Shown here: one piece after another, positions 1 to 64,000 of the stretch
Numbering within the stretch: the first letter of the stretch is position 1
Layout: the number at the start of each line of letters is the position of its first letter
The notes under the pieces: generated by a model
What the model was told of the DNA's origin: nothing
The model's database searches: none
What the model saw: only the letters and a program-made list of their open reading frames with translations
Assembly: GCA_027451405.1 (NCBI GenBank)
Contig: DAIDJM010000002.1
Location: 1-64,000, forward strand
Direction of reading: 5' to 3'
Length of the DNA: 64,000 bases
Origin: Acetobacteraceae bacterium
GTDB taxonomy: Bacteria > Pseudomonadota > Alphaproteobacteria > Acetobacterales > Acetobacteraceae
Made by a program: the position numbers and the translations under genes

Positions 1-17
1 CCCTGCCCGCCGGAGGC
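1..17. repeat. R1 repeat, partial copy at window edge
   Basis: The first 17 bases match the terminal segment of the R1 family, ending in GCCGGAGGC. The rest of the copy lies outside the window. Its GGAGG is 18 nt from the mmsA ATG, too far for an ordinary ribosome binding site; the closer AAAGGAAA (17-24) is more likely to serve. Confidence 0.7.
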
Positions 18-33
18 AAAGGAAAAATCCCGC

Positions 34-1533
34 ATGCCAAAAACGCTCACGCACTTCATCGCCGGCCAGCCCCAGGAAGGCCGCTCGGGCCGGTTCGCGG
101 ACGTGTTCGATCCCAATACGGGCGAAGTTCAGGCGCGGGTGCCGCTCGCGAGCCGCGCCGAGGTCGAGGCCGCGATCGCCAATGCCGAGGCGGCCCAGCC
201 CGGCTGGGCGGCGCTCAATCCGCAGCGCCGGGCGCGGGTGCTGATGCGATTTCTCGAACTCGTGCAGCGCGAGATGGAGCCGCTCGCAAGGCTGCTCTCC
301 GCCGAGCATGGCAAGACCATCCCGGACGCGAAGGGCGATATTCAGCGCGGGCTCGAGGTGATCGAGTTCGCCACCGGCATCCCGCATCTGCTCAAGGGCG
401 AGTTCACCGATGCCGCGGGAACCGGGATCGATATCTACTCGATGCGCCAGCCGCTGGGGGTGGTGGCGGGCATCACGCCGTTCAATTTTCCCGCCATGAT
501 CCCGCTCTGGAAAGCGGGGCCCGCGCTCGCCTGCGGGAACGCGATGGTACTCAAACCCTCCGAGCGCGACCCCTCCGTGCCGCTGCGGCTCGCCGAGCTT
601 TTCCTCGAAGCCGGGCTGCCGCCCGGAATCCTCAATGTCGTGAACGGCGATCGCGAGGCGGTGGACACGCTGCTCACCGATCCGCGCATCGCCGCGGTGG
701 GGTTCGTGGGCTCGACGCCGATCGCGCAGCATATCTACGCGACCGCGGCGTCGCATGGAAAGCGCGCGCAATGTTTCGGGGGTGCGAAGAACCACGCGAT
801 CGTCATGCCGGACGCCGATCTGGATCAGACCGTGGATGCGCTGATCGGCGCGGGATACGGCTCGGCGGGCGAGCGGTGCATGGCGATCTCGGTCGCCGTG
901 CCGGTCGGGCGGCGCACGGCCGATGCGCTGATGGAACGGCTGGTGCCGCGGGTGGAGTCGCTCAAAATCGGGCTCTCGACCGATGCCGGCGCCGATTACG
1001 GGCCACTCGTCACGCGCGAGGCGCTCGCCCGCGTGCGCGACTATATCGATATCGGCGTGCGCGAGGGCGCGACACTTGCCGTGGATGGGCGCGGCTTCTC
1101 GATGCAAGGCTACGAGAACGGGTTCTTCATTGGTGGATCGCTGTTCGATCACGTGAAACCCGATATGCGGATCTACAAGGAAGAGATTTTTGGCCCCGTT
1201 CTCTCCGTTGTGCGCGCGGAAACCTACGAGGACGCGCTGGGGCTCGCGAACACGCACGAATACGGCAACGGCGTCGCCATCTTCACCCGCGACGGCGACG
1301 CGGCGCGGGATTTCGTGCACCGGGTGCAGGTGGGGATGGTCGGCGTGAACGTGCCGATCCCGGTGCCGCTGGCCTATCACACGTTCGGGGGATGGAAACG
1401 GTCGGGGTTCGGCGACCTGAACCAGCATGGGCCGGATTCGGTGCGGTTTTATACGAAGACGAAGACGGTGACTTCGCGCTGGCCGTCGGGGGTGAAGGAC
1501 GGGGCTAGTTTTGTTATTCCTACGATGAATTGA
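34..1533 (+). CDS. mmsA: Methylmalonate-semialdehyde dehydrogenase (CoA-acylating)
   Basis: Converts (methyl)malonate semialdehyde with NAD+ and CoA to propionyl-/acetyl-CoA, the last specific step of valine (and inositol/thymine) breakdown in the cytosol. The 499 residues match the usual family length. The protein has the aldehyde dehydrogenase cofactor segment (GVVAGITPFNFPAMIP), the GFVGSTPIAQHIY turn, and the MmsA-type active-site stretch FGGAKNHAIVMPDADLD followed by SAGERCMAIS, whose Cys is the catalytic nucleophile. The ATG at 34 is preceded by an A/G-rich AAAGGAAA. The next gene encodes the preceding enzyme of the valine pathway, supporting this role over a general aldehyde dehydrogenase. 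Start and function are confident. Confidence 0.95.
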   Translation: MPKTLTHFIAGQPQEGRSGRFADVFDPNTGEVQARVPLASRAEVEAAIANAEAAQPGWAALNPQRRARVLMRFLELVQREMEPLARLLSAEHGKTIPDAKGDIQRGLEVIEFATGIPHLLKGEFTDAAGTGIDIYSMRQPLGVVAGITPFNFPAMIPLWKAGPALACGNAMVLKPSERDPSVPLRLAELFLEAGLPPGILNVVNGDREAVDTLLTDPRIAAVGFVGSTPIAQHIYATAASHGKRAQCFGGAKNHAIVMPDADLDQTVDALIGAGYGSAGERCMAISVAVPVGRRTADALMERLVPRVESLKIGLSTDAGADYGPLVTREALARVRDYIDIGVREGATLAVDGRGFSMQGYENGFFIGGSLFDHVKPDMRIYKEEIFGPVLSVVRAETYEDALGLANTHEYGNGVAIFTRDGDAARDFVHRVQVGMVGVNVPIPVPLAYHTFGGWKRSGFGDLNQHGPDSVRFYTKTKTVTSRWPSGVKDGASFVIPTMN

Positions 1534-1537
1534 GATT

Positions 1538-1600
1538 GCCTCCGGCGGGCAGAGGCTCCGCCTCTGCACTCCGCTGGGGCCGGAAGGCCCCAGACCCCAT
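1538..1600. repeat. R1 repeat, full copy
   Basis: Full copy running from GCCTCCGGC through a stem on GCAGAGGC/GCCTCTGC to a TGGGGCC/GGCCCCA stem and CAGACCCCA. It fills almost the whole gap between mmsA and mmsB. Confidence 0.85.
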
Positions 1601-1619
1601 CTCGTTGGAGACCAATCAA

Positions 1620-2486
1620 ATGGCGCGGGTCGCTTTCTATGGGCTTGGGAACATGGGCTTGCCCATGGCGCGCAATCTGGTGCGCGCCGGGCACGCGGTG
1701 CACGGTTTCGACCCCGTTCCCCCGAAACAGGAAACGGACATCGCTCTGGCGGGCACGCCCGAAAGGGCGATTCAGGACGCCGAAATCACGATCACCATGC
1801 TGCCCTCCGGCCAGCATGTGCTCGACCTCTACGACAAACTCCTGCCCGCGGCCAGACCCGGCACGCTCTTCATCGACAGTTCCACCATCGATGTGAACGA
1901 AGCGCGGGAAGCGCATGCGCGCGCGGAGCGCGCGGGCATGCGCAGCCTCGACGCGCCGGTCTCGGGCGGGGTCGGCGGCGCGGAGGCGGGAACGCTCACC
2001 TTCATGGTGGGAGGCGAGGATGCGGCGTTCGCCGCGGCGTTGCCGCTTCTGCAGTCCATGGGCAAATCCATCGTCCATTGCGGCGGCGCCGGCGCGGGCC
2101 AGGCCGCGAAAATCTGCAACAACATGATTCTCGGCATCTCGATGATCGCGGTCAGCGAGGCTTTCGTTCTGGCAGAGAAACTGGGGCTGTCGCACGAGGC
2201 GCTGTTCCGCGTGGCCTCGACCTCGTCGGGACAGTGCTGGGCACTCACGAGCTATTGCCCGGTGCCGGGGCCGGTGCCGTCGAGCCCGGCGAACCGGGAT
2301 TATGCGGGTGGGTTCGCATCCGCGCTGATGCTGAAGGATCTGCGGCTGGCGCAGGGAGCGGCGGAAGCGGCGGGCGCGCGCACGGAACTCGGGCGCGCGG
2401 CGACGCAGGTCTATGAGCAGTTCGTGCGGGACGGGAATGGGGGCGTGGATTTTTCAGGGGTGATCCGGGCGGTGCGCGGGGAGTGA
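1620..2486 (+). CDS. mmsB: 3-hydroxyisobutyrate dehydrogenase
   Basis: NAD+-dependent oxidation of 3-hydroxyisobutyrate to methylmalonate semialdehyde, the step before MmsA in valine catabolism. The 288-residue protein opens with a Rossmann motif (GLGNMGLPMARNLVRAGH, about residues 7-24). It carries the substrate-binding signature DAPVSGGVGGAEAGTL and the catalytic-lysine region KICNNMILGISMI. The reading frame is open further upstream to 1530, but that stretch is the R1 repeat and lacks family similarity. The ATG at 1620 gives the expected N-terminus and has a GGAG about 10 nt upstream. Probably co-transcribed with mmsA across the repeat. Confidence 0.93.
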   Translation: MARVAFYGLGNMGLPMARNLVRAGHAVHGFDPVPPKQETDIALAGTPERAIQDAEITITMLPSGQHVLDLYDKLLPAARPGTLFIDSSTIDVNEAREAHARAERAGMRSLDAPVSGGVGGAEAGTLTFMVGGEDAAFAAALPLLQSMGKSIVHCGGAGAGQAAKICNNMILGISMIAVSEAFVLAEKLGLSHEALFRVASTSSGQCWALTSYCPVPGPVPSSPANRDYAGGFASALMLKDLRLAQGAAEAAGARTELGRAATQVYEQFVRDGNGGVDFSGVIRAVRGE

Positions 2487-2492
2487 GGAAGC

Positions 2493-2529
2493 GCCCTCAC
2501 CCCGGCCCTCTCCCGGAGGGAGAGGGGGC
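2493..2529. repeat. Dispersed CCCTCTCCC hairpin repeat
   Basis: GC-rich intergenic element with a perfect 9-bp stem (CCCTCTCCC 2506-2514, GGGAGAGGG 2518-2526) and a 3-nt loop. Very similar elements are common in proteobacterial intergenic DNA. It could act as a terminator for mmsAB, but no T-run follows. Confidence 0.6.
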
Positions 2530-2583
2530 TGGTTTGCCGTCTTTGTATAGACTATGTAGATACGAGTGGGTTGGAGGTCCGGG

Positions 2584-2826
2584 GTGCAGGGCGTGGTGAA
2601 GAAATGGGGGAACAGCGCGGCGGTGCGTATTCCGGCAGCCGTGTTGGAGGCCGCGCATCTTGGGGTCGATGAGAAGGTGGATGTGCGTGAGGAAGGCGGC
2701 CGGATCATCATCGAGCCGTTGCGGCAGGTTCGCTACGACATCGATTTGCTGATTGCCGGTATCACCGACGAGAACCGGCATGAGCCGGTCGATTCCGGGC
2801 CCCCGGCCGGGCGGGAAGTCTGGTAG
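2584..2826 (+). CDS. AbrB/MazE-family antitoxin
   Basis: Small DNA-binding antitoxin of 80 residues. The N-terminus (VKKWGNSAAVRIPAAVL) is the typical MazE/ChpAI swapped-hairpin barrel motif, followed by LGVDEKVDVREEGGRIIIEP; the acidic C-terminal tail would wrap the toxin. I chose GTG at 2584 because GGAGG lies 6 nt upstream; an in-frame GTG at 2566 has no such site. The stop overlaps the GTG start of the downstream toxin by one base, indicating translational coupling. The AT-rich DNA just upstream (2540-2563) has short GTAT/ATAC arms that may form the autoregulatory operator, but this is weakly supported. Confidence 0.85.
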   Translation: MQGVVKKWGNSAAVRIPAAVLEAAHLGVDEKVDVREEGGRIIIEPLRQVRYDIDLLIAGITDENRHEPVDSGPPAGREVW

Positions 2827-3167
2827 TGGCCGGCGGCTATGTTCCGGAAGCTGGGGACATCGTCTGGCTGCAATTCGATCCTCAGGCCGGGCATGAGCAG
2901 GCCGGGCATCGGCCGGCGGTCGTGCTGAGCCCGGCAAGCTACAATGCTCGCGCCGGCATGATGGTGTGTTGCCCGACGACGACACGCATGAAGGGCTATC
3001 CGTTCGAGGTGGCGATTGCCGGCGATCCGCCCAGCGTCGTGCTCGCGGATCAGGTGAAAAGCCAGGATTGGCGAGCCCGCAAGGCATTGCGCAAAGGCCG
3101 TGTGAGTCCGGCCGAGCTAGCGGAAGTGCGCGCAAAACTCGCTGCCCTGATCGGGGTTGCCGGCTAG
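2826..3167 (+). CDS. MazF/PemK-family endoribonuclease toxin
   Basis: mRNA interferase partner of the preceding antitoxin, 113 residues, the normal MazF length. It shows the family order: [30 protein letters not shown] at the N-terminus (GDIVW...GHEQ.G.RPA), then [15 protein letters not shown], then [17 protein letters not shown] with the conserved DQ/K-x-x-DW pattern. All core positions look intact, so it is probably active. It starts with GTG inside the antitoxin stop. Its TAG stop overlaps the convergent dnaE2 stop (both use the CTAG at 3164-3167), so the toxin and polymerase genes abut with no intergenic DNA. Confidence 0.88.
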
Positions 3168-6100
3168 CGGAAATCCCTCGTTCTGACCTTGATCCCTCGC
3201 GGATCGGGCGCCCCGCCGTGTTTGGCTTCGTCGCCGCGGCCGGTTTGGTGGGGGAAGGGTTCGCGGTCACCGACCGAGCGCAGCAGGGACGAGAGGTCGG
3301 TGAGCTCGTCGGCGACGACGTGGATCACTTCGCCGGCGCGCTGGAGTTTGCCGCGGCAGGCGATCATGCTGGCGGAGAAGATCAGGCGGCGCTGGCGGTC
3401 GAAGAGGTTGGGCCAGATCACGAGGTTGGCGTGGCCGGTTTCGTCTTCGATGGTCATGAAGAGGACGCCTTTGGCGCTGCCGGGTTTCTGGCGGACGAGG
3501 ACGATGCCGGCGACGGTGAGGCGTTTGCCGTCGCGCAGTGTGGTGAGTTGTTCCGTGGGGATGATGTTCTGCGCATCGAGCTCTTGGCGCAGGAAGGCGA
3601 CCGGATGGCGGCGGAGCGAGAGGCCGGTCGATCGGTAATCCTCGACGACTTCGCGGCCGAGGGTCATGGGTGTCAGGGTCGTTGTGGGCTCCGCGATCGT
3701 TTCGTGGTGCGCGAACAGTGGCAGGTCGGATTGCGGGAGCGCGCGGACTTGCCAGAGGGCGTCGCGGCGGGAGAGGCCGAGGCAGGTGAAGGCGTCCGCT
3801 TCGGCCAGGCGTTCAAGCGCGCTTGGCGGAAGGTTCGTGCGATTGTGCAGGTCTTGGACTGAGGCGTACGGCATGTAGCGATGACTGAGCAACGTTGCCG
3901 CCTGTTTCTCGCCAAGTCCTTTCACCATCCGCAGCCCAAGTCGAAGGGGTCTGGGGCCTTCCGGCCCCAGCGGAGGGTCCAGGGAGGCAGAGCCTCCCTG
4001 GCCTTCGATCGTGCAATCCCACTGGCTGTGATTGATGGAAACTGGGTGTATTGGCACGTGATGTAGTCGCGCATCGCGAACGATCTGTGCCGGTGCGTAG
4101 AAGCCCATCGGCTGTGCGTTCAGCAACGCGCAGGCGAACACGTCCGGGTGGTGGCATTTCATCCAGGCGCTGGCGTAGGCGATCAGCGCGAAGCTGGCGG
4201 CGTGGCTTTCGGGGAAGCCGTAGCTGCCGAAGCCTTCGATTTGTCTGAAGGTGCGTTCGGCGAAGGCGGGGTCGTATCCGTTGCGGACCATGCCGGCGAT
4301 GAGTTTGTCGCGGAAATGGCTGACGCCGCCGGTGACTTTGAAGGTGGCCATGGAGCGGCGGAGCTGGTCGGCTTCGCCGGGCGTGAAGCCGGCGCAGACG
4401 ATGGCGATTTTCATCGCCTGTTCCTGGAAGAGCGGGACGCCGAGCGTGGGTTCGAGCACTTCGCGGAGCGCGTCGGTCGGGTATTCGACGGGTTCGAGAC
4501 CGTCGCGGCGGCGCAGATAGGGGTGGACCATGTCGCCTTGGATGGGGCCGGGGCGGACGATCGCGACTTCGATGACGAGGTCGTAGAAGGTTCGGGGTTT
4601 CATGCGCGGCAGCATGGCCATTTGCGCGCGGCTTTCGATCTGGAAGACGCCGAGCGTGTCGGCGCGGCGGATCATTGCGTAGGTGGCCGGATCTTCGGGC
4701 GGGATTTTCGCGAGATCGAGATCGAGGTTGCGGTGTTCGCGCAGCAGGTCGAAGGCGCGGCGCATGCAGCCGAGCATGCCGAGGCCCAGCACGTCGACTT
4801 TCATGAAGCGGAGCGTGTCGATATCGTCCTTGTCCCATTCGATGACCTGCCGGTTTTCCATGGCGGCGGGTTCGATGGGCACGAGGTCGTCGAGCCGGTC
4901 CTGCGTGAGCACGAAGCCGCCCGGATGTTGCGAGAGGTGGCGGGGGAAGCCGATCAGTTCGCTGGCCAGATCGATCGCGAGTTTGAGTCGCGGGTCGGCG
5001 AGGTTGAGGTTGAGGCGGCCCGCTTCGTCCTCGCCCACGCCTTCGTCGCTCCAGCCCCAGACTTGTCCCGCGAGCGAGGCGGTGACGTCTTCGGGGAGGC
5101 CGAGCGCCTTCCCGACTTCGCGGATGGCGCCGCGCGCGCGGTAGCGGATGACGGTGGCGCAGAGGGCGGCGCGGTCGCGGCCGTAGGTGTCGAGGATCCA
5201 TTGGATCACTTCCTCGCGGCGCTCGTGTTCGAAATCGACATCGATGTCGGGCGGTTCGCGGCGTTCGGCCGAGATGAAGCGTTCGAAGAGCAGGTTGCTG
5301 CGGGCGGGGTCGATCGAGGTGATGCCGAGCGCGTAACAGACGGCGCTGTTGGCGGCGCTGCCGCGGCCTTGGCAGAGAATGTCGCGCGAGCGGGCGTGGC
5401 GGACGATGCTGTGTACCGTGAGGAAATAGGGGGCGTAGTTCAGTTGCTCGATCAGATCGAGCTCGCGGCGGATTTGCGCTGCGACACGGGGCGGGGTTCC
5501 GCCGGGGTAGCGCGAAGCGAGGCCTTCCTCGGTGCGGCGGACGAGCGCCTGCTGGGCGGTGAGGCCGGGGATCGTTTCTTCCGCGGGATATTGGTAGCGG
5601 AGTTCGGTCAGGCTGAAGCGGCAGCGATCGGCGATTTCGCCGCGGCGGGCGAGGGCTTCGGGAAAGGCGCGGTAGCGGCGGGCGATTTCCTCGGGGCGCA
5701 GCAGATGGCGGTCGGCGTAGCGTTCGCGCCGGAAACCGGCCTCGTCGATGGTGCAGCCTTCGCGGATGCAGGTCATGACGTCCTGCAGGCGGCGGCGCTC
5801 GGGCGTGTGGAACAGCACGTCATGGGTGACGATTGGGGGGATGCGTTCCGCGCGCGCGAGCTCGGCGAGGCCGGCGAGGCGGGCGGCGTCGCCGGGGCGG
5901 CGGCGCAGGGTCAGGGCGAGATAGGCGCGGTCGGCGAAGTTGGCGCGCAGGGCTTGCAGGGTTTGCGAGAGGGACGGGCTGGGCTGGTCGGGGAGCAGGA
6001 TCGCGATCAGGCCTTCCTGGTGTTCGAACACGTCGTTCCAGTGGAGCGTGCAGGCGCCTTTGCCGGCGCGCGCTTTGCCGCTTGTGAGGAGGCGGCAGAG

Positions 6101-6361
6101 GCGGGCATAGGCGGGGCGGTCGGTGGGGTAGACGAGGAGCGATGTGCCGCAGGCGAGGTCCAGGCGGCAGCCGGTGATGAGGCGGATGTTGGTTTCGGTG
6201 GCGCGCTGGTGGGCGCGGGCGATGCCGGCGAGACTGTTGCGGTCGGTGATCGCGAGCGCGTCGTAGCCGTAATGGGCGGCCTGGGCGAAGAGTTCCTCGA
6301 TGTGGGAGGCGCCGCGGAGGAAGCTGTAGTTGGACGTGATTTGGAGTTCGGCGGCGGTCAT
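3164..6361 (-). CDS. dnaE2: Error-prone DNA polymerase DnaE2 (ImuC)
   Basis: C-family translesion polymerase of the SOS mutasome; with ImuA and ImuB it carries out damage-induced mutagenesis. It has 1065 residues. Visible parts: N-terminal PHP domain ([15 protein letters not shown]...[14 protein letters not shown]), palm with catalytic [14 protein letters not shown], fingers and helix-hairpin-helix region, and a C-terminal OB-fold ([27 protein letters not shown]). The ATG at 6361 has GGAGG (6370-6374) 8 nt upstream, and that GGAGG belongs to an R1 repeat. A second R1 copy lies inside the gene (3947-4003) and adds residues 787-805 in frame, between IE and [12 protein letters not shown]. The frame stays open, so the enzyme is probably functional. 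It lies last in the imuA operon. Confidence 0.95.
3947..4003 (-). repeat. R1 repeat inserted in frame within dnaE2
   Basis: 57 bases matching R1, including the GGGGCC stem and the AGGGAGGC/GCCTCCCT stem, lie inside dnaE2. Read on the minus strand they encode residues 787-805 (starting [11 protein letters not shown], ending GPEGPRP). Exactly 19 codons keep the frame. The GCCTCCGGC head of the family is replaced by coding sequence (TTCGATC). Confidence 0.85.
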
Positions 6362-6368
6362 CGGGCGC

Positions 6369-6428
6369 GCCTCCGGCGGCCCGGGCTCTGCCCGGGACCC
6401 GCTGGGGCCGAAAGGCCCCAGACCCCAT
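6369..6428. repeat. R1 repeat, full copy, upstream of dnaE2
   Basis: Full copy filling nearly all of the 70-nt gap between the DUF2142 stop and the dnaE2 start. In the dnaE2 direction it ends in GCCGGAGGC, placing GGAGG 8 nt before the dnaE2 ATG. Confidence 0.85.
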
Positions 6429-6431
6429 TAC

Positions 6432-7775
6432 CTAGGGGGCGAGATAATATCTCACCACGAGCGCGTGCATCAGGACGGGGATGCTGAGCACGGGAAAGAT
6501 CAGCACGGGCCAGGTGAGAGGCGAGGGGCGCAGCGCCGGGCGCGCGAGGGCGGCGCCGAGCAGCAGCGCGGGGGCCAGGCAATAGCGGCCCTGCAGGCCG
6601 TCGATCACGGCGGCATCGAGCGGGGTCCAGGTGAGATACTGAATGGCCGCCATGCCGGCGACGGCGCCCAGCACCGCCACCGCCACCGCGCCCAGCATCG
6701 CCGGCCGGGGCCGGCCGCGCGTGCCGGCGAGCGTCGCTGCCGCCGCCAGCGCCAGCATGGCCCAGGCTGCGGCATGATATTGCGGGGGCAGATCGACATC
6801 GAGCCAGCCGGGCATGCCGATGAAGCCGAGCTTCCAGAAATGGTGGTAGGTGGCCCAGGTGTTGGCCAGCAGCGGCCAGAGCCGCGCGGGATGGCGCAGC
6901 AGGTGCAGCAGTTGCGTATACGGATCGACCGGCCGGCCCGGGAATTGCGGCAGCACCACGAGATGCGCGTTGATCGCGGCCCAGAGCGCGGTGGCGAGCA
7001 GGATGGCGGCGAAACCGGTCCAGCGCCAGGCGGGGCGCACCGGCAGGGCCAGCGCCAGGCAGGCGAAGGCGGCATAGGGCGGACGGGCCATGCCGGCGAG
7101 GGCGAGCAGCGCGCAGACGAGGATGATCAGGCCGCGAGCCGGCGGGGCCGGCGCTGCCCGCAGGCGCAGGCAGAGGGAGACGGCCAGCGCGGTGGCGGCC
7201 AGCATCGGGCCGTCCTGCGACAGGGCGGCGGTGAGCGCGATCGACATCGGCAGGAGCAGGATCGCGAACAGCCAGGGGGCGGCCCCTTCCGCGAGCGCGA
7301 TGGCGGCGGTGGAGCCCGCGATGGTGATGGCGCCGGTGGCGAGACGGGCCGCCAGCAGACCGTGCAGCACCGAGAGATGCAGATGGCGCGCGGCGAACAG
7401 GGCGAGTGCCGCCGGTATGTAGAAGAAGGGCGGGTAGACCGCCGTGTTCGGAAATCCGGCCGGCACCAGCGGCAGCCAGGGGACCGGCGCATACATCGGC
7501 CGGGTGACCTTGCGCTCGCGGTGGAAGCGGATCGGGTCGAATTGGGCGCTGGCGGCGGCGAGACCGTGATCGATCCGGCCCCCCACCTGGCCGTCCGGGA
7601 GGCGGCGGCTGATCGCCTCGCCGTGCGAGACCGCGTCGGCGCGCAGGGCATGGGCGAATTCGTCCGTGTTCTGGAACGGCGGCATCGCGGGCGCCGTGAG
7701 CAGCAGCGCGATCGTGGCGAAGAGGGCGTAGATCGCGGCGATGAGGCGCGGGCTCGGGGCGGGCAGTCGTTGCAT
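6432..7775 (-). CDS. DUF2142-like multi-pass membrane protein
   Basis: A 447-residue inner-membrane protein with roughly ten hydrophobic segments. The segment order and the opening pattern (a first membrane helix, then PPFQNTDEFAHALRADAVSHGE) match the DUF2142 family, whose members often sit in cell-surface polysaccharide loci and resemble GT-C glycosyltransferases with an acidic D-E motif after helix 1. It starts 12 nt after the imuB stop on the same strand and is followed by dnaE2, so it appears to be part of the SOS operon. No known mutasome role exists for this family; co-expression is inferred from spacing only. The family call is by recognition of pattern, not a search. Confidence 0.7.
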   Translation of the reverse strand: MQRLPAPSPRLIAAIYALFATIALLLTAPAMPPFQNTDEFAHALRADAVSHGEAISRRLPDGQVGGRIDHGLAAASAQFDPIRFHRERKVTRPMYAPVPWLPLVPAGFPNTAVYPPFFYIPAALALFAARHLHLSVLHGLLAARLATGAITIAGSTAAIALAEGAAPWLFAILLLPMSIALTAALSQDGPMLAATALAVSLCLRLRAAPAPPARGLIILVCALLALAGMARPPYAAFACLALALPVRPAWRWTGFAAILLATALWAAINAHLVVLPQFPGRPVDPYTQLLHLLRHPARLWPLLANTWATYHHFWKLGFIGMPGWLDVDLPPQYHAAAWAMLALAAAATLAGTRGRPRPAMLGAVAVAVLGAVAGMAAIQYLTWTPLDAAVIDGLQGRYCLAPALLLGAALARPALRPSPLTWPVLIFPVLSIPVLMHALVVRYYLAP

Positions 7776-7787
7776 GAGCGTGTCTTA

Positions 7788-9299
7788 TCATGCGAACAGC
7801 CCGTGCAGGAACCAGGCGAGGTCGCCGGTGGCCGGGTCCTCGCCGTCGCCGCGGCGGAACAGCCAGAAGCGGGCGCCGTCCTCGTCCTCGACCTGGAAAT
7901 AATCGCGCACCGTCTGGGCTTCCTCGGGGCGGGTCCACCATTCGCCGTAGATGCGTTCGGGGCCGTCGGCGCGGCGGACGCGGTGGGTGCGGCGGCGCCA
8001 GGTGAAGCTGGCGGGGGGCGCGTCGGGGAGCAGGGCGATCGCCTCGATCGGGCGCGGGGGTTCGAAGAGGCGAACCGGACGGGGGAGCGGGGCGGGCCAG
8101 CTCGTGCCGGCGGGGGGGGCAAGCGGCGGGAGGCGGGCGAGGCTGCGCTCGGGGAGGTCGCTTTCCACGGGGCGGAGGCGGAAGAGCCGGTCTTCGCCCA
8201 AGCGGTTGGCGAGCGTGTCGATCAGCGGCGCGAGGTCGGGGGCGGCCTGGGTGGCGGCGAGCGGCGAGGGGGGTTGCGCCGCGCTCAGGCGGGTGGTGAC
8301 CGAGGCGGCGAGGGTCGCGTGCTCGATGCCGAAGCCGGGATCGATCTGCTCGATTTTCGGCTGGAGCAGGCGGGTGAGGTGGGCGGCGTCGCGGGTGGGG
8401 GCGGCGGTGCCGATGCGCTGGATCGCGGCGCTGCCGTCGGTGCGCTGGAAGATCAGTTCGAGGCGGGTGGCGCCGAGGCCCCGGGCGCGGAGTTTGTCGC
8501 AGAGGCGCTCGGCGAGGCGGGCGGTGGCGCGGGCGAGGTCTTCCGCCGTCGCGATCGGCTCCGGAAAGCCGAGGCGCGCGCGGCAGAGCGAGGGGGGCAG
8601 GATCGGCTCGATCGGCTCGGGGGCGCGGCCGAGCGCCTGATCGAGGCGGCGGAGCGGGGCGGCGCCGAAGCGGCGGGCGAGCGGGGCGCGGGGGGCGTCG
8701 AGCAGGGCGCCGATCGTCTCGAAGCCGAGGCGGCGCAGCGCGGCGACGGTGCCGGGGTCGAGCCGGAGCGCGGCCACGGTCAGCGGCCGGAGCGCCGCGG
8801 GCTCGCCGCCGGGCGGGACGATGGCGTTTGCCTGGCCGTAGCGGGCGAGCGCGTGGGCGCAGCCCGGGGTGCCGGCCAGCGCGGCGCGGGCGGTGGTGCC
8901 GGCTTGGGCGAGCCGGGCGGTGAGGCGGGCGAGCAGCGGGGCTTCGCCGCCGGCGAGATGGGCGGCCCCCGTGACGTCGATCCAGATCCCGTCGGGCGGG
9001 CTCGGCGCGGCGAGCGGGCTCAGGCGCAGACACCAGGCGGCGAGGGCGCGGAGCGCCTGGGCGTCGGCCTGCGGGTCCGCCTCCGCGACCTCGAGGCCGG
9101 GATGCAGCGCCTGGGCCTCGGCGAGCGGCATGCCGGGGGCGAGCCCCCGTGCGGCGGCGGCCGCGTTGACCGACGTGACCACCTGGCGCGGGCCGATCCT
9201 GGCCGCGAGCAGCCGGGGCGCGTCAGGCGGCGCGGATTGCCGCCGCGCCCAGCGCTCGGCCGGGAAGTAGGGGAGATAGAGCGAGACGACCCTGCGCAT
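7788..9299 (-). CDS. imuB: ImuB, Y-family polymerase-like mutasome protein
   Basis: Catalytically inactive DinB-like hub protein that links ImuA and DnaE2 to the beta clamp during SOS mutagenesis. The 503 residues begin MRRVVSLYLPYFPAERWARR, the ImuB form of the Y-polymerase N-terminus, in which the metal-binding Asp is absent. A palm-like segment (DGIWIDVTGAAHLAGGE) and a thumb/little-finger region (PGTVAALRRLGFETIGALLDAPR) follow. I use ATG 9299 rather than the upstream start at 9314 because it gives the family N-terminus. The gene overlaps the end of imuA by 77 nt, so the two are surely co-transcribed. Confidence 0.93.
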   Translation of the reverse strand: MRRVVSLYLPYFPAERWARRQSAPPDAPRLLAARIGPRQVVTSVNAAAAARGLAPGMPLAEAQALHPGLEVAEADPQADAQALRALAAWCLRLSPLAAPSPPDGIWIDVTGAAHLAGGEAPLLARLTARLAQAGTTARAALAGTPGCAHALARYGQANAIVPPGGEPAALRPLTVAALRLDPGTVAALRRLGFETIGALLDAPRAPLARRFGAAPLRRLDQALGRAPEPIEPILPPSLCRARLGFPEPIATAEDLARATARLAERLCDKLRARGLGATRLELIFQRTDGSAAIQRIGTAAPTRDAAHLTRLLQPKIEQIDPGFGIEHATLAASVTTRLSAAQPPSPLAATQAAPDLAPLIDTLANRLGEDRLFRLRPVESDLPERSLARLPPLAPPAGTSWPAPLPRPVRLFEPPRPIEAIALLPDAPPASFTWRRRTHRVRRADGPERIYGEWWTRPEEAQTVRDYFQVEDEDGARFWLFRRGDGEDPATGDLAWFLHGLFA

Positions 9300-9951
9300 C
9301 GCAGGCCTCCACAAGCCAGGTCCGGGGTTCGCCGCCGCGGCAGCGGAGCAGCTCGAGCCGCCATTGGGCGCGGCCGATGCCGGGGCTGGGCAGCGGCGCC
9401 GAAGGCAGCGCCGTCACGCGCCAGCGCGTGGCGGCGGCGGTGGGCAGGGGATCGGCGGTGCCGCGCGGGCGGCGCAGCGCGAGCGCGGTGACGCCCGATT
9501 TCTCGGCCGCGAGCCCGAGGCGGCGCGAGGCGGTCATGCCGAGCTTGTCCAGCTCGCCGAGCACGGCCGCGAGGCCGGGATGGCGCAGCGCTTCCTCCAT
9601 GGCGAGCAGCACGGACCGATCGTCGGGCAGCCAGGCATGGAGCACGCGGTCGGGATGGAGGCCGGCCTGGGCGAGGCCCGGCGCGAAGAGGTCGGGGGTG
9701 GTGGCGCACCAGAGGACCGGCGCCTCGAGGCGGGCGAGGATGCCGGCCGCGAAGAGCGTGGCGGCGGGTGCGAGATGCGGGGAGGCGCCGCCGCCGGCGA
9801 TTTCGTGCAGGGCGCCGCGGGCGAGGCCGCCTTCCGGCAGCGCCTGGTCGAGCGCGGGCAGGCCGAAAGGCAGCAGGCCCCCGGGACGGGCGGCGGGTCG
9901 CTCGAGCGCGCGGATGTGGGCGCGCAGGCTGGCGATGGCGGGCGGGGTCAT
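9223..9951 (-). CDS. imuA: ImuA, RecA-like SOS mutagenesis protein
   Basis: First gene of the SOS mutasome operon, 242 residues. ImuA proteins are RecA/SulA-like and interact with ImuB and RecA. Recognisable segments are LRAHIRALERP, LPFGLPALDQALPEGGLARGALHEIAGG (the position of the RecA fold's ATP-site region, though without a clean Walker A), and LWCATTPDLFAPGLAQAGLHPDRVLHAWLPD. The ATG at 9951 directly abuts a LexA box and there is no Shine-Dalgarno sequence. The predicted transcript start falls on or next to the ATG, suggesting leaderless translation. Confidence 0.9.
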   Translation of the reverse strand: MTPPAIASLRAHIRALERPAARPGGLLPFGLPALDQALPEGGLARGALHEIAGGGASPHLAPAATLFAAGILARLEAPVLWCATTPDLFAPGLAQAGLHPDRVLHAWLPDDRSVLLAMEEALRHPGLAAVLGELDKLGMTASRRLGLAAEKSGVTALALRRPRGTADPLPTAAATRWRVTALPSAPLPSPGIGRAQWRLELLRCRGGEPRTWLVEACDAQGRLALSPLLPGRALGAAAIRAA

Positions 9952-9966
9952 GTTCTTATTTTGTTC
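9952..9966 (-). promoter_or_regulatory. LexA (SOS) box upstream of imuA
   Basis: On the plus strand the sequence reads GTTC-TTATTTT-GTTC, an exact match to the alphaproteobacterial LexA operator GTTC-N7-GTTC. It touches the imuA start codon and covers the predicted -10 element, as expected for repression of a DNA-damage operon. Confidence 0.92.
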
Positions 9967-9986
9967 CCGTATGCCGGAAGAGTCAA
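9958..9986 (-). promoter_or_regulatory. Predicted sigma70-type promoter of the imu operon
   Basis: Reading the minus strand, TTGACT (9981-9986; 5/6 to the -35 consensus) is separated by 17 nt from CAAAAT (9958-9963; 4/6 to the -10). The expected start site lies about 7 nt further, at the imuA ATG. The -10 lies within the LexA box. Confidence 0.65.
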
Positions 9987-10212
9987 GGCAAGGCGGCCCG
10001 GGGCCTTTCGACCGGAAGTCTCAAGAAAAGATCCGGCCTTCATCAGACCATACAAGAATAGGCGCGCGCCGATAAACGCGGCTTATAGAAGAAGCCGATA
10101 CACTTATATTTTTATGTCTTATGATCGTCCCAACTATTTCTGATTATTCCAGCCGCCCCGCTTCGGGCATCTCCCGCCGGCCATTCAGGCCCGACTGTTC
10201 CAGGGGGATAAT

Positions 10213-10869
10213 ATGCCGGACCGATTTCGTCTTGCCGCCGCAACCGCGGCGCTCTGCCTCGCGGCTGCCTTGCCCGCCGCCGCCCAGACCGTGCCCGATG
10301 CCGGTTTTTCCGCCGGCGACGTGCTCGTGCGGGTGCGCGCGATCGGCGTGATCCCCGAAGACAGTTCGAGCTCGATCTCGGCGATCGGCGGGAATGTGAG
10401 CGTCACCGCGACGCCGGCCCCCGAACTCGATCTCTCCTACTTCATGACCGACCATCTCTCGTTCGAACTGATTGCCGCGAGCACGCGGCACGAGATCGCG
10501 GCCGAGAACACCGCACTCGGCCATGTCGATGTCGGCAGTACCTATATCCTGCCGCCGACGCTCACCGCGCAGTACCATTTCCTGCCGCATGGCATGATCG
10601 ACCCGTATCTCGGGCTCGGCGTCACGGTCGCCTTCTGGTACGACACCAATCCGGCCGGCGGCGCGGTGACCAAGCTCGGGCTCGGCACCACCGCGGGACC
10701 GGCGATCGACGCCGGCGTGGATGTGCACCTGACCGGACGCTGGTACGCCAATTTCGACATCAAGCAGATCTTCCTGCCGGTGACCGCGCGCATCGACAGC
10801 GGCGCGATCATCGCCAAGACCGATCTCAATCCGTTGGTGATCGGCGCCGGTATCGGTTACCGGTTCTGA
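10213..10869 (+). CDS. ompW: OmpW-family outer membrane beta-barrel protein
   Basis: A 218-residue outer-membrane protein of the small eight-stranded OmpW family, proposed channels for small hydrophobic molecules. A signal peptide is clear (RFRLAAATAALCLAAALPAAAQ, cleavage after Ala-Gln or AAA). It is followed by the OmpW hallmarks VRVRAIGVIPED, LDLSYFMTDHLSFELIAA, LPPTLTAQYHFLP, IDPYLGLGV, and a C-terminal beta-strand ending in GYRF with the terminal Phe needed for barrel assembly. The ATG has a GGGGGA box just upstream. It converges with the LysR gene and the two 3' ends overlap by 13 nt. The substrate is unknown. Confidence 0.9.
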   Translation: MPDRFRLAAATAALCLAAALPAAAQTVPDAGFSAGDVLVRVRAIGVIPEDSSSSISAIGGNVSVTATPAPELDLSYFMTDHLSFELIAASTRHEIAAENTALGHVDVGSTYILPPTLTAQYHFLPHGMIDPYLGLGVTVAFWYDTNPAGGAVTKLGLGTTAGPAIDAGVDVHLTGRWYANFDIKQIFLPVTARIDSGAIIAKTDLNPLVIGAGIGYRF

Positions 10870-11849
10870 CCCGCCTTCCGCCGCCCGGGCGCGGCACGGG
10901 AGACCGTGCCGTGGCCGGCGGCCGCCTCGTCGGGCTGCGGCGCGCCCACCGCGCCCGCGAGTTGCGCGGCCTGCTCGTGCAGGAACGCGAGGAACGTGCG
11001 CGCCACCACCGAAAGCTGCTTGCCGCGCGGCCAGACCACATACCAGTAGCGGCGGATCGGAAACCCCTCGACATCGAGCTCGGCCAGCTCCGCCTGCGGT
11101 CCGCCGAGCCGGATCGTGCTGCGCGAGAGGATCGCCAGCCCCAAGCCGCCGGCCACCGCCTGCATGATGGCCTCGTTGCTGCCGAGCTCCATCTTGACGC
11201 GCAGCCGGAACGCGCGGTCCTGGAAGGCGCGCTCGACCGCCATGCGCGTCCCCGAGCCCTGCTCGCGCATCACCAGCGCGACGCCGGCCAGCTCGGCGAA
11301 CGGGATGGCCCGGCGCGGGACCCAGGGGTGCGACACCGGGGCCAGCACCACGAGCGGGTTCTCCATCAGCCGCTCGCTCTCGATGTCGGCGCCGTCGGGC
11401 GGGACCCCCATGACGTAGAGATCGTCCTCGTTGCCGGCGAGCCGCTCGAGCAGCCGGTCGCGGTTGACCACCTGCATGGCGATGTCGATCCCCGGAAAGA
11501 GGTCGCAGAACGGCCCCAGCACGCGGGGCATGAAATATTTGCTGGTCGTCACGACGCACAGGCGGAGCCGGCCCTGTTTGAGCCCCTTGAGGTCGGCGAT
11601 GGATTGTTCGAACCGCGACCAGGTCTCGAGCCAGTCCCCGCAGGTGCCCAGCAGCTCGCGCCCGGCATCGGTGAGGTAGAGCCGCTTGCCGACATGCTCG
11701 ATCAGCGTCAGCCCCACCTCCTCCTGGAGCAGCCGCAGTTTTTTCGAGACGGCCGGCTGGGTGACGTGCAATTCCTCGGCGGCGCGCGAGAAGCTCCCGA
11801 GCCGGGCCACCGACTCGAAGGCCTTGAGCTGTCCCAGGGTGACGCGCAT
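10857..11849 (-). CDS. LysR-family transcriptional regulator, CbbR-like
   Basis: A 330-residue regulator with an N-terminal winged helix-turn-helix (LGQLKAFESVARLGSFSRAAEELHVTQPAVSKKLRLLQEEVG) and a periplasmic-binding-protein-like effector domain (RLRLCVVTTSKYFMPRVLGPF...NRDRLLERLAGNEDDLYVMG). That effector-domain pattern is characteristic of CbbR proteins, which activate CO2-fixation genes. It is divergent from dabB, and a palindrome lies between them, so it very likely controls the inorganic-carbon uptake operon. Start choice: ATG 11849 (MRVTLGQLK) fits the family best; ATG 11858 and GTG 11867 are possible. Confidence 0.88.
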   Translation of the reverse strand: MRVTLGQLKAFESVARLGSFSRAAEELHVTQPAVSKKLRLLQEEVGLTLIEHVGKRLYLTDAGRELLGTCGDWLETWSRFEQSIADLKGLKQGRLRLCVVTTSKYFMPRVLGPFCDLFPGIDIAMQVVNRDRLLERLAGNEDDLYVMGVPPDGADIESERLMENPLVVLAPVSHPWVPRRAIPFAELAGVALVMREQGSGTRMAVERAFQDRAFRLRVKMELGSNEAIMQAVAGGLGLAILSRSTIRLGGPQAELAELDVEGFPIRRYWYVVWPRGKQLSVVARTFLAFLHEQAAQLAGAVGAPQPDEAAAGHGTVSRAAPGRRKAGQNR

Positions 11850-11868
11850 TCCGGCCATCGCGGGCACT

Positions 11869-11884
11869 ATAACCTAAGGGTTAT
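11869..11884. promoter_or_regulatory. Palindrome in lysR-dabB intergenic region, candidate LysR operator
   Basis: ATAACC-TAAG-GGTTAT is a perfect 6-bp inverted repeat with a 4-nt centre, in the AT-rich divergent promoter region between the regulator and dabB. LysR-type regulators bind dyads of the T-N11-A class in such positions. Binding is inferred. Confidence 0.55.
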
Positions 11885-11970
11885 GCTCAGCCCAATATCT
11901 ATTCATTTTTATTCATCTTCTCCAAGCCGCACTTAGGCGCCGTTCATCTCGGCACATCGGAGATTTTTCC

Positions 11971-13539
11971 ATGATCATCGACCAACCTGCCCTCGTGGCC
12001 CTCGCCCCGCCGGCAGCGTTCCTGCTGGCGGCCGGGATCGCGTTCGCGGGCCCGGCGCGGCGTCCTCGCCTCGCCCCCGCTCTGTCGCAATTCGCCGCCC
12101 TCGCCGCCATCGGCGGGGCGCTCTACACCATCTTCCTGCTTTTCCAGGCCGGGCCCGGCACCAGCCCGCTGATCGGCGGCGGCGGGATCGGCATTTCCGA
12201 GCGGCTCGACGCGGTGAGCGTCACGATGCTGCTGCTCGTCAGCTTCGTCGGCTGGGTCGTGGTGCGTTATTCCGCCACTTATATGGATGGCGAGGCGCGC
12301 CAGGGCCCGTTCACGGGCTGGCTGTGCCTGACGCTCGGCACCGTGCTGATGCTGGTCTCGGCCGGCAATCTGTTTCAGCTCGTGCTGGCCTGGATCGGAA
12401 CCAGCCTGTTCCTGCACCGGCTGTTGCTCTTCTATCCCGACCGGGCGGCGGCGCAGCGCGCCGGGCGCAAGAAATTCGTCTCCGCGCGGATCGGCGACGC
12501 GGCGCTGCTCGCGGCGGCCGTTCTGCTTGCGAAAGCCTACGGTACGTCGGATCTCGGGACCATTCTGCACGCGGCCGCGTCCGGCATCGCACCCTCCGGC
12601 ACCGTTGCGGCGGCGATCCTGATCGCCTTCGCCGCCTGCCTCAAATCGGCGCAGTTCCCGACCCATGGCTGGCTCACCGAAGTGATGGAGACGCCCACCC
12701 CCGTCTCGGCCCTGCTGCATGCCGGCGTGATCAACGCGGGCGGCTTCCTGGCGGTGCGTTTCGCCGACGTTATGCTGCTTTCGCCGGGCGCGCTCGCGGT
12801 GCTCGTGGTGATCGGCGGATTCACGGCGCTGTTCGGCGGCCTCGTGATGCTGACGCAGCCGGCGGTGAAGACCTCGCTCGCCTGGTCCACGGTCGGACAG
12901 ATGGGCTTCATGATCCTCGAATGCGGGCTGGCCCTCTTCCCGCTCGCGCTGCTGCACATCGTGGCGCACTCGCTCTACAAGGCGCACTCGTTCCTGATCT
13001 CGGGCGGCGCGGTCGAGAGCGTCGCCGCCTTCCGCCGGCCGGGCGCGGTCGCGATCCCGGATGCGGGCGCCGTCGCGCGGGCCTTCGCCATCGCCATCGC
13101 GATCTATGCCGGCATCGGTCTCGCCTTCGGCTTCCACCACAAATCGCCGCAGGCGATCGCGCTCGGCGCCATCCTGATCTTCGGCGTCGCCTATCTGATC
13201 GCGCAGGGTCTCGCCGATCACGCGCCCGAGGCGCTCACGCGCCGCACCGCGACCTACGCCTTGATCACCTCGGTCAGCTACTTCGTGCTGCAAAAACTGG
13301 CGGTGTTCGCGACCGCGGGCACGCTGCCGCCGGCGCCCGAGCCCGGCCCCCTGCAATGGGCGATGATCGCGGTCGCGGTCGGCAGTTTCGGTGGCGCAGC
13401 GATCGTGCAGTCGATGTTCCCGCTCTGGGCCTATCATCCGGCCGCCTCGGGGCTGCGCGTCCACCTCTCCAACGGCTTCTACGCCAACGCCGTGTTCGAC
13501 CGCCTGCTCAGCGGCTGGAACACGCGCAAGACGGCCTGA
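11971..13539 (+). CDS. dabB: DabB, NuoL-like membrane subunit of inorganic carbon pump
   Basis: A 522-residue integral membrane protein of the proton-conducting complex I/Mrp subunit family. It has around 13-14 hydrophobic segments and the antiporter signature [38 protein letters not shown], containing the conserved Lys and His of the ion path. No other complex I genes are nearby. It is directly followed by the DUF2309 gene dabA, and together they form the DAB system, a cation-gradient-driven bicarbonate/CO2 accumulator. The ATG at 11971 has GGAG about 8 nt upstream. The divergent CbbR-like regulator supports induction under carbon limitation. Confidence 0.92.
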
Positions 13540-13573
13540 CCGAAACGCAACCGATCCGACGGAGTCCTCTGCC

Positions 13574-16000
13574 ATGAACGCCATCACACCGGTGGAAATC
13601 GACCCGCCCATCCTCGTCGCCGCCGCCGACCGCGCGGCCCGCGCGATCCCGCCGCTCTGGCCGCTCGCGTCCAGCGTCGCCGTGAACCCCTATCTCGGCC
13701 AGGCGGGCGAAACGCTCGCCGAGGCCGGCGCCCGGCTCGCGCGCGTCGCCGGCGCGCCGGTCACGATGCCCCGCAGCTGGTACCTGGAACGGATCGAAGC
13801 GGGCGCGATCACGGAAGCCGACCTGCGCGCGGCACTCGAGACCGCGCCGGCGGCGCTCCGCCCGGCGAACGTGGCGGCACTCCGCGAAGCCGCGCGGCGG
13901 CCGGCGCCGGCGCCGCGCGCGCTGCCCACCATCGCCGATCTCGCCGCCGAGGTTTCGGGCATCGACTGGCCCGGCCTCATCGCCGAGCGGCTCGGCGCCT
14001 GGATGGGTGGTTATTTCGATGTCGGACAGGCCCTCTGGACGGCACCGCACGGCCGCACCGCCTATGCGGCATGGCGCGCCGTCGCGACCTACGATCTCAC
14101 GCCCGAGATCATCGGTCTGCCCGGCTTCGCGCGGCATGTCGCGGACGCGCCGGAGAACGCCGAGGGGGCGATCGCCCGCGCGACACGCCGGCTCGGCGTC
14201 GGTCAAGCGGCGCTCGACACCTATTTCCATCAATTGCTGACGACGCTGGCCGGATATGGGCAATATGCCCGCTACCTGCTCTGGCAGGCGGAGCTCGGGG
14301 GCGGGACCGACGGCACCATCGTCGATCTGCTCGCGATCCGGCTGATCTGGGAAGAAGCGCTCTGCGCGCATTACGGCGAGCGCATCGCCGATGCCTGGCG
14401 CGCCGCGCGCGCCGCGCACGCCGAGCCGGTCGTGCCTTCAGCGGAACAGACGATCGACGCGATCCTGCAGGAAGCCGCCGACCGCGCAGCGCAGCGCACG
14501 CTGGCGGCCACCCTGGCCGCACCCCGCGCCAGCGCGGGCGGCAAGGCTCGGCCCATGCTGCAGGCGGCCTTCTGCATCGATGTGCGCTCGGAAGTCTTCC
14601 GCCGCGCGCTCGAATCGCTCTCGGATCAGATCGAGACGATCGGTTTCGCCGGCTTCTTCGGTGTCTTCGCGTCACACCGGCGCTTCGCCTCCGACGTGGA
14701 CGAGCTGCGCCTGCCGGTGCTGCTCAATCCGTCGGTGCGCACCTGCGCCGGCGGTCCCGCGGATGCGGCGGCGGACGGCAAGGCGCGCATCAAGCTCCGC
14801 ACCAAGCGCGCCTGGTTCCGCTTCAAGCTCGCGGCGGTCTCCTCCTTCGCGTTCGTCGAGGCCACCGGGCCGCTCTACATCGTCAAGCTGATCCGCGATT
14901 CGCTCGGCCTCGTGCATGGCGACCCGTCGCTCGACGATCCGGCGCCGCGGCCCGACCCGGCGCTCGATGCCGAAGCGCGCATCAAGTCCGGCGAGATCGT
15001 GCTGCGCGCGATGTCGCTGACCGAGAATTTCGGGCGTATCGTTCTGCTCGCGGGCCATGGCGCCAATGTCGTGAACAATCCGCATGCGAGCGCGCTCGCC
15101 TGCGGCGCCTGCGGCGGCTTTTCGGGCGAGGTGAATGCGCGCGTGCTCGCCGCGCTGCTGAACGACCCTGTCGTGCGCGCGGGACTCGTGACGCGAGGCA
15201 TCACCATCCCCGAGGACACGCTGTTCGTCGCGGCGCTGCACGACACCACGACCGATGCCGTGAAGATCTATGCCGACGATCAGCCGGTGCGCGGCTTCGA
15301 GCACGATCTGCGGCAGGTGGAGGGCTGGCTGGAGACGGCGGGCAAGCTCACGCGCGCCGAGCGCGCGCTGCGGCTGCCGCGCGCGCGCAGCGAAGGCAGC
15401 GTGATCCGGCGCAGCCGCGACTGGTCGGAGGTGCGTCCCGAATGGGCGCTCGCCGGCTGCAGCGCGTTCATCGCCGCGCCGCGCGCGCGCACCGCGGGCC
15501 GGAATCTCCAGGGCCGCGCCTTCCTGCACGATTATGTGTGGCAGAAGGACGAGGGGTTCCCGGTGCTCGAGCTGATCATGACCGCGCCCGTGGTGGTCGC
15601 GAGCTGGATCAGCCTGCAATATTACGGCTCCTCGGTCTCGCCCGAACTGTTTGGTGGCGGCAACAAGCTGCTGCACAACGTCACGGGCGGCATCGGCGTT
15701 GTGGAAGGCAATGGCGGGCTGCTGCGGCCGGGTCTTCCCTGGCAGTCGGTGCATGACGGCGAGCGCTACATGCACGAGCCGCTGCGCCTCTCGGTGTGCA
15801 TTGAGGCGCCGATCGACGCGATGACGGACATCCTGCGGCGCCATGCGGGCGTGCGCGCGCTGTTCGACAATCGCTGGCTCAACCTGTTCGCGCTCGACGA
15901 GAACGGGAAGATGCGCTGGCGCTACAACGGCAATCTCGAGTGGGTTGCCGTGGAAGGCGCCGCCGGGCGGCCGGCGCGCGTGCTCGAACCCGCATCCTGA
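13574..16000 (+). CDS. dabA: DabA, carbonic-anhydrase-like subunit of inorganic carbon pump (DUF2309)
   Basis: An 808-residue cytoplasmic, membrane-associated zinc protein that, with DabB, is thought to hydrate CO2 vectorially to bicarbonate. The beta-carbonic-anhydrase-type metal site is intact: C334 and D336 in FCIDVRSE, H495 in [12 protein letters not shown], and C510 in ALACGACGG. The C-x-D pair and the His-to-Cys distance of 15 match those I recall for the Halothiobacillus protein (C351, D353, H524, C539). The frame is open far upstream, overlapping dabB, but ATG 13574 with GGAG about 9 nt ahead gives the family N-terminus. The 34-nt gap to dabB indicates one operon. Confidence 0.93.
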
Positions 16001-16050
16001 AGGCGGGAACGAGGCGGGTGCGCCGCAGGCCCGTGCGGCGCACCCAGGCG

Positions 16051-16112
16051 GCCTTCGGCGGGCAGGGGCTTTGCCCCTGCAACCCACTGGGGCCGGAGGG
16101 CCCCAGACCCCA
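16051..16112. repeat. R1 repeat, left half of an inverted pair
   Basis: Full-length copy, head to CAGACCCCA. It is paired with the copy at 16157-16219 in opposite orientation. Between them CTTTCAA (16115-16121) and TTGAAAG form further inverted arms, so the whole 16051-16219 region could fold into one long hairpin downstream of dabA. Confidence 0.8.
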
Positions 16113-16156
16113 TGTCTTTCAATGAGCCGTGCCGGTTTAGACGACTTTTGAAAGTA

Positions 16157-16219
16157 ATGGGGTCTGGGGCCTTCCGGCCCCAGCGGAGTGCAGAGGCAGA
16201 GCCTCTGCCCGCCGGAGGC
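16157..16219. repeat. R1 repeat, right half of an inverted pair
   Basis: Full-length copy in opposite orientation to the one at 16051, ending GCCGGAGGC. The pair sits between the convergent dabA and enoyl-CoA hydratase genes and could terminate both. Confidence 0.85.
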
Positions 16220-16257
16220 AATCGAGATAAGTCGATTCGTCAGATCGCCATGCGGAC

Positions 16258-17040
16258 TCAGCTTGTCTGGTGACGGCCGCGAGTCCGCACGGCCTCGCGG
16301 CGGCTTTCGATGTCGGACGCCGGGATGCTGGCATTGAAGGAGGTCGAGACGCGCTGCTCGAGCGCCATCGCGTCGCGGAACGGCAAGGCGAAACCTTCCT
16401 CGATGAGACGCTTGTAGGCGAGCAAGGTGGCCGGCTCGATACCGGCCATGTCGTTCGCGAGTTTCAGGGCTTCGGGCAGCAGCGCGTCGGCGGCGACGAC
16501 CCGGCTCACGAGGCCCCAGGACGCGGCGGTGCTCGCGTCGATGAAATTGCCGGTGAAGGCCATCTCGCGCGCCCGGTAGAGCCCGATCAGGCGCGATAGT
16601 TTCTGCGAGAGACCCCAGCCCGGAAGAATGCCGACCCGCGCATGGGTATCGGCGAAACGCGCATTCACCGATGCGATCAGCACGTCGCAGGCGAGCGCCA
16701 GCTCGAAGCCGCCGGTGATCGCGACGCCGTTGATCGCGCCGATCACCGGCTTGCGGCATTGTTCCAGGGCGACAACCGGGTTGTCGCCGGCTTCGGTGGC
16801 GTTGGCGGCGGCGATCGCCGAGGCATCGGAGCCGAGCTCCTTGAGATCGAGACCAGCGCAGAAGGCGCGGTCGCCGGCGCCCGTCAGCACGATCGCGCGG
16901 ATCTCGGGGCTGTCGGCAAGGTTTCTGAATGTGGCAGCGAGTTCGAGACGGAGCGCCTTCGACAGCGCATTCATGGCGTGGGGGCGGTTGAGGGTTACGG
17001 TCGCGACCGGGCCGGTGATTTCGGTTTTCAGGTTGTGCAT
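16258..17040 (-). CDS. Enoyl-CoA hydratase/isomerase family protein
   Basis: A 260-residue crotonase-fold protein acting on acyl-CoA thioesters. The oxyanion-hole segments are visible (AFCAGLDLKELG; GAINGVAITGGFELALACDVLIAS), and the first catalytic Glu is kept in GGFELA. The second catalytic Glu found in classical hydratases is replaced: the segment reads FADTHARVGILPGWG, with His where ordinary hydratases have Glu. Hydration may therefore be weak, or the reaction may differ; the subfamily is common in bacteria. ATG 17040 (MHNLKTEITGP) is chosen with GGAG 9 nt upstream; the longer frame to 17100 runs into the R2 repeat. Single gene, no operon partner visible. Confidence 0.85.
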   Translation of the reverse strand: MHNLKTEITGPVATVTLNRPHAMNALSKALRLELAATFRNLADSPEIRAIVLTGAGDRAFCAGLDLKELGSDASAIAAANATEAGDNPVVALEQCRKPVIGAINGVAITGGFELALACDVLIASVNARFADTHARVGILPGWGLSQKLSRLIGLYRAREMAFTGNFIDASTAASWGLVSRVVAADALLPEALKLANDMAGIEPATLLAYKRLIEEGFALPFRDAMALEQRVSTSFNASIPASDIESRREAVRTRGRHQTS

Positions 17041-17057
17041 GTGCAGCCGCTCCTTTT

Positions 17058-17095
17058 GTTCTTTTTTTGAAAAAAAAGAACCAAAAAAACTTTCT
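17058..17095. repeat. R2 T/A-rich hairpin repeat, copy A
   Basis: Perfect 11-bp stem GTTCTTTTTTT / AAAAAAAGAAC (17058-17081) with a 2-nt loop, then CAAAAAAACTTTC. It is inverted relative to copy B at 17135. It may terminate transcripts coming from the minus strand. Confidence 0.7.
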
Positions 17096-17134
17096 CGCAT
17101 GATACGTGCGGGCTGGACCGCACCGTTCTATTCG

Positions 17135-17172
17135 GGAAAGTCTTTTTGCTTCTTTTTCTTAAGAAAAAGAAG
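17135..17172. repeat. R2 T/A-rich hairpin repeat, copy B
   Basis: GGAAAGTCTTTTTG followed by a perfect 12-bp palindrome CTTCTTTTTCTT / AAGAAAAAGAAG (17149-17172). It lies 6 nt beyond the stop of the hydrolase/flavin-reductase gene and is a good candidate intrinsic terminator for the glyS-ppdK operon. Confidence 0.7.
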
Positions 17173-17178
17173 AATCCC

Positions 17179-18243
17179 TTAACTGAAGTGCAGCCTGCGA
17201 TATTTGCCGCGGAAATATAACAGTGGGTCGCGCCAGGGTTCGAAGCGCACGCGGAGCACGCGGCCGATCAGGATCACATGATCTCCGCCATCGTGGATCG
17301 CGTGGCGCGCGCATTCGAAGCTGGCGAGCGCGTTGCGCAGCATGGGCACGCCGCTCGACCAGGCTTCCCAGGGGGTGGCAGCGAAACGGTCCTCTTCGGA
17401 GGCTGCAAAGCGCATGGAGACCGGGCGCTGTCCGATATGGAGCACGTTCACGCCGAAATGGGGGTGGCGTTCGAGAGCGGACAGGCTGCCCGCGGTGCGG
17501 GCGATGCAGACGAGGAGCAGAGGCGGATCGAGCGACACCGACGTGAAGGAATTGGCTGTCAGGCCAACCGGGCGATCGTTTTCGCTCATGGTGGTGACGA
17601 CGGTGACGCCGGTCGCGAAACAGCCGAGCGCATCGCGCAGCGTGCGCGGGTCGGAGCCCGCCCGGTATTCGGGGGGCACGCGCGGCGCCCTTCGTTCCAG
17701 GAAATCGAGCAGCAGGGCGGCGAGTGCGTCGGTGGGATCGGCCTGGTTGGCGAGATCGGGTTCGGCGAGTTCGGCGTCCGCGAGCTGTCGCGCGAGCTCG
17801 CCGGCGCGGCTTTGCGCGCCGCCGACGATGAGGGTCGGGGCGGCGATGTGGGGCGCGGCCGCAATCGCCTGGTCGATCGCGGGGTCTTGTTGATTGGCCG
17901 TATCGATGACGACGAGCCCGGTCGCCAGATGGGCACCACCCTCGCCGAGTGCCGCGGCGGCGATCCAGCCTTCGCGGTCCGCGCCGATCAGCACCGGGCG
18001 GGTTTCGAATTGCAGGAGCACTGCCCGCAAATCCTCGATGGCGGCGCCGAGCTCGGCGGACGGCGGCAAGGTGAGCGTGATGGTGTGGCGGCCGGCTTCG
18101 GCGAGCGCTTCGGCGAGCGGTGACCAGGCGATGGCAGGTTCCGGCCCGCCGGCCAGCAGCAGGACGCCCGGATGTTCCGGGTTGCCCTGGGAGCTGGCGG
18201 CGAGGCGCGTGCCGCGGCGGGCCAGAAAGATACGCTCGGACAA
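17179..18243 (-). CDS. Fusion: alpha/beta-hydrolase-like domain plus flavin reductase domain
   Basis: A 354-residue two-domain protein. Residues 1 to about 180 resemble an alpha/beta hydrolase (HPGVLLLAGG...VLIGADREGWIAAAAL...APTLIVGG). The nucleophile elbow reads GADREG instead of G-x-S-x-G, so the serine is missing and hydrolase activity is unlikely. Residues about 190-354 are a flavin-reductase-like FMN-binding split barrel (RDALGCFATGVTVVTTMSENDRPVGLTANSFTSVSLDPPLLLVCI...NVLHIGQR...CARHAIHDGGDHVILIGRV), which reduces flavin for partner oxygenases. The start is TTG 18243, with GGAG 6 nt upstream and 14 nt after the ppdK stop; no ATG fits. No oxygenase partner is nearby. Probably co-transcribed with ppdK. 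Confidence 0.78.
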   Translation of the reverse strand: MSERIFLARRGTRLAASSQGNPEHPGVLLLAGGPEPAIAWSPLAEALAEAGRHTITLTLPPSAELGAAIEDLRAVLLQFETRPVLIGADREGWIAAAALGEGGAHLATGLVVIDTANQQDPAIDQAIAAAPHIAAPTLIVGGAQSRAGELARQLADAELAEPDLANQADPTDALAALLLDFLERRAPRVPPEYRAGSDPRTLRDALGCFATGVTVVTTMSENDRPVGLTANSFTSVSLDPPLLLVCIARTAGSLSALERHPHFGVNVLHIGQRPVSMRFAASEEDRFAATPWEAWSSGVPMLRNALASFECARHAIHDGGDHVILIGRVLRVRFEPWRDPLLYFRGKYRRLHFS

Positions 18244-18257
18244 TGAGAACTCCGCGA

Positions 18258-20927
<2,670 letters not shown>

Positions 20928-20954
20928 GCGATTTGGCTCCCACAGAAGAAAGTC

Positions 20955-21005
20955 GCAGGGGCCTTGCCCCTGCACCCCACTGGGGCCATAGGGCCCCAGA
21001 CCCCG
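20955..21005. repeat. R1 repeat, shortened copy
   Basis: Copy lacking the GCCTCCGGC head: a GCAGGGGC/GCCCCTGC stem, then TGGGGCC-ATA-GGGCCCCA and GACCCC. It fills the gap between glyS and ppdK. Confidence 0.8.
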
Positions 21006-23054
21006 TTACGTAACGAGCGTGAAATCGGCGATTTTGTTCATGGAATCGCGGACCGCGGCCAAGAGGCGCAGGCGGTTGCGGCGAAGCGCCGCATCCTCCG
21101 CATTGACCGTGACGCGATCGAAAAAAGCGTCAAGACGAGGACGGAGTGCGGCGAGCCGGCGCATTGCCTCGGCGAAATTCTCGCCCTCGATGAGCCGCGC
21201 GAAATCCGCCTCGGCGAGCGCGTCGCCGAGCGCCGTCTCCTCGGGCTCGGCCAGGAGGGCCGGATCGACCATGCCCTCGTGCGGGCCGTCCTTGCGGTCC
21301 TCGATGCGCAGGATATTGGCGGCACGGCGGTAGCCGGTCAGCAGATCGCCGCCATCCGGCGTCTCGAGCAGGGCCGCGATCGCATGGCTGCGCGCGAGCA
21401 GCCGCGCGAAATCGTCGTCCGCGCCGGCGGCGAAGACGGCCTGCACCAAATCGTGCCGCGCGCCTTCGTCGCGCAACTGCACGCGCAGCCGCTCGGCCAT
21501 GAAGGCCAGGATTTCCTCGACGAGTTTTTCCTCGTGCAGCGTCGCCACGTGCGCCTGCACCGCCGCCTGCAGCAGCGCGCGCAGTCTCAGCCGCAGGTTA
21601 TTCTCGCGGATGATGCGGACCACGCCGAGTGCCGCGCGGCGCAGCGCGAACGGATCGCCCGAACCGGTCGGGCGTTCCCCCACCGCGAAGAAACCGGCGA
21701 GCTGGTCGAGCTTGTCGGCGAGCGCCACGGCGATGGTCACCGGCGCCGCGGGCACCCGGTCCTGCGGACCTTTCGGCTGGTAATGATCGCGGATCGCGGC
21801 GGCGATTTCGGCGGGCTCGCCGGCATGGGTGGCGTAATAACCGCCCATGGTGCCTTGCAGCTCGGGAAACTCGCCGACCATGCCGGTCACGAGATCGGCC
21901 TTGGCCAGCAGGCCCGCGCGCGCCGCGAGCGCGGTATCGGCGCCGGTCGCCCGGGCGATCTGCGCGGCGAGAGCGGCGATGCGCTCCGTCCGCGCAAACT
22001 GGGTGCCGAGTTTCGCGTGGAAAATGACGGATTTGAGCGCCTCGAGCCGCTCGGCGAGCGGCTTGCGCCGGTCCTCGTTCCAGAAATGTCGCGCATCGGC
22101 GAAGCGCGCGCGCAGCACGCGCTCATTGCCGGCGACGATGGCGTGGCCGCCGTCGGCCGCGTCGATGTTCGCGGCGAAGCCGAAATACGGGGCCGGCTCG
22201 CCCGCTTCGGTGCGCAGCGCGAAATAGCGCTGATTGACGCGCATCGAGACCTGACGGACTTCGGGCGGGAGGTCCATGAATTCGGGATCGATACGGCCGA
22301 GATGGCAGACCGGCCACTCGACGAGGCCGGCCACTTCGCGCAGCAAGCCCGGATCGTCGACGATCGCGGCCCCCGCTTCCGCGGCGCGGGCCGCGAGCCC
22401 GGCGGCGATGGCGGCCTCGCGGTCGGCGGCACTCACGAGAACGTGACGCGCGCGCAACTGCGCCGCCCAGTCGTCGGCGCCGCGCACCGCGAACGCGCCG
22501 GGGCTCAGGAAACGGTGACCCTCGGTGAGATCGCCGGCCGCCAGATCGTGCACGCGGTCCTCGCCGGCGGCGAGCGCGAACGGAACGATCTCGCCGTCGA
22601 GCAGGCAGAGAATGCGGCGCAGCGGACGAATCCAGGTGAAGTCGCTCGACCCCCAGCGCATCGATTTGGGCCAGGGGAACCGGCGCAGCAGCGCCGGCAG
22701 CGCCGCGGCGATGAGTTGCGCTGCCGGAATGGCCGGGCTCTCGCGGTCGAGCACCCAGAAATCGCCCTCGTGCCGCAGCGCCTCGCGGGTCGCGCCATGC
22801 TTGCGGAGGAAGCCGGCGAGCGCCGCCTCGGGGGCGGCGATGCGCGGGCCGCGCTCGGTGGTGCGGCTGGCCGGAATGGCCGGCGCGACCGTGAGCGCGA
22901 GGGCGATCCGGCGCGGGCCGCTCCAGCTGCGCGGATCGGCGGGTGCGAGCGGTGCGAGGGCTTCGGCCGCCAGCCGCGCGAAATCGGCCGCGGCCGGCGC
23001 CTGCAGGCGGGCGGGGATTTCCTCGGAGAAGAGTTCGCAGAAAAATTCGGGCAA
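21006..23054 (-). CDS. glyS: Glycyl-tRNA synthetase beta subunit
   Basis: Beta chain of the alpha2-beta2 bacterial glycyl-tRNA synthetase, essential for charging tRNA-Gly. The 682-residue protein begins PEFFCELFSEEIPARLQ, the family signature, and contains KSMRWG, TEGHRFLSPG and the anticodon-binding-type C-terminal region (GDPFALRRAALGVVRIIREN). The start that gives this N-terminus is TTG 23054, only 4 nt after the vapC stop and with only a weak AAGAG upstream, suggesting coupling to vapC translation. The alpha gene glyQ, normally immediately upstream, is not in this window; a vapBC pair occupies its place. Confidence 0.94.
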   Translation of the reverse strand: MPEFFCELFSEEIPARLQAPAAADFARLAAEALAPLAPADPRSWSGPRRIALALTVAPAIPASRTTERGPRIAAPEAALAGFLRKHGATREALRHEGDFWVLDRESPAIPAAQLIAAALPALLRRFPWPKSMRWGSSDFTWIRPLRRILCLLDGEIVPFALAAGEDRVHDLAAGDLTEGHRFLSPGAFAVRGADDWAAQLRARHVLVSAADREAAIAAGLAARAAEAGAAIVDDPGLLREVAGLVEWPVCHLGRIDPEFMDLPPEVRQVSMRVNQRYFALRTEAGEPAPYFGFAANIDAADGGHAIVAGNERVLRARFADARHFWNEDRRKPLAERLEALKSVIFHAKLGTQFARTERIAALAAQIARATGADTALAARAGLLAKADLVTGMVGEFPELQGTMGGYYATHAGEPAEIAAAIRDHYQPKGPQDRVPAAPVTIAVALADKLDQLAGFFAVGERPTGSGDPFALRRAALGVVRIIRENNLRLRLRALLQAAVQAHVATLHEEKLVEEILAFMAERLRVQLRDEGARHDLVQAVFAAGADDDFARLLARSHAIAALLETPDGGDLLTGYRRAANILRIEDRKDGPHEGMVDPALLAEPEETALGDALAEADFARLIEGENFAEAMRRLAALRPRLDAFFDRVTVNAEDAALRRNRLRLLAAVRDSMNKIADFTLVT

Positions 23055-23058
23055 GGGA

Positions 23059-23454
23059 TCAGCTCTTGAGCGCGGGCTCGAGGTCGGTGCGGGCGAAACC
23101 GTCGCCGGTGTAGAGGAGCGGCTCGGCGCGGGTCTTGGCCAGCGCATAGGCCAGACAATCGGCGGGGTCGAGCCGCGCGGAGTGGCGGTGGCGGCCGAAA
23201 TGACGCCAGGCGGTGCGCGCGGCTTCGGCCTGCGCCGCGTCCACCGGGATCAGTTCGATCCCGGAACTGCGGAGGAATTCGTCGAAGCGCAGGCCGGCGA
23301 GCCGGCCGCCGCGGGCCTCGATGGCCAGCGCCACCTCGAGCCAGCTCGCCACCGACATCAGCGGACGCGGCGCGTCGAGCAGCGCGTCGAGCAGCCGTTC
23401 CGCCCCGGGTTCGCCCAGCAGGATCGCGAGCAGCGCGGAACGGTCGAGGATCAT
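23059..23454 (-). CDS. vapC: VapC-family PIN-domain toxin
   Basis: PIN-domain ribonuclease of 131 residues. The acidic active-site residues are visible: Asp in MILDRSALLAILL, Glu in SVASWLEVALAIE, and Asp in LDPADCLAYALAKTRAEPLLYTGDGFARTD, covering the usual four metal-binding positions. The ATG at 23454 overlaps the vapB stop (ATGA), the classic toxin-antitoxin arrangement. Its TGA at 23059-23061 is followed after 4 nt by the TTG start of glyS. Probably active. Confidence 0.9.
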   Translation of the reverse strand: MILDRSALLAILLGEPGAERLLDALLDAPRPLMSVASWLEVALAIEARGGRLAGLRFDEFLRSSGIELIPVDAAQAEAARTAWRHFGRHRHSARLDPADCLAYALAKTRAEPLLYTGDGFARTDLEPALKS

Positions 23455-23699
23455 GGCGTCGCTCCGGGCGCGTCCGGCGCGCGGGACGGCTCGCCCGGGC
23501 GCAGGCTTGCGCGGAGCTCGGCGGCGAGGGCCAGCAGGCGGGCGCGGCGCAGCGCGCGGTCGCGCGACCGCCGCTCGCGCTCCAGCCGCTCGCGCAACGC
23601 CTCGGTCACCGCCGTCGTCAGGCTCTCGCCGGTGAGCTCGGCGAGCGCCGTCGCCAGCCGGTAGCCATCCTCGCTCTTGATGTTCAGCTGCGTCGCCAT
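23451..23699 (-). CDS. vapB: VapB-family antitoxin (Rv0623-like/PSK type)
   Basis: Small antitoxin of 82 residues. The N-terminus TQLNIKSEDGYRLATALAELTGESLTTAVTEALRERLERERR is the ribbon-helix-helix-like DNA-binding part of the Rv0623-type antitoxin family. A basic, Ala/Arg-rich tail follows that would bind VapC. I use ATG 23699; the upstream frame to 23753 has no family similarity. The stop overlaps the vapC start. Confidence 0.88.
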   Translation of the reverse strand: MATQLNIKSEDGYRLATALAELTGESLTTAVTEALRERLERERRSRDRALRRARLLALAAELRASLRPGEPSRAPDAPGATP

Positions 23700-23898
23700 G
23701 CGGCTCCCCAGGCGCGGTAGAATTGGACGGCTTCGAGGTAGAACGTAGCGCAAGCCGCGCCGCCTGTCGCCTATGGCAGCGCGGGGCTGGGTTGCCGCGC
23801 GAAGACAGCGTGCGTGCGTACACGGCCCGGTTGATCTGAATCAGCGACCCGGGCGGCGAAGTGGCCTTTGGTGCGGTCGTCCCAAGGGAGGGCCAACC

Positions 23899-24258
23899 AT
23901 GAGCCAGATACCGAAGACCGGACAGGAAACGCAGGGCGTGACCGGGGCCGCGCAAAACGCGCTGCTCTGCTGGTCGCGCGCCTGGTCACAACTGGCGGAC
24001 GGCATGATGGGCGCGGCGAGCGCGCAGATCGACTGGGCAGGCGCCTGGCTGCGGCCGCCCGCGGACCCCGGCCTGCTGGAAATCCGTGACCCGCACGCGG
24101 CGGCGCTGGAATGGGTGCGGGCGAGCGAGGCGCGTTTCGGCGAGGGTGTCCGGGCCATGCGCCGGGTGAACGATCACCTGAGCGCCGCCTGGTTCGGCGC
24201 GGCCGGCACGCTGGCCGATGGAATCGAAGCGTCGCCGGAAAAGGGCGGACGGGGATGA
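23899..24258 (+). CDS. Conserved-looking hypothetical protein
   Basis: A 119-residue soluble protein that I do not recognise. It has no signal peptide and no clear membrane helix. It is Ala/Trp-rich, with spaced tryptophans (LLCWSRAWSQLADGMMG, IDWAGAWLRPP, LEWVRASEARFGEGVRAMRRV) in predicted amphipathic helices, vaguely reminiscent of phasin-like or other granule-surface proteins; this resemblance is weak. ATG 23899 has a good GGGAGGG site 5-6 nt upstream, which argues it is a real gene. It converges with chvI; R2 hairpins lie between. Confidence 0.6.
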   Translation: MSQIPKTGQETQGVTGAAQNALLCWSRAWSQLADGMMGAASAQIDWAGAWLRPPADPGLLEIRDPHAAALEWVRASEARFGEGVRAMRRVNDHLSAAWFGAAGTLADGIEASPEKGGRG

Positions 24259-24274
24259 TGGAAGGGAAGCAAGC

Positions 24275-24294
24275 GCTTCTTTCTTGAAAGAAGC
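24275..24294. terminator. Hairpin downstream of the hypothetical gene
   Basis: Perfect 9-bp inverted repeat GCTTCTTTC / GAAAGAAGC with a 2-nt loop, 16 nt after the stop of the 119-residue gene. It resembles a diverged R2 element. No long T-run follows. Confidence 0.45.
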
Positions 24295-24358
24295 ACAGAA
24301 CTTCCCCGCGTTCGTCATCGCATCAGAAAGCCGGCCCAGCCGTCACAATCAAACAGCA

Positions 24359-24396
24359 AAAAGTCTTTTTGGTTCTTTTTCTCCAGAAAAAGAACC
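24359..24396. repeat. R2 T/A-rich hairpin repeat, copy C
   Basis: AAAAGTCTTTTT followed by a perfect 12-bp stem GGTTCTTTTTCT / AGAAAAAGAACC (24371-24396, 2-nt loop). It lies 2 nt from the chvI stop, a likely terminator for chvI. It closely matches copy B at 17135. Confidence 0.75.
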
Positions 24397-24398
24397 CT

Positions 24399-25097
24399 TC
24401 ACTCCTTGTACCGGTAGCCGATCCCGTAAAGCGTCTCGAACTGATTGAACTCGGGATCCGTCTGCCGGAACTTCTTGCGCACCCGCTTGATGTGACTGTC
24501 GATCGTGCGATCGTCCACGAAGATATTCTCGCCGTAGGCCGCATCGATGAGCTGATCGCGGGATTTCACCATGCCCGGCCGCGCCGCGAGCGCCTTGACC
24601 AGCAGGAACTCGGTGACGGTCAGCTGGATGTCGCGTCCCTTCCAGGCGCATTGATGCTTGGTCTCGTCGAGCACGAGATCGCCGCGCACCAGAATGCCGC
24701 CCGGCGTCGCACCCGAGGCGTCGGCGCGACCGGCCTCGTTCCGGCGCAGCAACGCGCGGATCCGCTCGATCAGCAGCCGCTGGCTGAAGGGCTTGGTGAT
24801 GTAATCGTCGGCGCCGAGCCGCAGCCCCATCAGCTCGTCCACTTCCTCGTCCTTGGAGGTGAGGAAGATCACGGGCATTTGCGTGCGCTGGCGCAGGCGC
24901 TGGAGCAGCTCCATCCCGTCCATGCGCGGCATCTTGATGTCGAGGACCGCGAGGTCGGCCGGCTTGGCGGTCAGCGCCTGCAGCGCGCTCTCCCCGTCCG
25001 TATAGGTGCGGACCGCATACCCCTCCTGCTCCAATGTCATGGATACGGAGGTCAGGATGTTCCGGTCGTCATCTACAAGGGCAATCGTGTGTTTCAT
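24399..25097 (-). CDS. chvI: ChvI-type response regulator
   Basis: A 232-residue OmpR/PhoB-class DNA-binding response regulator. The receiver domain has IALVDDDRN, the phospho-acceptor Asp in [14 protein letters not shown], the Thr/Ser in VIFLTSKDE, and the Lys in YITKPFS. The winged-helix effector domain ends [31 protein letters not shown], typical of ChvI. In Rhizobiales ChvI with the kinase ChvG controls acid and envelope stress genes and lies next to pckA, as here. The kinase gene, normally just downstream, is absent; a convergent gene follows instead. ChvI is divergent from the hugZ-like gene with only 57 nt between starts. Confidence 0.92.
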
Positions 25098-25154
25098 GAG
25101 AAACAAGGAAGTGCCACCGGCGGGGACAGCCCGCAACCGCGGGCGGGGGCGGCG

Positions 25155-25847
25155 ATGAGCGCGGCGTTCGAGGCGCGCTGCCTGCTGCGGGCGAGCCGCG
25201 CCGGCACGCTGGCAACCGCGCGCGAGGGGCAGCCCTATGCTGGGCTCGTCGCCCCCGCGGTCGCCGGCGACGGCGCGGTCCTGATGCTGCTGTCGGGCCT
25301 GGCCGAGCACGCGAAGCAGCTCGAGGCCGATCCGCGTTGCGCGCTGATGGTCTCGGGCCCGCCGGAGAACCTCAATCCGCTGACCGCGGCGCGGCTGACC
25401 GTGATGGGCCGGGCCGAGCGGCTGAGCGACCGAGCGCTGCACGCGTTCTGGCTTGCGCGGCATCCTTATGCGTCGATGTATGCGGATTTCGGCGATTTCG
25501 CGCTCTGGCGGCTGCGGCCCGAGAGCGGTCATTTCGTGGCCGGATTCGGCCGCATCGCGCGGCTCGACGCGGCCGATCTCGCGGCACCCCCGGATCTCGC
25601 CTCTGCGCTCAGCGCAGCCGAGGCAGGCATCGTGTCGCATTGCAACGAGGATCATCTCGACGCTTTAACGCGACTGGCGCATGCGCGAGGCGCGCGCGGG
25701 CATTGGCGGATGCTCGGGGTCGATTGCGACGGCATCGATCTCGTGCAGGACGAGACCGTGCTCCGGGTGGCGTTTCTCGAGCCCGTTGCCGACCCGGCGG
25801 GTGTCCGGCGCGCGATGATCGCGCTGCTCGACGCGGCGCATACTTAG
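25155..25847 (+). CDS. HugZ-like heme-utilisation / pyridoxamine-phosphate-oxidase-fold protein
   Basis: A 230-residue protein with an N-terminal FMN-binding split-barrel domain ([32 protein letters not shown]...[27 protein letters not shown]) and a C-terminal DUF2470-type domain ([23 protein letters not shown], with the N-E-D-H core kept). This architecture is shared by HugZ heme-degrading enzymes and related proteins of unknown substrate. Heme oxygenase activity is only an inference. ATG 25155 is chosen because it begins the first domain. It is divergent from chvI and upstream of pckA on the same strand with a 150-nt gap. Confidence 0.82.
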
Positions 25848-26000
25848 AGCGGACCGGCGCCTTCGGGTGATTTTCCACCCGGGGCGGCGTTCCGCGCCAG
25901 GACGGGATTGCTGCCCGCGGCGCGAGCCCGGGCCCAGGGGCGCGGGCCGGGGCGGGCGGCGCGTGCACTTGCCAAACCGAAACAAAAAACAGGAACCGGG

Positions 26001-27608
<1,608 letters not shown>

Positions 27609-27611
27609 CGT

Positions 27612-27671
27612 GGCAGGGGAGGCGCTGCCTTCCCTGCACCCCTCCGCTGGGGCCGGAAGGCCCCAGACCCC
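27612..27671. repeat. R1 repeat, left half of an inverted pair
   Basis: Near-full copy directly after the pckA stop (GGCAGGGGAGGC... to CAGACCCC). It is paired with the oppositely oriented copy at 27720. Confidence 0.8.
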
Positions 27672-27686
27672 TTTCGTTTTGGGCCC

Positions 27687-29159
27687 GTGCCGTTGAAACC
27701 GCTCAGCGATAAAAGAAATTGGGGTCTGGGGCCTTTCGGCCCCAGTGGGGTCCAGGGGCAAAGCCCCTGGCCGCCGGAGGCGCCGCTCGCCAGCATCGTT
27801 GCCGTCGCCCTCTTCATGCAGAATCTCGACGGCACGATCATCGCGACCGCCCTGCCCGCCATGGCGCAGAGTTTCGGCGAGGACCCGGTGCATATGAACG
27901 TGGCGCTGACGGCCTATCTGTTCGCGGTCGCGCTGTTCGTGCCCGCGAGCGGCTGGCTTGCCGACCGGTTCGGCACGCGCCGCGTGTTCGCCGCCGCGGT
28001 CGCGGTGTTTACCGTGGGCTCGCTGCTGTGCGGCCTTTCGCCGAGCCTGCCGGCGCTGATCGCGGCGCGGCTCGTGCAGGGGGCGGGGGGGGCGATGATG
28101 CTGCCGGTGGGGCGGCTCGTGCTGCTGCGCGCGATCCCGCGCGAGCGGCTGGTGAGTGCGATGGCCTGGGTGACGATGCCGGCGCTGATCGGGCCGGTGA
28201 TCGGGCCGCCGCTCGGCGGGCTGATCCTCGGCTTCACGACCTGGCACTGGATTTTCTACCTCAACCTGCCGATCGGGGTGCTCGGCATCGCGCTGGCGTT
28301 CCGCTTCATTCCCGACACGCGCGAAGCCTCCGGCCCGCTCGACCTGGCGGGGCTGCTGCTGAGCGGCGTGGCGCTGGCGGCGCTGCTCGCCTTTCTCGAA
28401 CTGGTCGGGCGCGGCATCGTGGGCGGCGCGGCGCTCGCCGCGGTTCTCGCGGCGGGGGGCGCGAGCCTCTGGCTGTATGCGCGGCGCGCGCGCGGGCAGG
28501 CGCGCCCGCTGCTCGATTTTTCGCTGCTCGCGGTGCCGAGTTTCGGCGTCTCGGTGCTGGCGGGCTCGCTGTTCCGGGTGGGGGTGGGGGCGACGCCGTT
28601 CCTGTTGCCGCTGATGCTGCAGGTGGGGTTCGGGCGCACGCCGCTGCAGAGCGGGTTGATCACGTTCGCGATCGCCGCCGGCGCGCTTGCCTCCAAGCCG
28701 GGCGCGGTCGCGGTGCTGCGGCGGTTCGGGTTCCGGCGCACGCTGATCGTGAACGGGTTCGTCTCGGGGCTGGGGATCGCGCTCTATGCGGCGTTCCGCC
28801 CGTCCTGGCCGGTGGCGGCGCTCTACGCGGTGCTGCTGATCACCGGCTATCTGCGCTCGCTGCAATTCACGAGCTACAACACGATCGCCTATGCCGACGT
28901 GCCGCCTGCGCGCATGAGTGCGGCGACCACGCTTTATTCGGCGCTGCAACAGATTTCGCTGACCGTCGGGATACCGATCAGCGCGGCGGCGCTGCATCTG
29001 GCGCGGCTGGGTTCGGGGCATGCGGTGCCGGGGCCCGCGGATTTTTCGGTGGCGTTTCTGGTGGTGGGGGCGATTTCGGTGTGCGCGGGCCCGGCGGCGC
29101 TGTTGTTGCCGGAGGATGCGGGGCGCGAGCTGAGCGGGCACCGGTTGGGCGAGGCTTGA
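27687..29159 (+). CDS. MFS drug-efflux transporter, DHA2/EmrB-like
   Basis: Proton-driven exporter with about 14 membrane helices, 490 residues as drawn. The family motifs are present: FMQNLDGTIIATALPAMAQSF in helix 1, GWLADRFGTRRVFAAAVAVFTVGSLLCG (motif A), and helix-5 motif C-like ALIGPVIGPPLGGLILG. The start is unclear. The first helix begins right after an R1 repeat, and the only in-frame ATG upstream (27687) lies between two R1 copies, so residues 12-33 would be encoded by the repeat. No Shine-Dalgarno is evident at 27687. The repeat may have replaced the original N-terminus. Confidence 0.85.
   Translation: MPLKPLSDKRNWGLGPFGPSGVQGQSPWPPEAPLASIVAVALFMQNLDGTIIATALPAMAQSFGEDPVHMNVALTAYLFAVALFVPASGWLADRFGTRRVFAAAVAVFTVGSLLCGLSPSLPALIAARLVQGAGGAMMLPVGRLVLLRAIPRERLVSAMAWVTMPALIGPVIGPPLGGLILGFTTWHWIFYLNLPIGVLGIALAFRFIPDTREASGPLDLAGLLLSGVALAALLAFLELVGRGIVGGAALAAVLAAGGASLWLYARRARGQARPLLDFSLLAVPSFGVSVLAGSLFRVGVGATPFLLPLMLQVGFGRTPLQSGLITFAIAAGALASKPGAVAVLRRFGFRRTLIVNGFVSGLGIALYAAFRPSWPVAALYAVLLITGYLRSLQFTSYNTIAYADVPPARMSAATTLYSALQQISLTVGIPISAAALHLARLGSGHAVPGPADFSVAFLVVGAISVCAGPAALLLPEDAGRELSGHRLGEA
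27720..27781. repeat. R1 repeat overlapping the MFS 5' end
   Basis: Full copy ending CCGCCGGAGGC. It is inverted relative to the copy at 27612, with a 48-nt spacer containing the only upstream ATG for the MFS gene. It is read through in the MFS frame. Confidence 0.85.
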
Positions 29160-29177
29160 GGACCGAGCGGGTCGCCG

Positions 29178-29284
29178 CTAGAGCGGGTTCACTCTGACTG
29201 TGGTCCGAGTGAACCCGCTCTAGCTCTTTGATTTGGCGAGCAACTATATCACCCAGACCGCTTCCGGTCTGGGTGATGTTGCTC
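29178..29284. repeat. R3 double-hairpin element
   Basis: Two adjacent inverted repeats. First: a perfect 17-bp stem CTAGAGCGGGTTCACTC (29178-29194) with its complement at 29207-29223 and a 12-nt loop. Second: GAGCAAC plus ATCACCCAGACCG (29238-29260) pairing with 29265-29284, with a 3-nt bulge and a 4-nt loop. Related long hairpins are scattered in alphaproteobacterial intergenic regions. It ends 15 nt before the next gene. Confidence 0.8.
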
Positions 29285-29299
29285 TAATGGACCTGCCCG

Positions 29300-30841
29300 A
29301 TGGCCTCAATCCTGCGGTTGTTGCCGGCTTGCGGCTTCTGCCTGGCCGGACTCGGCTTTTTTGGCCTTCGCCTCTGGCTGGGCACGTCGCTGCTAGGCTT
29401 CGCCGATGAGGACCTTCACGTCCTGGGTGCGAAGGTCATCGCATCCGGTGGGCGGCTCTACCGCGATTTCGTCGATATACACGGGCCGCTGATCTTCATT
29501 TTGTCGCAACTCTATGGCGCTGTTTTCAGCTGGTCATGGCCGAATGGTGCGCGGCTTTGCGGAGCGTTCCTCATGGCCGCCGGGCTTCTGGCGATCGTCT
29601 GCGGCCCTGGACTTTCGGGGCTGCGCCCCCGGCTCTGGTGCGGCGGCCTGCTCGGCGTCTGGCTGGCCGCCGTCTGGCTTCGACAGGGGCTCAATCTCCT
29701 GGATTATTACGCCCCAGCGGGAGCGCTCGCCGCGCTGTTCCTCGGCACTTACGGGCTGGGCGCCTGGCGGGGAGCGCAGATCGCGCGCTCGCCTGCCTTC
29801 ATCGCCGGCCTGGCGCTCGCGGCGCTCGGCGCGGCTTCCTACGCTTACGGGTTTTCCATAGTCTTTCTGGCGCTGAGTGCCGGGATCGGCTCGTGGCGCG
29901 CGGGACAGCGGCAGACGATTCGGTTTTTCGTCGCTGGAATGGCAGCAGGCGGGCTCCTGCTTCTTGCCTGGCTGCTCCGATTCGGAGATCTGCGAGGCTA
30001 TCTCGCCTACCACGTGCTCGAATCGCTTTTGTATTATTCGCGCTACACCGCGCTTTCGCCGCACACGTTCTTGCAGAGCCTCGTCCCCGACCTCGCGCCC
30101 GTGCGACGCATCCAGACACTCGCGGTCGCCGCTTCCCTGGTTTCGCTGGCTCTGCATCTTTGGCTGGATGCGAGCCGGCCGCGACGGCATGTGCCGGAGA
30201 TACTTCTCGGGCATCTGGCTGTGCTGGCCCTCAACGCGCGCGGGCTCACGATATTTCAGGATGGGTCGTTCGTGATCGGCGCGCTCTGCGTGGCGGCGCC
30301 GGCGGTTGCGGAAGCGATCGCGCGCGCGGCCGCCGTCTCGCGGCGCGTTGGAACGGCCCTCGCGGCACTCGCCGCGTTTGCCGTGCTCGCGTTTGCCCAC
30401 CCCGCTCTGGTCACGCCGTTCGGCATCACTCAGGCAGCCTTGGCGCGAACGCGCGGGTCTGTCTTCGGCCGACCATCCGACGCACCGCTGTTCCAGAGAA
30501 TCCGGGCGCTGACGCATAGCAAGCAACCCATCCTGGTCCTTGTCTATGATCCCGGCCTCTATCTTGCCGCCGACCGGCCGCCGATGACCGGCTTCTACAC
30601 TTATTTTGCCTACGACGCGGATTACGCGAAATCACCGTGGTTCAGCCGGGGTCACGACCTTTGCTCCGCAATCGCGGAATCCCCGCCACTCGTCATTGTA
30701 TACGACCACACACCTGTTTGGGGATTTGCTCTCGAACATTATGCGCCGTGCGTCCTCGATCTGATGGCGCACGACTATATCGCTGACTTGGTGCAGGGTC
30801 CGAATGGAACGACTCTCTATCGTTTAAGAGTGCCACGCTGA
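29300..30841 (+). CDS. GT-C-type membrane glycosyltransferase-like protein
   Basis: A 513-residue polytopic inner-membrane protein with about ten hydrophobic helices. After helix 1 it reads LGFADEDLHVLGAKVIASGGRLYRDFVDIHGPLIF, a classic GT-C pattern (acidic DE pair, then G-x-LYRDF-x-D-x-HGP) seen in ArnT/dolichyl-phosphate-mannose-dependent transferases. The C-terminal ~120 residues are soluble and probably periplasmic. It likely transfers a sugar from a polyprenyl-phosphate donor to lipid, glycan or protein; donor and acceptor are unknown. ATG 29300 follows the R3 hairpin at short distance. The nearby methyltransferase gene fits a surface-glycan setting. Confidence 0.75.
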   Translation: MASILRLLPACGFCLAGLGFFGLRLWLGTSLLGFADEDLHVLGAKVIASGGRLYRDFVDIHGPLIFILSQLYGAVFSWSWPNGARLCGAFLMAAGLLAIVCGPGLSGLRPRLWCGGLLGVWLAAVWLRQGLNLLDYYAPAGALAALFLGTYGLGAWRGAQIARSPAFIAGLALAALGAASYAYGFSIVFLALSAGIGSWRAGQRQTIRFFVAGMAAGGLLLLAWLLRFGDLRGYLAYHVLESLLYYSRYTALSPHTFLQSLVPDLAPVRRIQTLAVAASLVSLALHLWLDASRPRRHVPEILLGHLAVLALNARGLTIFQDGSFVIGALCVAAPAVAEAIARAAAVSRRVGTALAALAAFAVLAFAHPALVTPFGITQAALARTRGSVFGRPSDAPLFQRIRALTHSKQPILVLVYDPGLYLAADRPPMTGFYTYFAYDADYAKSPWFSRGHDLCSAIAESPPLVIVYDHTPVWGFALEHYAPCVLDLMAHDYIADLVQGPNGTTLYRLRVPR

Positions 30842-30905
30842 GCAGGTCACCGGCGCCAAAGCTTCTGGGGCCGGTGCTACAAGCGAGTCAGCGCACCAGA
30901 TCAGA

Positions 30906-31418
30906 CTAGTTCGGAGCCGTTTTCAACACGCCATTCAGCTTGAGGGTGCAAGTCTGTCCGGTTCCGGCGATGGGGGCGTTGAGTACAAGCGGCGTTTGAT
31001 CCGACTGCCCAAAATTTGCCCCAAGCTCGAGGAAGTTGTTAGTCGGGAAGCTAAGCGGGCCAGAGTATGAACCGCTCACACCTGTTAGGGCAGTAGCGTT
31101 GCCAAGCAATTGCGGGTCATAGGAAGTTAGACCGCCGCTACTGGGGAACAGCACGTCCGTGATATACTGCAGTGACAATCCAGCAGAAGGGTTCTGCAGA
31201 AGAATATTAATATAGTATGAGGTGACATTGCCTGTTGTGCTGTCGACAAATAAGCTGGCGGATGCTGGGAATGTGCCAAGAACCGCACTGCACCCATTTG
31301 CGCCCACGGTGACCACGTTGCCGAAGTATATGTAAGGGTAGGGGGTGGATGAGGCATTCGCGATCGCCGGACTCAAAATCAGGCACGCGAAGAGAGCGGC
31401 TTTTGACAACTGAAACAT
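30906..31418 (-). CDS. Small secreted protein of unknown function
   Basis: A 170-residue protein I do not recognise. A signal peptide is clear (FQLSKAALFACLILSPAIANA, cleavage after ANA). The mature part is rich in Ser, Gly, Tyr, Asn and Leu, with two Cys (NGCSAV and GQTCTLKLNG) that could form a disulfide, and alternating patterns suggesting beta structure. The ATG at 31418 has GGAAGGATTG upstream. Base composition and codon use are less GC-rich than the neighbours, suggesting recent acquisition. It is divergent from the methyltransferase gene. Confidence 0.65.
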   Translation of the reverse strand: MFQLSKAALFACLILSPAIANASSTPYPYIYFGNVVTVGANGCSAVLGTFPASASLFVDSTTGNVTSYYINILLQNPSAGLSLQYITDVLFPSSGGLTSYDPQLLGNATALTGVSGSYSGPLSFPTNNFLELGANFGQSDQTPLVLNAPIAGTGQTCTLKLNGVLKTAPN

Positions 31419-31590
31419 TTTTGCAATCCTTCCTGGAAACCAACATTAGAAGAGCACATCAGATCGATATCGGACTCGAATCACGATTTAGTTATTGTAT
31501 CATTTTCTAAACGTCGCCACCCAAATAATTAAGCTCGACATTGCGCGGCTCCGAGCTCTAATCTGGTCGTGTGATTTCAAGAAAGTAACG

Positions 31591-32532
31591 ATGATGTATG
31601 ACGAGTGCGCCTGTTTGGGAGAAATCCCATCGATCGATCTTCTAAACGAAGACGCCTACTTGGAGGCGAATCCTGACGTGAGAGTGCGGGACATTTCGGC
31701 ACGAGAGCATTTTATTACTTGCGGGAAGCATGAGGGGAGGCGCCAGGCGGTCAACCAGGGGAGGGTAGCTGCCATCCGAGAAATGAAGCTCTCTCAACTC
31801 CGTTTTAAGCAGAAACCGAGTCCGGAACGGCAACCCGGGGCGCCGCTGAACTTTCTGACGCGCAATTTGGTGGAGGAGTTTTGCATTCCTGCTCATCCGC
31901 CGGTTTCAGAGCACAACTATACCGATTTCTTCATTGATCTCGTCCGGAAGAACCCCGACAAGTTGTTTGTCGATATCGGGGCCGGATTGAAGCCCGTTGT
32001 TACCAGTAACATGGTGAACGTAGAGATTTATCCTAACGTCAGTACCGACGTGGTCTGCGTCGGCGAGGATTTGCCTTTCGAGAATAACCAGTTTGATTTC
32101 GCACTCTGCGCGGCTGTTTTAGAGCACACACGACGGCCCTGGGAGGTTGCGAGAGAGATTTGCCGAATCGTGAAACCCGGCGGAACGATAAGGATTGATT
32201 GGCCGTTCATCTCGACGGTGCACGGATACCCCAATCATTATTTCAACGCGACTCCGGAGGGCGTGAAAAGCCTTTTCGAACGTGATTGCGAAATCGTATC
32301 TAGCAAAGTTGAGCCCAATAACCACCCGATCCACGCTTTGTGGTGGATTCTCAAAATGTGGCAATATGGTCTCTCCGGCGAGGACCTGAGCGTGTTCGAG
32401 CGGATGAGTATCGGAGACATGCTGGCCAAGGCGCCGGATAAGCTGCAGGCGGAACCGTTTTGCCAAAATCTGTCTCGCGACGTAGCGGTTATCATCCCGG
32501 CCGGCTCAACTCTGGTCGCGCGTAAAAAGTGA
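31591..32532 (+). CDS. SAM-dependent methyltransferase with N-terminal D-A-Y-L-x-x-N-P-D-V motif
   Basis: A 313-residue class I methyltransferase-like protein. The core shows LFVDIGAGLKPV (motif I), NVEIYPNVSTDVVCVGEDLPFENNQFDFALCAAVLEHTRRPWEVAREICRIVKPGGTIRIDWPF (motifs II-IV and post-IV). At the N-terminus DLLNEDAYLEANPDVRVRD...HFITCGKHEGRR resembles a short module often attached to polysaccharide-related transferases. ATG 31591 is preferred to the TTG at 31495, which would add an uncharacterised 32 residues. Lower GC than surrounding genes, like its divergent neighbour. Substrate unknown; a glycan-modifying role is inferred. Confidence 0.75.
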   Translation: MMYDECACLGEIPSIDLLNEDAYLEANPDVRVRDISAREHFITCGKHEGRRQAVNQGRVAAIREMKLSQLRFKQKPSPERQPGAPLNFLTRNLVEEFCIPAHPPVSEHNYTDFFIDLVRKNPDKLFVDIGAGLKPVVTSNMVNVEIYPNVSTDVVCVGEDLPFENNQFDFALCAAVLEHTRRPWEVAREICRIVKPGGTIRIDWPFISTVHGYPNHYFNATPEGVKSLFERDCEIVSSKVEPNNHPIHALWWILKMWQYGLSGEDLSVFERMSIGDMLAKAPDKLQAEPFCQNLSRDVAVIIPAGSTLVARKK

Positions 32533-32575
32533 TAAGTTTCTGCAAGAGCGTAAGCGTTTTGATCAATGAAGTAAC

Positions 32576-32635
32576 GGGGTCTGGGGCCCGCGGCCCCAGC
32601 GGAGTGCAGAGGCGGCGCCTCTGCCCGCCGGAGGC
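32576..32635. repeat. R1 repeat, full copy
   Basis: Single copy ending GCCGGAGGC, between the convergent methyltransferase and queF genes. It marks the right edge of the AT-richer patch. Confidence 0.85.
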
Positions 32636-32677
32636 ACTCGTGGAGAATCAGCCTAAACGCGTCCCGGCCTAGCGGCC

Positions 32678-33130
32678 TCAGCCCCTTCCCCGATACGGCG
32701 GAACCCCCTGATCGGGCACCCAGACACCCGCCGGCGGCTCGCCTGTCTGCCAGAACACGTCGATCGGAATGCCGCCTCGCGGATACCAGTACGCCCCGAT
32801 CCGCAGCCACACCGGCGACAGCAGACCCACCAGCGCGCGCGCGATCTCCATCGTGCAGGCCTCGTGGAACGCGCCGTGATTGCGGAAGCCGCCGAGATAG
32901 AGTTTCAGCGACTTGCTCTCGACGATGAAACGGTCCGGCACGTAATCGATCACGATATGCGCGAAATCCGGCTGCCCCGTGATGGGGCAGAGCGAGGTGA
33001 ATTCCGGCGCGGTGAAGCGCACCAGATAGCGCGCGCCCGCATCGGGCGCCGGTACGCGCTCGAGGGTCGCCGCGTCGGGCGAGGTTGGCAGCGGCACCTG
33101 GCGGCCGAGCAGGGTCGGAGCCTCTGTCAT
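32678..33130 (-). CDS. queF: NADPH-dependent 7-cyano-7-deazaguanine reductase
   Basis: Reduces preQ0 to preQ1 in queuosine tRNA modification. The 150 residues match the short (type I) QueF. The catalytic Cys sits in [22 protein letters not shown], and the QueF fingerprint E(S/T)[21 protein letters not shown] is intact, including the substrate Glu and the His-Glu pair. ATG 33130 lies at the divergent junction with the AsmA-like gene, with 47 nt between the two starts. Confidence 0.95.
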
Positions 33131-33177
33131 CGCGCCCTCATAGCGGCGCGGCGCGGCGCCGCCTATGCTCGCGCGCG

Positions 33178-35019
33178 ATGACCGACGCCGGCGCGCCCGC
33201 TCCCCGTATCCGCCGGCGCTGGCCGCTGGTGCTCGCCGCCCTGCTCGCCGCTGGCCTGGCGGGTTTCTACGGGCTGCGGCGCTTCGATCTGCGCGCCTAT
33301 GCCGAGGCGCGGCTCGCGGAGGCGATCGGCCGGCCGGTGCAGCTCGGCGCGCTCAGCGTCACGCTCGGCCCCTGGACACGGATCGAGGCCCGCGATCTGC
33401 GGCTTGCCAACCTGCCCGGCGCGGCGGACCCGGTCATGCTGCGCGCCGGCACGCTGCGCGCCGAGGTCGATCTGTTCTCGCTGCTGCGCGGTCCGCTGCG
33501 GCTGCGCGCGGTCGCGGCGAGCGACGTGACGCTGCGGCTCGAGCGGGTGGGCGCCACCTGGAACTGGCGCTTCCGACCCGAGGCGGGGCCCAAGCCGCCG
33601 AGCGATCTGCGCGCGCTGCCGAGCCTGCACGACATCGCCGCGCGACGCGTTTCGATCGTCTATGCGATGCCGCGCGGCCAAACTTTCCGGATCGGCATCG
33701 CGGAAGCCTCGCTCGCCGCGGAGGCCGACAACCGGCCGATGCATCTCGCCGCGCGCGGCACCTATCAGGGCATCCCGGTGACGCTCGCGGCGACGCTGGG
33801 GACGCTCGATGCGTTCCGGAAGCTGCCGGCCCCTTTCCCGGTGAAGCTCGATCTCGGCGCGCCCGGCGCCGCGCTCGATTTCGACGGCACCATGACCGAG
33901 CCGCTCGACGTGGACGGCGCGGCGGGACGGCTCGCGGCGCAGGGCACGCTGCAATCCATCCTGCGCTTCGGCGGCGCCGGGACGGAGGATCAGACCACGC
34001 TCTCCCTGGCCGGACCGTTCCGCCGCACGCACGATCACTGGCGGCTCGAGAATGCCGCCGGGGAGCTGGGCGCGGAACGTTTCACCGCGCGGCGGCTCGT
34101 GTTCGACGAAGGCGGGCCCGGCGCGCCGGACGCGATCGCCGCCGATATCGCCTTCCCGCATCTCGATCTCGGGGCGGTGGCGCCCAAGGGCGGGGGCCAG
34201 GGCGGCGGCAACCCGCTCGAGCTGCCGCTCGCCGCGGCCGCGAACCCCGATCCGCGGCTCGATCTCGCCCTTGCGGTGGACGCGCTCGATGTGGGCGCGA
34301 TCCATGTCGACGGCGTTTCGCTGCATGTCCTGCGGACGCCGGGGCTGCTGGCGCTGGACCAGGCAGCGCTGAGCTGGCTGGGCACGCGGCTTCAGGGCAC
34401 GGCCCGGATCGACGGCGCGGGACGGGCCAGCGCGACGCTCACCGCGCGCGGCGCCGATATCGGAACCGTCGCCCATGCGCTCGGCTTCGGCATGTTGCCG
34501 ATCGGCGGCACGGCGCGGGCGACCGCGATGCTCTCGGCGCAGGGGGCGACCCTGGGGACGGCCCTGGCCGGCGCGCGGGTGACCGCGGTGGCGTCGATCG
34601 CGCGGGGCCAGATCGAAAGCCGCATCCTGGAACTGGCCTCGACCGATCTGCGCCTGCTGTTCCGCCGGGCTTCCGGCACCACGCCCATCACCTGCGGCCT
34701 CGCCGTGATCACCGGGCAAGGGCTGGCGGGCGCGGTCTCGCCCTTCCGGATCGCGACCGGCAAGGGCACGCTCGCCGGGCGCGGAAGCTTCGATCTGAGC
34801 CGCCGCACGCTCGACCTGGTGTTCGCCACCGAACGCGCGAGCACGCATTTCCTGGCGCTCGATGTCCCGGTGCGGGTGAGCGGGACCTTCGCCGATCCGC
34901 GCATCCGCCCGGCCCGTTTCAGCGCGCAGGGGCGGGCCGAGCTGGCGCGGCTCTTGGCGCTGCCCGCCTTGCCGGGGCCGCTAGCGGAGGTGGCTCGGCG
35001 GGATCGGTGTTTTCGCTGA
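33178..35019 (+). CDS. AsmA-family protein
   Basis: A 613-residue protein with an N-terminal membrane anchor ([25 protein letters not shown]) followed by the AsmA start pattern [45 protein letters not shown] long stretch of repeated beta-strand segments follows and it ends with an AsmA_2-like region ([19 protein letters not shown]...[16 protein letters not shown]). AsmA-like proteins form beta-groove bridges that help move phospholipids between membranes. The protein is at the shorter end of the family. Divergent from queF; no operon partner. Confidence 0.85.
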
Positions 35020-35024
35020 GGCGT

Positions 35025-35083
35025 GCCTCCGGTGGGCAGGGCTCTGCCCTGCACCCGCTGGGGCCGAAAGGCCCCAGACCCCA
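35025..35083. repeat. R1 repeat, left half of a close inverted pair
   Basis: Full copy starting 6 nt after the AsmA-like stop. Only 4 nt separate it from the inverted copy at 35088, so the pair could form a very long hairpin between convergent genes. Confidence 0.85.
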
Positions 35084-35087
35084 GGAA

Positions 35088-35151
35088 TGGGGTCTGGGGC
35101 CCACCGGCCCCAGTGGGGGTGCAGGGGGCAAAGCCCCCTGCCCGCCGGAGG
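35088..35151. repeat. R1 repeat, right half of a close inverted pair
   Basis: Full copy, opposite orientation to 35025, ending GCCGGAGGT, 7 nt before the DUF3429 stop. Confidence 0.85.
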
Positions 35152-35157
35152 TACGCC

Positions 35158-35637
35158 TCAGAAGCTGAACAGCGCGTGCGCTCCCACGAGACGCAGCGTC
35201 GCCACCGTCGTCAGCAGCGCCACCACGATGATCGTGAGCACCCAGCGCATCAGCATATAGCCGGCGGGCACGAGCTCCCGCCGTGACGCGCGCGTCTCCA
35301 GGATGGCGGTCGCGATATAGCCGGCGATCAGGACGCCGAGCCCGGTCGAGGGGCTCCTCATCGTCACCACGACGGCCAGGGCGGCCCAGCCGATCAGGGC
35401 CGGGATCACGCCCAGCACGAGCCGCGCGCGCTCCGCCGGCCCCCGCTCGAGCGCGAGCGCGAAGCCCCAATGCACCGCGCCGAGAAACGAGAGCACCACG
35501 GCCCCGTAGCCGACCAGCAGCAGCGCGGCCGCCTGCGCCCGCGCGACATTGACGCTGACCGAGCCCAGGCACAGCAGCACGAAGGGGATCAGCCCGGCAA
35601 AGCCGAGCAGCACGGCGAGCGGGGGAAGTCGGGGCAT
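35158..35637 (-). CDS. DUF3429-family membrane protein
   Basis: A 159-residue inner-membrane protein with about five hydrophobic helices. The pattern YGAVVLSFLGAVHWGFAL in the second helix is the hallmark of the DUF3429 family, whose function is unknown. The ATG at 35637 follows a weak purine-rich stretch (AGAGA). It stands alone on the minus strand between an R1 pair and the unrecognised 386-residue gene. Confidence 0.8.
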   Translation of the reverse strand: MPRLPPLAVLLGFAGLIPFVLLCLGSVSVNVARAQAAALLLVGYGAVVLSFLGAVHWGFALALERGPAERARLVLGVIPALIGWAALAVVVTMRSPSTGLGVLIAGYIATAILETRASRRELVPAGYMLMRWVLTIIVVALLTTVATLRLVGAHALFSF

Positions 35638-35724
35638 GGCTGTCTCTCTTATAGAGTGCCCAGGGTAACGCGGCCAATGGGCCCGCGTAACGCTGACGGA
35701 CCTGAAACTTTCGGCCGATCGGGA

Positions 35725-36885
35725 TCAGGCGGCGGTGAGCGAGGCCTCCGGCGGGACCGTCTCGCCGGGCTCGGCGGGCAGCAAAAGCCCGTCCTGCTGC
35801 ATGGTTTCGAGATGCCGCAGCGCGTTCTCGGGGCTGCCGAACAGGGTGGCGAAGGCTGGCTCGTGGAAGGGCGACCCCTCGCCCTCGGCCGCGGCGCGGA
35901 TGCGCCGCTCGACGATGCGCAAGATCCCCCGGCGCGGCGCGCCGGCGAGGAAAAGCGCGCGCAGCCCGGTGGCGTCGGCCCGGGCCTGCAAGGCGCGGAG
36001 CGTGCGCTGCAGCTCGAAATCGACATCGGCCGGCTCGTCGCCGGCGAAACCGTCATCGGGATGGGGGCTGCGCGGGTCGCGCAGCAGCAGGCGCGAGACC
36101 GCCGGCTCGGATTGCGCGTAGGTCGCGAGCGCCCGCGCCACCGTGAAGGCGCCGGCGCTGTCATCGGCCGCGAAACAGGCCGCGATCTCGCGCAGCAGCG
36201 AGACGAGCCGCGCGCCGGCCGGCGGCAATTTGCCGCCCCCGATGGCCTCGTTGCCGCGCAGATCCCGTCGCCGGCGCCGCCGGTCGTCGAGCGTGGAGGT
36301 GAACCAGGCCAGCCGGCCGGCCCGCTCGAGCATCGCCCGGTCGCGCTCGACCACGCGGTGGACGGCCCGGTGATCGCCTTCGAGGAACAGGCTGAACCGC
36401 ACCGCGACATGCCCCTCGGCCGGGTTGTCCGGTTCGCGGCGGAAGAGCCGGGCCAGCAGGCCGGCGCGGCGCGGCGCCTCCGCGTGACGCAGCCGCGCCG
36501 TGGCGACGATCCGCAGATCGCGCCAACCGACCCCATCGGCCTCCGCCCGGGCGCGCATCTCGTCGAGCCCCTGCATCACCGCGTCCCGCGCGCGGGCCTC
36601 CTCCCGGCGCACCGGATCCCCCGCGAGCGCCGCCTCGAGGCGCTGCGCGAACGCCTGGCGCTCGGCGAGCGTCAGGACCGAGATGCCGAGCACGGCGTCG
36701 GTGACGCGTTGCTCCGGGGCTCGCGCGGCCAGGATTTCCGCCTGGATGCGGGCCGCGACGGCCTCGCTCGTCCGGTCGGGCGCGGCGCTGGCCAGCCGGC
36801 TCGCCACGATGTCGGCGCGGCGCCAGGCGCCCGGCAGACGAAGCTCGGCCTCGATGCGGCAGCGTGTCGCGGTGGGCTCGGACAT
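35725..36885 (-). CDS. Unrecognised 386-residue protein
   Basis: A soluble-looking protein, strongly Ala/Arg/Leu/Glu rich, with no signal peptide or membrane helix, predicted mostly helical. I cannot assign a family. Segments that may help a search are VTDAVLGISVLTLAERQAFAQRLEAAL, GHVAVRFSLFLEGDHRAVHRVVERDRAMLERAG and FATLFGSPENALRHLETMQQDGLLLP. ATG 36885 has a strong GGAGG 4 nt upstream, so it is a real gene; the frame is open further upstream but without similarity. It is divergent from the glutamine amidotransferase gene. Confidence 0.6.
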   Translation of the reverse strand: MSEPTATRCRIEAELRLPGAWRRADIVASRLASAAPDRTSEAVAARIQAEILAARAPEQRVTDAVLGISVLTLAERQAFAQRLEAALAGDPVRREEARARDAVMQGLDEMRARAEADGVGWRDLRIVATARLRHAEAPRRAGLLARLFRREPDNPAEGHVAVRFSLFLEGDHRAVHRVVERDRAMLERAGRLAWFTSTLDDRRRRRRDLRGNEAIGGGKLPPAGARLVSLLREIAACFAADDSAGAFTVARALATYAQSEPAVSRLLLRDPRSPHPDDGFAGDEPADVDFELQRTLRALQARADATGLRALFLAGAPRRGILRIVERRIRAAAEGEGSPFHEPAFATLFGSPENALRHLETMQQDGLLLPAEPGETVPPEASLTAA

Positions 36886-37045
36886 GTCGCCTCCTTTCGG
36901 GACGCAGCATGACCGGCGCGGGTTAGCGAAGCTTTTACGCCCGTCCCGGATTCGGGGCCGGTGCCTCGGTTCCTGAGGCGGCGGCGGGATCGCCCGCGGC
37001 GCCCGCCACGCGCGGGACTGCCCCCGGGCGGGCAAAATGCGCTAG

Positions 37046-37867
37046 ATGCGCCTCATGACCGCCAAGCCCGTGATCGGCGTCGTCGCGGATACGCATGACG
37101 GCCGCACCCACCGCCTGCATACCGTCCAGGAAAAATACCTCGACGCCATCAGCGCCGGCGCGGACGCCTTCGCGCTCATCCTGCCCGCCCGAATCGATCG
37201 TCCCGGCGCCAGCTGGACGGCGGCGGCCGACCTCGAACAGGCGCTCGACGCGATCGACGGGCTGTTTCTCAGCGGCGCGGTCTCCAACATCGACCCGGGC
37301 CATTACGGCGCCGCGCTCGCCGACCCGAACTCGCCCGCCGATCCCGCCCGCGACGCGGTGACGCTGATGCTGGCCCGGCGCGCGATCGGCCGCGGCATGC
37401 CGGTGCTCGGCGTCTGCCGCGGCTTTCAGGAGGTCAACGTGGCGCTCGGCGGCACGCTGCATCAGGCCGTGCACGATACGCCCGGCTACGACGACCATCG
37501 CGACGACCACGAGGCGTCGGTCGAGCAGCAATACGGCCCCGCCCATCCGGTTCGTTTCGCGCCCGGCGGTATGCTGCATCTGATGACCGGGCGCGAGGGC
37601 ACCCTGGTGAACTCCCTGCACGGACAAGGCATCGAGCATCTTGCCCCTGGCCTGATCCGCGACGCGGAAGCGCCGGACGGGCTGATCGAGGCCTTCCGCG
37701 GGGCGGGCGAGGGGTTCGTTCTTGGCGTGCAATGGCACCCGGAGTGGCGGTTTCGCGAGGATCCGGTATCGCTCGCGATCTTCCGGTCCTTCGGCGCCGC
37801 GGCGCGCGCCTGGGCGGGCCGCACGCGCGCCGCGCAGGCGAGCCCGCCGCTCGCCCTGATGGATTAG
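37046..37867 (+). CDS. Class I glutamine amidotransferase, PuuD-like gamma-glutamyl hydrolase
   Basis: A 273-residue hydrolase of the PuuD/peptidase C26 type, which cleaves gamma-glutamyl amides. The catalytic triad is clear: nucleophile Cys in VLGVCRGFQEVNVALGG, and His and Glu in VLGVQWHPEW. The conserved LFLSGAVSNIDPGHYG and SLHGQGIEHLAPGL segments are present. Starts at 37046 and 37055 are both possible. A glutamine-synthetase-like ligase follows 27 nt downstream, the usual partner that makes the gamma-glutamyl bond (as in putrescine degradation). The substrate cannot be told; no amine oxidase or aldehyde dehydrogenase of the pathway is adjacent. Confidence 0.88.
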   Translation: MRLMTAKPVIGVVADTHDGRTHRLHTVQEKYLDAISAGADAFALILPARIDRPGASWTAAADLEQALDAIDGLFLSGAVSNIDPGHYGAALADPNSPADPARDAVTLMLARRAIGRGMPVLGVCRGFQEVNVALGGTLHQAVHDTPGYDDHRDDHEASVEQQYGPAHPVRFAPGGMLHLMTGREGTLVNSLHGQGIEHLAPGLIRDAEAPDGLIEAFRGAGEGFVLGVQWHPEWRFREDPVSLAIFRSFGAAARAWAGRTRAAQASPPLALMD

Positions 37868-37894
37868 CGGGCCGCCGCGTGGCAGAGCGTGGGA

Positions 37895-39250
37895 ATGGAC
37901 CAGGCCTCGTCTGAAACGGAACGGATCGCGGGCGCAGGCGGCGCGGCGGTGCTCGAAGCCTTCGTGGTGGACGTGAACGGCATCGCGCGCGGCAAATGGG
38001 TGCCGGCGGACCGCATCGCCGAGGTGATGCGCAAGGGGATCGCGCTGCCGCGCTCGGTCTATGCGCTCGATGTCTGGGGCTGCGACGTGGCCGAGGCGGG
38101 GCTCGCAGTCGGCACCGGCGATCCGGACGGGATCTGCCTGCCCGTTCCCGGCTCGCTCCTGCCGGTGACCTGGCTCACCCGCCCGACCACCCAGGTGCTG
38201 CTGCATATGCAGGAGCGGGACGGGACCCCGTTCTACGGCGATCCGCGGCACGTGCTCGCCCGCGTGCTCGCGCGCTACGCCGAGGCGGGGCTGACGCCGG
38301 TGGTGGCGGCGGAACTCGAATTCTACCTGATCGACCGGCGGCGCACCCCGCGCGATCCGGTCTCGCCGCCCTTCTCCAACGAAGGCCGCTGGCAGGGCTG
38401 GCAGACGCAGGTGCTTTCGATCGCGGAACTGCATAGTTTCGAGCCGGTTCTGGCTGACATCTTCACCGCCTGCGAGCGCCAAGGCGTGCCGGCCGACACC
38501 GTGGTGCGCGAGAACGGCCCCGGCCAGTACGAGGTCAATCTCAAGCATGTGGCGGATGCGCTGGCGGCCGCCGACCATGCCTTCCTTCTCAAACGCATCG
38601 TCCGCGGCGTCGCGCGCCGCCATGGCTGGGACGCGACCTTCATGGCCAAGCCCTATGGCCATCTCGCCGGCAGCGGCATGCATGTCCACATGTCGGTGCT
38701 CGACCGGCAGGGGCGGAACATCATGGCGGAGGCGAACGGGGCGCCGTCCGACGCGCTGCGCCATGCGGTCGGCGGCGTGCTCGCGACCATGCCGGATTCG
38801 ATGCTGCTGATGGCGCCGCACGCAAATTCCTATCGGCGGCTTTGCCCCGGCACGCATGCGCCCACCAACATCACCTGGGGTTTCGACAACCGCACCGCGA
38901 GCGTGCGCGTGATCGTCGCGGGAGAGGCGACGCGGCTCGAACACCGCGTCGCCGGTGCCGACTGCAACCCCTATCTCGCCATGGCCGGGATTCTGGCCGG
39001 CGCGCTGCATGGGCTCGGGCGTGCGATCGCGCCGCCGCCGCCGATCGAGCGCGAGGAACGCAGTGGCCATCCGGAGCTGCCGTTCAACTGGGACGACGCG
39101 CTCGATGCGTTCGAGGCGAGTCCGGTGATGGCCGATTATCTCGGCGCGGACTACCAGAAACTGTTCGCCGCCACGAAATGGCAGGAGCAGAGCGAATTCC
39201 GCCGGCGCGTCACCGACGTGGAATACGACGCCTATCTGCAATCGGTGTGA
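37895..39250 (+). CDS. Glutamine synthetase family protein, gamma-glutamyl-amine ligase-like
   Basis: A 451-residue ligase of the PuuA/GlnT-like branch, shorter and without the N-terminal loop of true GlnA. The catalytic features are present: AAELEFYLI (metal Glu), ENGPGQYEVNLKHVADALAAAD, KPYGHLAGSGMHVHMSV (His of the ammonia/amine site), and PTNITWGFDNRTASVRV. It joins glutamate to an amine using ATP. Its partner is the upstream PuuD-like hydrolase. GTG 37889 is an alternative start two codons earlier. True nitrogen-assimilating glutamine synthetase is unlikely given the context and sequence. Confidence 0.85.
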   Translation: MDQASSETERIAGAGGAAVLEAFVVDVNGIARGKWVPADRIAEVMRKGIALPRSVYALDVWGCDVAEAGLAVGTGDPDGICLPVPGSLLPVTWLTRPTTQVLLHMQERDGTPFYGDPRHVLARVLARYAEAGLTPVVAAELEFYLIDRRRTPRDPVSPPFSNEGRWQGWQTQVLSIAELHSFEPVLADIFTACERQGVPADTVVRENGPGQYEVNLKHVADALAAADHAFLLKRIVRGVARRHGWDATFMAKPYGHLAGSGMHVHMSVLDRQGRNIMAEANGAPSDALRHAVGGVLATMPDSMLLMAPHANSYRRLCPGTHAPTNITWGFDNRTASVRVIVAGEATRLEHRVAGADCNPYLAMAGILAGALHGLGRAIAPPPPIEREERSGHPELPFNWDDALDAFEASPVMADYLGADYQKLFAATKWQEQSEFRRRVTDVEYDAYLQSV

Positions 39251-39344
39251 CGCGGCCCGTCTCCCCGACGGGGCTGCGAGACGAGTTCGTTTCACTTGCG
39301 GCGGCCGCTGCCCGCGGGTTAGGAGGTGGCCGCGAGGTGAAGCG

Positions 39345-41402
39345 ATGAAGGCTCTGAACGTGGGGGTGGCCGAGGTGCTCGGCCGTATCCAGGCCGGCGA
39401 TCGCCACGCCGCAAGCTGGGCCACGGCGCGCCAGGCGCACCCGTCTCCCGAGACCGCGCTCACCGCCTTTCTCGGCTATCTGACCGACGCCGGGGACTGG
39501 CCCGCGCTGCTGGAAATCCTGCAGGCGGCAGCGGCCACGATGCCGGCCGGACGTTGGGATGACGAAGCGCTCCAGGGGCGGCTGCTGCAAGCGCGCGATG
39601 CGGGTGCGCCGGCCGACCTGCTGGTCTGGTGCGAGGCACTCATCGCCGAAATGACCCACAATCTCCCGGTCCTGCTGCATGCCGGCACGCGGCTGCAGCG
39701 GTTGCGGCCCGATCTGGCGGAGGGTCCGCTTTTCGTGGTGCGCGCATTGACGCGGAATTCGCGTTACGATGAGGCCGAGCCGCACGCGCAGGAATTGACC
39801 CGCCGCTTCGCAGATGACTCGCGCAGCTGGCTGGCCGCGGCCGATCTGGCGGAGGCTCAGGGGAACGTCGACGCCGCGCTCGCCGTGTTCGCGCATATGC
39901 GCGAGACTTTTGCGAACCTCGCGGACGGGTATGTCCGGCCACTTGAGCTTCTCAAGAGGCGCAAGCGCCTGGAAGAGGCCGCGTCACTGCTGAAAGCGGC
40001 GCTCGAGGCACGCCCGCAGGATCGCGCGGTGCGCGTCGCGGCAGCGAAGTACTTTGCGGATATTCAGGACCATGAACTCGCCAGCGAGCAATGGCGGGCG
40101 ATTGCGGAAATGGAACCCGGCAATCCGCAATATGCGCTGAACGCGGCAACCGCGCTGATCGGACGCCCGGGCGGCCGAGACAAGCGCTGGCCGCGTGTGC
40201 TCGCGAAGCTCGAGGCTGCGAGCGCGCGCTTTCCAGATCATACCGGCATCCATTCCGCGTTGCTGTCGGCGCTGCGCAACGTCGATCGTGCGGAAGATGC
40301 CGTCCGCCTTGCGCGGGAATGGCAGAACCGCCACCCGGGTCAAATCGCGATCGAGATTGAACTCGCCGAGGCGCTCGGCGATCTCGGCCGCTGGTCCGAG
40401 GCGAGGCGGCTGCTGGACGAATGGCGCCTGCGCGAGCCCGGCTCGGCCCGTGTCGTCACGGCGCTGGCGCGATCGATGAGCGAAACCGGCGATGGGGAGT
40501 CCGCCGACCGTCTGCTGGCCGCGGCGCTTGAGAAGGCGCCCGCGGATTTCGCATTGCATACCTGCCATGGACGGTTGGCGTCCCGCCGCGGTGATTTCGA
40601 GGAGTCGTTGCGCCGCTGGGAGCGCGCGCGGCAATTCCGCCCCGACGATCAGCGAGTCGAGCGGCAGATCAATATGTTGCGCGAGCAACTCGGACTGCCG
40701 GGCCTGGAGACGAAATCGTCCGCCGATAGCGGGCTGTTCGCCGGCTTCATCAGTCTGGGCGGAACGCTCGGGGGCTGCGAGTTCGGTGTCGCGCAACGCC
40801 ATTTCGGCAGCACCGATCTCGGTCTGCTACGCTGGGCGCAGACCAAGGTGGAGCAGCTCCGCGCGGCGTTCGAGCGCGAGTTCGAGGGCGTCGGCGAGGA
40901 ATCCAACACGGTTTTGTCGCTGCGCCGGCGCTCGATCGACGACCAGGAATATGTCACGAGCGACCGCAATTTCGGCATGATCACGCACACTTTCGTGCAG
41001 GTGGAAGACATGCCGGCCGATCGCATGCTGACCCAGACCTGCCGGCGGCTGCGCTTCCTGAAGGGCAAGCTGCTCGAGGATCTGCGCGCGGGCGGGAAGA
41101 CGTTCGTTTTCAAGATCGCTCATCCCACCAGCGACGATGAGATCCGCGCGCTCTTCGCGGCGCTGCGCCGCTATGGCGACAGCGATCTTCTTTGCGTCTT
41201 TCAGGCAGACGATGCGCGTCCGCCGCGTACGTTGCGGGTGGTGGAGCGCGGCCTTTTCGCCGGCTATCTCGGCTATTTCATGGGAAATCCCAATGGCGGC
41301 GTTGGCGCCATCGACCTCGAGGGCTGGAAGTCGCTTGCACTTCAGCTCGCCGCCCTGCCGGACAGCGACCGTTTCGCCGACCGCCTTCCGGCGGCTGCCT
41401 GA
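39345..41402 (+). CDS. TPR-repeat protein with C-terminal DUF1796-like domain
   Basis: A 685-residue protein. Residues about 30-450 are tandem helical TPR-like repeats (for example AALAVFAHMRETFANLADGYVRPLELL and QIAIEIELAEALGDLGRWSEARRLLDEWRLREP). Residues about 465-685 form a separate domain beginning GFISLGGTLGGCEFGVAQRHFGSTDLGLLRWA, with a Cys in GGCEFG and a His in MITHTF. This start resembles DUF1796-type papain-like proteins, but the assignment is tentative. ATG 39345 has GAGGTGAAG just upstream. It lies 36 nt before the FkbH gene, so the three genes TPR-fkbH-ACP form an operon. A scaffold or transferase role on the ACP-bound product is possible. Confidence 0.65.
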   Translation: MKALNVGVAEVLGRIQAGDRHAASWATARQAHPSPETALTAFLGYLTDAGDWPALLEILQAAAATMPAGRWDDEALQGRLLQARDAGAPADLLVWCEALIAEMTHNLPVLLHAGTRLQRLRPDLAEGPLFVVRALTRNSRYDEAEPHAQELTRRFADDSRSWLAAADLAEAQGNVDAALAVFAHMRETFANLADGYVRPLELLKRRKRLEEAASLLKAALEARPQDRAVRVAAAKYFADIQDHELASEQWRAIAEMEPGNPQYALNAATALIGRPGGRDKRWPRVLAKLEAASARFPDHTGIHSALLSALRNVDRAEDAVRLAREWQNRHPGQIAIEIELAEALGDLGRWSEARRLLDEWRLREPGSARVVTALARSMSETGDGESADRLLAAALEKAPADFALHTCHGRLASRRGDFEESLRRWERARQFRPDDQRVERQINMLREQLGLPGLETKSSADSGLFAGFISLGGTLGGCEFGVAQRHFGSTDLGLLRWAQTKVEQLRAAFEREFEGVGEESNTVLSLRRRSIDDQEYVTSDRNFGMITHTFVQVEDMPADRMLTQTCRRLRFLKGKLLEDLRAGGKTFVFKIAHPTSDDEIRALFAALRRYGDSDLLCVFQADDARPPRTLRVVERGLFAGYLGYFMGNPNGGVGAIDLEGWKSLALQLAALPDSDRFADRLPAAA

Positions 41403-41438
41403 TCCGGCCGCGACCGCGCCGAGCCCCACGTACAACGG

Positions 41439-43328
41439 ATGCTGAAGCCGCTTCGCTGGCTGCCCGAAATCCCCGACTGGCGTGCGCAGCTGCGCGCGCT
41501 CGCGCGCCGAGACGGCGATATCTGGCCGGATGCCGTGCGCCTCGCCAATGCGAGGATGGATTTCCTCGCCACCAACGCGCTCGACGAAACAGTCCGCCGG
41601 CGCTGCGGCGCCGCGCCGCCCGCCACCGGAACCAAACCGATCCGGCTCGCGATTCTTGGCGCTTCCACGCTCGCGCATCTGCATGCGGGCATCCGCGTCG
41701 CCGGCCTGCGCCGGAACATCCCGGTCACGACCTACGAGAACGATTACGGCCAGTATTGGCAGGAACTGCTCGATGCGCGATCGGCGCTACATGCTTTCGC
41801 GCCCGACGCGGTCCTCTTCGCCTTCGATGCGCGGCATCTGACGCAAGGTCTGTCTGCGGCAACCGACGCCGCCGGCGCGAACGAAGCGCTTGCCGAAACG
41901 CTCGACCGGATCCGCCGTTGCTGGCGCATGGCACGCGAGGCATTCGGGGCTTTCATCCTGCAGCAAACCGTGCTCGACGTGTTTCCTACGTTGCTCGGCA
42001 ATAATGAACATCGGCTGCCGGGATCGCGTTCGGCTTTCGTCGCTCGTCTCAACGCCGCGCTGCGCGACGCGGCGGAAGAGGACGGCGTCGATCTGGTGGC
42101 GCTCGACGAAGCCGCCCGCCGTGAGGGCATCGGCACATGGCACGACCCGGCGCTCTGGCATCGCTCGAAGCAGGAAGTCACGCCTGCGCAATCACCGGCC
42201 TACGGCGAGCTCGTCGCGCGGCTGATCGCCGCGCGCCAGGGCCGGTCCTACAAATGCCTCGTGCTCGATCTGGACAACACGCTCTGGGGTGGCGTGGTCG
42301 GTGACGATGGATGGGAGGGCATCGTGCTCGGCCAGGGCACGCCGCTCGGCGAGGGGTTCGTCGCAGTCCAGGAATATGCCCGCGAACTCGCGCGCCGCGG
42401 CGTGATCCTCGCGGTCAGCAGCAAGAACGACGCAGCCAACGCGCTCGAGCCGTTCGACAAGCATCCCGACATGCTGCTTCGGCGGGGCGACATCGCGAGC
42501 TTCCGCGCCGACTGGAACGACAAGGCGGCCAATATCCGCGCCATCGCGGACGAGCTCAATATCGGTCTCGATGCGCTCGTCTTCCTCGACGACAACCCGT
42601 TCGAGCGCCATCTGGTGCGATCCGAACTGCCAATGGTGGCGGTTCCCGAGGTGCCCGACGATCCGGCGCTCGTCCCGCAGCTCCTGGCCGATGCCGGATA
42701 TTTCGAAAGCGTCGGCATCACCCAGGACGATCGGGAGCGCGGCGCGCAATATCAGGAAAACCGGGCGCGCGAGCAGCTGCGCGCCGCCTCGACCGATCTC
42801 GAGACCTATCTGCGCGGGCTCGAGATGCGGATGCTGTGGCGGCGCTTCGATCCCGTCGGGCGGCAGCGCATCGTCCAGCTCATCAACAAGACGAACCAGT
42901 TCAACCTCACCACGCGCCGGCACGGCGACGAGGACGTCGCGCGGATGATGGAGGATCCGGACACGATCGGGCTGCAGATCCGCCTGCTCGACCGCTTCGG
43001 CGACAATGGCATCATCGCCATCGTCATCGGCCGGCGCGCCGCGCCGCACGATCTCACCCTCGACACCTGGCTCATGAGTTGCCGCGTGCTCGGCCGCCAG
43101 GTCGAAGCGGCGACCCTCAATCTCGTGGCGGCACAGGCCCAGGCGATGGGGGCCAAACGCCTCATCGGCGAATACCTGCCCACCCAGAAGAACGGTATGG
43201 TGCGAGATCATTACGAAAAGCTCGGCTTCGCGACCGTTCTGCGCGACGAGAACGGCCGCTCGCTGGCGATGCTGGATCTCAGCACCTTTTCACCCATTCC
43301 CACCTTCATCGACGTGACCGAGGGCTGA
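41439..43328 (+). CDS. FkbH-like HAD-IIIC protein
   Basis: A 629-residue FkbH-family enzyme. The N-terminus has an SGNH-like part (RLAILGASTLAHLHAGIRVAGLRR...YENDYGQYWQ). The central HAD domain (about 272-430) has the nucleophile motif KCLVLDLDNTLWGGVVGDDG, SSKNDAANA and FLDDNPFERHLV. The C-terminal part (GIIAIVIGRR...MSCRVLGRQVEAATLN) is GNAT-like. FkbH proteins dephosphorylate 1,3-bisphosphoglycerate and load the glyceryl unit onto an acyl carrier protein; the gene is followed 5 nt later by such a carrier. No polyketide synthase is present, so the glyceryl group may decorate a surface molecule. Confidence 0.9.
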   Translation: MLKPLRWLPEIPDWRAQLRALARRDGDIWPDAVRLANARMDFLATNALDETVRRRCGAAPPATGTKPIRLAILGASTLAHLHAGIRVAGLRRNIPVTTYENDYGQYWQELLDARSALHAFAPDAVLFAFDARHLTQGLSAATDAAGANEALAETLDRIRRCWRMAREAFGAFILQQTVLDVFPTLLGNNEHRLPGSRSAFVARLNAALRDAAEEDGVDLVALDEAARREGIGTWHDPALWHRSKQEVTPAQSPAYGELVARLIAARQGRSYKCLVLDLDNTLWGGVVGDDGWEGIVLGQGTPLGEGFVAVQEYARELARRGVILAVSSKNDAANALEPFDKHPDMLLRRGDIASFRADWNDKAANIRAIADELNIGLDALVFLDDNPFERHLVRSELPMVAVPEVPDDPALVPQLLADAGYFESVGITQDDRERGAQYQENRAREQLRAASTDLETYLRGLEMRMLWRRFDPVGRQRIVQLINKTNQFNLTTRRHGDEDVARMMEDPDTIGLQIRLLDRFGDNGIIAIVIGRRAAPHDLTLDTWLMSCRVLGRQVEAATLNLVAAQAQAMGAKRLIGEYLPTQKNGMVRDHYEKLGFATVLRDENGRSLAMLDLSTFSPIPTFIDVTEG

Positions 43329-43333
43329 CACCC

Positions 43334-43585
43334 ATGAACGCACTCAACGGACATGCCGACATTTATGCGGCGCTGACGGAGATCTTCAACGACGTCTTCA
43401 TGCGCGACGACATGCAGCTGACGCCCACGCTCTCGGCCAGGGATGTGCCGGGCTGGGACAGTTTCAAGCAGATCGAGATCATGGTGTCGGTCGAGGAACG
43501 CTTCGGCATCAAGCTGACGACGAAGGAAATCGACAGCCTGCAGAATGTCGGCGACCTCGTTGCGGTGATTGCAGGAAAGACGTGA
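43334..43585 (+). CDS. Acyl carrier protein, FkbH partner
   Basis: An 83-residue stand-alone carrier protein. The phosphopantetheine attachment Ser lies in VPGWDSFKQIEIMVSVEERFGIKLTTKEIDSL, the canonical D-S followed by helix II. ATG 43334 lies 5 nt after the FkbH stop, so the two are translationally linked. It is distinct from the fatty-acid AcpP by its WDSFKQ form, common in carriers paired with FkbH. It probably carries the glyceryl thioester made by FkbH. Confidence 0.9.
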   Translation: MNALNGHADIYAALTEIFNDVFMRDDMQLTPTLSARDVPGWDSFKQIEIMVSVEERFGIKLTTKEIDSLQNVGDLVAVIAGKT

Positions 43586-43631
43586 AGATGTTGTGCGGAT
43601 ACGATAAGCATCCGCTTGCGGCGGCGGCCGT

Positions 43632-44177
43632 TCAGAACAGGATGAATCTTGGCGTTGTCGCGCAATAGGCCGCGTAGGCCTCACCGAACCGCTCGCGCAT
43701 GGTTGCCTCCTCCGCGCGCATCTTCACGCCGAGCCCCAGGGCGATGAGCGCGGCGCCGGCCCAGGCGCGCGGGGTGCCTTCGGCGATGGCGGTGCCGAGA
43801 AGCGCGAGCAGCAGGCCGGCGTAGATCGGATGGCGGCAGTGGGCGTAGGGGCCGCTGCGTACCAGCTCGTGGTTTTGTTTCACGGTGATCGCGCCGCTCC
43901 AGTTGCTGCCGATCGCGAGTCGGGCCCAGCTGGCGTAGGCGAGCCCGGCGAGCACGAAGAGCAGCGCCATCGGGTGGAAGGCGGGTTTGCCGCAGCAGGC
44001 ATCGAGACGGGCGAGGCCGAGCGGGGCGACGAGGAGCCAGGCGCCGGCCAGGACCGGGACGCCGTGCCGGGCGCGGGAGGCGAGGGATTCGCGCCGCTCG
44101 GCGGGTTTCGTGCGGGCTGCGAGAACGAGCCAGAGCAGGGCCCAGGCGATCCAGAGGGCGCGGATCGCGTCCGTCAC
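43632..44177 (-). CDS. Isoprenylcysteine carboxyl methyltransferase-like membrane protein
   Basis: A 181-residue membrane protein with about four helices and the ICMT/PEMT-type signature near the C-terminus (ELVRSGPYAHCRHPIYAGLLLALLGTAI and MRAEEATMRERFGEAYAAY), which binds S-adenosylmethionine and a lipid-like substrate. Bacterial members are often of unknown substrate. The GTG start at 44177 overlaps the stop of the GT2 gene (GTGA), placing it last in a three-gene operon with GtrA and GT2. It converges with the ACP gene. Confidence 0.8.
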   Translation of the reverse strand: MTDAIRALWIAWALLWLVLAARTKPAERRESLASRARHGVPVLAGAWLLVAPLGLARLDACCGKPAFHPMALLFVLAGLAYASWARLAIGSNWSGAITVKQNHELVRSGPYAHCRHPIYAGLLLALLGTAIAEGTPRAWAGAALIALGLGVKMRAEEATMRERFGEAYAAYCATTPRFILF

Positions 44178-45109
44178 GGGGGATCGAAGGCGGGCGCGGG
44201 GATCGCGAGGTAGGCGAGGCGTTTCATTTCGCGCCGGCCGCGGGCGACGCTGTCGAGGATCAGGCCGCAGGCGAGCGACAGGAAGGACAGCATCACGAGC
44301 GAGGCGGCGACGATCGCGGTGGGCAGGCGCGGCACCAGGCCGGTGCGCAGGAATTCGAGCACCACCGGGATGCCGAAGAACAGGCCGAGCAGGAACAGCA
44401 GCGCGCCGGCGACGGAGAAGAACGGGATCGGACGTTCGTCCTTCACGAGCATCACGATGAGCCGGAGGATGCGGATGCCGTCGCGGAAGGTGCGGAGCTT
44501 GCTGGCCGAGCCGGCCGGGCGTTCGCGGTAGCGCGTCGGGAGTTCGCCGGCGGGCATGCGCAGCTGCAGCGCGTGCACCGTGAACTCGGTTTCGGTCTCG
44601 AAACCGCCTGCCAGGGCGGGGAAGGATTTGACGAAGCGGCGGGAAAAGATGCGGTAGCCGGAGAGCATGTCGCCGACGCGCTCGCCGAACAGGTTGGAGA
44701 CGAGGCCGGTGAGCACCCGGTTGCCGAAGACGTGGCCGGGGCGGTAGGCGGCGCCGCCGGAAGCGGCGCGGGTGCCGGTCACCATGTCGAGCCGGTCGGT
44801 CAGGGCGAGGGCGAGCATGGCGGGGGCGGCGGCGGCGTCGTAGGTGCCGTCGCCGTCGACGAGCACGTAATAATCCGCGTCGATATCGGCGAACATGCGT
44901 CGCACGACATGGCCTTTGCCCTGCAGGCGCTCGCGCCCGACGACGGCGCCGGCGGCGGCGGCGAGGGAGATGGTTTCGTCAGTGGAATTGTTGTCGTAGA
45001 CGTGGATCGTGGCCTGCGGCAGGGCGGCGCGGAAATCGGCGACCACGCCGGCGATCGAGGCGGCTTCGTCGTGGCACGGGATCAGCACCGCCAGGCGCGG
45101 GGCGGTCAT
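44174..45109 (-). CDS. Glycosyltransferase family 2, polyprenyl-phosphate-sugar synthase-like
   Basis: A 311-residue GT2 enzyme of the DPM1/GtrB type. The N-terminal GT-A domain has LAVLIPCHDEAASIAGVV, HVYDNNSTDETI, GKGHVVRRMFADIDADYYVLVDGDGTYD (donor and metal Asp) and SGYRIFSRRFVKSFPAL. Two C-terminal membrane helices follow (FFSVAGALLFLLGLFFGI; VASLVMLSFLSLACGLI). It probably makes polyprenyl-phosphate-linked sugar. Its ATG overlaps the gtrA stop, and a GtrA flippase would turn the product to the periplasm. Confidence 0.9.
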   Translation of the reverse strand: MTAPRLAVLIPCHDEAASIAGVVADFRAALPQATIHVYDNNSTDETISLAAAAGAVVGRERLQGKGHVVRRMFADIDADYYVLVDGDGTYDAAAAPAMLALALTDRLDMVTGTRAASGGAAYRPGHVFGNRVLTGLVSNLFGERVGDMLSGYRIFSRRFVKSFPALAGGFETETEFTVHALQLRMPAGELPTRYRERPAGSASKLRTFRDGIRILRLIVMLVKDERPIPFFSVAGALLFLLGLFFGIPVVLEFLRTGLVPRLPTAIVAASLVMLSFLSLACGLILDSVARGRREMKRLAYLAIPAPAFDPP

Positions 45110-45525
45110 CGAAACACGACGCGGCGGGTGAGCGTGAAGTTCATGAACATGCCGGCAATGGCGCCGGCCGCGACGGGCAGCACGAGGTGCGCGCGGCAGG
45201 CTGGAACGGTGGCGACGAGAGCGCTGTAAGTGCCGCGGTTCAGCACGAAACCGAGCGAGTTGGCAACGAAAAAGCGGGCCCATTGGCGGTGCGGCGCGTC
45301 ATGGGCGTGGTCGCGGTAGGTCCAGGCGCGGTTGAGCGCCCAGTTGATGGTGACGACGATCGCGTAGGAGACGAGGCCGGCGACATAGGGGCCGAGGGCG
45401 GGCGCGGTCAGCGTGACGATCGCGGTGTCGCAGACGAAGCCGAAGACGCCGATGGCCGCGAATTGGGCGAACTGGCGGAGCAGGCGGCGCTGGTCGGGGC
45501 GGAGGTTGGCGAGCGCCTGGGGCAT
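45106..45525 (-). CDS. GtrA-family flippase-like membrane protein
   Basis: A 139-residue protein with four membrane helices in the GtrA pattern (FAQFAAIGVFGFVCDTAIV, YVAGLVSYAIVVTINWALNRAWTYRD, FFVANSLGFVLNRGTYSAL, PVAAGAIAGMFMNFTLTRRVVFR). GtrA proteins move polyprenyl-phosphate-linked sugars across the inner membrane. It is the first gene of the operon, overlapping the GT2 start by 4 nt. The donor sugar is unknown; the GT-C-like and DUF2142-like proteins in this window are possible users. Confidence 0.88.
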   Translation of the reverse strand: MPQALANLRPDQRRLLRQFAQFAAIGVFGFVCDTAIVTLTAPALGPYVAGLVSYAIVVTINWALNRAWTYRDHAHDAPHRQWARFFVANSLGFVLNRGTYSALVATVPACRAHLVLPVAAGAIAGMFMNFTLTRRVVFR

Positions 45526-45583
45526 GCTGGGGTGCGTCTAGGGCGGGATTGCGTTCGCGGGAAGCACGGGGTGGTGGCGGCGT

Positions 45584-45672
45584 GCCTCCGGCGGGCAGGG
45601 CTCTGCCCTGCACCCGCTGGGGCCCTCCGGCCCCAGTGGGGTCCAGGGGCAAAGCCCCTGGCCGCCGGAGGC
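45584..45672. repeat. R1 repeat, fused inverted double copy
   Basis: Two R1 halves in opposite orientation share one central GGGGCC-CTCC-GGCCCC stem and lack the CAGACCCC segments and the spacer seen in other pairs. It looks like a deletion product of an inverted pair, or a strand-slippage fusion. It lies between gtrA and the prepilin peptidase gene. Confidence 0.8.
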
Positions 45673-45680
45673 GCGCCCCT

Positions 45681-46445
45681 TCAGGGCGAAACCGCCTCCG
45701 CGAGCCAAAGCGCCCAGATCGCCGCCGCGAGGCACGGGCCGAACGGCAGGCGCCAATCGCGGCGCAGCTCCGCGCCGCGGAGACGGGCCACCGCGGCCGC
45801 GGTCAGTCCGAGCAAGGCCGCGATCAGTACGATCCGGGGCAGGGCGAGTGTGCCGAGCCAGGCGCCGCCGGCGGCGAGCAGCTTGGCGTCGCCGGCGCCC
45901 AGGCCGGGGCGACCGCGCAGCCGCTGATAGAGCAGGTCGAGCAGGCGGAAGGAGAGGTAGGCGAAGGCTGCGGCGAGCGCGTGGTCGGTGATGAATTCGG
46001 GGGTGAGCCAGAGCGTCTGCGCGAGGCCGGCGAGCAGGAGCGGCAGGGTGAGGGCGTCGGGGAGGGTGTAGGTGCGGGCGTCGATCCAGGCCAGCGCGAG
46101 CAGGGTCCAGGCCAGCGCGCAGCCGGTCCAGAGCGTGGGGCCGGTGACGCCGGTGGCGGCGGCGGAGAGGGCGAGCACGAGGGCGGCGAGCTCGACCCAG
46201 AGATGGAAGCGGGCGATCGGCGCGCCGCAGCCGCCGCAGGCGCCGCGTTGCCAGGCGAAGCTCAGGATCGGGACCATCTCGCCGGGGCCGAGCGTGCGGC
46301 CGCACTGGTCGCAGGCCGAGCGGCTCCAGGCGATCGGGCGGCCGGCGGGCAGGCGCGCGATCAGCACGCCCACGAAGCTGCCGATGAACGGGGCCGCGAG
46401 GAGCGGGAGAATCCATCCGTTCGTTAATCCGCGGAGGGGCGCCAT
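45681..46445 (-). CDS. gspO: Prepilin peptidase (PulO/PilD family)
   Basis: A 254-residue aspartic protease of the inner membrane that cleaves and methylates pseudopilins of type II secretion or type IV pili. It has the two zinc-type CxxC pairs (SACDQCGRTL and GACGGCGAPI), the first catalytic Asp in LAWIDARTYTLPDALTLP and the second in GLGAGDAKLLAA. ATG 46445 is preferred; GTG 46454 is possible. It is divergent from gspE with 53 nt between. No pseudopilin gene, its substrate, is in the window. Confidence 0.92.
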   Translation of the reverse strand: MAPLRGLTNGWILPLLAAPFIGSFVGVLIARLPAGRPIAWSRSACDQCGRTLGPGEMVPILSFAWQRGACGGCGAPIARFHLWVELAALVLALSAAATGVTGPTLWTGCALAWTLLALAWIDARTYTLPDALTLPLLLAGLAQTLWLTPEFITDHALAAAFAYLSFRLLDLLYQRLRGRPGLGAGDAKLLAAGGAWLGTLALPRIVLIAALLGLTAAAVARLRGAELRRDWRLPFGPCLAAAIWALWLAEAVSP

Positions 46446-46498
46446 GGCGGTCACGATGGTGTAGAAGGGCGCGGCAGAACAGGGACCGAGCCAGACGC

Positions 46499-48250
46499 AT
46501 GACGATCTCCGGGGTCCGGATCGCGCCTGCCGTGCCGAGCCGCGGGCAATCGCTCGCCGAGCCGCCGGCCGACCCGATGGCGCCGCTGGGCGAGGCGCTG
46601 CTGCGGCTCGGGCAATGCGACGGGCAGACGCTCGAGCGCGGGCGGCGGGTGGCGGCCGAGACCGGCCAGCGGCTCGATGCGGTGCTGCTGCAACTCGGGC
46701 TGGTGACGGAGCGGGGGCTGGCGGATGCCTATGCGGCGCTGCTCGGCGTGCCGATCGCGAGCCCGGCGCGCTATCCCGAGGCGCCGCTGCTGCCGGATTT
46801 GCTGGCCCCGCGCTATTTGCGGGCGGCGCGGGTGATGCCGCTCGCGATCGAGGACGGCGCGCTCGTGCTCGGGGTCGCCGATGCGCTCGACGAATTCGCG
46901 CCCGCGGCGGTCGCGCACCGGACCGGCATGGCGGTGCGGGTGGAGATCGCGGTGCCGATCGAGCTCGAAGCGGCGTTCGGGCGGCTCTATCCGGAGGGCG
47001 AGGCCGAGGAGACGCCGGGGGGCGGGCATGGCGGCGAGGCGCTCGAGGAGGATGCCGAGCGGCTGAAGGATCTGGCGAGCGAGGCGCCGGTGATCCGGCT
47101 CGTCAACCAGATCATTTCGCGGGCGGTGGAAACCCACGCGTCCGACATCCATATCGAGCCGTTCGAGGACCGGTTGCGCGTGCGCTACCGGTATGACGGC
47201 GTGCTGCACGAGGCGGACAATCCGAGCGCGCGGCTGGCGCCGGCCATCATCAGCCGCGTGAAGATCATGGCGAAGCTCGATATCGCCGAGCGCCGGCTGC
47301 CGCAGGACGGGCGCATCAAGCTCGCGGTGCGCGGCACCGAGATCGATTTCCGCGTCTCCACCATTCCCTCGCTGCATGGCGAGAAGGTGGTGCTGCGCGT
47401 GCTCGACCGCAGTTCGGTGGTGTTCGACTACGAAAAGCTCGGCCTGCCCGCTGCCGTGGTGCGCGACTGGACGCGGGCCCTCGAATTGCCGAACGGGATA
47501 TTGCTGGTGACGGGGCCGACCGGCAGCGGCAAGACCACGACGCTCTACACCGGGCTGACGGCGATCAATGCGGTGAGCCGCAATATCGTGACCGTCGAGG
47601 ACCCGATCGAATATCAGCTGCACGGGATCAACCAGATCCAGACCAAGCCGGCGATCGGGCTGACCTTCGCGACGCTGCTGCGCTCGATCCTGCGGCAGGA
47701 TCCGGACGTGATCATGGTGGGCGAGATCCGCGATCTGGAGACCGCGCAGATTGCCGTGCAGGCGGCGCTCACGGGCCATCTCGTGCTGTCGACGCTGCAT
47801 ACCAATTCCGCTTCTGCAACTATCACCCGGCTGCGGGACATGGGGCTCGAGGATTACCTGCTGACGGCGGTGCTGCGCGGCGTGCTGGCGCAGCGGCTGG
47901 TGCGGCGGCTGTGCGATGCCTGCAAGCGCGAGGCGGAGGCGCCGGCGGAGCTGGTCGAGCGGTTCGACCTCAAGCGGCGGGCGGCGGGCGGGCGCGTGCG
48001 GCTGTGGCACGCGGTCGGGTGCGCGAAATGCCGCAGCACCGGATATCGGGGCCGGCAGGCGATCGCCGAGTTCCTGCAGCCCAATCCCGAGATCGAGCAT
48101 CTGATCTTTTCTAAAGCGGATCAGAGTGAGATCGAGCGCGCCGCCGTGACGCACGGCATGGTGACGATGTTCCAGGCGGGGCTCGATGCGGCGCTCGCCG
48201 GCACCACGACCATCGAAGAAGTGGTGCGCAGCATCCGCGCCGAGGCCTGA
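46499..48250 (+). CDS. gspE: Type II secretion ATPase GspE
   Basis: Cytoplasmic hexameric ATPase that drives pseudopilus assembly. The 583 residues comprise an N-terminal MshEN-like domain (about 30-165, LGEALLRLGQCDGQTLERG) and the N2/ATPase core with HASDIHIEPFEDRLRVRYRYDG. Then come Walker A GPTGSGKTTTLYTGL, the Asp box TVEDPIEYQL, Walker B VIMVGEIRDLETAQIAVQAALTGHLVLSTLHTN, and a tetracysteine zinc motif (CDACKRE...CAKCRSTGYRG). All are intact. It overlaps gspF by one base (TGATG), and it leads the operon E-F-L-M-N/C-D. Confidence 0.95.
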   Translation: MTISGVRIAPAVPSRGQSLAEPPADPMAPLGEALLRLGQCDGQTLERGRRVAAETGQRLDAVLLQLGLVTERGLADAYAALLGVPIASPARYPEAPLLPDLLAPRYLRAARVMPLAIEDGALVLGVADALDEFAPAAVAHRTGMAVRVEIAVPIELEAAFGRLYPEGEAEETPGGGHGGEALEEDAERLKDLASEAPVIRLVNQIISRAVETHASDIHIEPFEDRLRVRYRYDGVLHEADNPSARLAPAIISRVKIMAKLDIAERRLPQDGRIKLAVRGTEIDFRVSTIPSLHGEKVVLRVLDRSSVVFDYEKLGLPAAVVRDWTRALELPNGILLVTGPTGSGKTTTLYTGLTAINAVSRNIVTVEDPIEYQLHGINQIQTKPAIGLTFATLLRSILRQDPDVIMVGEIRDLETAQIAVQAALTGHLVLSTLHTNSASATITRLRDMGLEDYLLTAVLRGVLAQRLVRRLCDACKREAEAPAELVERFDLKRRAAGGRVRLWHAVGCAKCRSTGYRGRQAIAEFLQPNPEIEHLIFSKADQSEIERAAVTHGMVTMFQAGLDAALAGTTTIEEVVRSIRAEA

Positions 48251-49476
48251 TGCCGGCGTTCCGCTACACCGCGATCGCCGCGAACGGCGATCTGGTTTCC
48301 GGTTTTCTCGAGGCGCCGTCGGAAGCGTCGCTGATCGAGCAGCTCCGGCGCCAGGGCAGCCTGCCGATGCGGGCCGAGCCGGCGGACCGCGCCGGCGGAT
48401 GGTTCGGCGGATGGCTGCGCGCCGAGTTCGGGCAGCGGCGGGGGCTTTCCGGGGCCGAGGTCGCCAATGTCACGCGCGAGCTCGCGGTGATGCTGCAGGC
48501 GGGGCAGGATCTCGATCGCGCGCTGCGATTTCTCGTGGATACGGCGGGTGCGCCGCGGGTGGCGCGCGTGCTGGGCGCGCTGCGCGACGCGGTGCGCGAC
48601 GGCAGCCCGCTCGCGGCGGCGCTGGCCCAGCATCCGGAATCGTTTCCGCGGCTCTATGTCGGGCTGGTGCGCGCGGGCGAGGCGGGCGGGATGCTCGCGC
48701 CGACGCTCGCGCGCCTGGCCGATCTGCTCGAGCGGCAGCGCGCGCTGCGCTCCTCGATCGTGAGCGCGCTGATCTATCCCTCGATCCTGGTGGCGACCGG
48801 CATCGGCGCGATCGTTCTGCTGCTGACGCAGGTGCTCCCGCAATTCACGCCGCTGTTCGAGCAGGCCGGCGCGTCGCTGCCGCTGCCCACGCGCATCGTC
48901 ATGGGACTCGGCGCGTTCGTGTCCGCCTGGGGGTTGTGGGTGCTGCTCGCGGTCGGCGTGCTGGTGCTGATCGGGCGGCAGGCGTTGCAGCGCCCGGGGC
49001 CGCGGCTGATGGTGGACCGGCTGGTGCTGCGGGTGCCGGTGGCGGGGACGCTCGCGCGCGAGGTGCTGGCGGCGCGGTTCGCGCGCACGCTCGGCACGCT
49101 GCTGCAGAATGGCGTGCCGCTGGTCGGCGCGCTCGGGATCGTCGCCGACGTGATCGGCAATCGCGCGGCCGAGAGCGCGGTGCGGGAGGCGACCGACAGC
49201 GCCAAGGGGGGTGCCGGGCTCGCGCGGCCGCTGCAGCAATCGGGTTTGTTTCCGATCCGGATGGTGTATCTGCTGCGGCTCGGCGAGGAGACCGCGCAGC
49301 TCGGGCCCATGGCGCTGCGGGCGGCGGAAATCCACGAGGAGCAGTCGCGGCTCGGGATCGAGCGAATCGTTTCGCTGCTCGTGCCGGTTCTGATCGTGCT
49401 GATCGGTGGCGCGGTGGCGGGCATCGTGAGCGCCCTGATGCTGGCCATGCTCAGCCTCAACGACCTCGCGCAGTGA
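48250..49476 (+). CDS. gspF: Type II secretion inner-membrane protein GspF
   Basis: Platform protein of 408 residues with two repeated cytoplasmic T2SSF domains, each followed by membrane helices. Domain 1: VANVTRELAVMLQAGQDLDRALRFLVDTAG...LAQHPESFPRLYVGLVRAGEAGGML. Domain 2: EVLAARFARTLGTLLQNGVPLVGALGIV...PIRMVYLLRLGEETAQL. Terminal helix: LLVPVLIVLIGGAVAGIVSALMLAML. It starts inside the gspE stop. Partner of GspE and GspL. Confidence 0.95.
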   Translation: MPAFRYTAIAANGDLVSGFLEAPSEASLIEQLRRQGSLPMRAEPADRAGGWFGGWLRAEFGQRRGLSGAEVANVTRELAVMLQAGQDLDRALRFLVDTAGAPRVARVLGALRDAVRDGSPLAAALAQHPESFPRLYVGLVRAGEAGGMLAPTLARLADLLERQRALRSSIVSALIYPSILVATGIGAIVLLLTQVLPQFTPLFEQAGASLPLPTRIVMGLGAFVSAWGLWVLLAVGVLVLIGRQALQRPGPRLMVDRLVLRVPVAGTLAREVLAARFARTLGTLLQNGVPLVGALGIVADVIGNRAAESAVREATDSAKGGAGLARPLQQSGLFPIRMVYLLRLGEETAQLGPMALRAAEIHEEQSRLGIERIVSLLVPVLIVLIGGAVAGIVSALMLAMLSLNDLAQ

Positions 49477-49541
49477 GGATCGCGGTGCGACGGCGGTTCC
49501 CTTTTGCGTTTTGCGGCGCGGCAGGCTAGGGCCGCCGCGCG

Positions 49542-50546
49542 ATGTTGGCCGAGTTTTTCGAATGGTGGGGCCGTAACCTCCTTGAAATGGTGCCGCCGCG
49601 CTGGCGCGAGGGGGCCGGCGCCAACGCGCTCGTGGCCGATGCCACCGTGCCGGGGGTGATCGCGTTCGCGCGGCGCCGGCGCGGGGGGGAGGCGCGGCTC
49701 GGGCAGGCGCGCGCGGACGATCCGGCGCTCGCGCGGGCGATCGGGCCAATGCCGTCGGGCGAGACGGTGGTGCTGCGGCTGCCGGCCAGCGCCGTGCTCG
49801 AGCGGCCCGTGCAATTGCCGCTCGCGGCGGAGCGCGATCCCGAGCGCGTGCTCGCCTACGATATGGAGCGGTTGACTCCGTTCGGGGCGAACGAGGTTTT
49901 CTGGGGCTACAGCGTCGAAAATCGCGACCGGGCGCGCAACCGGCTGTCGCTGCGGCTGGCGCTCGTGCCGCGCGCGACGGTGGCTGGGCTGATCGATGCG
50001 CTGGCGGCGGCCGGCGCCCGGCCGAGCCTGATCGAAGCCCAGACCGCGACTGGCGCGCAATCGATCCGGCTCGAGCACGAAGCGCGCAAGACGGCCCGGC
50101 TCTCGCCGCGCAACGCGGCGATCGTGCTCGGCGCGCTCGCCCTGCTCGCGCTGTTCTCGCCCTTTCTGCGCCAGTCGGTCGAACTCGCCGGCGCGCAGTC
50201 GCGGCTGGCGTCGCTGGCACCGCAATTCCGGGTGGTGGAGGCGTTGCGCGCGCGCATCAATGGCGGCGGCTCCGACGTCGTGGTCCGCGAGGCGCGGCGG
50301 CTCGGGGACACGCTCGGCGCGCTGGCGGCGATCACGGAAATCCTGCCGGACGACAGCTATCTCACGGAATTCTCGATGCGTGAGCGCAAGATGACGCTGT
50401 CGGGCCTGTCCGCCTCGGCGCCGCGCCTGATCAGCGCGCTCTCGGGCGATGCGCGCATCCGCAATCCCGCCTTCACCGCGCCGGTCACGCGCGCGGAGGC
50501 GAGCCATGACGACGTCTTCACCATCCGCGCAGACCTGGCCGACTAG
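49542..50546 (+). CDS. gspL: GspL/PilN-like assembly protein
   Basis: A 334-residue bitopic protein. A cytoplasmic actin-like part comes first (PSGETVVLRLPASAVLERPVQLPLAAERDPERVLAYDMERLTPFGANEVFWGY). A membrane helix at about 185-205 (AAIVLGALALLALFSPFL) precedes a PilN-like periplasmic ferredoxin-like domain (GALAAITEILPDDSYLTEFSMRERKMTLSGLSASAPRLISAL). It recruits GspE to the inner membrane. It is fused in the PilM-PilN manner typical of GspL. Next gene starts 2 nt after its stop. Confidence 0.85.
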   Translation: MLAEFFEWWGRNLLEMVPPRWREGAGANALVADATVPGVIAFARRRRGGEARLGQARADDPALARAIGPMPSGETVVLRLPASAVLERPVQLPLAAERDPERVLAYDMERLTPFGANEVFWGYSVENRDRARNRLSLRLALVPRATVAGLIDALAAAGARPSLIEAQTATGAQSIRLEHEARKTARLSPRNAAIVLGALALLALFSPFLRQSVELAGAQSRLASLAPQFRVVEALRARINGGGSDVVVREARRLGDTLGALAAITEILPDDSYLTEFSMRERKMTLSGLSASAPRLISALSGDARIRNPAFTAPVTRAEASHDDVFTIRADLAD

Positions 50547-50547
50547 C

Positions 50548-51126
50548 ATGGCGATCGCGCTGCCAGACGGAAGGGAAGGCCGCATCCTGGCCGCGCTGCT
50601 CGCGGTGCTGGCGCTGCTGCTGTTCTGGCTCGCCTGCGTGGCGCCGGTCCTCGACTGGTACGATGCGCGCGCGCAACGCGTCGCCGCGATCGAGCAGCGC
50701 GCGGCGCGCGAGGAAGCGCTGATCCGGATGCTGCCGGCGCTCAAGGCGGCGGCGGGCCGCGCGGCGCGGCTGCCGGAGCGGGCGCTTCTTTCGGGCGAGA
50801 GCGACGCGGTGGCGGGGGCGGCGCTGCAGGAGCAGGTGCAGGGCATGGCCGGCAGCGCCGATGCGCAGCTCACCAGCATCGAGACGCTGCCCGCCGAGCA
50901 GGCTGGCGCGTTCCGCCGGATCGGCGTGCGCGTCGCGCTGAATGCGCAATTGCCCGTCGTCGTGGCGCTGCTCAAGGCGATCGAGACCGCCGAGCCGCGC
51001 ATGCTGATCGACGATATCCGCCTCACCGCTACGCCGGTCGGGCCGCAGAACGTGCAACTGCCGCTCGATGCGGCCTTCACGGTCTATGCGTTCCGCTCCG
51101 GTTCGTCAGCGGAACAGACGCCGTGA
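50548..51126 (+). CDS. gspM: GspM-like type II secretion protein
   Basis: A 192-residue protein with one N-terminal membrane helix (ILAALLAVLALLLFWLACVAPVLDWY), a coiled-coil-like stretch (ARAQRVAAIEQRAAREEALIRML) and a periplasmic ferredoxin-like domain (LNAQLPVVVALLKAIETAEPRMLIDDIRLTA), the layout of GspM/PilO. ATG 50548 is 2 nt after the gspL stop. It overlaps the next gene by 4 nt. Confidence 0.85.
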   Translation: MAIALPDGREGRILAALLAVLALLLFWLACVAPVLDWYDARAQRVAAIEQRAAREEALIRMLPALKAAAGRAARLPERALLSGESDAVAGAALQEQVQGMAGSADAQLTSIETLPAEQAGAFRRIGVRVALNAQLPVVVALLKAIETAEPRMLIDDIRLTATPVGPQNVQLPLDAAFTVYAFRSGSSAEQTP

Positions 51127-51767
51127 ACGCGCGGGCGCTGCGGCTGTTCTACGCGGGCTGCGGCGTTTTGCTGCTGCTGATCGGGCTCGCCTGGTTGCCG
51201 GGCGCGCCGCCCGAGCCGCCCGCCGTCCTGCGGCCGCCGCGCAGCGGCGCGGGCGAGCCCGCGGGCGGCCCGCCGGTCACCCATAATTACGAACGCATCG
51301 CCGAGACGATCCTCGCGCGGCCGCTCTTCACCATCGGCCGGCGGCCACATCAGGAACCGGCGCGCGGAAACCGCTTCGCCGGCGACGGCATCCCGCGGCT
51401 TTCCGGGATCATGATCACGCCCTATGGGAAGCGCGCGATCTTCATGCCGGACGGGGGAAAGCCGATGGTGCTCGCGGTCGGGGCCTCGATCGGCGACCAT
51501 ACGATCCGCGCGATCGACCGCGACGGCGTCGTGCTCGACGGCGTCGCGCAGAAACTCCATCCGACTCTGGACCGGCAGCGCACCGGTCCGCTGACGCCGA
51601 ACATTTTGCCGGGCTTTCAGCCGCAACCTTTCGTGCCGCCGAATTTCAATCCGGCTTTCCCGCAGGGGCAGCCTGCCGGCGAAGATGGCAACGCGCCGCC
51701 GAACGTGCCGCCTCCGCAACCCTTTACGCCGCCCTTCCGCGGCCCCTTTCCGCACGGGAGAGAGTGA
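51123..51767 (+). CDS. GspC/GspN-like periplasmic coupling protein
   Basis: A 214-residue protein with an N-terminal membrane anchor (LRLFYAGCGVLLLLIGLAWLPG) and a periplasmic domain similar to the GspC homology region (ILARPLFTIGRR...LSGIMITPYGKRAIFMPDGGKPMVLAVGASIGDHTIRAIDRDGVVLDG). The tail is Pro/Phe/Asn-rich and unstructured (about residues 165-214). It likely links the inner-membrane platform to the secretin. GTG 51123 overlaps the gspM stop. I cannot decide between the names GspC and GspN. Confidence 0.75.
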   Translation: MNARALRLFYAGCGVLLLLIGLAWLPGAPPEPPAVLRPPRSGAGEPAGGPPVTHNYERIAETILARPLFTIGRRPHQEPARGNRFAGDGIPRLSGIMITPYGKRAIFMPDGGKPMVLAVGASIGDHTIRAIDRDGVVLDGVAQKLHPTLDRQRTGPLTPNILPGFQPQPFVPPNFNPAFPQGQPAGEDGNAPPNVPPPQPFTPPFRGPFPHGRE

Positions 51768-51769
51768 CG

Positions 51770-54127
51770 ATGCCGAATAGCCGCCGGCACTGGCGTTGGC
51801 TCGCCGCCACGCCTTGGATCGCTTCCGGCTGCGCCCAGCATCCGATGGCGCCGCCATCCGCGATGGTGCCGCCGCTCCCACCGCTCACGCATGACGCCGG
51901 ACAGGCGACGCCGCGGGTCAGCGGCAGCGTCGCCGCGGGCGAGGCCCTGCCGCGCGTCGCGGTCAGCACGGCGCCGTCGGCGATCGCCGAAGGAGCGGCG
52001 GCGCCCGGCGCCGCTGCTCCCGGGAACGTCACGCTCGATTTCGCCGATACCGACATTCGCGAGGTGGCGGCGCAGATTCTCGGCAACGAGCTGCATGTGA
52101 ACTACACGATCGACCCGACCGTGCATGGGACGGCCACCTTGCGCACCGTCGTGCCGCTCTCGAACGCGCAGCTCATTCCTGTGCTGCAATCGCTGCTGGC
52201 GCAGAACGGCGCGACGCTGGTGCGGTCGGGCGGCGTCTATCGCGTGCTCCCGGCGGCGGCCGCGGCCGGGCTCGCGGGTTCGGAGGGGACCGCCGGCGGC
52301 GAGATGGTGCCACTCCGTTACGTCGCCGCTGAGGATCTTGCCAAGGCGCTGCAGCCTTATGCGCAGAACGGCGCACGCATCGTCGCGGTTCCGGCGAGCA
52401 ACGCGGTGGTGATCTCGGGTGAGCCCGGGCAGCGCGACGCGCTGATCGATCTCGTGCGTTCGTTCGATATCGACGTGCTGGCCGGTCAATCCTACGCGCT
52501 GTTCCCGGTCGAAACCGGGAACGCCGAGGATTTCGCCGACGCGATGAAACAGGCGTTTCACGCGCAGCAGAACGGGCCGCTCGCCAATCAGGTGCGGGTG
52601 GTGCCCCTCAAGCGTGTCAATGCCGTGCTGGTGATCGCCAATTCGCCGCGCTATATCGCCGATGCCCGCCGGGCCTATGCCGTGATCGAGCGGGGACGGC
52701 AGCAGACGATGCGCACCTGGCACGTCTATTATCTGCAGAACAGCACGGCGAACGATATCGCCTATGTGCTGCAGGAAGCCTTCACGCCGGGCAACGTCAC
52801 GGCGCAGCCGAGCGCGCACGCGACCGGTCAGGCGCCTCAGGGACCAACGGGAATCAGTCCGCTCGGCGGATCGAGCAGCCTCGGCGGCATCGGCAGTCAG
52901 GGCGGCACGGGCGCGGGTGGCATAGGCGGCGCCGGTGGGATCGGCGGCACGGGCGGCATGGGTGGCGTGGGCGGCGGCCTCGGCGCCACCGGTGCGACCG
53001 GCGGCCAGGGAGCGCCGGCGACGCCGACCGGGGCCTCCACCGGCGCCAATCCGCTGCTCGGCGGACTTTCCTCGAGCGGCGGCGGCGGCGAACAAGATCA
53101 GAACAGCATGCGGATCATTCCGAATCCCGATAACAACGCCATTCTGGTCTATGCGACGGCACAGGAGGAAAACACCGTCGAGGCGATGCTGCACAAGATC
53201 GACATCCTGCCGCTGCAGGTGCGCATCGATGTCATTATCGCCGAGGTCACGCTCAACGATCAGCTCAATTACGGTCTGCAATTCTTTTTCCGCCACCACA
53301 GTATTAATGGTGGGCTGACCGAAAACGCTGGCTCGGGCGGGACCGGCGTGACCATCCCGTTCACGAGCGCCGGCACCAGCGTGCTGCCGCTACCAGCAAC
53401 CAGCCTGCCCAATTTCGTGTTCAACGCGGCCGGCAAGGATGGCGATCTCGTGCTGCAGGCGCTGCAGAACGTCACCACCGTGAAAGTGCTGGATTCGCCC
53501 GATCTGCTCGTGCTGGACAACGAAACTGCGCAGTTGCAGGTCGGCAACCTCGTGCCCTACCAGACCGGTAGCTTGTCGGCCGCGGCCGGCACCGGGCTCG
53601 CGACTGCGACCAGCGTGAATTACCAGCAGACGGGGGTGATCACGAAAGTCACGCCGCGGGTCAATTCGGGTGGGCTCGTGACGCTCGACATTGCCCAGGA
53701 AGTGAGCGGGGTAGCCCCGAATTCCGGCAGTTCGGCGACCTCCGGCTCCACGCTGAACACGCCCACCTTCACCGAGCGCGCCGTTACCAGCCGCGTGGTG
53801 GTCCAGGACGGACAGACCGTCGGTCTGGCGGGCCTCATCACCGATCAGTTGCAGAAGGGAAATACCGGCATTCCCTGGCTGAAGGACGTGCCCTTACTGG
53901 GTCTGCTGGCCGGCAACCAGGCGAACAGCCGGGGCCGCACCGAATTGCTGGTGCTGCTGACGCCGCACGTGCTGCACGATCAGCGCGATGCGCGCGCGCT
54001 GACCGAGGATCTACGCCAGGAACTGCCGAGCGCGGCGCTCACCCCTTACGAATTGCAGGCCCTGCCGGATACCGGCTCCGCCGATCCGCAGGCCGGGCTG
54101 CGGCATTCGCTCGGGCTCGGGCAGTGA
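51770..54127 (+). CDS. gspD: Type II secretion outer-membrane secretin GspD
   Basis: A 785-residue secretin. A possible lipoprotein signal ends IASGC. N0-N2 modules follow (VTLDFADTDIREVAAQILG; VPLRYVAAEDLAKALQPYAQ; VRVVPLKRVNAVLVIANSP). N3 is interrupted by a long Gly/Thr/Ser-rich low-complexity insert (about residues 350-440, GGIGGAGGIGG-type). The secretin barrel contains VRIDVIIAEVTLNDQLNYGLQFFF, LDSPDLLVLDNETAQLQVG and VQDGQTVGLAGLITDQLQKGNTGIPWLKDVPLLGLLAG. ATG 51770 has GGGAGAG upstream; GTG 51764 is possible. Its stop overlaps the GTG of a fatty acid hydroxylase. Confidence 0.95.
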   Translation: MPNSRRHWRWLAATPWIASGCAQHPMAPPSAMVPPLPPLTHDAGQATPRVSGSVAAGEALPRVAVSTAPSAIAEGAAAPGAAAPGNVTLDFADTDIREVAAQILGNELHVNYTIDPTVHGTATLRTVVPLSNAQLIPVLQSLLAQNGATLVRSGGVYRVLPAAAAAGLAGSEGTAGGEMVPLRYVAAEDLAKALQPYAQNGARIVAVPASNAVVISGEPGQRDALIDLVRSFDIDVLAGQSYALFPVETGNAEDFADAMKQAFHAQQNGPLANQVRVVPLKRVNAVLVIANSPRYIADARRAYAVIERGRQQTMRTWHVYYLQNSTANDIAYVLQEAFTPGNVTAQPSAHATGQAPQGPTGISPLGGSSSLGGIGSQGGTGAGGIGGAGGIGGTGGMGGVGGGLGATGATGGQGAPATPTGASTGANPLLGGLSSSGGGGEQDQNSMRIIPNPDNNAILVYATAQEENTVEAMLHKIDILPLQVRIDVIIAEVTLNDQLNYGLQFFFRHHSINGGLTENAGSGGTGVTIPFTSAGTSVLPLPATSLPNFVFNAAGKDGDLVLQALQNVTTVKVLDSPDLLVLDNETAQLQVGNLVPYQTGSLSAAAGTGLATATSVNYQQTGVITKVTPRVNSGGLVTLDIAQEVSGVAPNSGSSATSGSTLNTPTFTERAVTSRVVVQDGQTVGLAGLITDQLQKGNTGIPWLKDVPLLGLLAGNQANSRGRTELLVLLTPHVLHDQRDARALTEDLRQELPSAALTPYELQALPDTGSADPQAGLRHSLGLGQ

Positions 54128-54741
54128 CGGCGGCGGCAGCCGGACGCCAAGTCTGGCTGCCGTTTCTCGCGCACGGCAGCAACGCGCTGCTGATCGGGCT
54201 CGCCGGCGCGATCGCGGCGGGCGCGCCGCTGTTCGGATTTGCCCTGAATGCGCCTGTGATTCTGCTGGGTGCGCTGCTGTTCTGGGCGACTGAGTATGGC
54301 ACGCACCGTTTCCTGTTCCATGCGCGGCCTGTGCGCCGGGCGTGGGTGCGAGCGCTTCAGTACCGGCTGCATTACGACCACCATGCCGATCCCGCGCGGC
54401 TCGATCTGCTGTTCCTGCCGCCCTGGTACGTCGTGCCGAACCTCGCGGTGACGACGGGGCTCGCCTGGCTGGTGCTCGGCACGCCGTCGCGGGCGCTCTC
54501 GCTCGATCTCGGCGCGATCCTGGCGCTGCTGCATTACGAATGGGTGCATTACATCGCGCATATTCCGTATCTTCCGCGCACCGCGTTCGGACGCTGGATG
54601 AAGAAATACCATCTGCGCCATCATTTTATGAATGAAGCAAAATGGTTCGGCGTGAGCCATCCCCTGGGTGACATGCTTGCCGGCACTGGCGGCCGCCCCG
54701 AGGCCACGCCGCGCAGTTCGACGACGCGGATTTTGTTCTAG
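54124..54741 (+). CDS. Fatty acid hydroxylase / sterol desaturase family protein
   Basis: A 205-residue membrane di-iron oxygenase-like protein with about four helices. The histidine clusters are present: EYGTHRFLFH, LHYDHHADP, HYEWVHYIAHIP and KKYHLRHHFMNEAKWFGVSHPLGD, giving the eight or more His ligands expected. It probably hydroxylates a fatty acid or lipid. The GTG start lies within the gspD stop (GTGA), an arrangement suggesting it is translated with the secretion operon. An R1 pair follows. Confidence 0.88.
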   Translation: MTAAAAGRQVWLPFLAHGSNALLIGLAGAIAAGAPLFGFALNAPVILLGALLFWATEYGTHRFLFHARPVRRAWVRALQYRLHYDHHADPARLDLLFLPPWYVVPNLAVTTGLAWLVLGTPSRALSLDLGAILALLHYEWVHYIAHIPYLPRTAFGRWMKKYHLRHHFMNEAKWFGVSHPLGDMLAGTGGRPEATPRSSTTRILF

Positions 54742-54768
54742 ATTCGGAAGTGAACCTGGTTGTGGCGC

Positions 54769-54830
54769 GCCTCCGGCGGGCAGAGGCTCTGCCTCTGCAC
54801 TCCGCTGGGGCCGAAAGGCCCCGACCCCAT
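54769..54830. repeat. R1 repeat, left half of an inverted pair
   Basis: Near-full copy (CCGACCCCA instead of CAGACCCCA). The following CTTTGAATGAGCCGTG resembles the spacer of the 16051/16157 pair. Confidence 0.8.
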
Positions 54831-54854
54831 CACTTTGAATGAGCCGTGATGTCT

Positions 54855-54893
54855 CCCCAGCGGGTCCCGGGCAGAGCCCGGGCCGCCGGAGGC
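54855..54893. repeat. R1 repeat, truncated right half
   Basis: Partial copy with CCCCAGCGGG, the CCCGGGC/GCCCGGG stem and GCCGGAGGC, in opposite orientation to 54769. Confidence 0.75.
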
Positions 54894-54928
54894 GCGCGCG
54901 TCTTGAGCGGGGCGTGGTAAATCGCCCC

Positions 54929-56569
54929 ATGCCCTTCCAGACGGCTCCGCGCCCGCCGAACCGCTTCCGCCGGGATCCCACCTTCCGCCGCACGCTAGAG
55001 CGCCTTCTCCCGCCCGAGATATTCGCGGAAGCGGCCCCGGCGCTGGACCGTCTCGCCGAGCGGGCGACCGAGGAGCTGCCGCGCCTCGCGGCGGCCGCCG
55101 AAGCGACGCCGCCGCGACATGTTCCGTATGCGCCCTGGGGTGAGCGCATCGACCGGATCGAGCCCAGCCCCGCGTTCGACCGGCTTGTGGCGATCGGGCA
55201 GGAAGAGGGGCTGGTGGCGCTGCCGGAAGAGGACCCGTTCGGGGTTCACACGCGGGTCGTGCAGGCGGCGATGATTTCATTGTTCGAGCCGGTTTCGGCG
55301 GTCGCTTCCTGTCCGCTGACCATGTCGGACGGGGTGGCCTGGCTGCTGCGCCGGCACGATCCGGCGCTGGCCGAGCGCTATGGGCCGCGGCTGACGGCGC
55401 GGGCGGGGGCCTGGACCGCGGGGCAATGGATGACCGAGACGGCGGGCGGGTCCGATGTGTCCCGCACCGAGACGGTGGCGGTGCCGAGAGGGGACGGCAG
55501 CTTCGCGCTGCATGGACGCAAATGGTTCACCTCGGCGACCTCGGCCGACATCGCGGTGGCGCTGGCCCGGCCCGAGGGGTCGGAGGCGGGGAGTGCAGGG
55601 TTGTCGCTGTTCCTGCTGGAGCTGCGCGGGCCGGACGGGGGGTGGAACGGGATCGAGGTGCGGCGGCTCAAGGAGAAGATGGGCACGCGGGCCTTGCCGA
55701 CGGCCGAGCTCGATCTGCTTGGCACGGTGGCGGTCCCGGTCGGCGGCATCGGGCGCGGGGTGGCGAAGGTCGCGAGCGTGCTGAATATCGCCCGGCTCTG
55801 GGCGGCGCTCGCCGGTCCGGCGAGCACCGGGCATCTGCTGGGGCTCGCGAGGGATTATGCCGGGAAGCGGGAGGTGTTCGGACGGCGGCTCGCGGATCAG
55901 CCGGTGCATCTTGGGTGGCTCGCCGAGATCGCGGCCGAATACGAGGGCATGACCGCGCTGGTGTTCGAGACCGCGGCGGCGCTGGGGCGGGCCGAGCATG
56001 GGGGCAACGCGCCACTCGCACGCCTGCTCACGCCGCTCGCGAAGCTGGCCTGTGCCCGGCAGGGCATTCGCTGCACGAGCGAGCTGCTCGAGAGTTTCGG
56101 CGGTGCGGGCTATGTGGAGGATACCGGAATCCCGGCGGTTTTCCGCAACGTGCATGTGAACGCGATCTGGGAGGGCACCACCAACGTGCTCGCGCACGAC
56201 GTGCGGCGGGCGCTGCAATCCGCGGCGCTGGCCGAGGCTTGGCTCGAGGATGTCGAGCGGCGTCTGGCCGGTCTGACGGCGGCGCCGCTTGGCCCGGTGG
56301 CGGCGCGGATCGCGCCGGCGCTCGAAACCTTGCGGCCGATGGTGCTGGCGCCGCCGGAGACCGAGGCACGGCGAATGGCGCTGGGCATGGCCCGCGTGAC
56401 GCAAGCGGCGCTCCTGGCCGAAGCCGCGCAATGGCGCCTGGCGCGGCACGGCGAGATGGCCGGAGTGGCCGCGGCCGAGCTGTTCACGCGGGCGCCGTTG
56501 CTCGCGCCGCCGCAGGCGGGCATCGACATCGGGTCGCTGGCCCTCGGCCGGGAGGCCGCGACGTCGTGA
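54929..56569 (+). CDS. Acyl-CoA dehydrogenase, AidB-like
   Basis: A 546-residue flavoprotein of the long AidB-type acyl-CoA dehydrogenase branch. It shows the FAD/substrate segments GQWMTETAGGSDVSRTETVA, HGRKWFTSATSADIAVALARPEG, IEVRRLKEKMGTRALPTAELDLLG and the C-terminal VNAIWEGTTNVLAHDVRRAL. The Arg/Glu arrangement around ESFGGAGYVEDTGIPAVFRNVHVNAIWEG is typical of AidB relatives, whose acyl substrates are unclear and which may bind DNA in some bacteria. ATG 54929 (MPFQTAPRPPNRF) gives the family start; the earlier frame lies in R1 DNA. Confidence 0.88.
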   Translation: MPFQTAPRPPNRFRRDPTFRRTLERLLPPEIFAEAAPALDRLAERATEELPRLAAAAEATPPRHVPYAPWGERIDRIEPSPAFDRLVAIGQEEGLVALPEEDPFGVHTRVVQAAMISLFEPVSAVASCPLTMSDGVAWLLRRHDPALAERYGPRLTARAGAWTAGQWMTETAGGSDVSRTETVAVPRGDGSFALHGRKWFTSATSADIAVALARPEGSEAGSAGLSLFLLELRGPDGGWNGIEVRRLKEKMGTRALPTAELDLLGTVAVPVGGIGRGVAKVASVLNIARLWAALAGPASTGHLLGLARDYAGKREVFGRRLADQPVHLGWLAEIAAEYEGMTALVFETAAALGRAEHGGNAPLARLLTPLAKLACARQGIRCTSELLESFGGAGYVEDTGIPAVFRNVHVNAIWEGTTNVLAHDVRRALQSAALAEAWLEDVERRLAGLTAAPLGPVAARIAPALETLRPMVLAPPETEARRMALGMARVTQAALLAEAAQWRLARHGEMAGVAAAELFTRAPLLAPPQAGIDIGSLALGREAATS

Positions 56570-56735
56570 TTGCCCGGCATGCGGCCGTCAGGCTGCGGCA
56601 GAGGTTGGCGCGCGGGTCCCGGGGTGCGGCCCGCATCTGTGGCATGAAAGACACGCTTCTGGCGCCGAAGGGGGCTGAGTCATCGCGTAAACCCGGGGTC
56701 GCGGCAGTATGGCCGCCATTTGAGGAGGCCGGCGG

Positions 56736-59417
56736 TTGAGCCTGAGCGGCTGGTCTGGCACCCCGCCCAGTGTGAAATCGCTTTTACGAAAGGACCGCAC
56801 CGCTCTGAACGTCGCTACCGCTACCCGGGCGCTTCTGCCGCCGCTCGTCGCCGTCTGCGCGCGGCGGCGGCTCGTGGTTCTGGTCCTTGCGCTGCTGATC
56901 GCGGCGGCCTCGCTGTTCGCGGCCTACCGCTATCTCGGGGTCACCACCGACACGGATAAGCTGTTCGCTGCCAATCTGCCCTGGAAGCAGAAGGGGGCCG
57001 CGCTCGCGCGCGCCTTTCCGGGCGAGGAGGATCTGATCGTCGCCGTGGTGGATGCGGCGATCCCGGAGCAGGCGGACGAGACCGCGGCCGCGCTGGCGGC
57101 GAAGCTGCGGTCCGATACGCGCCATTTCATCTCGGTGCAGCAACCGGACGCGAACCCGTATCTGCGGCGCAACGCGCTGCTGCTGATCGACAAGACACAG
57201 CTCGAATCGCTGCTCAACCGGACCATCGACGCGCAGCCTTTTCTCGGCCAGCTGGTGGCCGATCCGAGCCTGCGCGGGTTGTTCGGGGCGCTGTCGCTGG
57301 TGGTGGAGGGCGAGGAGCGCGGGCAGGGGCTCGAGGGGGTGGGGCCGGCGCTATCCGGCTTCGAGACGGCGCTCACGCGGGCGGCGGCGGGCGACCCGCG
57401 TCCGCTCTCCTGGCAGGAATTGCTGGCGGGCCCGCTTGCCGCGCAGGCCGGCAAATACCGCTTCGTATTGGCCAAGCCGCATCTCGATTACGGCGCGCTT
57501 GAGCCCGGCGGGGATGCGACCGCGGCGTTGCGGGCCATGGCCGCGACCCTGCCCGACGTGGTGGCCGGCAGCGCGCATGTGCGGCTGACCGGCTCGGTCG
57601 TGCTCGACGACGAGGAGTTCGCGACCGTCGCGCAGGGGGCGGTCGCCGGGCTGGTCGGCAGTTTCGTGCTCGTCATGGTCTGGCTCTATCTGGCGGTCCG
57701 CAGCTGGCGCCTGATGATCCCGATCATGGCGACGCTGGTCCTCGGCCTGGTCGTCACGACCGGGTTCGCGGCCATCTCGATCGGTACGCTCAATCTGATC
57801 TCGGTCGCGTTCGCGGTGCTGTTCGTGGGCATCGCGGTCGATTTCTCGATCCAGTTCTCGGTGCGGCTGCGGGAGCGGCGTCACACCTATCCCGACCTGA
57901 TCGAGGCGCTGCGCGAGACCGGGCGGCGCGCCGGCGCGCAGATCCTGGTGGCGGCGATGGCGACCGCCTGCGGGTTCCTGGCCTTCACGCCGACGGCCTT
58001 CGTGGGTGTCGCGCAACTGGGGGTGATCGCCGGCTTCGGCATGCTGGCGGCGTTCTTCTGCACGCTCACCTTTCTGCCGGCCATGCTCTGCCTGTTCCAT
58101 CCGCGCCAGGAACCGGCACCGGTCGGCTTCGCCTTCGCGAGGCGGCTCGATCCGGTGGTGGTGGAACGGCGCTGGCCGATCGCGATCGGGTTTCTCGTCC
58201 TGGCGGCGGCCGGTGCGGCGATGGCGACGACCATCCAGTTCGATGGCGACCCGTTGCACACCAAGAATCAGAAATCCGAGGCGATCCGTGTGCTGCACGA
58301 TCTGATGCAGGACCCGGTCACCAACCCCTATACGATCGAGGCACTGATGCCCTCGCTCGGCGCTGCCGAGGAGGCCGCGAAGAAATATGCGGCCCTGCCG
58401 CTCACGCAGTCGGTGCTGACGCTCATGAGCTTCGTGCCCGAGCAGCAGACGGAGAAATTGGCGCTGCTGGCCGACGCGAATTCCATCCTGGCGCCGACCC
58501 TGGCGCCCCCCGCCGAGGATCCGCCGATCACGGCGGCGGCGCTGCGCAAGGCGGCGGCCTCGTTTGCCGCCAAGGCGGTTCCGCTGGCCGCCAAGCTCGG
58601 CGCGGACGACCCGATGCGCGGGATCGGGGCCGCCGCGCTCCGGCTGAGCACGGCCCCGGATGCCGCATTGCTCGCGGCGAACGCGGCGCTGACCCGCTAT
58701 CTGCCGGCGCAGCTCGATGAGCTGCGCGTGGCGCTCGCCGCGAAGCCGGTGACCATCGCGGACGTTCCCGACGATATCAAACGCGATTGGCTGCTTCCCG
58801 ACGGGCGCGCGCGTGTTCAGGTGTTGCCGAAAGCCGGTGTCAGCAACGGCCGCGCCTTGCGGAATTTCGTCAAGTCGGCGTTGCGGGCGGTTCCGCAATC
58901 GGCGGGCTCGGCCGTGGAAATTCTGAAGAGCGCCGACACCATCACGCACGCGTTCCAGACGGCGGCCTACTGCGCCGTCATCGCGATCGCGGTGATCCTG
59001 TCGCTGGCGTTGCGGCGGGCGCTCGACGTCGTTCTGGTGATGACGCCTCTGCTCTGCTCGGCGCTGCTGACCGCACTCTGCCTGCGGCTTGTGGGGATGA
59101 GCCTCAATTTCGCGAACATCATTGCGCTGCCGCTGCTGCTGGGCGTGGGCGTGTCGTTCAACATCTATTTCGTGATGAACTGGCGCGCCGGCATGCATCG
59201 GCCGCTCGGCTCGGCGACGGCGCGTGCGGTGGTGTTTTCGGCGCTGACGACGGGAACCGCGTTCGGGTCACTGGCGCTTTCCGCGCATCCGGGGACGGCC
59301 AGCATGGGCGAGCTGCTGTTGATGAGCCTGTTCTGCACCGTGGTGACGACGCTGGTGCTGGTGCCGGCCTTGCTGGCGCTGATGCCGCGGCCGCATGTAC
59401 CGCTTGGGGGTGTTTGA
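56736..59417 (+). CDS. hpnN: Hopanoid transporter HpnN (RND/MMPL family)
   Basis: An 893-residue RND-type exporter thought to carry hopanoids from the inner to the outer membrane. It has two repeats, each with one helix, a large periplasmic loop and five helices. Visible segments are VVLVLALLIAAASLFAAYRYLGVTTDTDKLFA, FAVLFVGIAVDFSIQFSVRLRERR (with the intramembrane Asp), and in the second half FANIIALPLLLGVGVSFNIYFVMNWR. The start is TTG 56736, with GAGGAGG 7 nt upstream. No other hopanoid genes are in the window. The 3' end meets a partial R1 repeat and then the convergent RND pump. Confidence 0.9.
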   Translation: MSLSGWSGTPPSVKSLLRKDRTALNVATATRALLPPLVAVCARRRLVVLVLALLIAAASLFAAYRYLGVTTDTDKLFAANLPWKQKGAALARAFPGEEDLIVAVVDAAIPEQADETAAALAAKLRSDTRHFISVQQPDANPYLRRNALLLIDKTQLESLLNRTIDAQPFLGQLVADPSLRGLFGALSLVVEGEERGQGLEGVGPALSGFETALTRAAAGDPRPLSWQELLAGPLAAQAGKYRFVLAKPHLDYGALEPGGDATAALRAMAATLPDVVAGSAHVRLTGSVVLDDEEFATVAQGAVAGLVGSFVLVMVWLYLAVRSWRLMIPIMATLVLGLVVTTGFAAISIGTLNLISVAFAVLFVGIAVDFSIQFSVRLRERRHTYPDLIEALRETGRRAGAQILVAAMATACGFLAFTPTAFVGVAQLGVIAGFGMLAAFFCTLTFLPAMLCLFHPRQEPAPVGFAFARRLDPVVVERRWPIAIGFLVLAAAGAAMATTIQFDGDPLHTKNQKSEAIRVLHDLMQDPVTNPYTIEALMPSLGAAEEAAKKYAALPLTQSVLTLMSFVPEQQTEKLALLADANSILAPTLAPPAEDPPITAAALRKAAASFAAKAVPLAAKLGADDPMRGIGAAALRLSTAPDAALLAANAALTRYLPAQLDELRVALAAKPVTIADVPDDIKRDWLLPDGRARVQVLPKAGVSNGRALRNFVKSALRAVPQSAGSAVEILKSADTITHAFQTAAYCAVIAIAVILSLALRRALDVVLVMTPLLCSALLTALCLRLVGMSLNFANIIALPLLLGVGVSFNIYFVMNWRAGMHRPLGSATARAVVFSALTTGTAFGSLALSAHPGTASMGELLLMSLFCTVVTTLVLVPALLALMPRPHVPLGGV

Positions 59418-59420
59418 GGG

Positions 59421-59451
59421 GCGGCCCGGCAGAGCCCTGCCGGCCGGAGGC
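59421..59451. repeat. R1 repeat, short fragment
   Basis: About 31 nt with the GGCAG/CTGCC-type stem and GGCCGGAGGC end, between convergent hpnN and the RND permease; the TGGGGCC half is missing. Confidence 0.65.
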
Positions 59452-59456
59452 ACGCC

Positions 59457-62400
59457 TCAACTGGCGTCCGGATGATTCCCGCGGAAGCGCGCCTTGATAC
59501 GCTCGCGCATGGTCTGAAAAACGACATACAGCATCGGGATCAGGAAAATGCCGAACGCGCTCGATGCCAGCATGCCGGCGAACACGGGCGTGCCCACGTC
59601 GCGGCGGCTGATCGCCGAGGCGCCGGTCGCGATGACGAGCGGCACGAGTCCCAGGATGAACGCCACCGAGGTCATCATGACCGCACGGAAGCGCATGCGG
59701 GCGCCGAGTGCGGCCGCGGCCGGGATGCTCATGCCGCGCTCGCGCTGATCCTTGGCGAATTCGACGATGAGGATGCCGTTCTTGGCGGCGAGCGCGATCA
59801 GCACGACGAGGCCGATCTGCGCGTAGAGATCGAGGGCCAGGCCCGAGACCGCGACGCCGATCACCGCGCCCAGCACGCCGACGCTGACGGAAAGCAGGAC
59901 CGGGATCGGAATGACCCAGCTTTCGTAAAGGCCGACGAGGAAGAGATAGGCGAAGAGGATGGCGAGCCCGAGCAATATGCCGGTCTGTCCCGAGGCCTGG
60001 ACCTCCTGATAGGCGGTGCCGGTCCATTCATAAGCATAGCCGGCGGGCAGGGTGTGCGCGGAGACCTGCGCCATGGCGGCGATCGAGCTGCCGGAGGACA
60101 CGCCCGGCGCGGGGGCACCGTTGATCGTGACCGAGCGATAATTGTTGTAGCGCACGATCACCTGTGGGCCGAGGATGATCTTCAGATTGGCGATCGAGCG
60201 CAGCGGCACCATCTCCCCGCTTTTGTTGCGGATATAGATGCGCCAGAGCGCGGGAATGTCGCTGCGGTCGGGTGAATCGCCCTCGACGTTCACCTGCCAG
60301 ACGCGGCCGTAGAGGTTGAAGTTATTGACGTAGATGCCGCCGAGCGTGGCCTGCAGCGTCTCGAAGACGTCGGACATGTTCAGCCCGAGCGCCTGGGCTT
60401 TTTCGCGATCGATGTCGAGATAGAGCGAAGGGTTCGAGGCGGTGAAGGTGCTGAAGATCTGGCCGATCGCGGGGTTCTGGCGGGCCGCCGCCATCAGGCC
60501 CTGGCTGGTGCTGAAGAGCGATTGCGAATCCTGCCCTTCGAGCCCTTCGAGCTGATATTCGAAGCCGCCGGTCGTGGCGAGGCCGATGATCGGCGGCAGG
60601 TTCTGCGCGAAGACGGTGGCCGAGCGGATCTGCGCGCCGAGTACGAAGACGCGTTTGACCAGGGCATCGACGCTGGTCGCGACCGTCTGGCGATCCGCGA
60701 ACGGTTTGAGGCGCACGAACATGAAGCCGTTGTTCGGTTCCTGCGCCTGGTCGATGATCGAAAAGCCGACGATCGCGAACGTGTCGGCGACGCCGGGAAA
60801 TTTCAGCACGGCCCGCTCGATCTGCGCGATCGCCTCGCTGGTGCGGGTGACGGAGGCGCCGTCGGGCAGCTGCACGCTGATGAAGAAGCCGCCCTGATCC
60901 TCGCTCGGCAGGAAGCCCGTGGGCGTGATGGCGGCGATGCCGCCGATCGCGGCCCCGCAGACGAGAACGGCCAGGATCGAGACGAAGGCAAAGCGCAACA
61001 GGCGCGTGACGATGTGGGCGTAACCGTTGCGAGCGATGTTGATGCCGCGCAGCACGCGCGCGAGCGGGCCGCGCTTCGGCTTGGCGCGCCGGCCGAGAAA
61101 CAGGCCGCACAGCGCCGGCGAGAGGGTCAGCGCGTTGATCGCCGAAATCAGCATCGAGACGCTGATGGTGACGGCGAATTGCTGGAACAGAACGCCGGAG
61201 ATGCCGGGGATGAAGCCGATCGGCACGAAGACCGAGAGCAGTACGAGCGTGATGGCGATGATCGGCGCGGTGATCTCGCGCATCGCCTCCTTCACCGCAT
61301 CCTTCGGCGCCAGATGCGGCCGTTCCTCGAGCACGCGCTCGACATTCTCGACGACGACGATCGCGTCGTCGACGACGATGCCGATCGCCAGCACCATGGC
61401 CAGGAGCGAGACCGTGTTCGCGGTGAAGCCGAGCGCCAGGAGGACCGCGAAGGCGCCGATCAGGCTGACCGGGACTGCGACCGTCGGAATGATGGTGGCG
61501 CGCCAGTCGCCGAGGAACAGGAACACGACGAGGATGACGAGCACGAACGCCTCGCCGAGCGTGCGCAGCACTTCGACGATCGTGTCGGTAACGAAGAGGG
61601 TCGCGTTCCAGGTGACCTGGTAGGCGAGACCGGGCGGGAAGCGCGCGTAGAGCTGCTGCAGCTTCGCGTTCACGCGATGCGCGGTTTCCACGGCGTTGGC
61701 GCCGGGCGCGAGATTGATGCGCACGGCGACCGACGGCTTGCCGTCGAGCCGGCTCTCGCTGTCGAGATTCTGGGCGCCCAACTCGACGCGCGCCACGTCG
61801 CGAATCCGCAGCAGTGAGCCGTCCGGGTTCGCGCGCAGCACGATGTCGCCGAACTGTTTGGCGGTGATCAGCCTTCCCTGGGTCTGTACGTTGAACTGGA
61901 ACTGCACCTGGCGCCCGACCGGCCGCGCGCCGATGCGCCCGACCGGAGCGACCACGCTTTGCGCCTGGATGGCGTTGATGATGTCGGCGGGCGAGAGGCT
62001 GAGATTGGCGAGCCGCTGCGCATCGAACCAGATGCGCATGGAATATTGCTGGTGGCTGAAGAGGGTCGCCTGCCCGACGCCCGGAATGCGGGAGATTTCG
62101 TCGAGCACGCTGATGGTGACGAAATTGGTGATGAAGAGCGGATCCTGCTTGCCGCTCTTGCTGAAGAAATTGACGAATTCGAGGATCGCGCTGGATGCCT
62201 TCTGCACCACGAGCCCTTCCTGCTGCACCTCGGTGGGCAGCTGGGAAAGCGCGGTCTGCACACGGTTGTTGACGTTCACCGTGTTGATGTCGGGGTTGGT
62301 GCCGAGCGCGAAACTGACGGTCAGGTTGTAGCTGCCGTCGTTGCCGTTCGTGCTCTTCATGTAGAGCATCTTGTCGACGCCCACGACCTGCGCCTCGATC

Positions 62401-62594
62401 GGCTGGGCGACGCTGCTTTCGACATCGGCCGCGGAGGCGCCCGGATAGTTGGCGGTCACCTGCACTTGCGGGGGCACGATGTCGGGGAATTGCGCGACCG
62501 GGATGCGGGTAAGCGCGATCAGGCCGGCCAGCGTGATGACGATGGCGATGACGATCGCAAGGCGCGGGCGGTCGACGAAAACCGAGGAAATCAT
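59457..62594 (-). CDS. RND multidrug efflux permease (AcrB/MexB family, HAE1)
   Basis: A 1045-residue inner-membrane trimer subunit that exports hydrophobic compounds using the proton gradient. It starts [27 protein letters not shown], with [24 protein letters not shown]. The proton-relay acidic pair is in [24 protein letters not shown] and the relay Lys in [22 protein letters not shown]. Length and both halves are complete. It lies 31 nt downstream of its adaptor gene; no outer-membrane channel gene accompanies them here. Confidence 0.95.
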
Positions 62595-62625
62595 GGGGCC
62601 GGCCGCCGCGGCGTACGCGACCCTC

Positions 62626-63795
62626 TCACGGGGTGCCGGAGGTTTCGGAAGCCGGTGCCGAGAGGCCCGGTGTCGCGGGGCCCGGCAGCACTTTCACGCC
62701 GGGGCGCAGTTTCTGGATTCCCTCGGAAATGACCTGCTCGCCCTCATGCAGCCCGCTGATCACGGCGGCGGTGCTCGCGGTCGATTGTCCGAGCTGGATG
62801 CGGGTCTGTTGCGCGGTGTCGTCCGGTCCGAGCGTGTAGACGTAGTCGCCCTGCTGATCGGTCAGCACGGCGGCCCGCGGAATCCCCAGGACCTCGATCG
62901 GGGTGATGCCCTGCACCAGCACTTGCACGAAGCCGCCATCGACGAGCGCGCGCGAGCCTTGATCCCCCGGCGTCAGACCGGGGACGGTAGGGTTCGGAAC
63001 CACCGCCCGGGCGGTCAGCGTGTCGGTGGTCGTGGCGATGGTGGGGGCGAGGTAATCGAGCTTGCCCGTCTGCGGGTAGATCTTGCCGTCTGGCATCAGC
63101 AGTTTCACCACGACCGCGCCGAAGCCGCCCTTGCCGGCGAATTGCTCGCGCAGATCATCGGCGGCGCGGGAAGAGATCGGGAAGACCACATACATCGGGT
63201 CCTGGCTGACGATGGTTGCGAGCGTTCCGCTCGTGCCGGGGCCGACCACGTTGCCTTCGGTGATGTTGGTGCTGGTGATCCGGCCGTCGATCGGGGCGCG
63301 GATGTCGGTGTAGCCGAAATTGATTTCGGCCGTTTGCAGATTGGCCTGTGCGGCCAGGACCTGTGCCGCCTGGCTGCGCTGCTGTGCCAGCGCATTGTCG
63401 TAATTGGCGCGCTGGCCGGCCGGCGTGTTCAGCAGAGATTGCGCGCGGGCGAGCGTGAGCGTGGCATTTTGCAGGAGCGCGTTGGCCTGAGCGAGAGCTG
63501 CCTGTTTGGCCTCGACATCGGCCTGGAAGGGGCCTTTCTCGATCTGGTAGAGCAACTGGCCGGTCTTGACCTCGCTGCCCTCGACGAACAGGCGTTTTTC
63601 CAGGAAGCCGGTGACGCGGGCCACCAGCGCGACGCGGCTCACGGCCTGGATGCGGCCGATGAATTGGTTGGTTTCGGTGATGGGCGTGCGCGTCGCGCGC
63701 ACTACGCCGACCGCAACGGGACCGGAATTGAATTGCGCATGCGCCGGCGGCACGACGAGCCACAGGCCCAGCACGACAACGACCGCGCGTAACAA
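62626..63795 (-). CDS. RND efflux periplasmic adaptor (membrane fusion protein)
   Basis: A 389-residue adaptor linking the RND permease to an outer-membrane channel. A signal peptide ([19 protein letters not shown]) is followed by lipoyl halves and a hairpin: [54 protein letters not shown] and [29 protein letters not shown], then the beta-barrel and membrane-proximal domains. The TTG at 63795 is preferred because it starts the signal peptide and has GGGAG 7 nt upstream. A longer TTG start at 63849 would add 18 residues. Confidence 0.9.
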
Positions 63796-63876
63796 GGGCC
63801 TGCTCCCGAACGTCTCGCGCCACCATAACGCCCTGGCCTCGGGAAACAAGCCTGAACGGTCGGGCAGGACGATCGT

Positions 63877-63999
63877 TCAGCCGGCGGCGATCGCCCAGCC
63901 CGTGCGGGCGCAGGTGATGGCCATCTCGCGATAGAGATGAGCGCGCGCATCGGCGGCATTGCCGCGGCGCGAGCGATCATAGACCCCCTGGCCGATCGC
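63877..63999 (-). CDS. 3' end of an unidentified gene, cut by the window edge
   Basis: The last 40 codons of a minus-strand frame ending in TGA at 63877 (AHLYREMAITCARTGWAIAAG at the C-terminus). Its base composition and open frame look coding, and it would lie upstream of the RND operon on the same strand. The family cannot be told from this tail; a regulator is often found here, but nothing visible proves that. Confidence 0.4.
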   Translation of the reverse strand, partial: AIGQGVYDRSRRGNAADARAHLYREMAITCARTGWAIAAG

Positions 64000-64000
64000 G

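Follow-up and report, generated by a model that had tools for sequence, protein, structure and literature searches.

A conserved cassette of FkbH, acyl carrier protein, and a DUF1796-related domain as a candidate glyceryl transfer unit in Acetobacteraceae

Three genes at positions 39345-43585 of the window, the 64,000-nt stretch of an Acetobacteraceae genome analyzed here, raise the question of what an FkbH protein and its carrier protein would do beside a TPR protein rather than a polyketide synthase. The TPR, FkbH, and acyl carrier protein (ACP) genes were all located on the plus strand with gaps of 36 and 5 nt, and the ATG of the ACP gene started 5 nt past the FkbH stop codon. The first-pass annotation had given the same coordinates and the same FkbH-ACP spacing, both of which were correct, and its separate Cys/His-containing C-terminal domain (CTD) of the TPR protein was confirmed at residues 451-685, with Cys478 and His548. 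The features of the locus are as follows.

39345..41402, plus strand: TPR protein with a C-terminal DUF1796-like domain, 685 aa
40695..41399, plus strand: CTD, residues 451-685 of the TPR protein, candidate acyl-ACP-dependent Cys transferase
40776-40778 and 40986-40988, plus strand: codons of CTD residues Cys478 and His548, respectively
41439..43328, plus strand: FkbH (HAD-IIIC glyceryl transferase/phosphatase family), 629 aa, with the DxDxT motif at residues 277-281 and the SCR motif at residues 547-549
about 41643-42083 and 42249-43232, plus strand: FkbH_N and the FkbH domain, respectively
43334..43585, plus strand: stand-alone ACP, 83 aa, phosphopantetheine site Ser43 (codon 43460-43462)
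44174..45226, minus strand: GT2, polyprenyl-phosphate-sugar-synthase-like, with a resemblance to AglJ below the cut-off; possible glycan context
45106..45525, minus strand: GtrA/DPMS-type membrane protein (PF04138), beside the GT2

In the window, the cassette is flanked by a glutamine-synthetase-like gene on one side and a type II secretion cluster on the other, outside any large glycan cluster. The GtrA and GT2 pair at 44174-45525 is convergent to the cassette and is a glycan-type neighbor that was absent from the earlier annotation. The absence of a synthase near the cassette, which that annotation had claimed, was upheld, as no polyketide synthase was found in the window neighborhood. A genome-wide scan for ketoacyl synthases (3.37 Mb in 67 contigs, 98% complete) gave one strong match, in a 444-aa, FabF-sized frame. 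Six other matches covered 33-50 residues only, in frames of 396-529 aa, and we read these as thiolase-like. With one credible, FabF-sized ketosynthase, the genome is unlikely to encode a modular polyketide synthase. A FabH-like ring-forming partner of the tetronate type was also absent among the window neighbors read.

We consider that the cassette has about an even chance of being a soluble acyl-activation and transfer unit which decorates a glycan or glycoprotein with glyceryl, passed from FkbH to the ACP and then to the CTD. FkbH would take 1,3-bisphosphoglycerate, form a glyceryl thioester, and attach the glyceryl group to the ACP at its phosphopantetheine arm. Cys478 of the CTD would accept it from the ACP as a thioester, with His548 as the base, and the CTD would pass it to an acceptor, which may be a nucleotide- or lipid-linked sugar (a glycan precursor) or a protein or glycoprotein. 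The TPR superhelix would hold the acceptor or a partner glycosyltransferase. The highest 19-residue Kyte-Doolittle mean among the three cassette proteins was 1.38, with no strongly hydrophobic stretch, and all three are therefore probably cytosolic. Transfer by three proteins without a membrane segment would take place on the cytosolic side.

The identity of the acyl group as glyceryl is suggested by the FkbH family. The window FkbH scored 307.5 bits against TIGR01686 (cut-off, 146.65), and FkbH_N was also present. The FkbH signature (D277, D279, T281, D384/D385, and S547-C548-R549) was kept in 42/42 family members. The window ACP scored 29.3 bits against PF00550 (gathering threshold, 20.8), its Ser43 lies within GWDS, and an ACP gene adjoined FkbH in 40 of the 42 FkbH loci read. 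Residue 327 of the window FkbH is Ser (AVSSKN), compared with Cys (AVCSKN) in 37/42 family FkbHs, which is a weak point of the proposed reading. Characterized FkbH enzymes reportedly hold the acyl group on a Cys, to which position 327 may correspond. FkbH-type domains load more than one C3 unit, and FkbH and the ACP may activate another acyl group, such as lactyl or phosphoglyceryl, which would then be handed on in the same way. Ser327 would fit such a group; however, all catalytic HAD residues were kept and the FkbH score was well over the family cut-off, and we regard this alternative as unlikely. The same genome encodes two further FkbH-like proteins (L008, G000:C46, and L009, G000:C24), with no clear ACP gene found adjoining them.

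The co-occurrence check named by the first-pass annotation was run on 200 genomes of the same family, Acetobacteraceae, with FkbH and CTD profiles, and the idea withstood it, as linkage of the trio and its parts was found in many genomes. Of the 200 genomes, 53 matched the FkbH profile, 59 the CTD profile, and 38 both (Fisher P of 3e-14, kinship ignored). Of the 58 FkbH places, 18 had a CTD gene no more than 3 kb away, compared with about 0.16 expected from density. The full trio of TPR-CTD, FkbH, and ACP was found in nine places (the window, L026, L074, L075, L089, L100, L187/L098, L210, and L214), with differing gene order and orientation. FkbH was also present in 15 of 80 CTD loci chosen blind to context; most of these loci were from Acetobacteraceae, and the three from Methylobacterium/Beijerinckiaceae all carried FkbH. 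Methylobacterium sp. BTF04 and Leaf118 (loci L201 and L215) are examples of strains with an FkbH-linked CTD. In a tree of 117 CTDs, FkbH-linked copies were placed on many branches, with 19 label changes compared with 27.6 when the labels were shuffled; branches with strong support forced at least seven of the changes in FkbH linkage, and the window CTD was placed next to the FkbH-linked CTD of L074. The cassette thus recurs far above chance and is a real unit. Two observations weigh against the proposed reading: many CTDs had no FkbH or ACP nearby, and 39 of the 58 FkbH places had no CTD within 10 kb, a number that is an upper bound because some contigs are short.

These data bear on the explanation that the cassette is a relic or a chance grouping, in which FkbH and the ACP would serve the synthesis of a small molecule and the TPR gene would merely happen to adjoin them. 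The setting of the window cassette, between the glutamine-synthetase-like gene and the secretion cluster, would suit such a grouping, but the same trio in nine places and the repeated linkage on separate CTD branches largely refute it, and we consider it very improbable.

The domain that would carry out the transfer showed no match to a Pfam or NCBIfam family across residues 451-685, and the CTD family seems to be without earlier description. The TPRs of the 685-aa protein cover residues ~130-440; because a TPR match was absent in 3 of the 10 FkbH-linked CTD proteins scanned, what recurs is the CTD and not the TPR part. In an alignment of 87 relatives, Glu479, Gly481, and Arg485 were kept in 87/87, Gln484 in 86/87, Cys478 in 85/87, and His548 in 79/87. 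Among the FkbH-linked CTDs, Cys478, Arg485, and Lys585 were found in 31/31 and His548 in 26/31. The replacement of His548 in the remaining 5/31 counts against the proposed transfer reading, and so do the deviations of the window CTD from the consensus motif, which are a 3-residue insert before Cys478 and Thr-Asp for Glu-Pro at residues 490-491. Among loci L150-L178, one CTD subfamily, from Rhodopila and allies, occupies a conserved locus with neighbors read from sequence as lipA, hfq, and hflX, plus a HAD-type gene, and another comes after genes read as nuoLMN. The CTD protein of L028/L199 also carries GT61 and methyltransferase domains, and the ACP gene that comes next overlaps it by 4 nt.

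The TPR-CTD protein may alternatively be an acceptor scaffold or a docking or regulatory protein with no enzyme activity, and the ACP would then deliver glyceryl to a glycosyltransferase complex. The partner-binding nature of TPR domains, the fusion of one CTD with GT61 and methyltransferase domains, and the loss of Cys478 in 4 and of His548 in 14 of the 117 CTDs all fit such a role. However, the invariance of Cys478, Arg485, and Lys585 in the FkbH-linked CTDs argues against it, and we consider the scaffold role improbable.

The cysteine chemistry proposed for the CTD is suggested by this conservation together with kinship to DUF1796 (PF08795), which is named a putative papain-like cysteine peptidase. 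In hhalign, the CTD profile scored 42.5 against five DUF1796 proteins (probability, 81), compared with 22.7 for the best of 200 column shuffles and 18.4 for the reversed control. The profile alignment paired Cys with Cys and His with His, and the SLGxxC and His motifs were aligned. From these alignments, we conclude that the CTD and DUF1796 share a distant common ancestry. The CTDs fell short of the Pfam gathering threshold of DUF1796; 2 of the 87 gave a match (best E value, 0.047), and the window CTD gave none. An AlphaFold model of the CTD made with the relatives' alignment (pLDDT, 91.4; pTM, 0.88) placed Cys478 at the start of a helix directly after the first strand and His548 in a strand; folding the full-length TPR protein from its own sequence alone left the CTD with pLDDT values mostly of 26-46, which made it unusable. 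Foldseek with the CTD model gave no match at E<0.001, and the CTD profile gave no match to sequences of solved structures. The best PDB match of the model was 2g6t (Z score, 7.7; rmsd, 4.7 over 174 residues), and the next had a Z score of 5.3. 2g6t is an uncharacterized Clostridium protein, and this match is no proof of a papain-like fold, which weakens the case for the proposed reading. We take 2g6t to belong to DUF1919. DUF1919 proteins have been reported from exopolysaccharide and capsule loci (PMC3609815, PMC5901230).

The CTD and ACP genes were also coupled apart from FkbH. In three loci without a nearby FkbH (L023, L199, and L157), the CTD and ACP open reading frames overlapped by 4 nt. 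Such an overlap usually means translational coupling, and we regard it as the most direct sign that the CTD and the ACP act together. One of the three, L023 (G000:C3:34-38 kb), belongs to the same genome as the window and is its second CTD cluster, with the arrangement CTD-ACP-CTD-CTD and no FkbH; the window FkbH could serve this second ACP.

The acceptor is proposed to be a glycan or glycoprotein, and glycan-related genes were found near FkbH in relatives. The neighbors in FkbH loci included a GT2-GT9 fusion in 13 loci and GlcNAc-2-epimerase-like enzymes, and HldD- and HldE-like genes, named as read from sequence, were located near FkbH in three relatives' loci. FkbH-ACP pairs without a CTD sometimes adjoined a known or presumed glycan acyltransferase, either MBOAT or WcbI. 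MBOAT was found beside FkbH-ACP in L096, L101-L103, Rhodobacteraceae SC52, Tistrella, and Sinorhizobium (S. meliloti) pSymB, and on pSymB the FkbH-ACP and MBOAT genes are located beside an RkpR-type export gene. WcbI (PF18588), a putative acetyltransferase of the capsule (PMC4104973), lay no more than 3 kb from FkbH in 6 of 58 places (0.09 expected) and no more than 3 kb from a CTD in 8 of 83 places. On a Niveispirillum plasmid (L232), it stands head to tail with FkbH-ACP. The position of WcbI beside FkbH-ACP suggests that it may take the acyl group from the ACP. WcbI was also considered as a homologue of the CTD, but sequence kinship was unsupported, with an hhalign probability of 0.4 against one WcbI and no PF18588 match in Pfam for the TPR-CTD protein; the two may nevertheless have a fold in common.

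The same neighbors bear on the possibility that glyceryl-ACP is made and used, with the CTD acting as a hydrolase or editor (a thioesterase or peptidase) and the true acyltransferase encoded elsewhere. The name of DUF1796 is in line with this possibility, and the Cys/His conservation suits hydrolysis as well as transfer. However, the trio has no other recurring transferase as a neighbor, and MBOAT or WcbI stands in the place of the CTD at other loci; we therefore give an editing role little weight. The first-pass annotation had proposed the TPR protein as a transferase or an acceptor scaffold. We favor the transferase, as a prediction, because of the cysteine present in 31/31 FkbH-linked CTDs, the distant DUF1796 kinship, the 4-nt coupling to the ACP, and a position that MBOAT or WcbI occupies in other loci; the scaffold is kept as a rival.

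A broader proposal, which we put forward tentatively and with somewhat less confidence than the cassette function itself, is that the CTD is the founder of a group of DUF1796-related, soluble, Cys-dependent acyl-ACP:glycan/glycoprotein transferases, which with FkbH-ACP would make glycerate esters of surface sugars. FkbH-ACP would then be one donor system with MBOAT and WcbI as other possible final enzymes, and the donor of WcbI, too, may be acyl-ACP in place of acetyl-CoA, with which it showed no activity (PMC4104973). If this is true, FkbH, known from polyketide assembly, would enter glycan decoration, the unannotated CTD family and its distant relative DUF1796 would gain a first testable function, and the missing donor of the WcbI inactive with acetyl-CoA (PMC4104973) might be at hand.

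Altogether, the cassette consists of ordinary parts in a conserved, previously uncharacterized combination with a new domain family. The literature searched on FkbH with capsule or polysaccharide, on DUF1796, and on glyceric acid with ACP yielded no description of such a system. In tetronate and methoxymalonyl pathways, glyceryl-ACP is proposed to come from FkbH with a stand-alone ACP, for example, Mad7/Mad8 and Mad14/Mad12 (PMC7489565). In contrast to those units, the cassette has no polyketide synthase and no adjoining ring-forming or extender-maturing enzymes, and it carries the TPR-CTD protein instead. DUF1796 genes on Priestia plasmids sit in glycan clusters, among glycosyltransferases and epimerases; no FkbH was found near the DUF1796 genes read, and the CTDs differ from DUF1796 in their own CEFGxxQR...GLLRF motif and in their TPR or other fusions. 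In the solved WcbI, a Cys that closes the first strand contacts the thiol end of CoA (PMC4104973), which recalls Cys478, placed directly after the first strand in the CTD model. The MBOAT genes adjoining FkbH-ACP in relatives recall the MBOAT-SGNH systems that acylate envelope polymers, such as PatAB and those of alginate (PMC12148441). MBOAT is membrane-bound, with acyl-CoA as the described donor (PMC12148441), whereas the system of the window looks soluble and would use an ACP as the donor.
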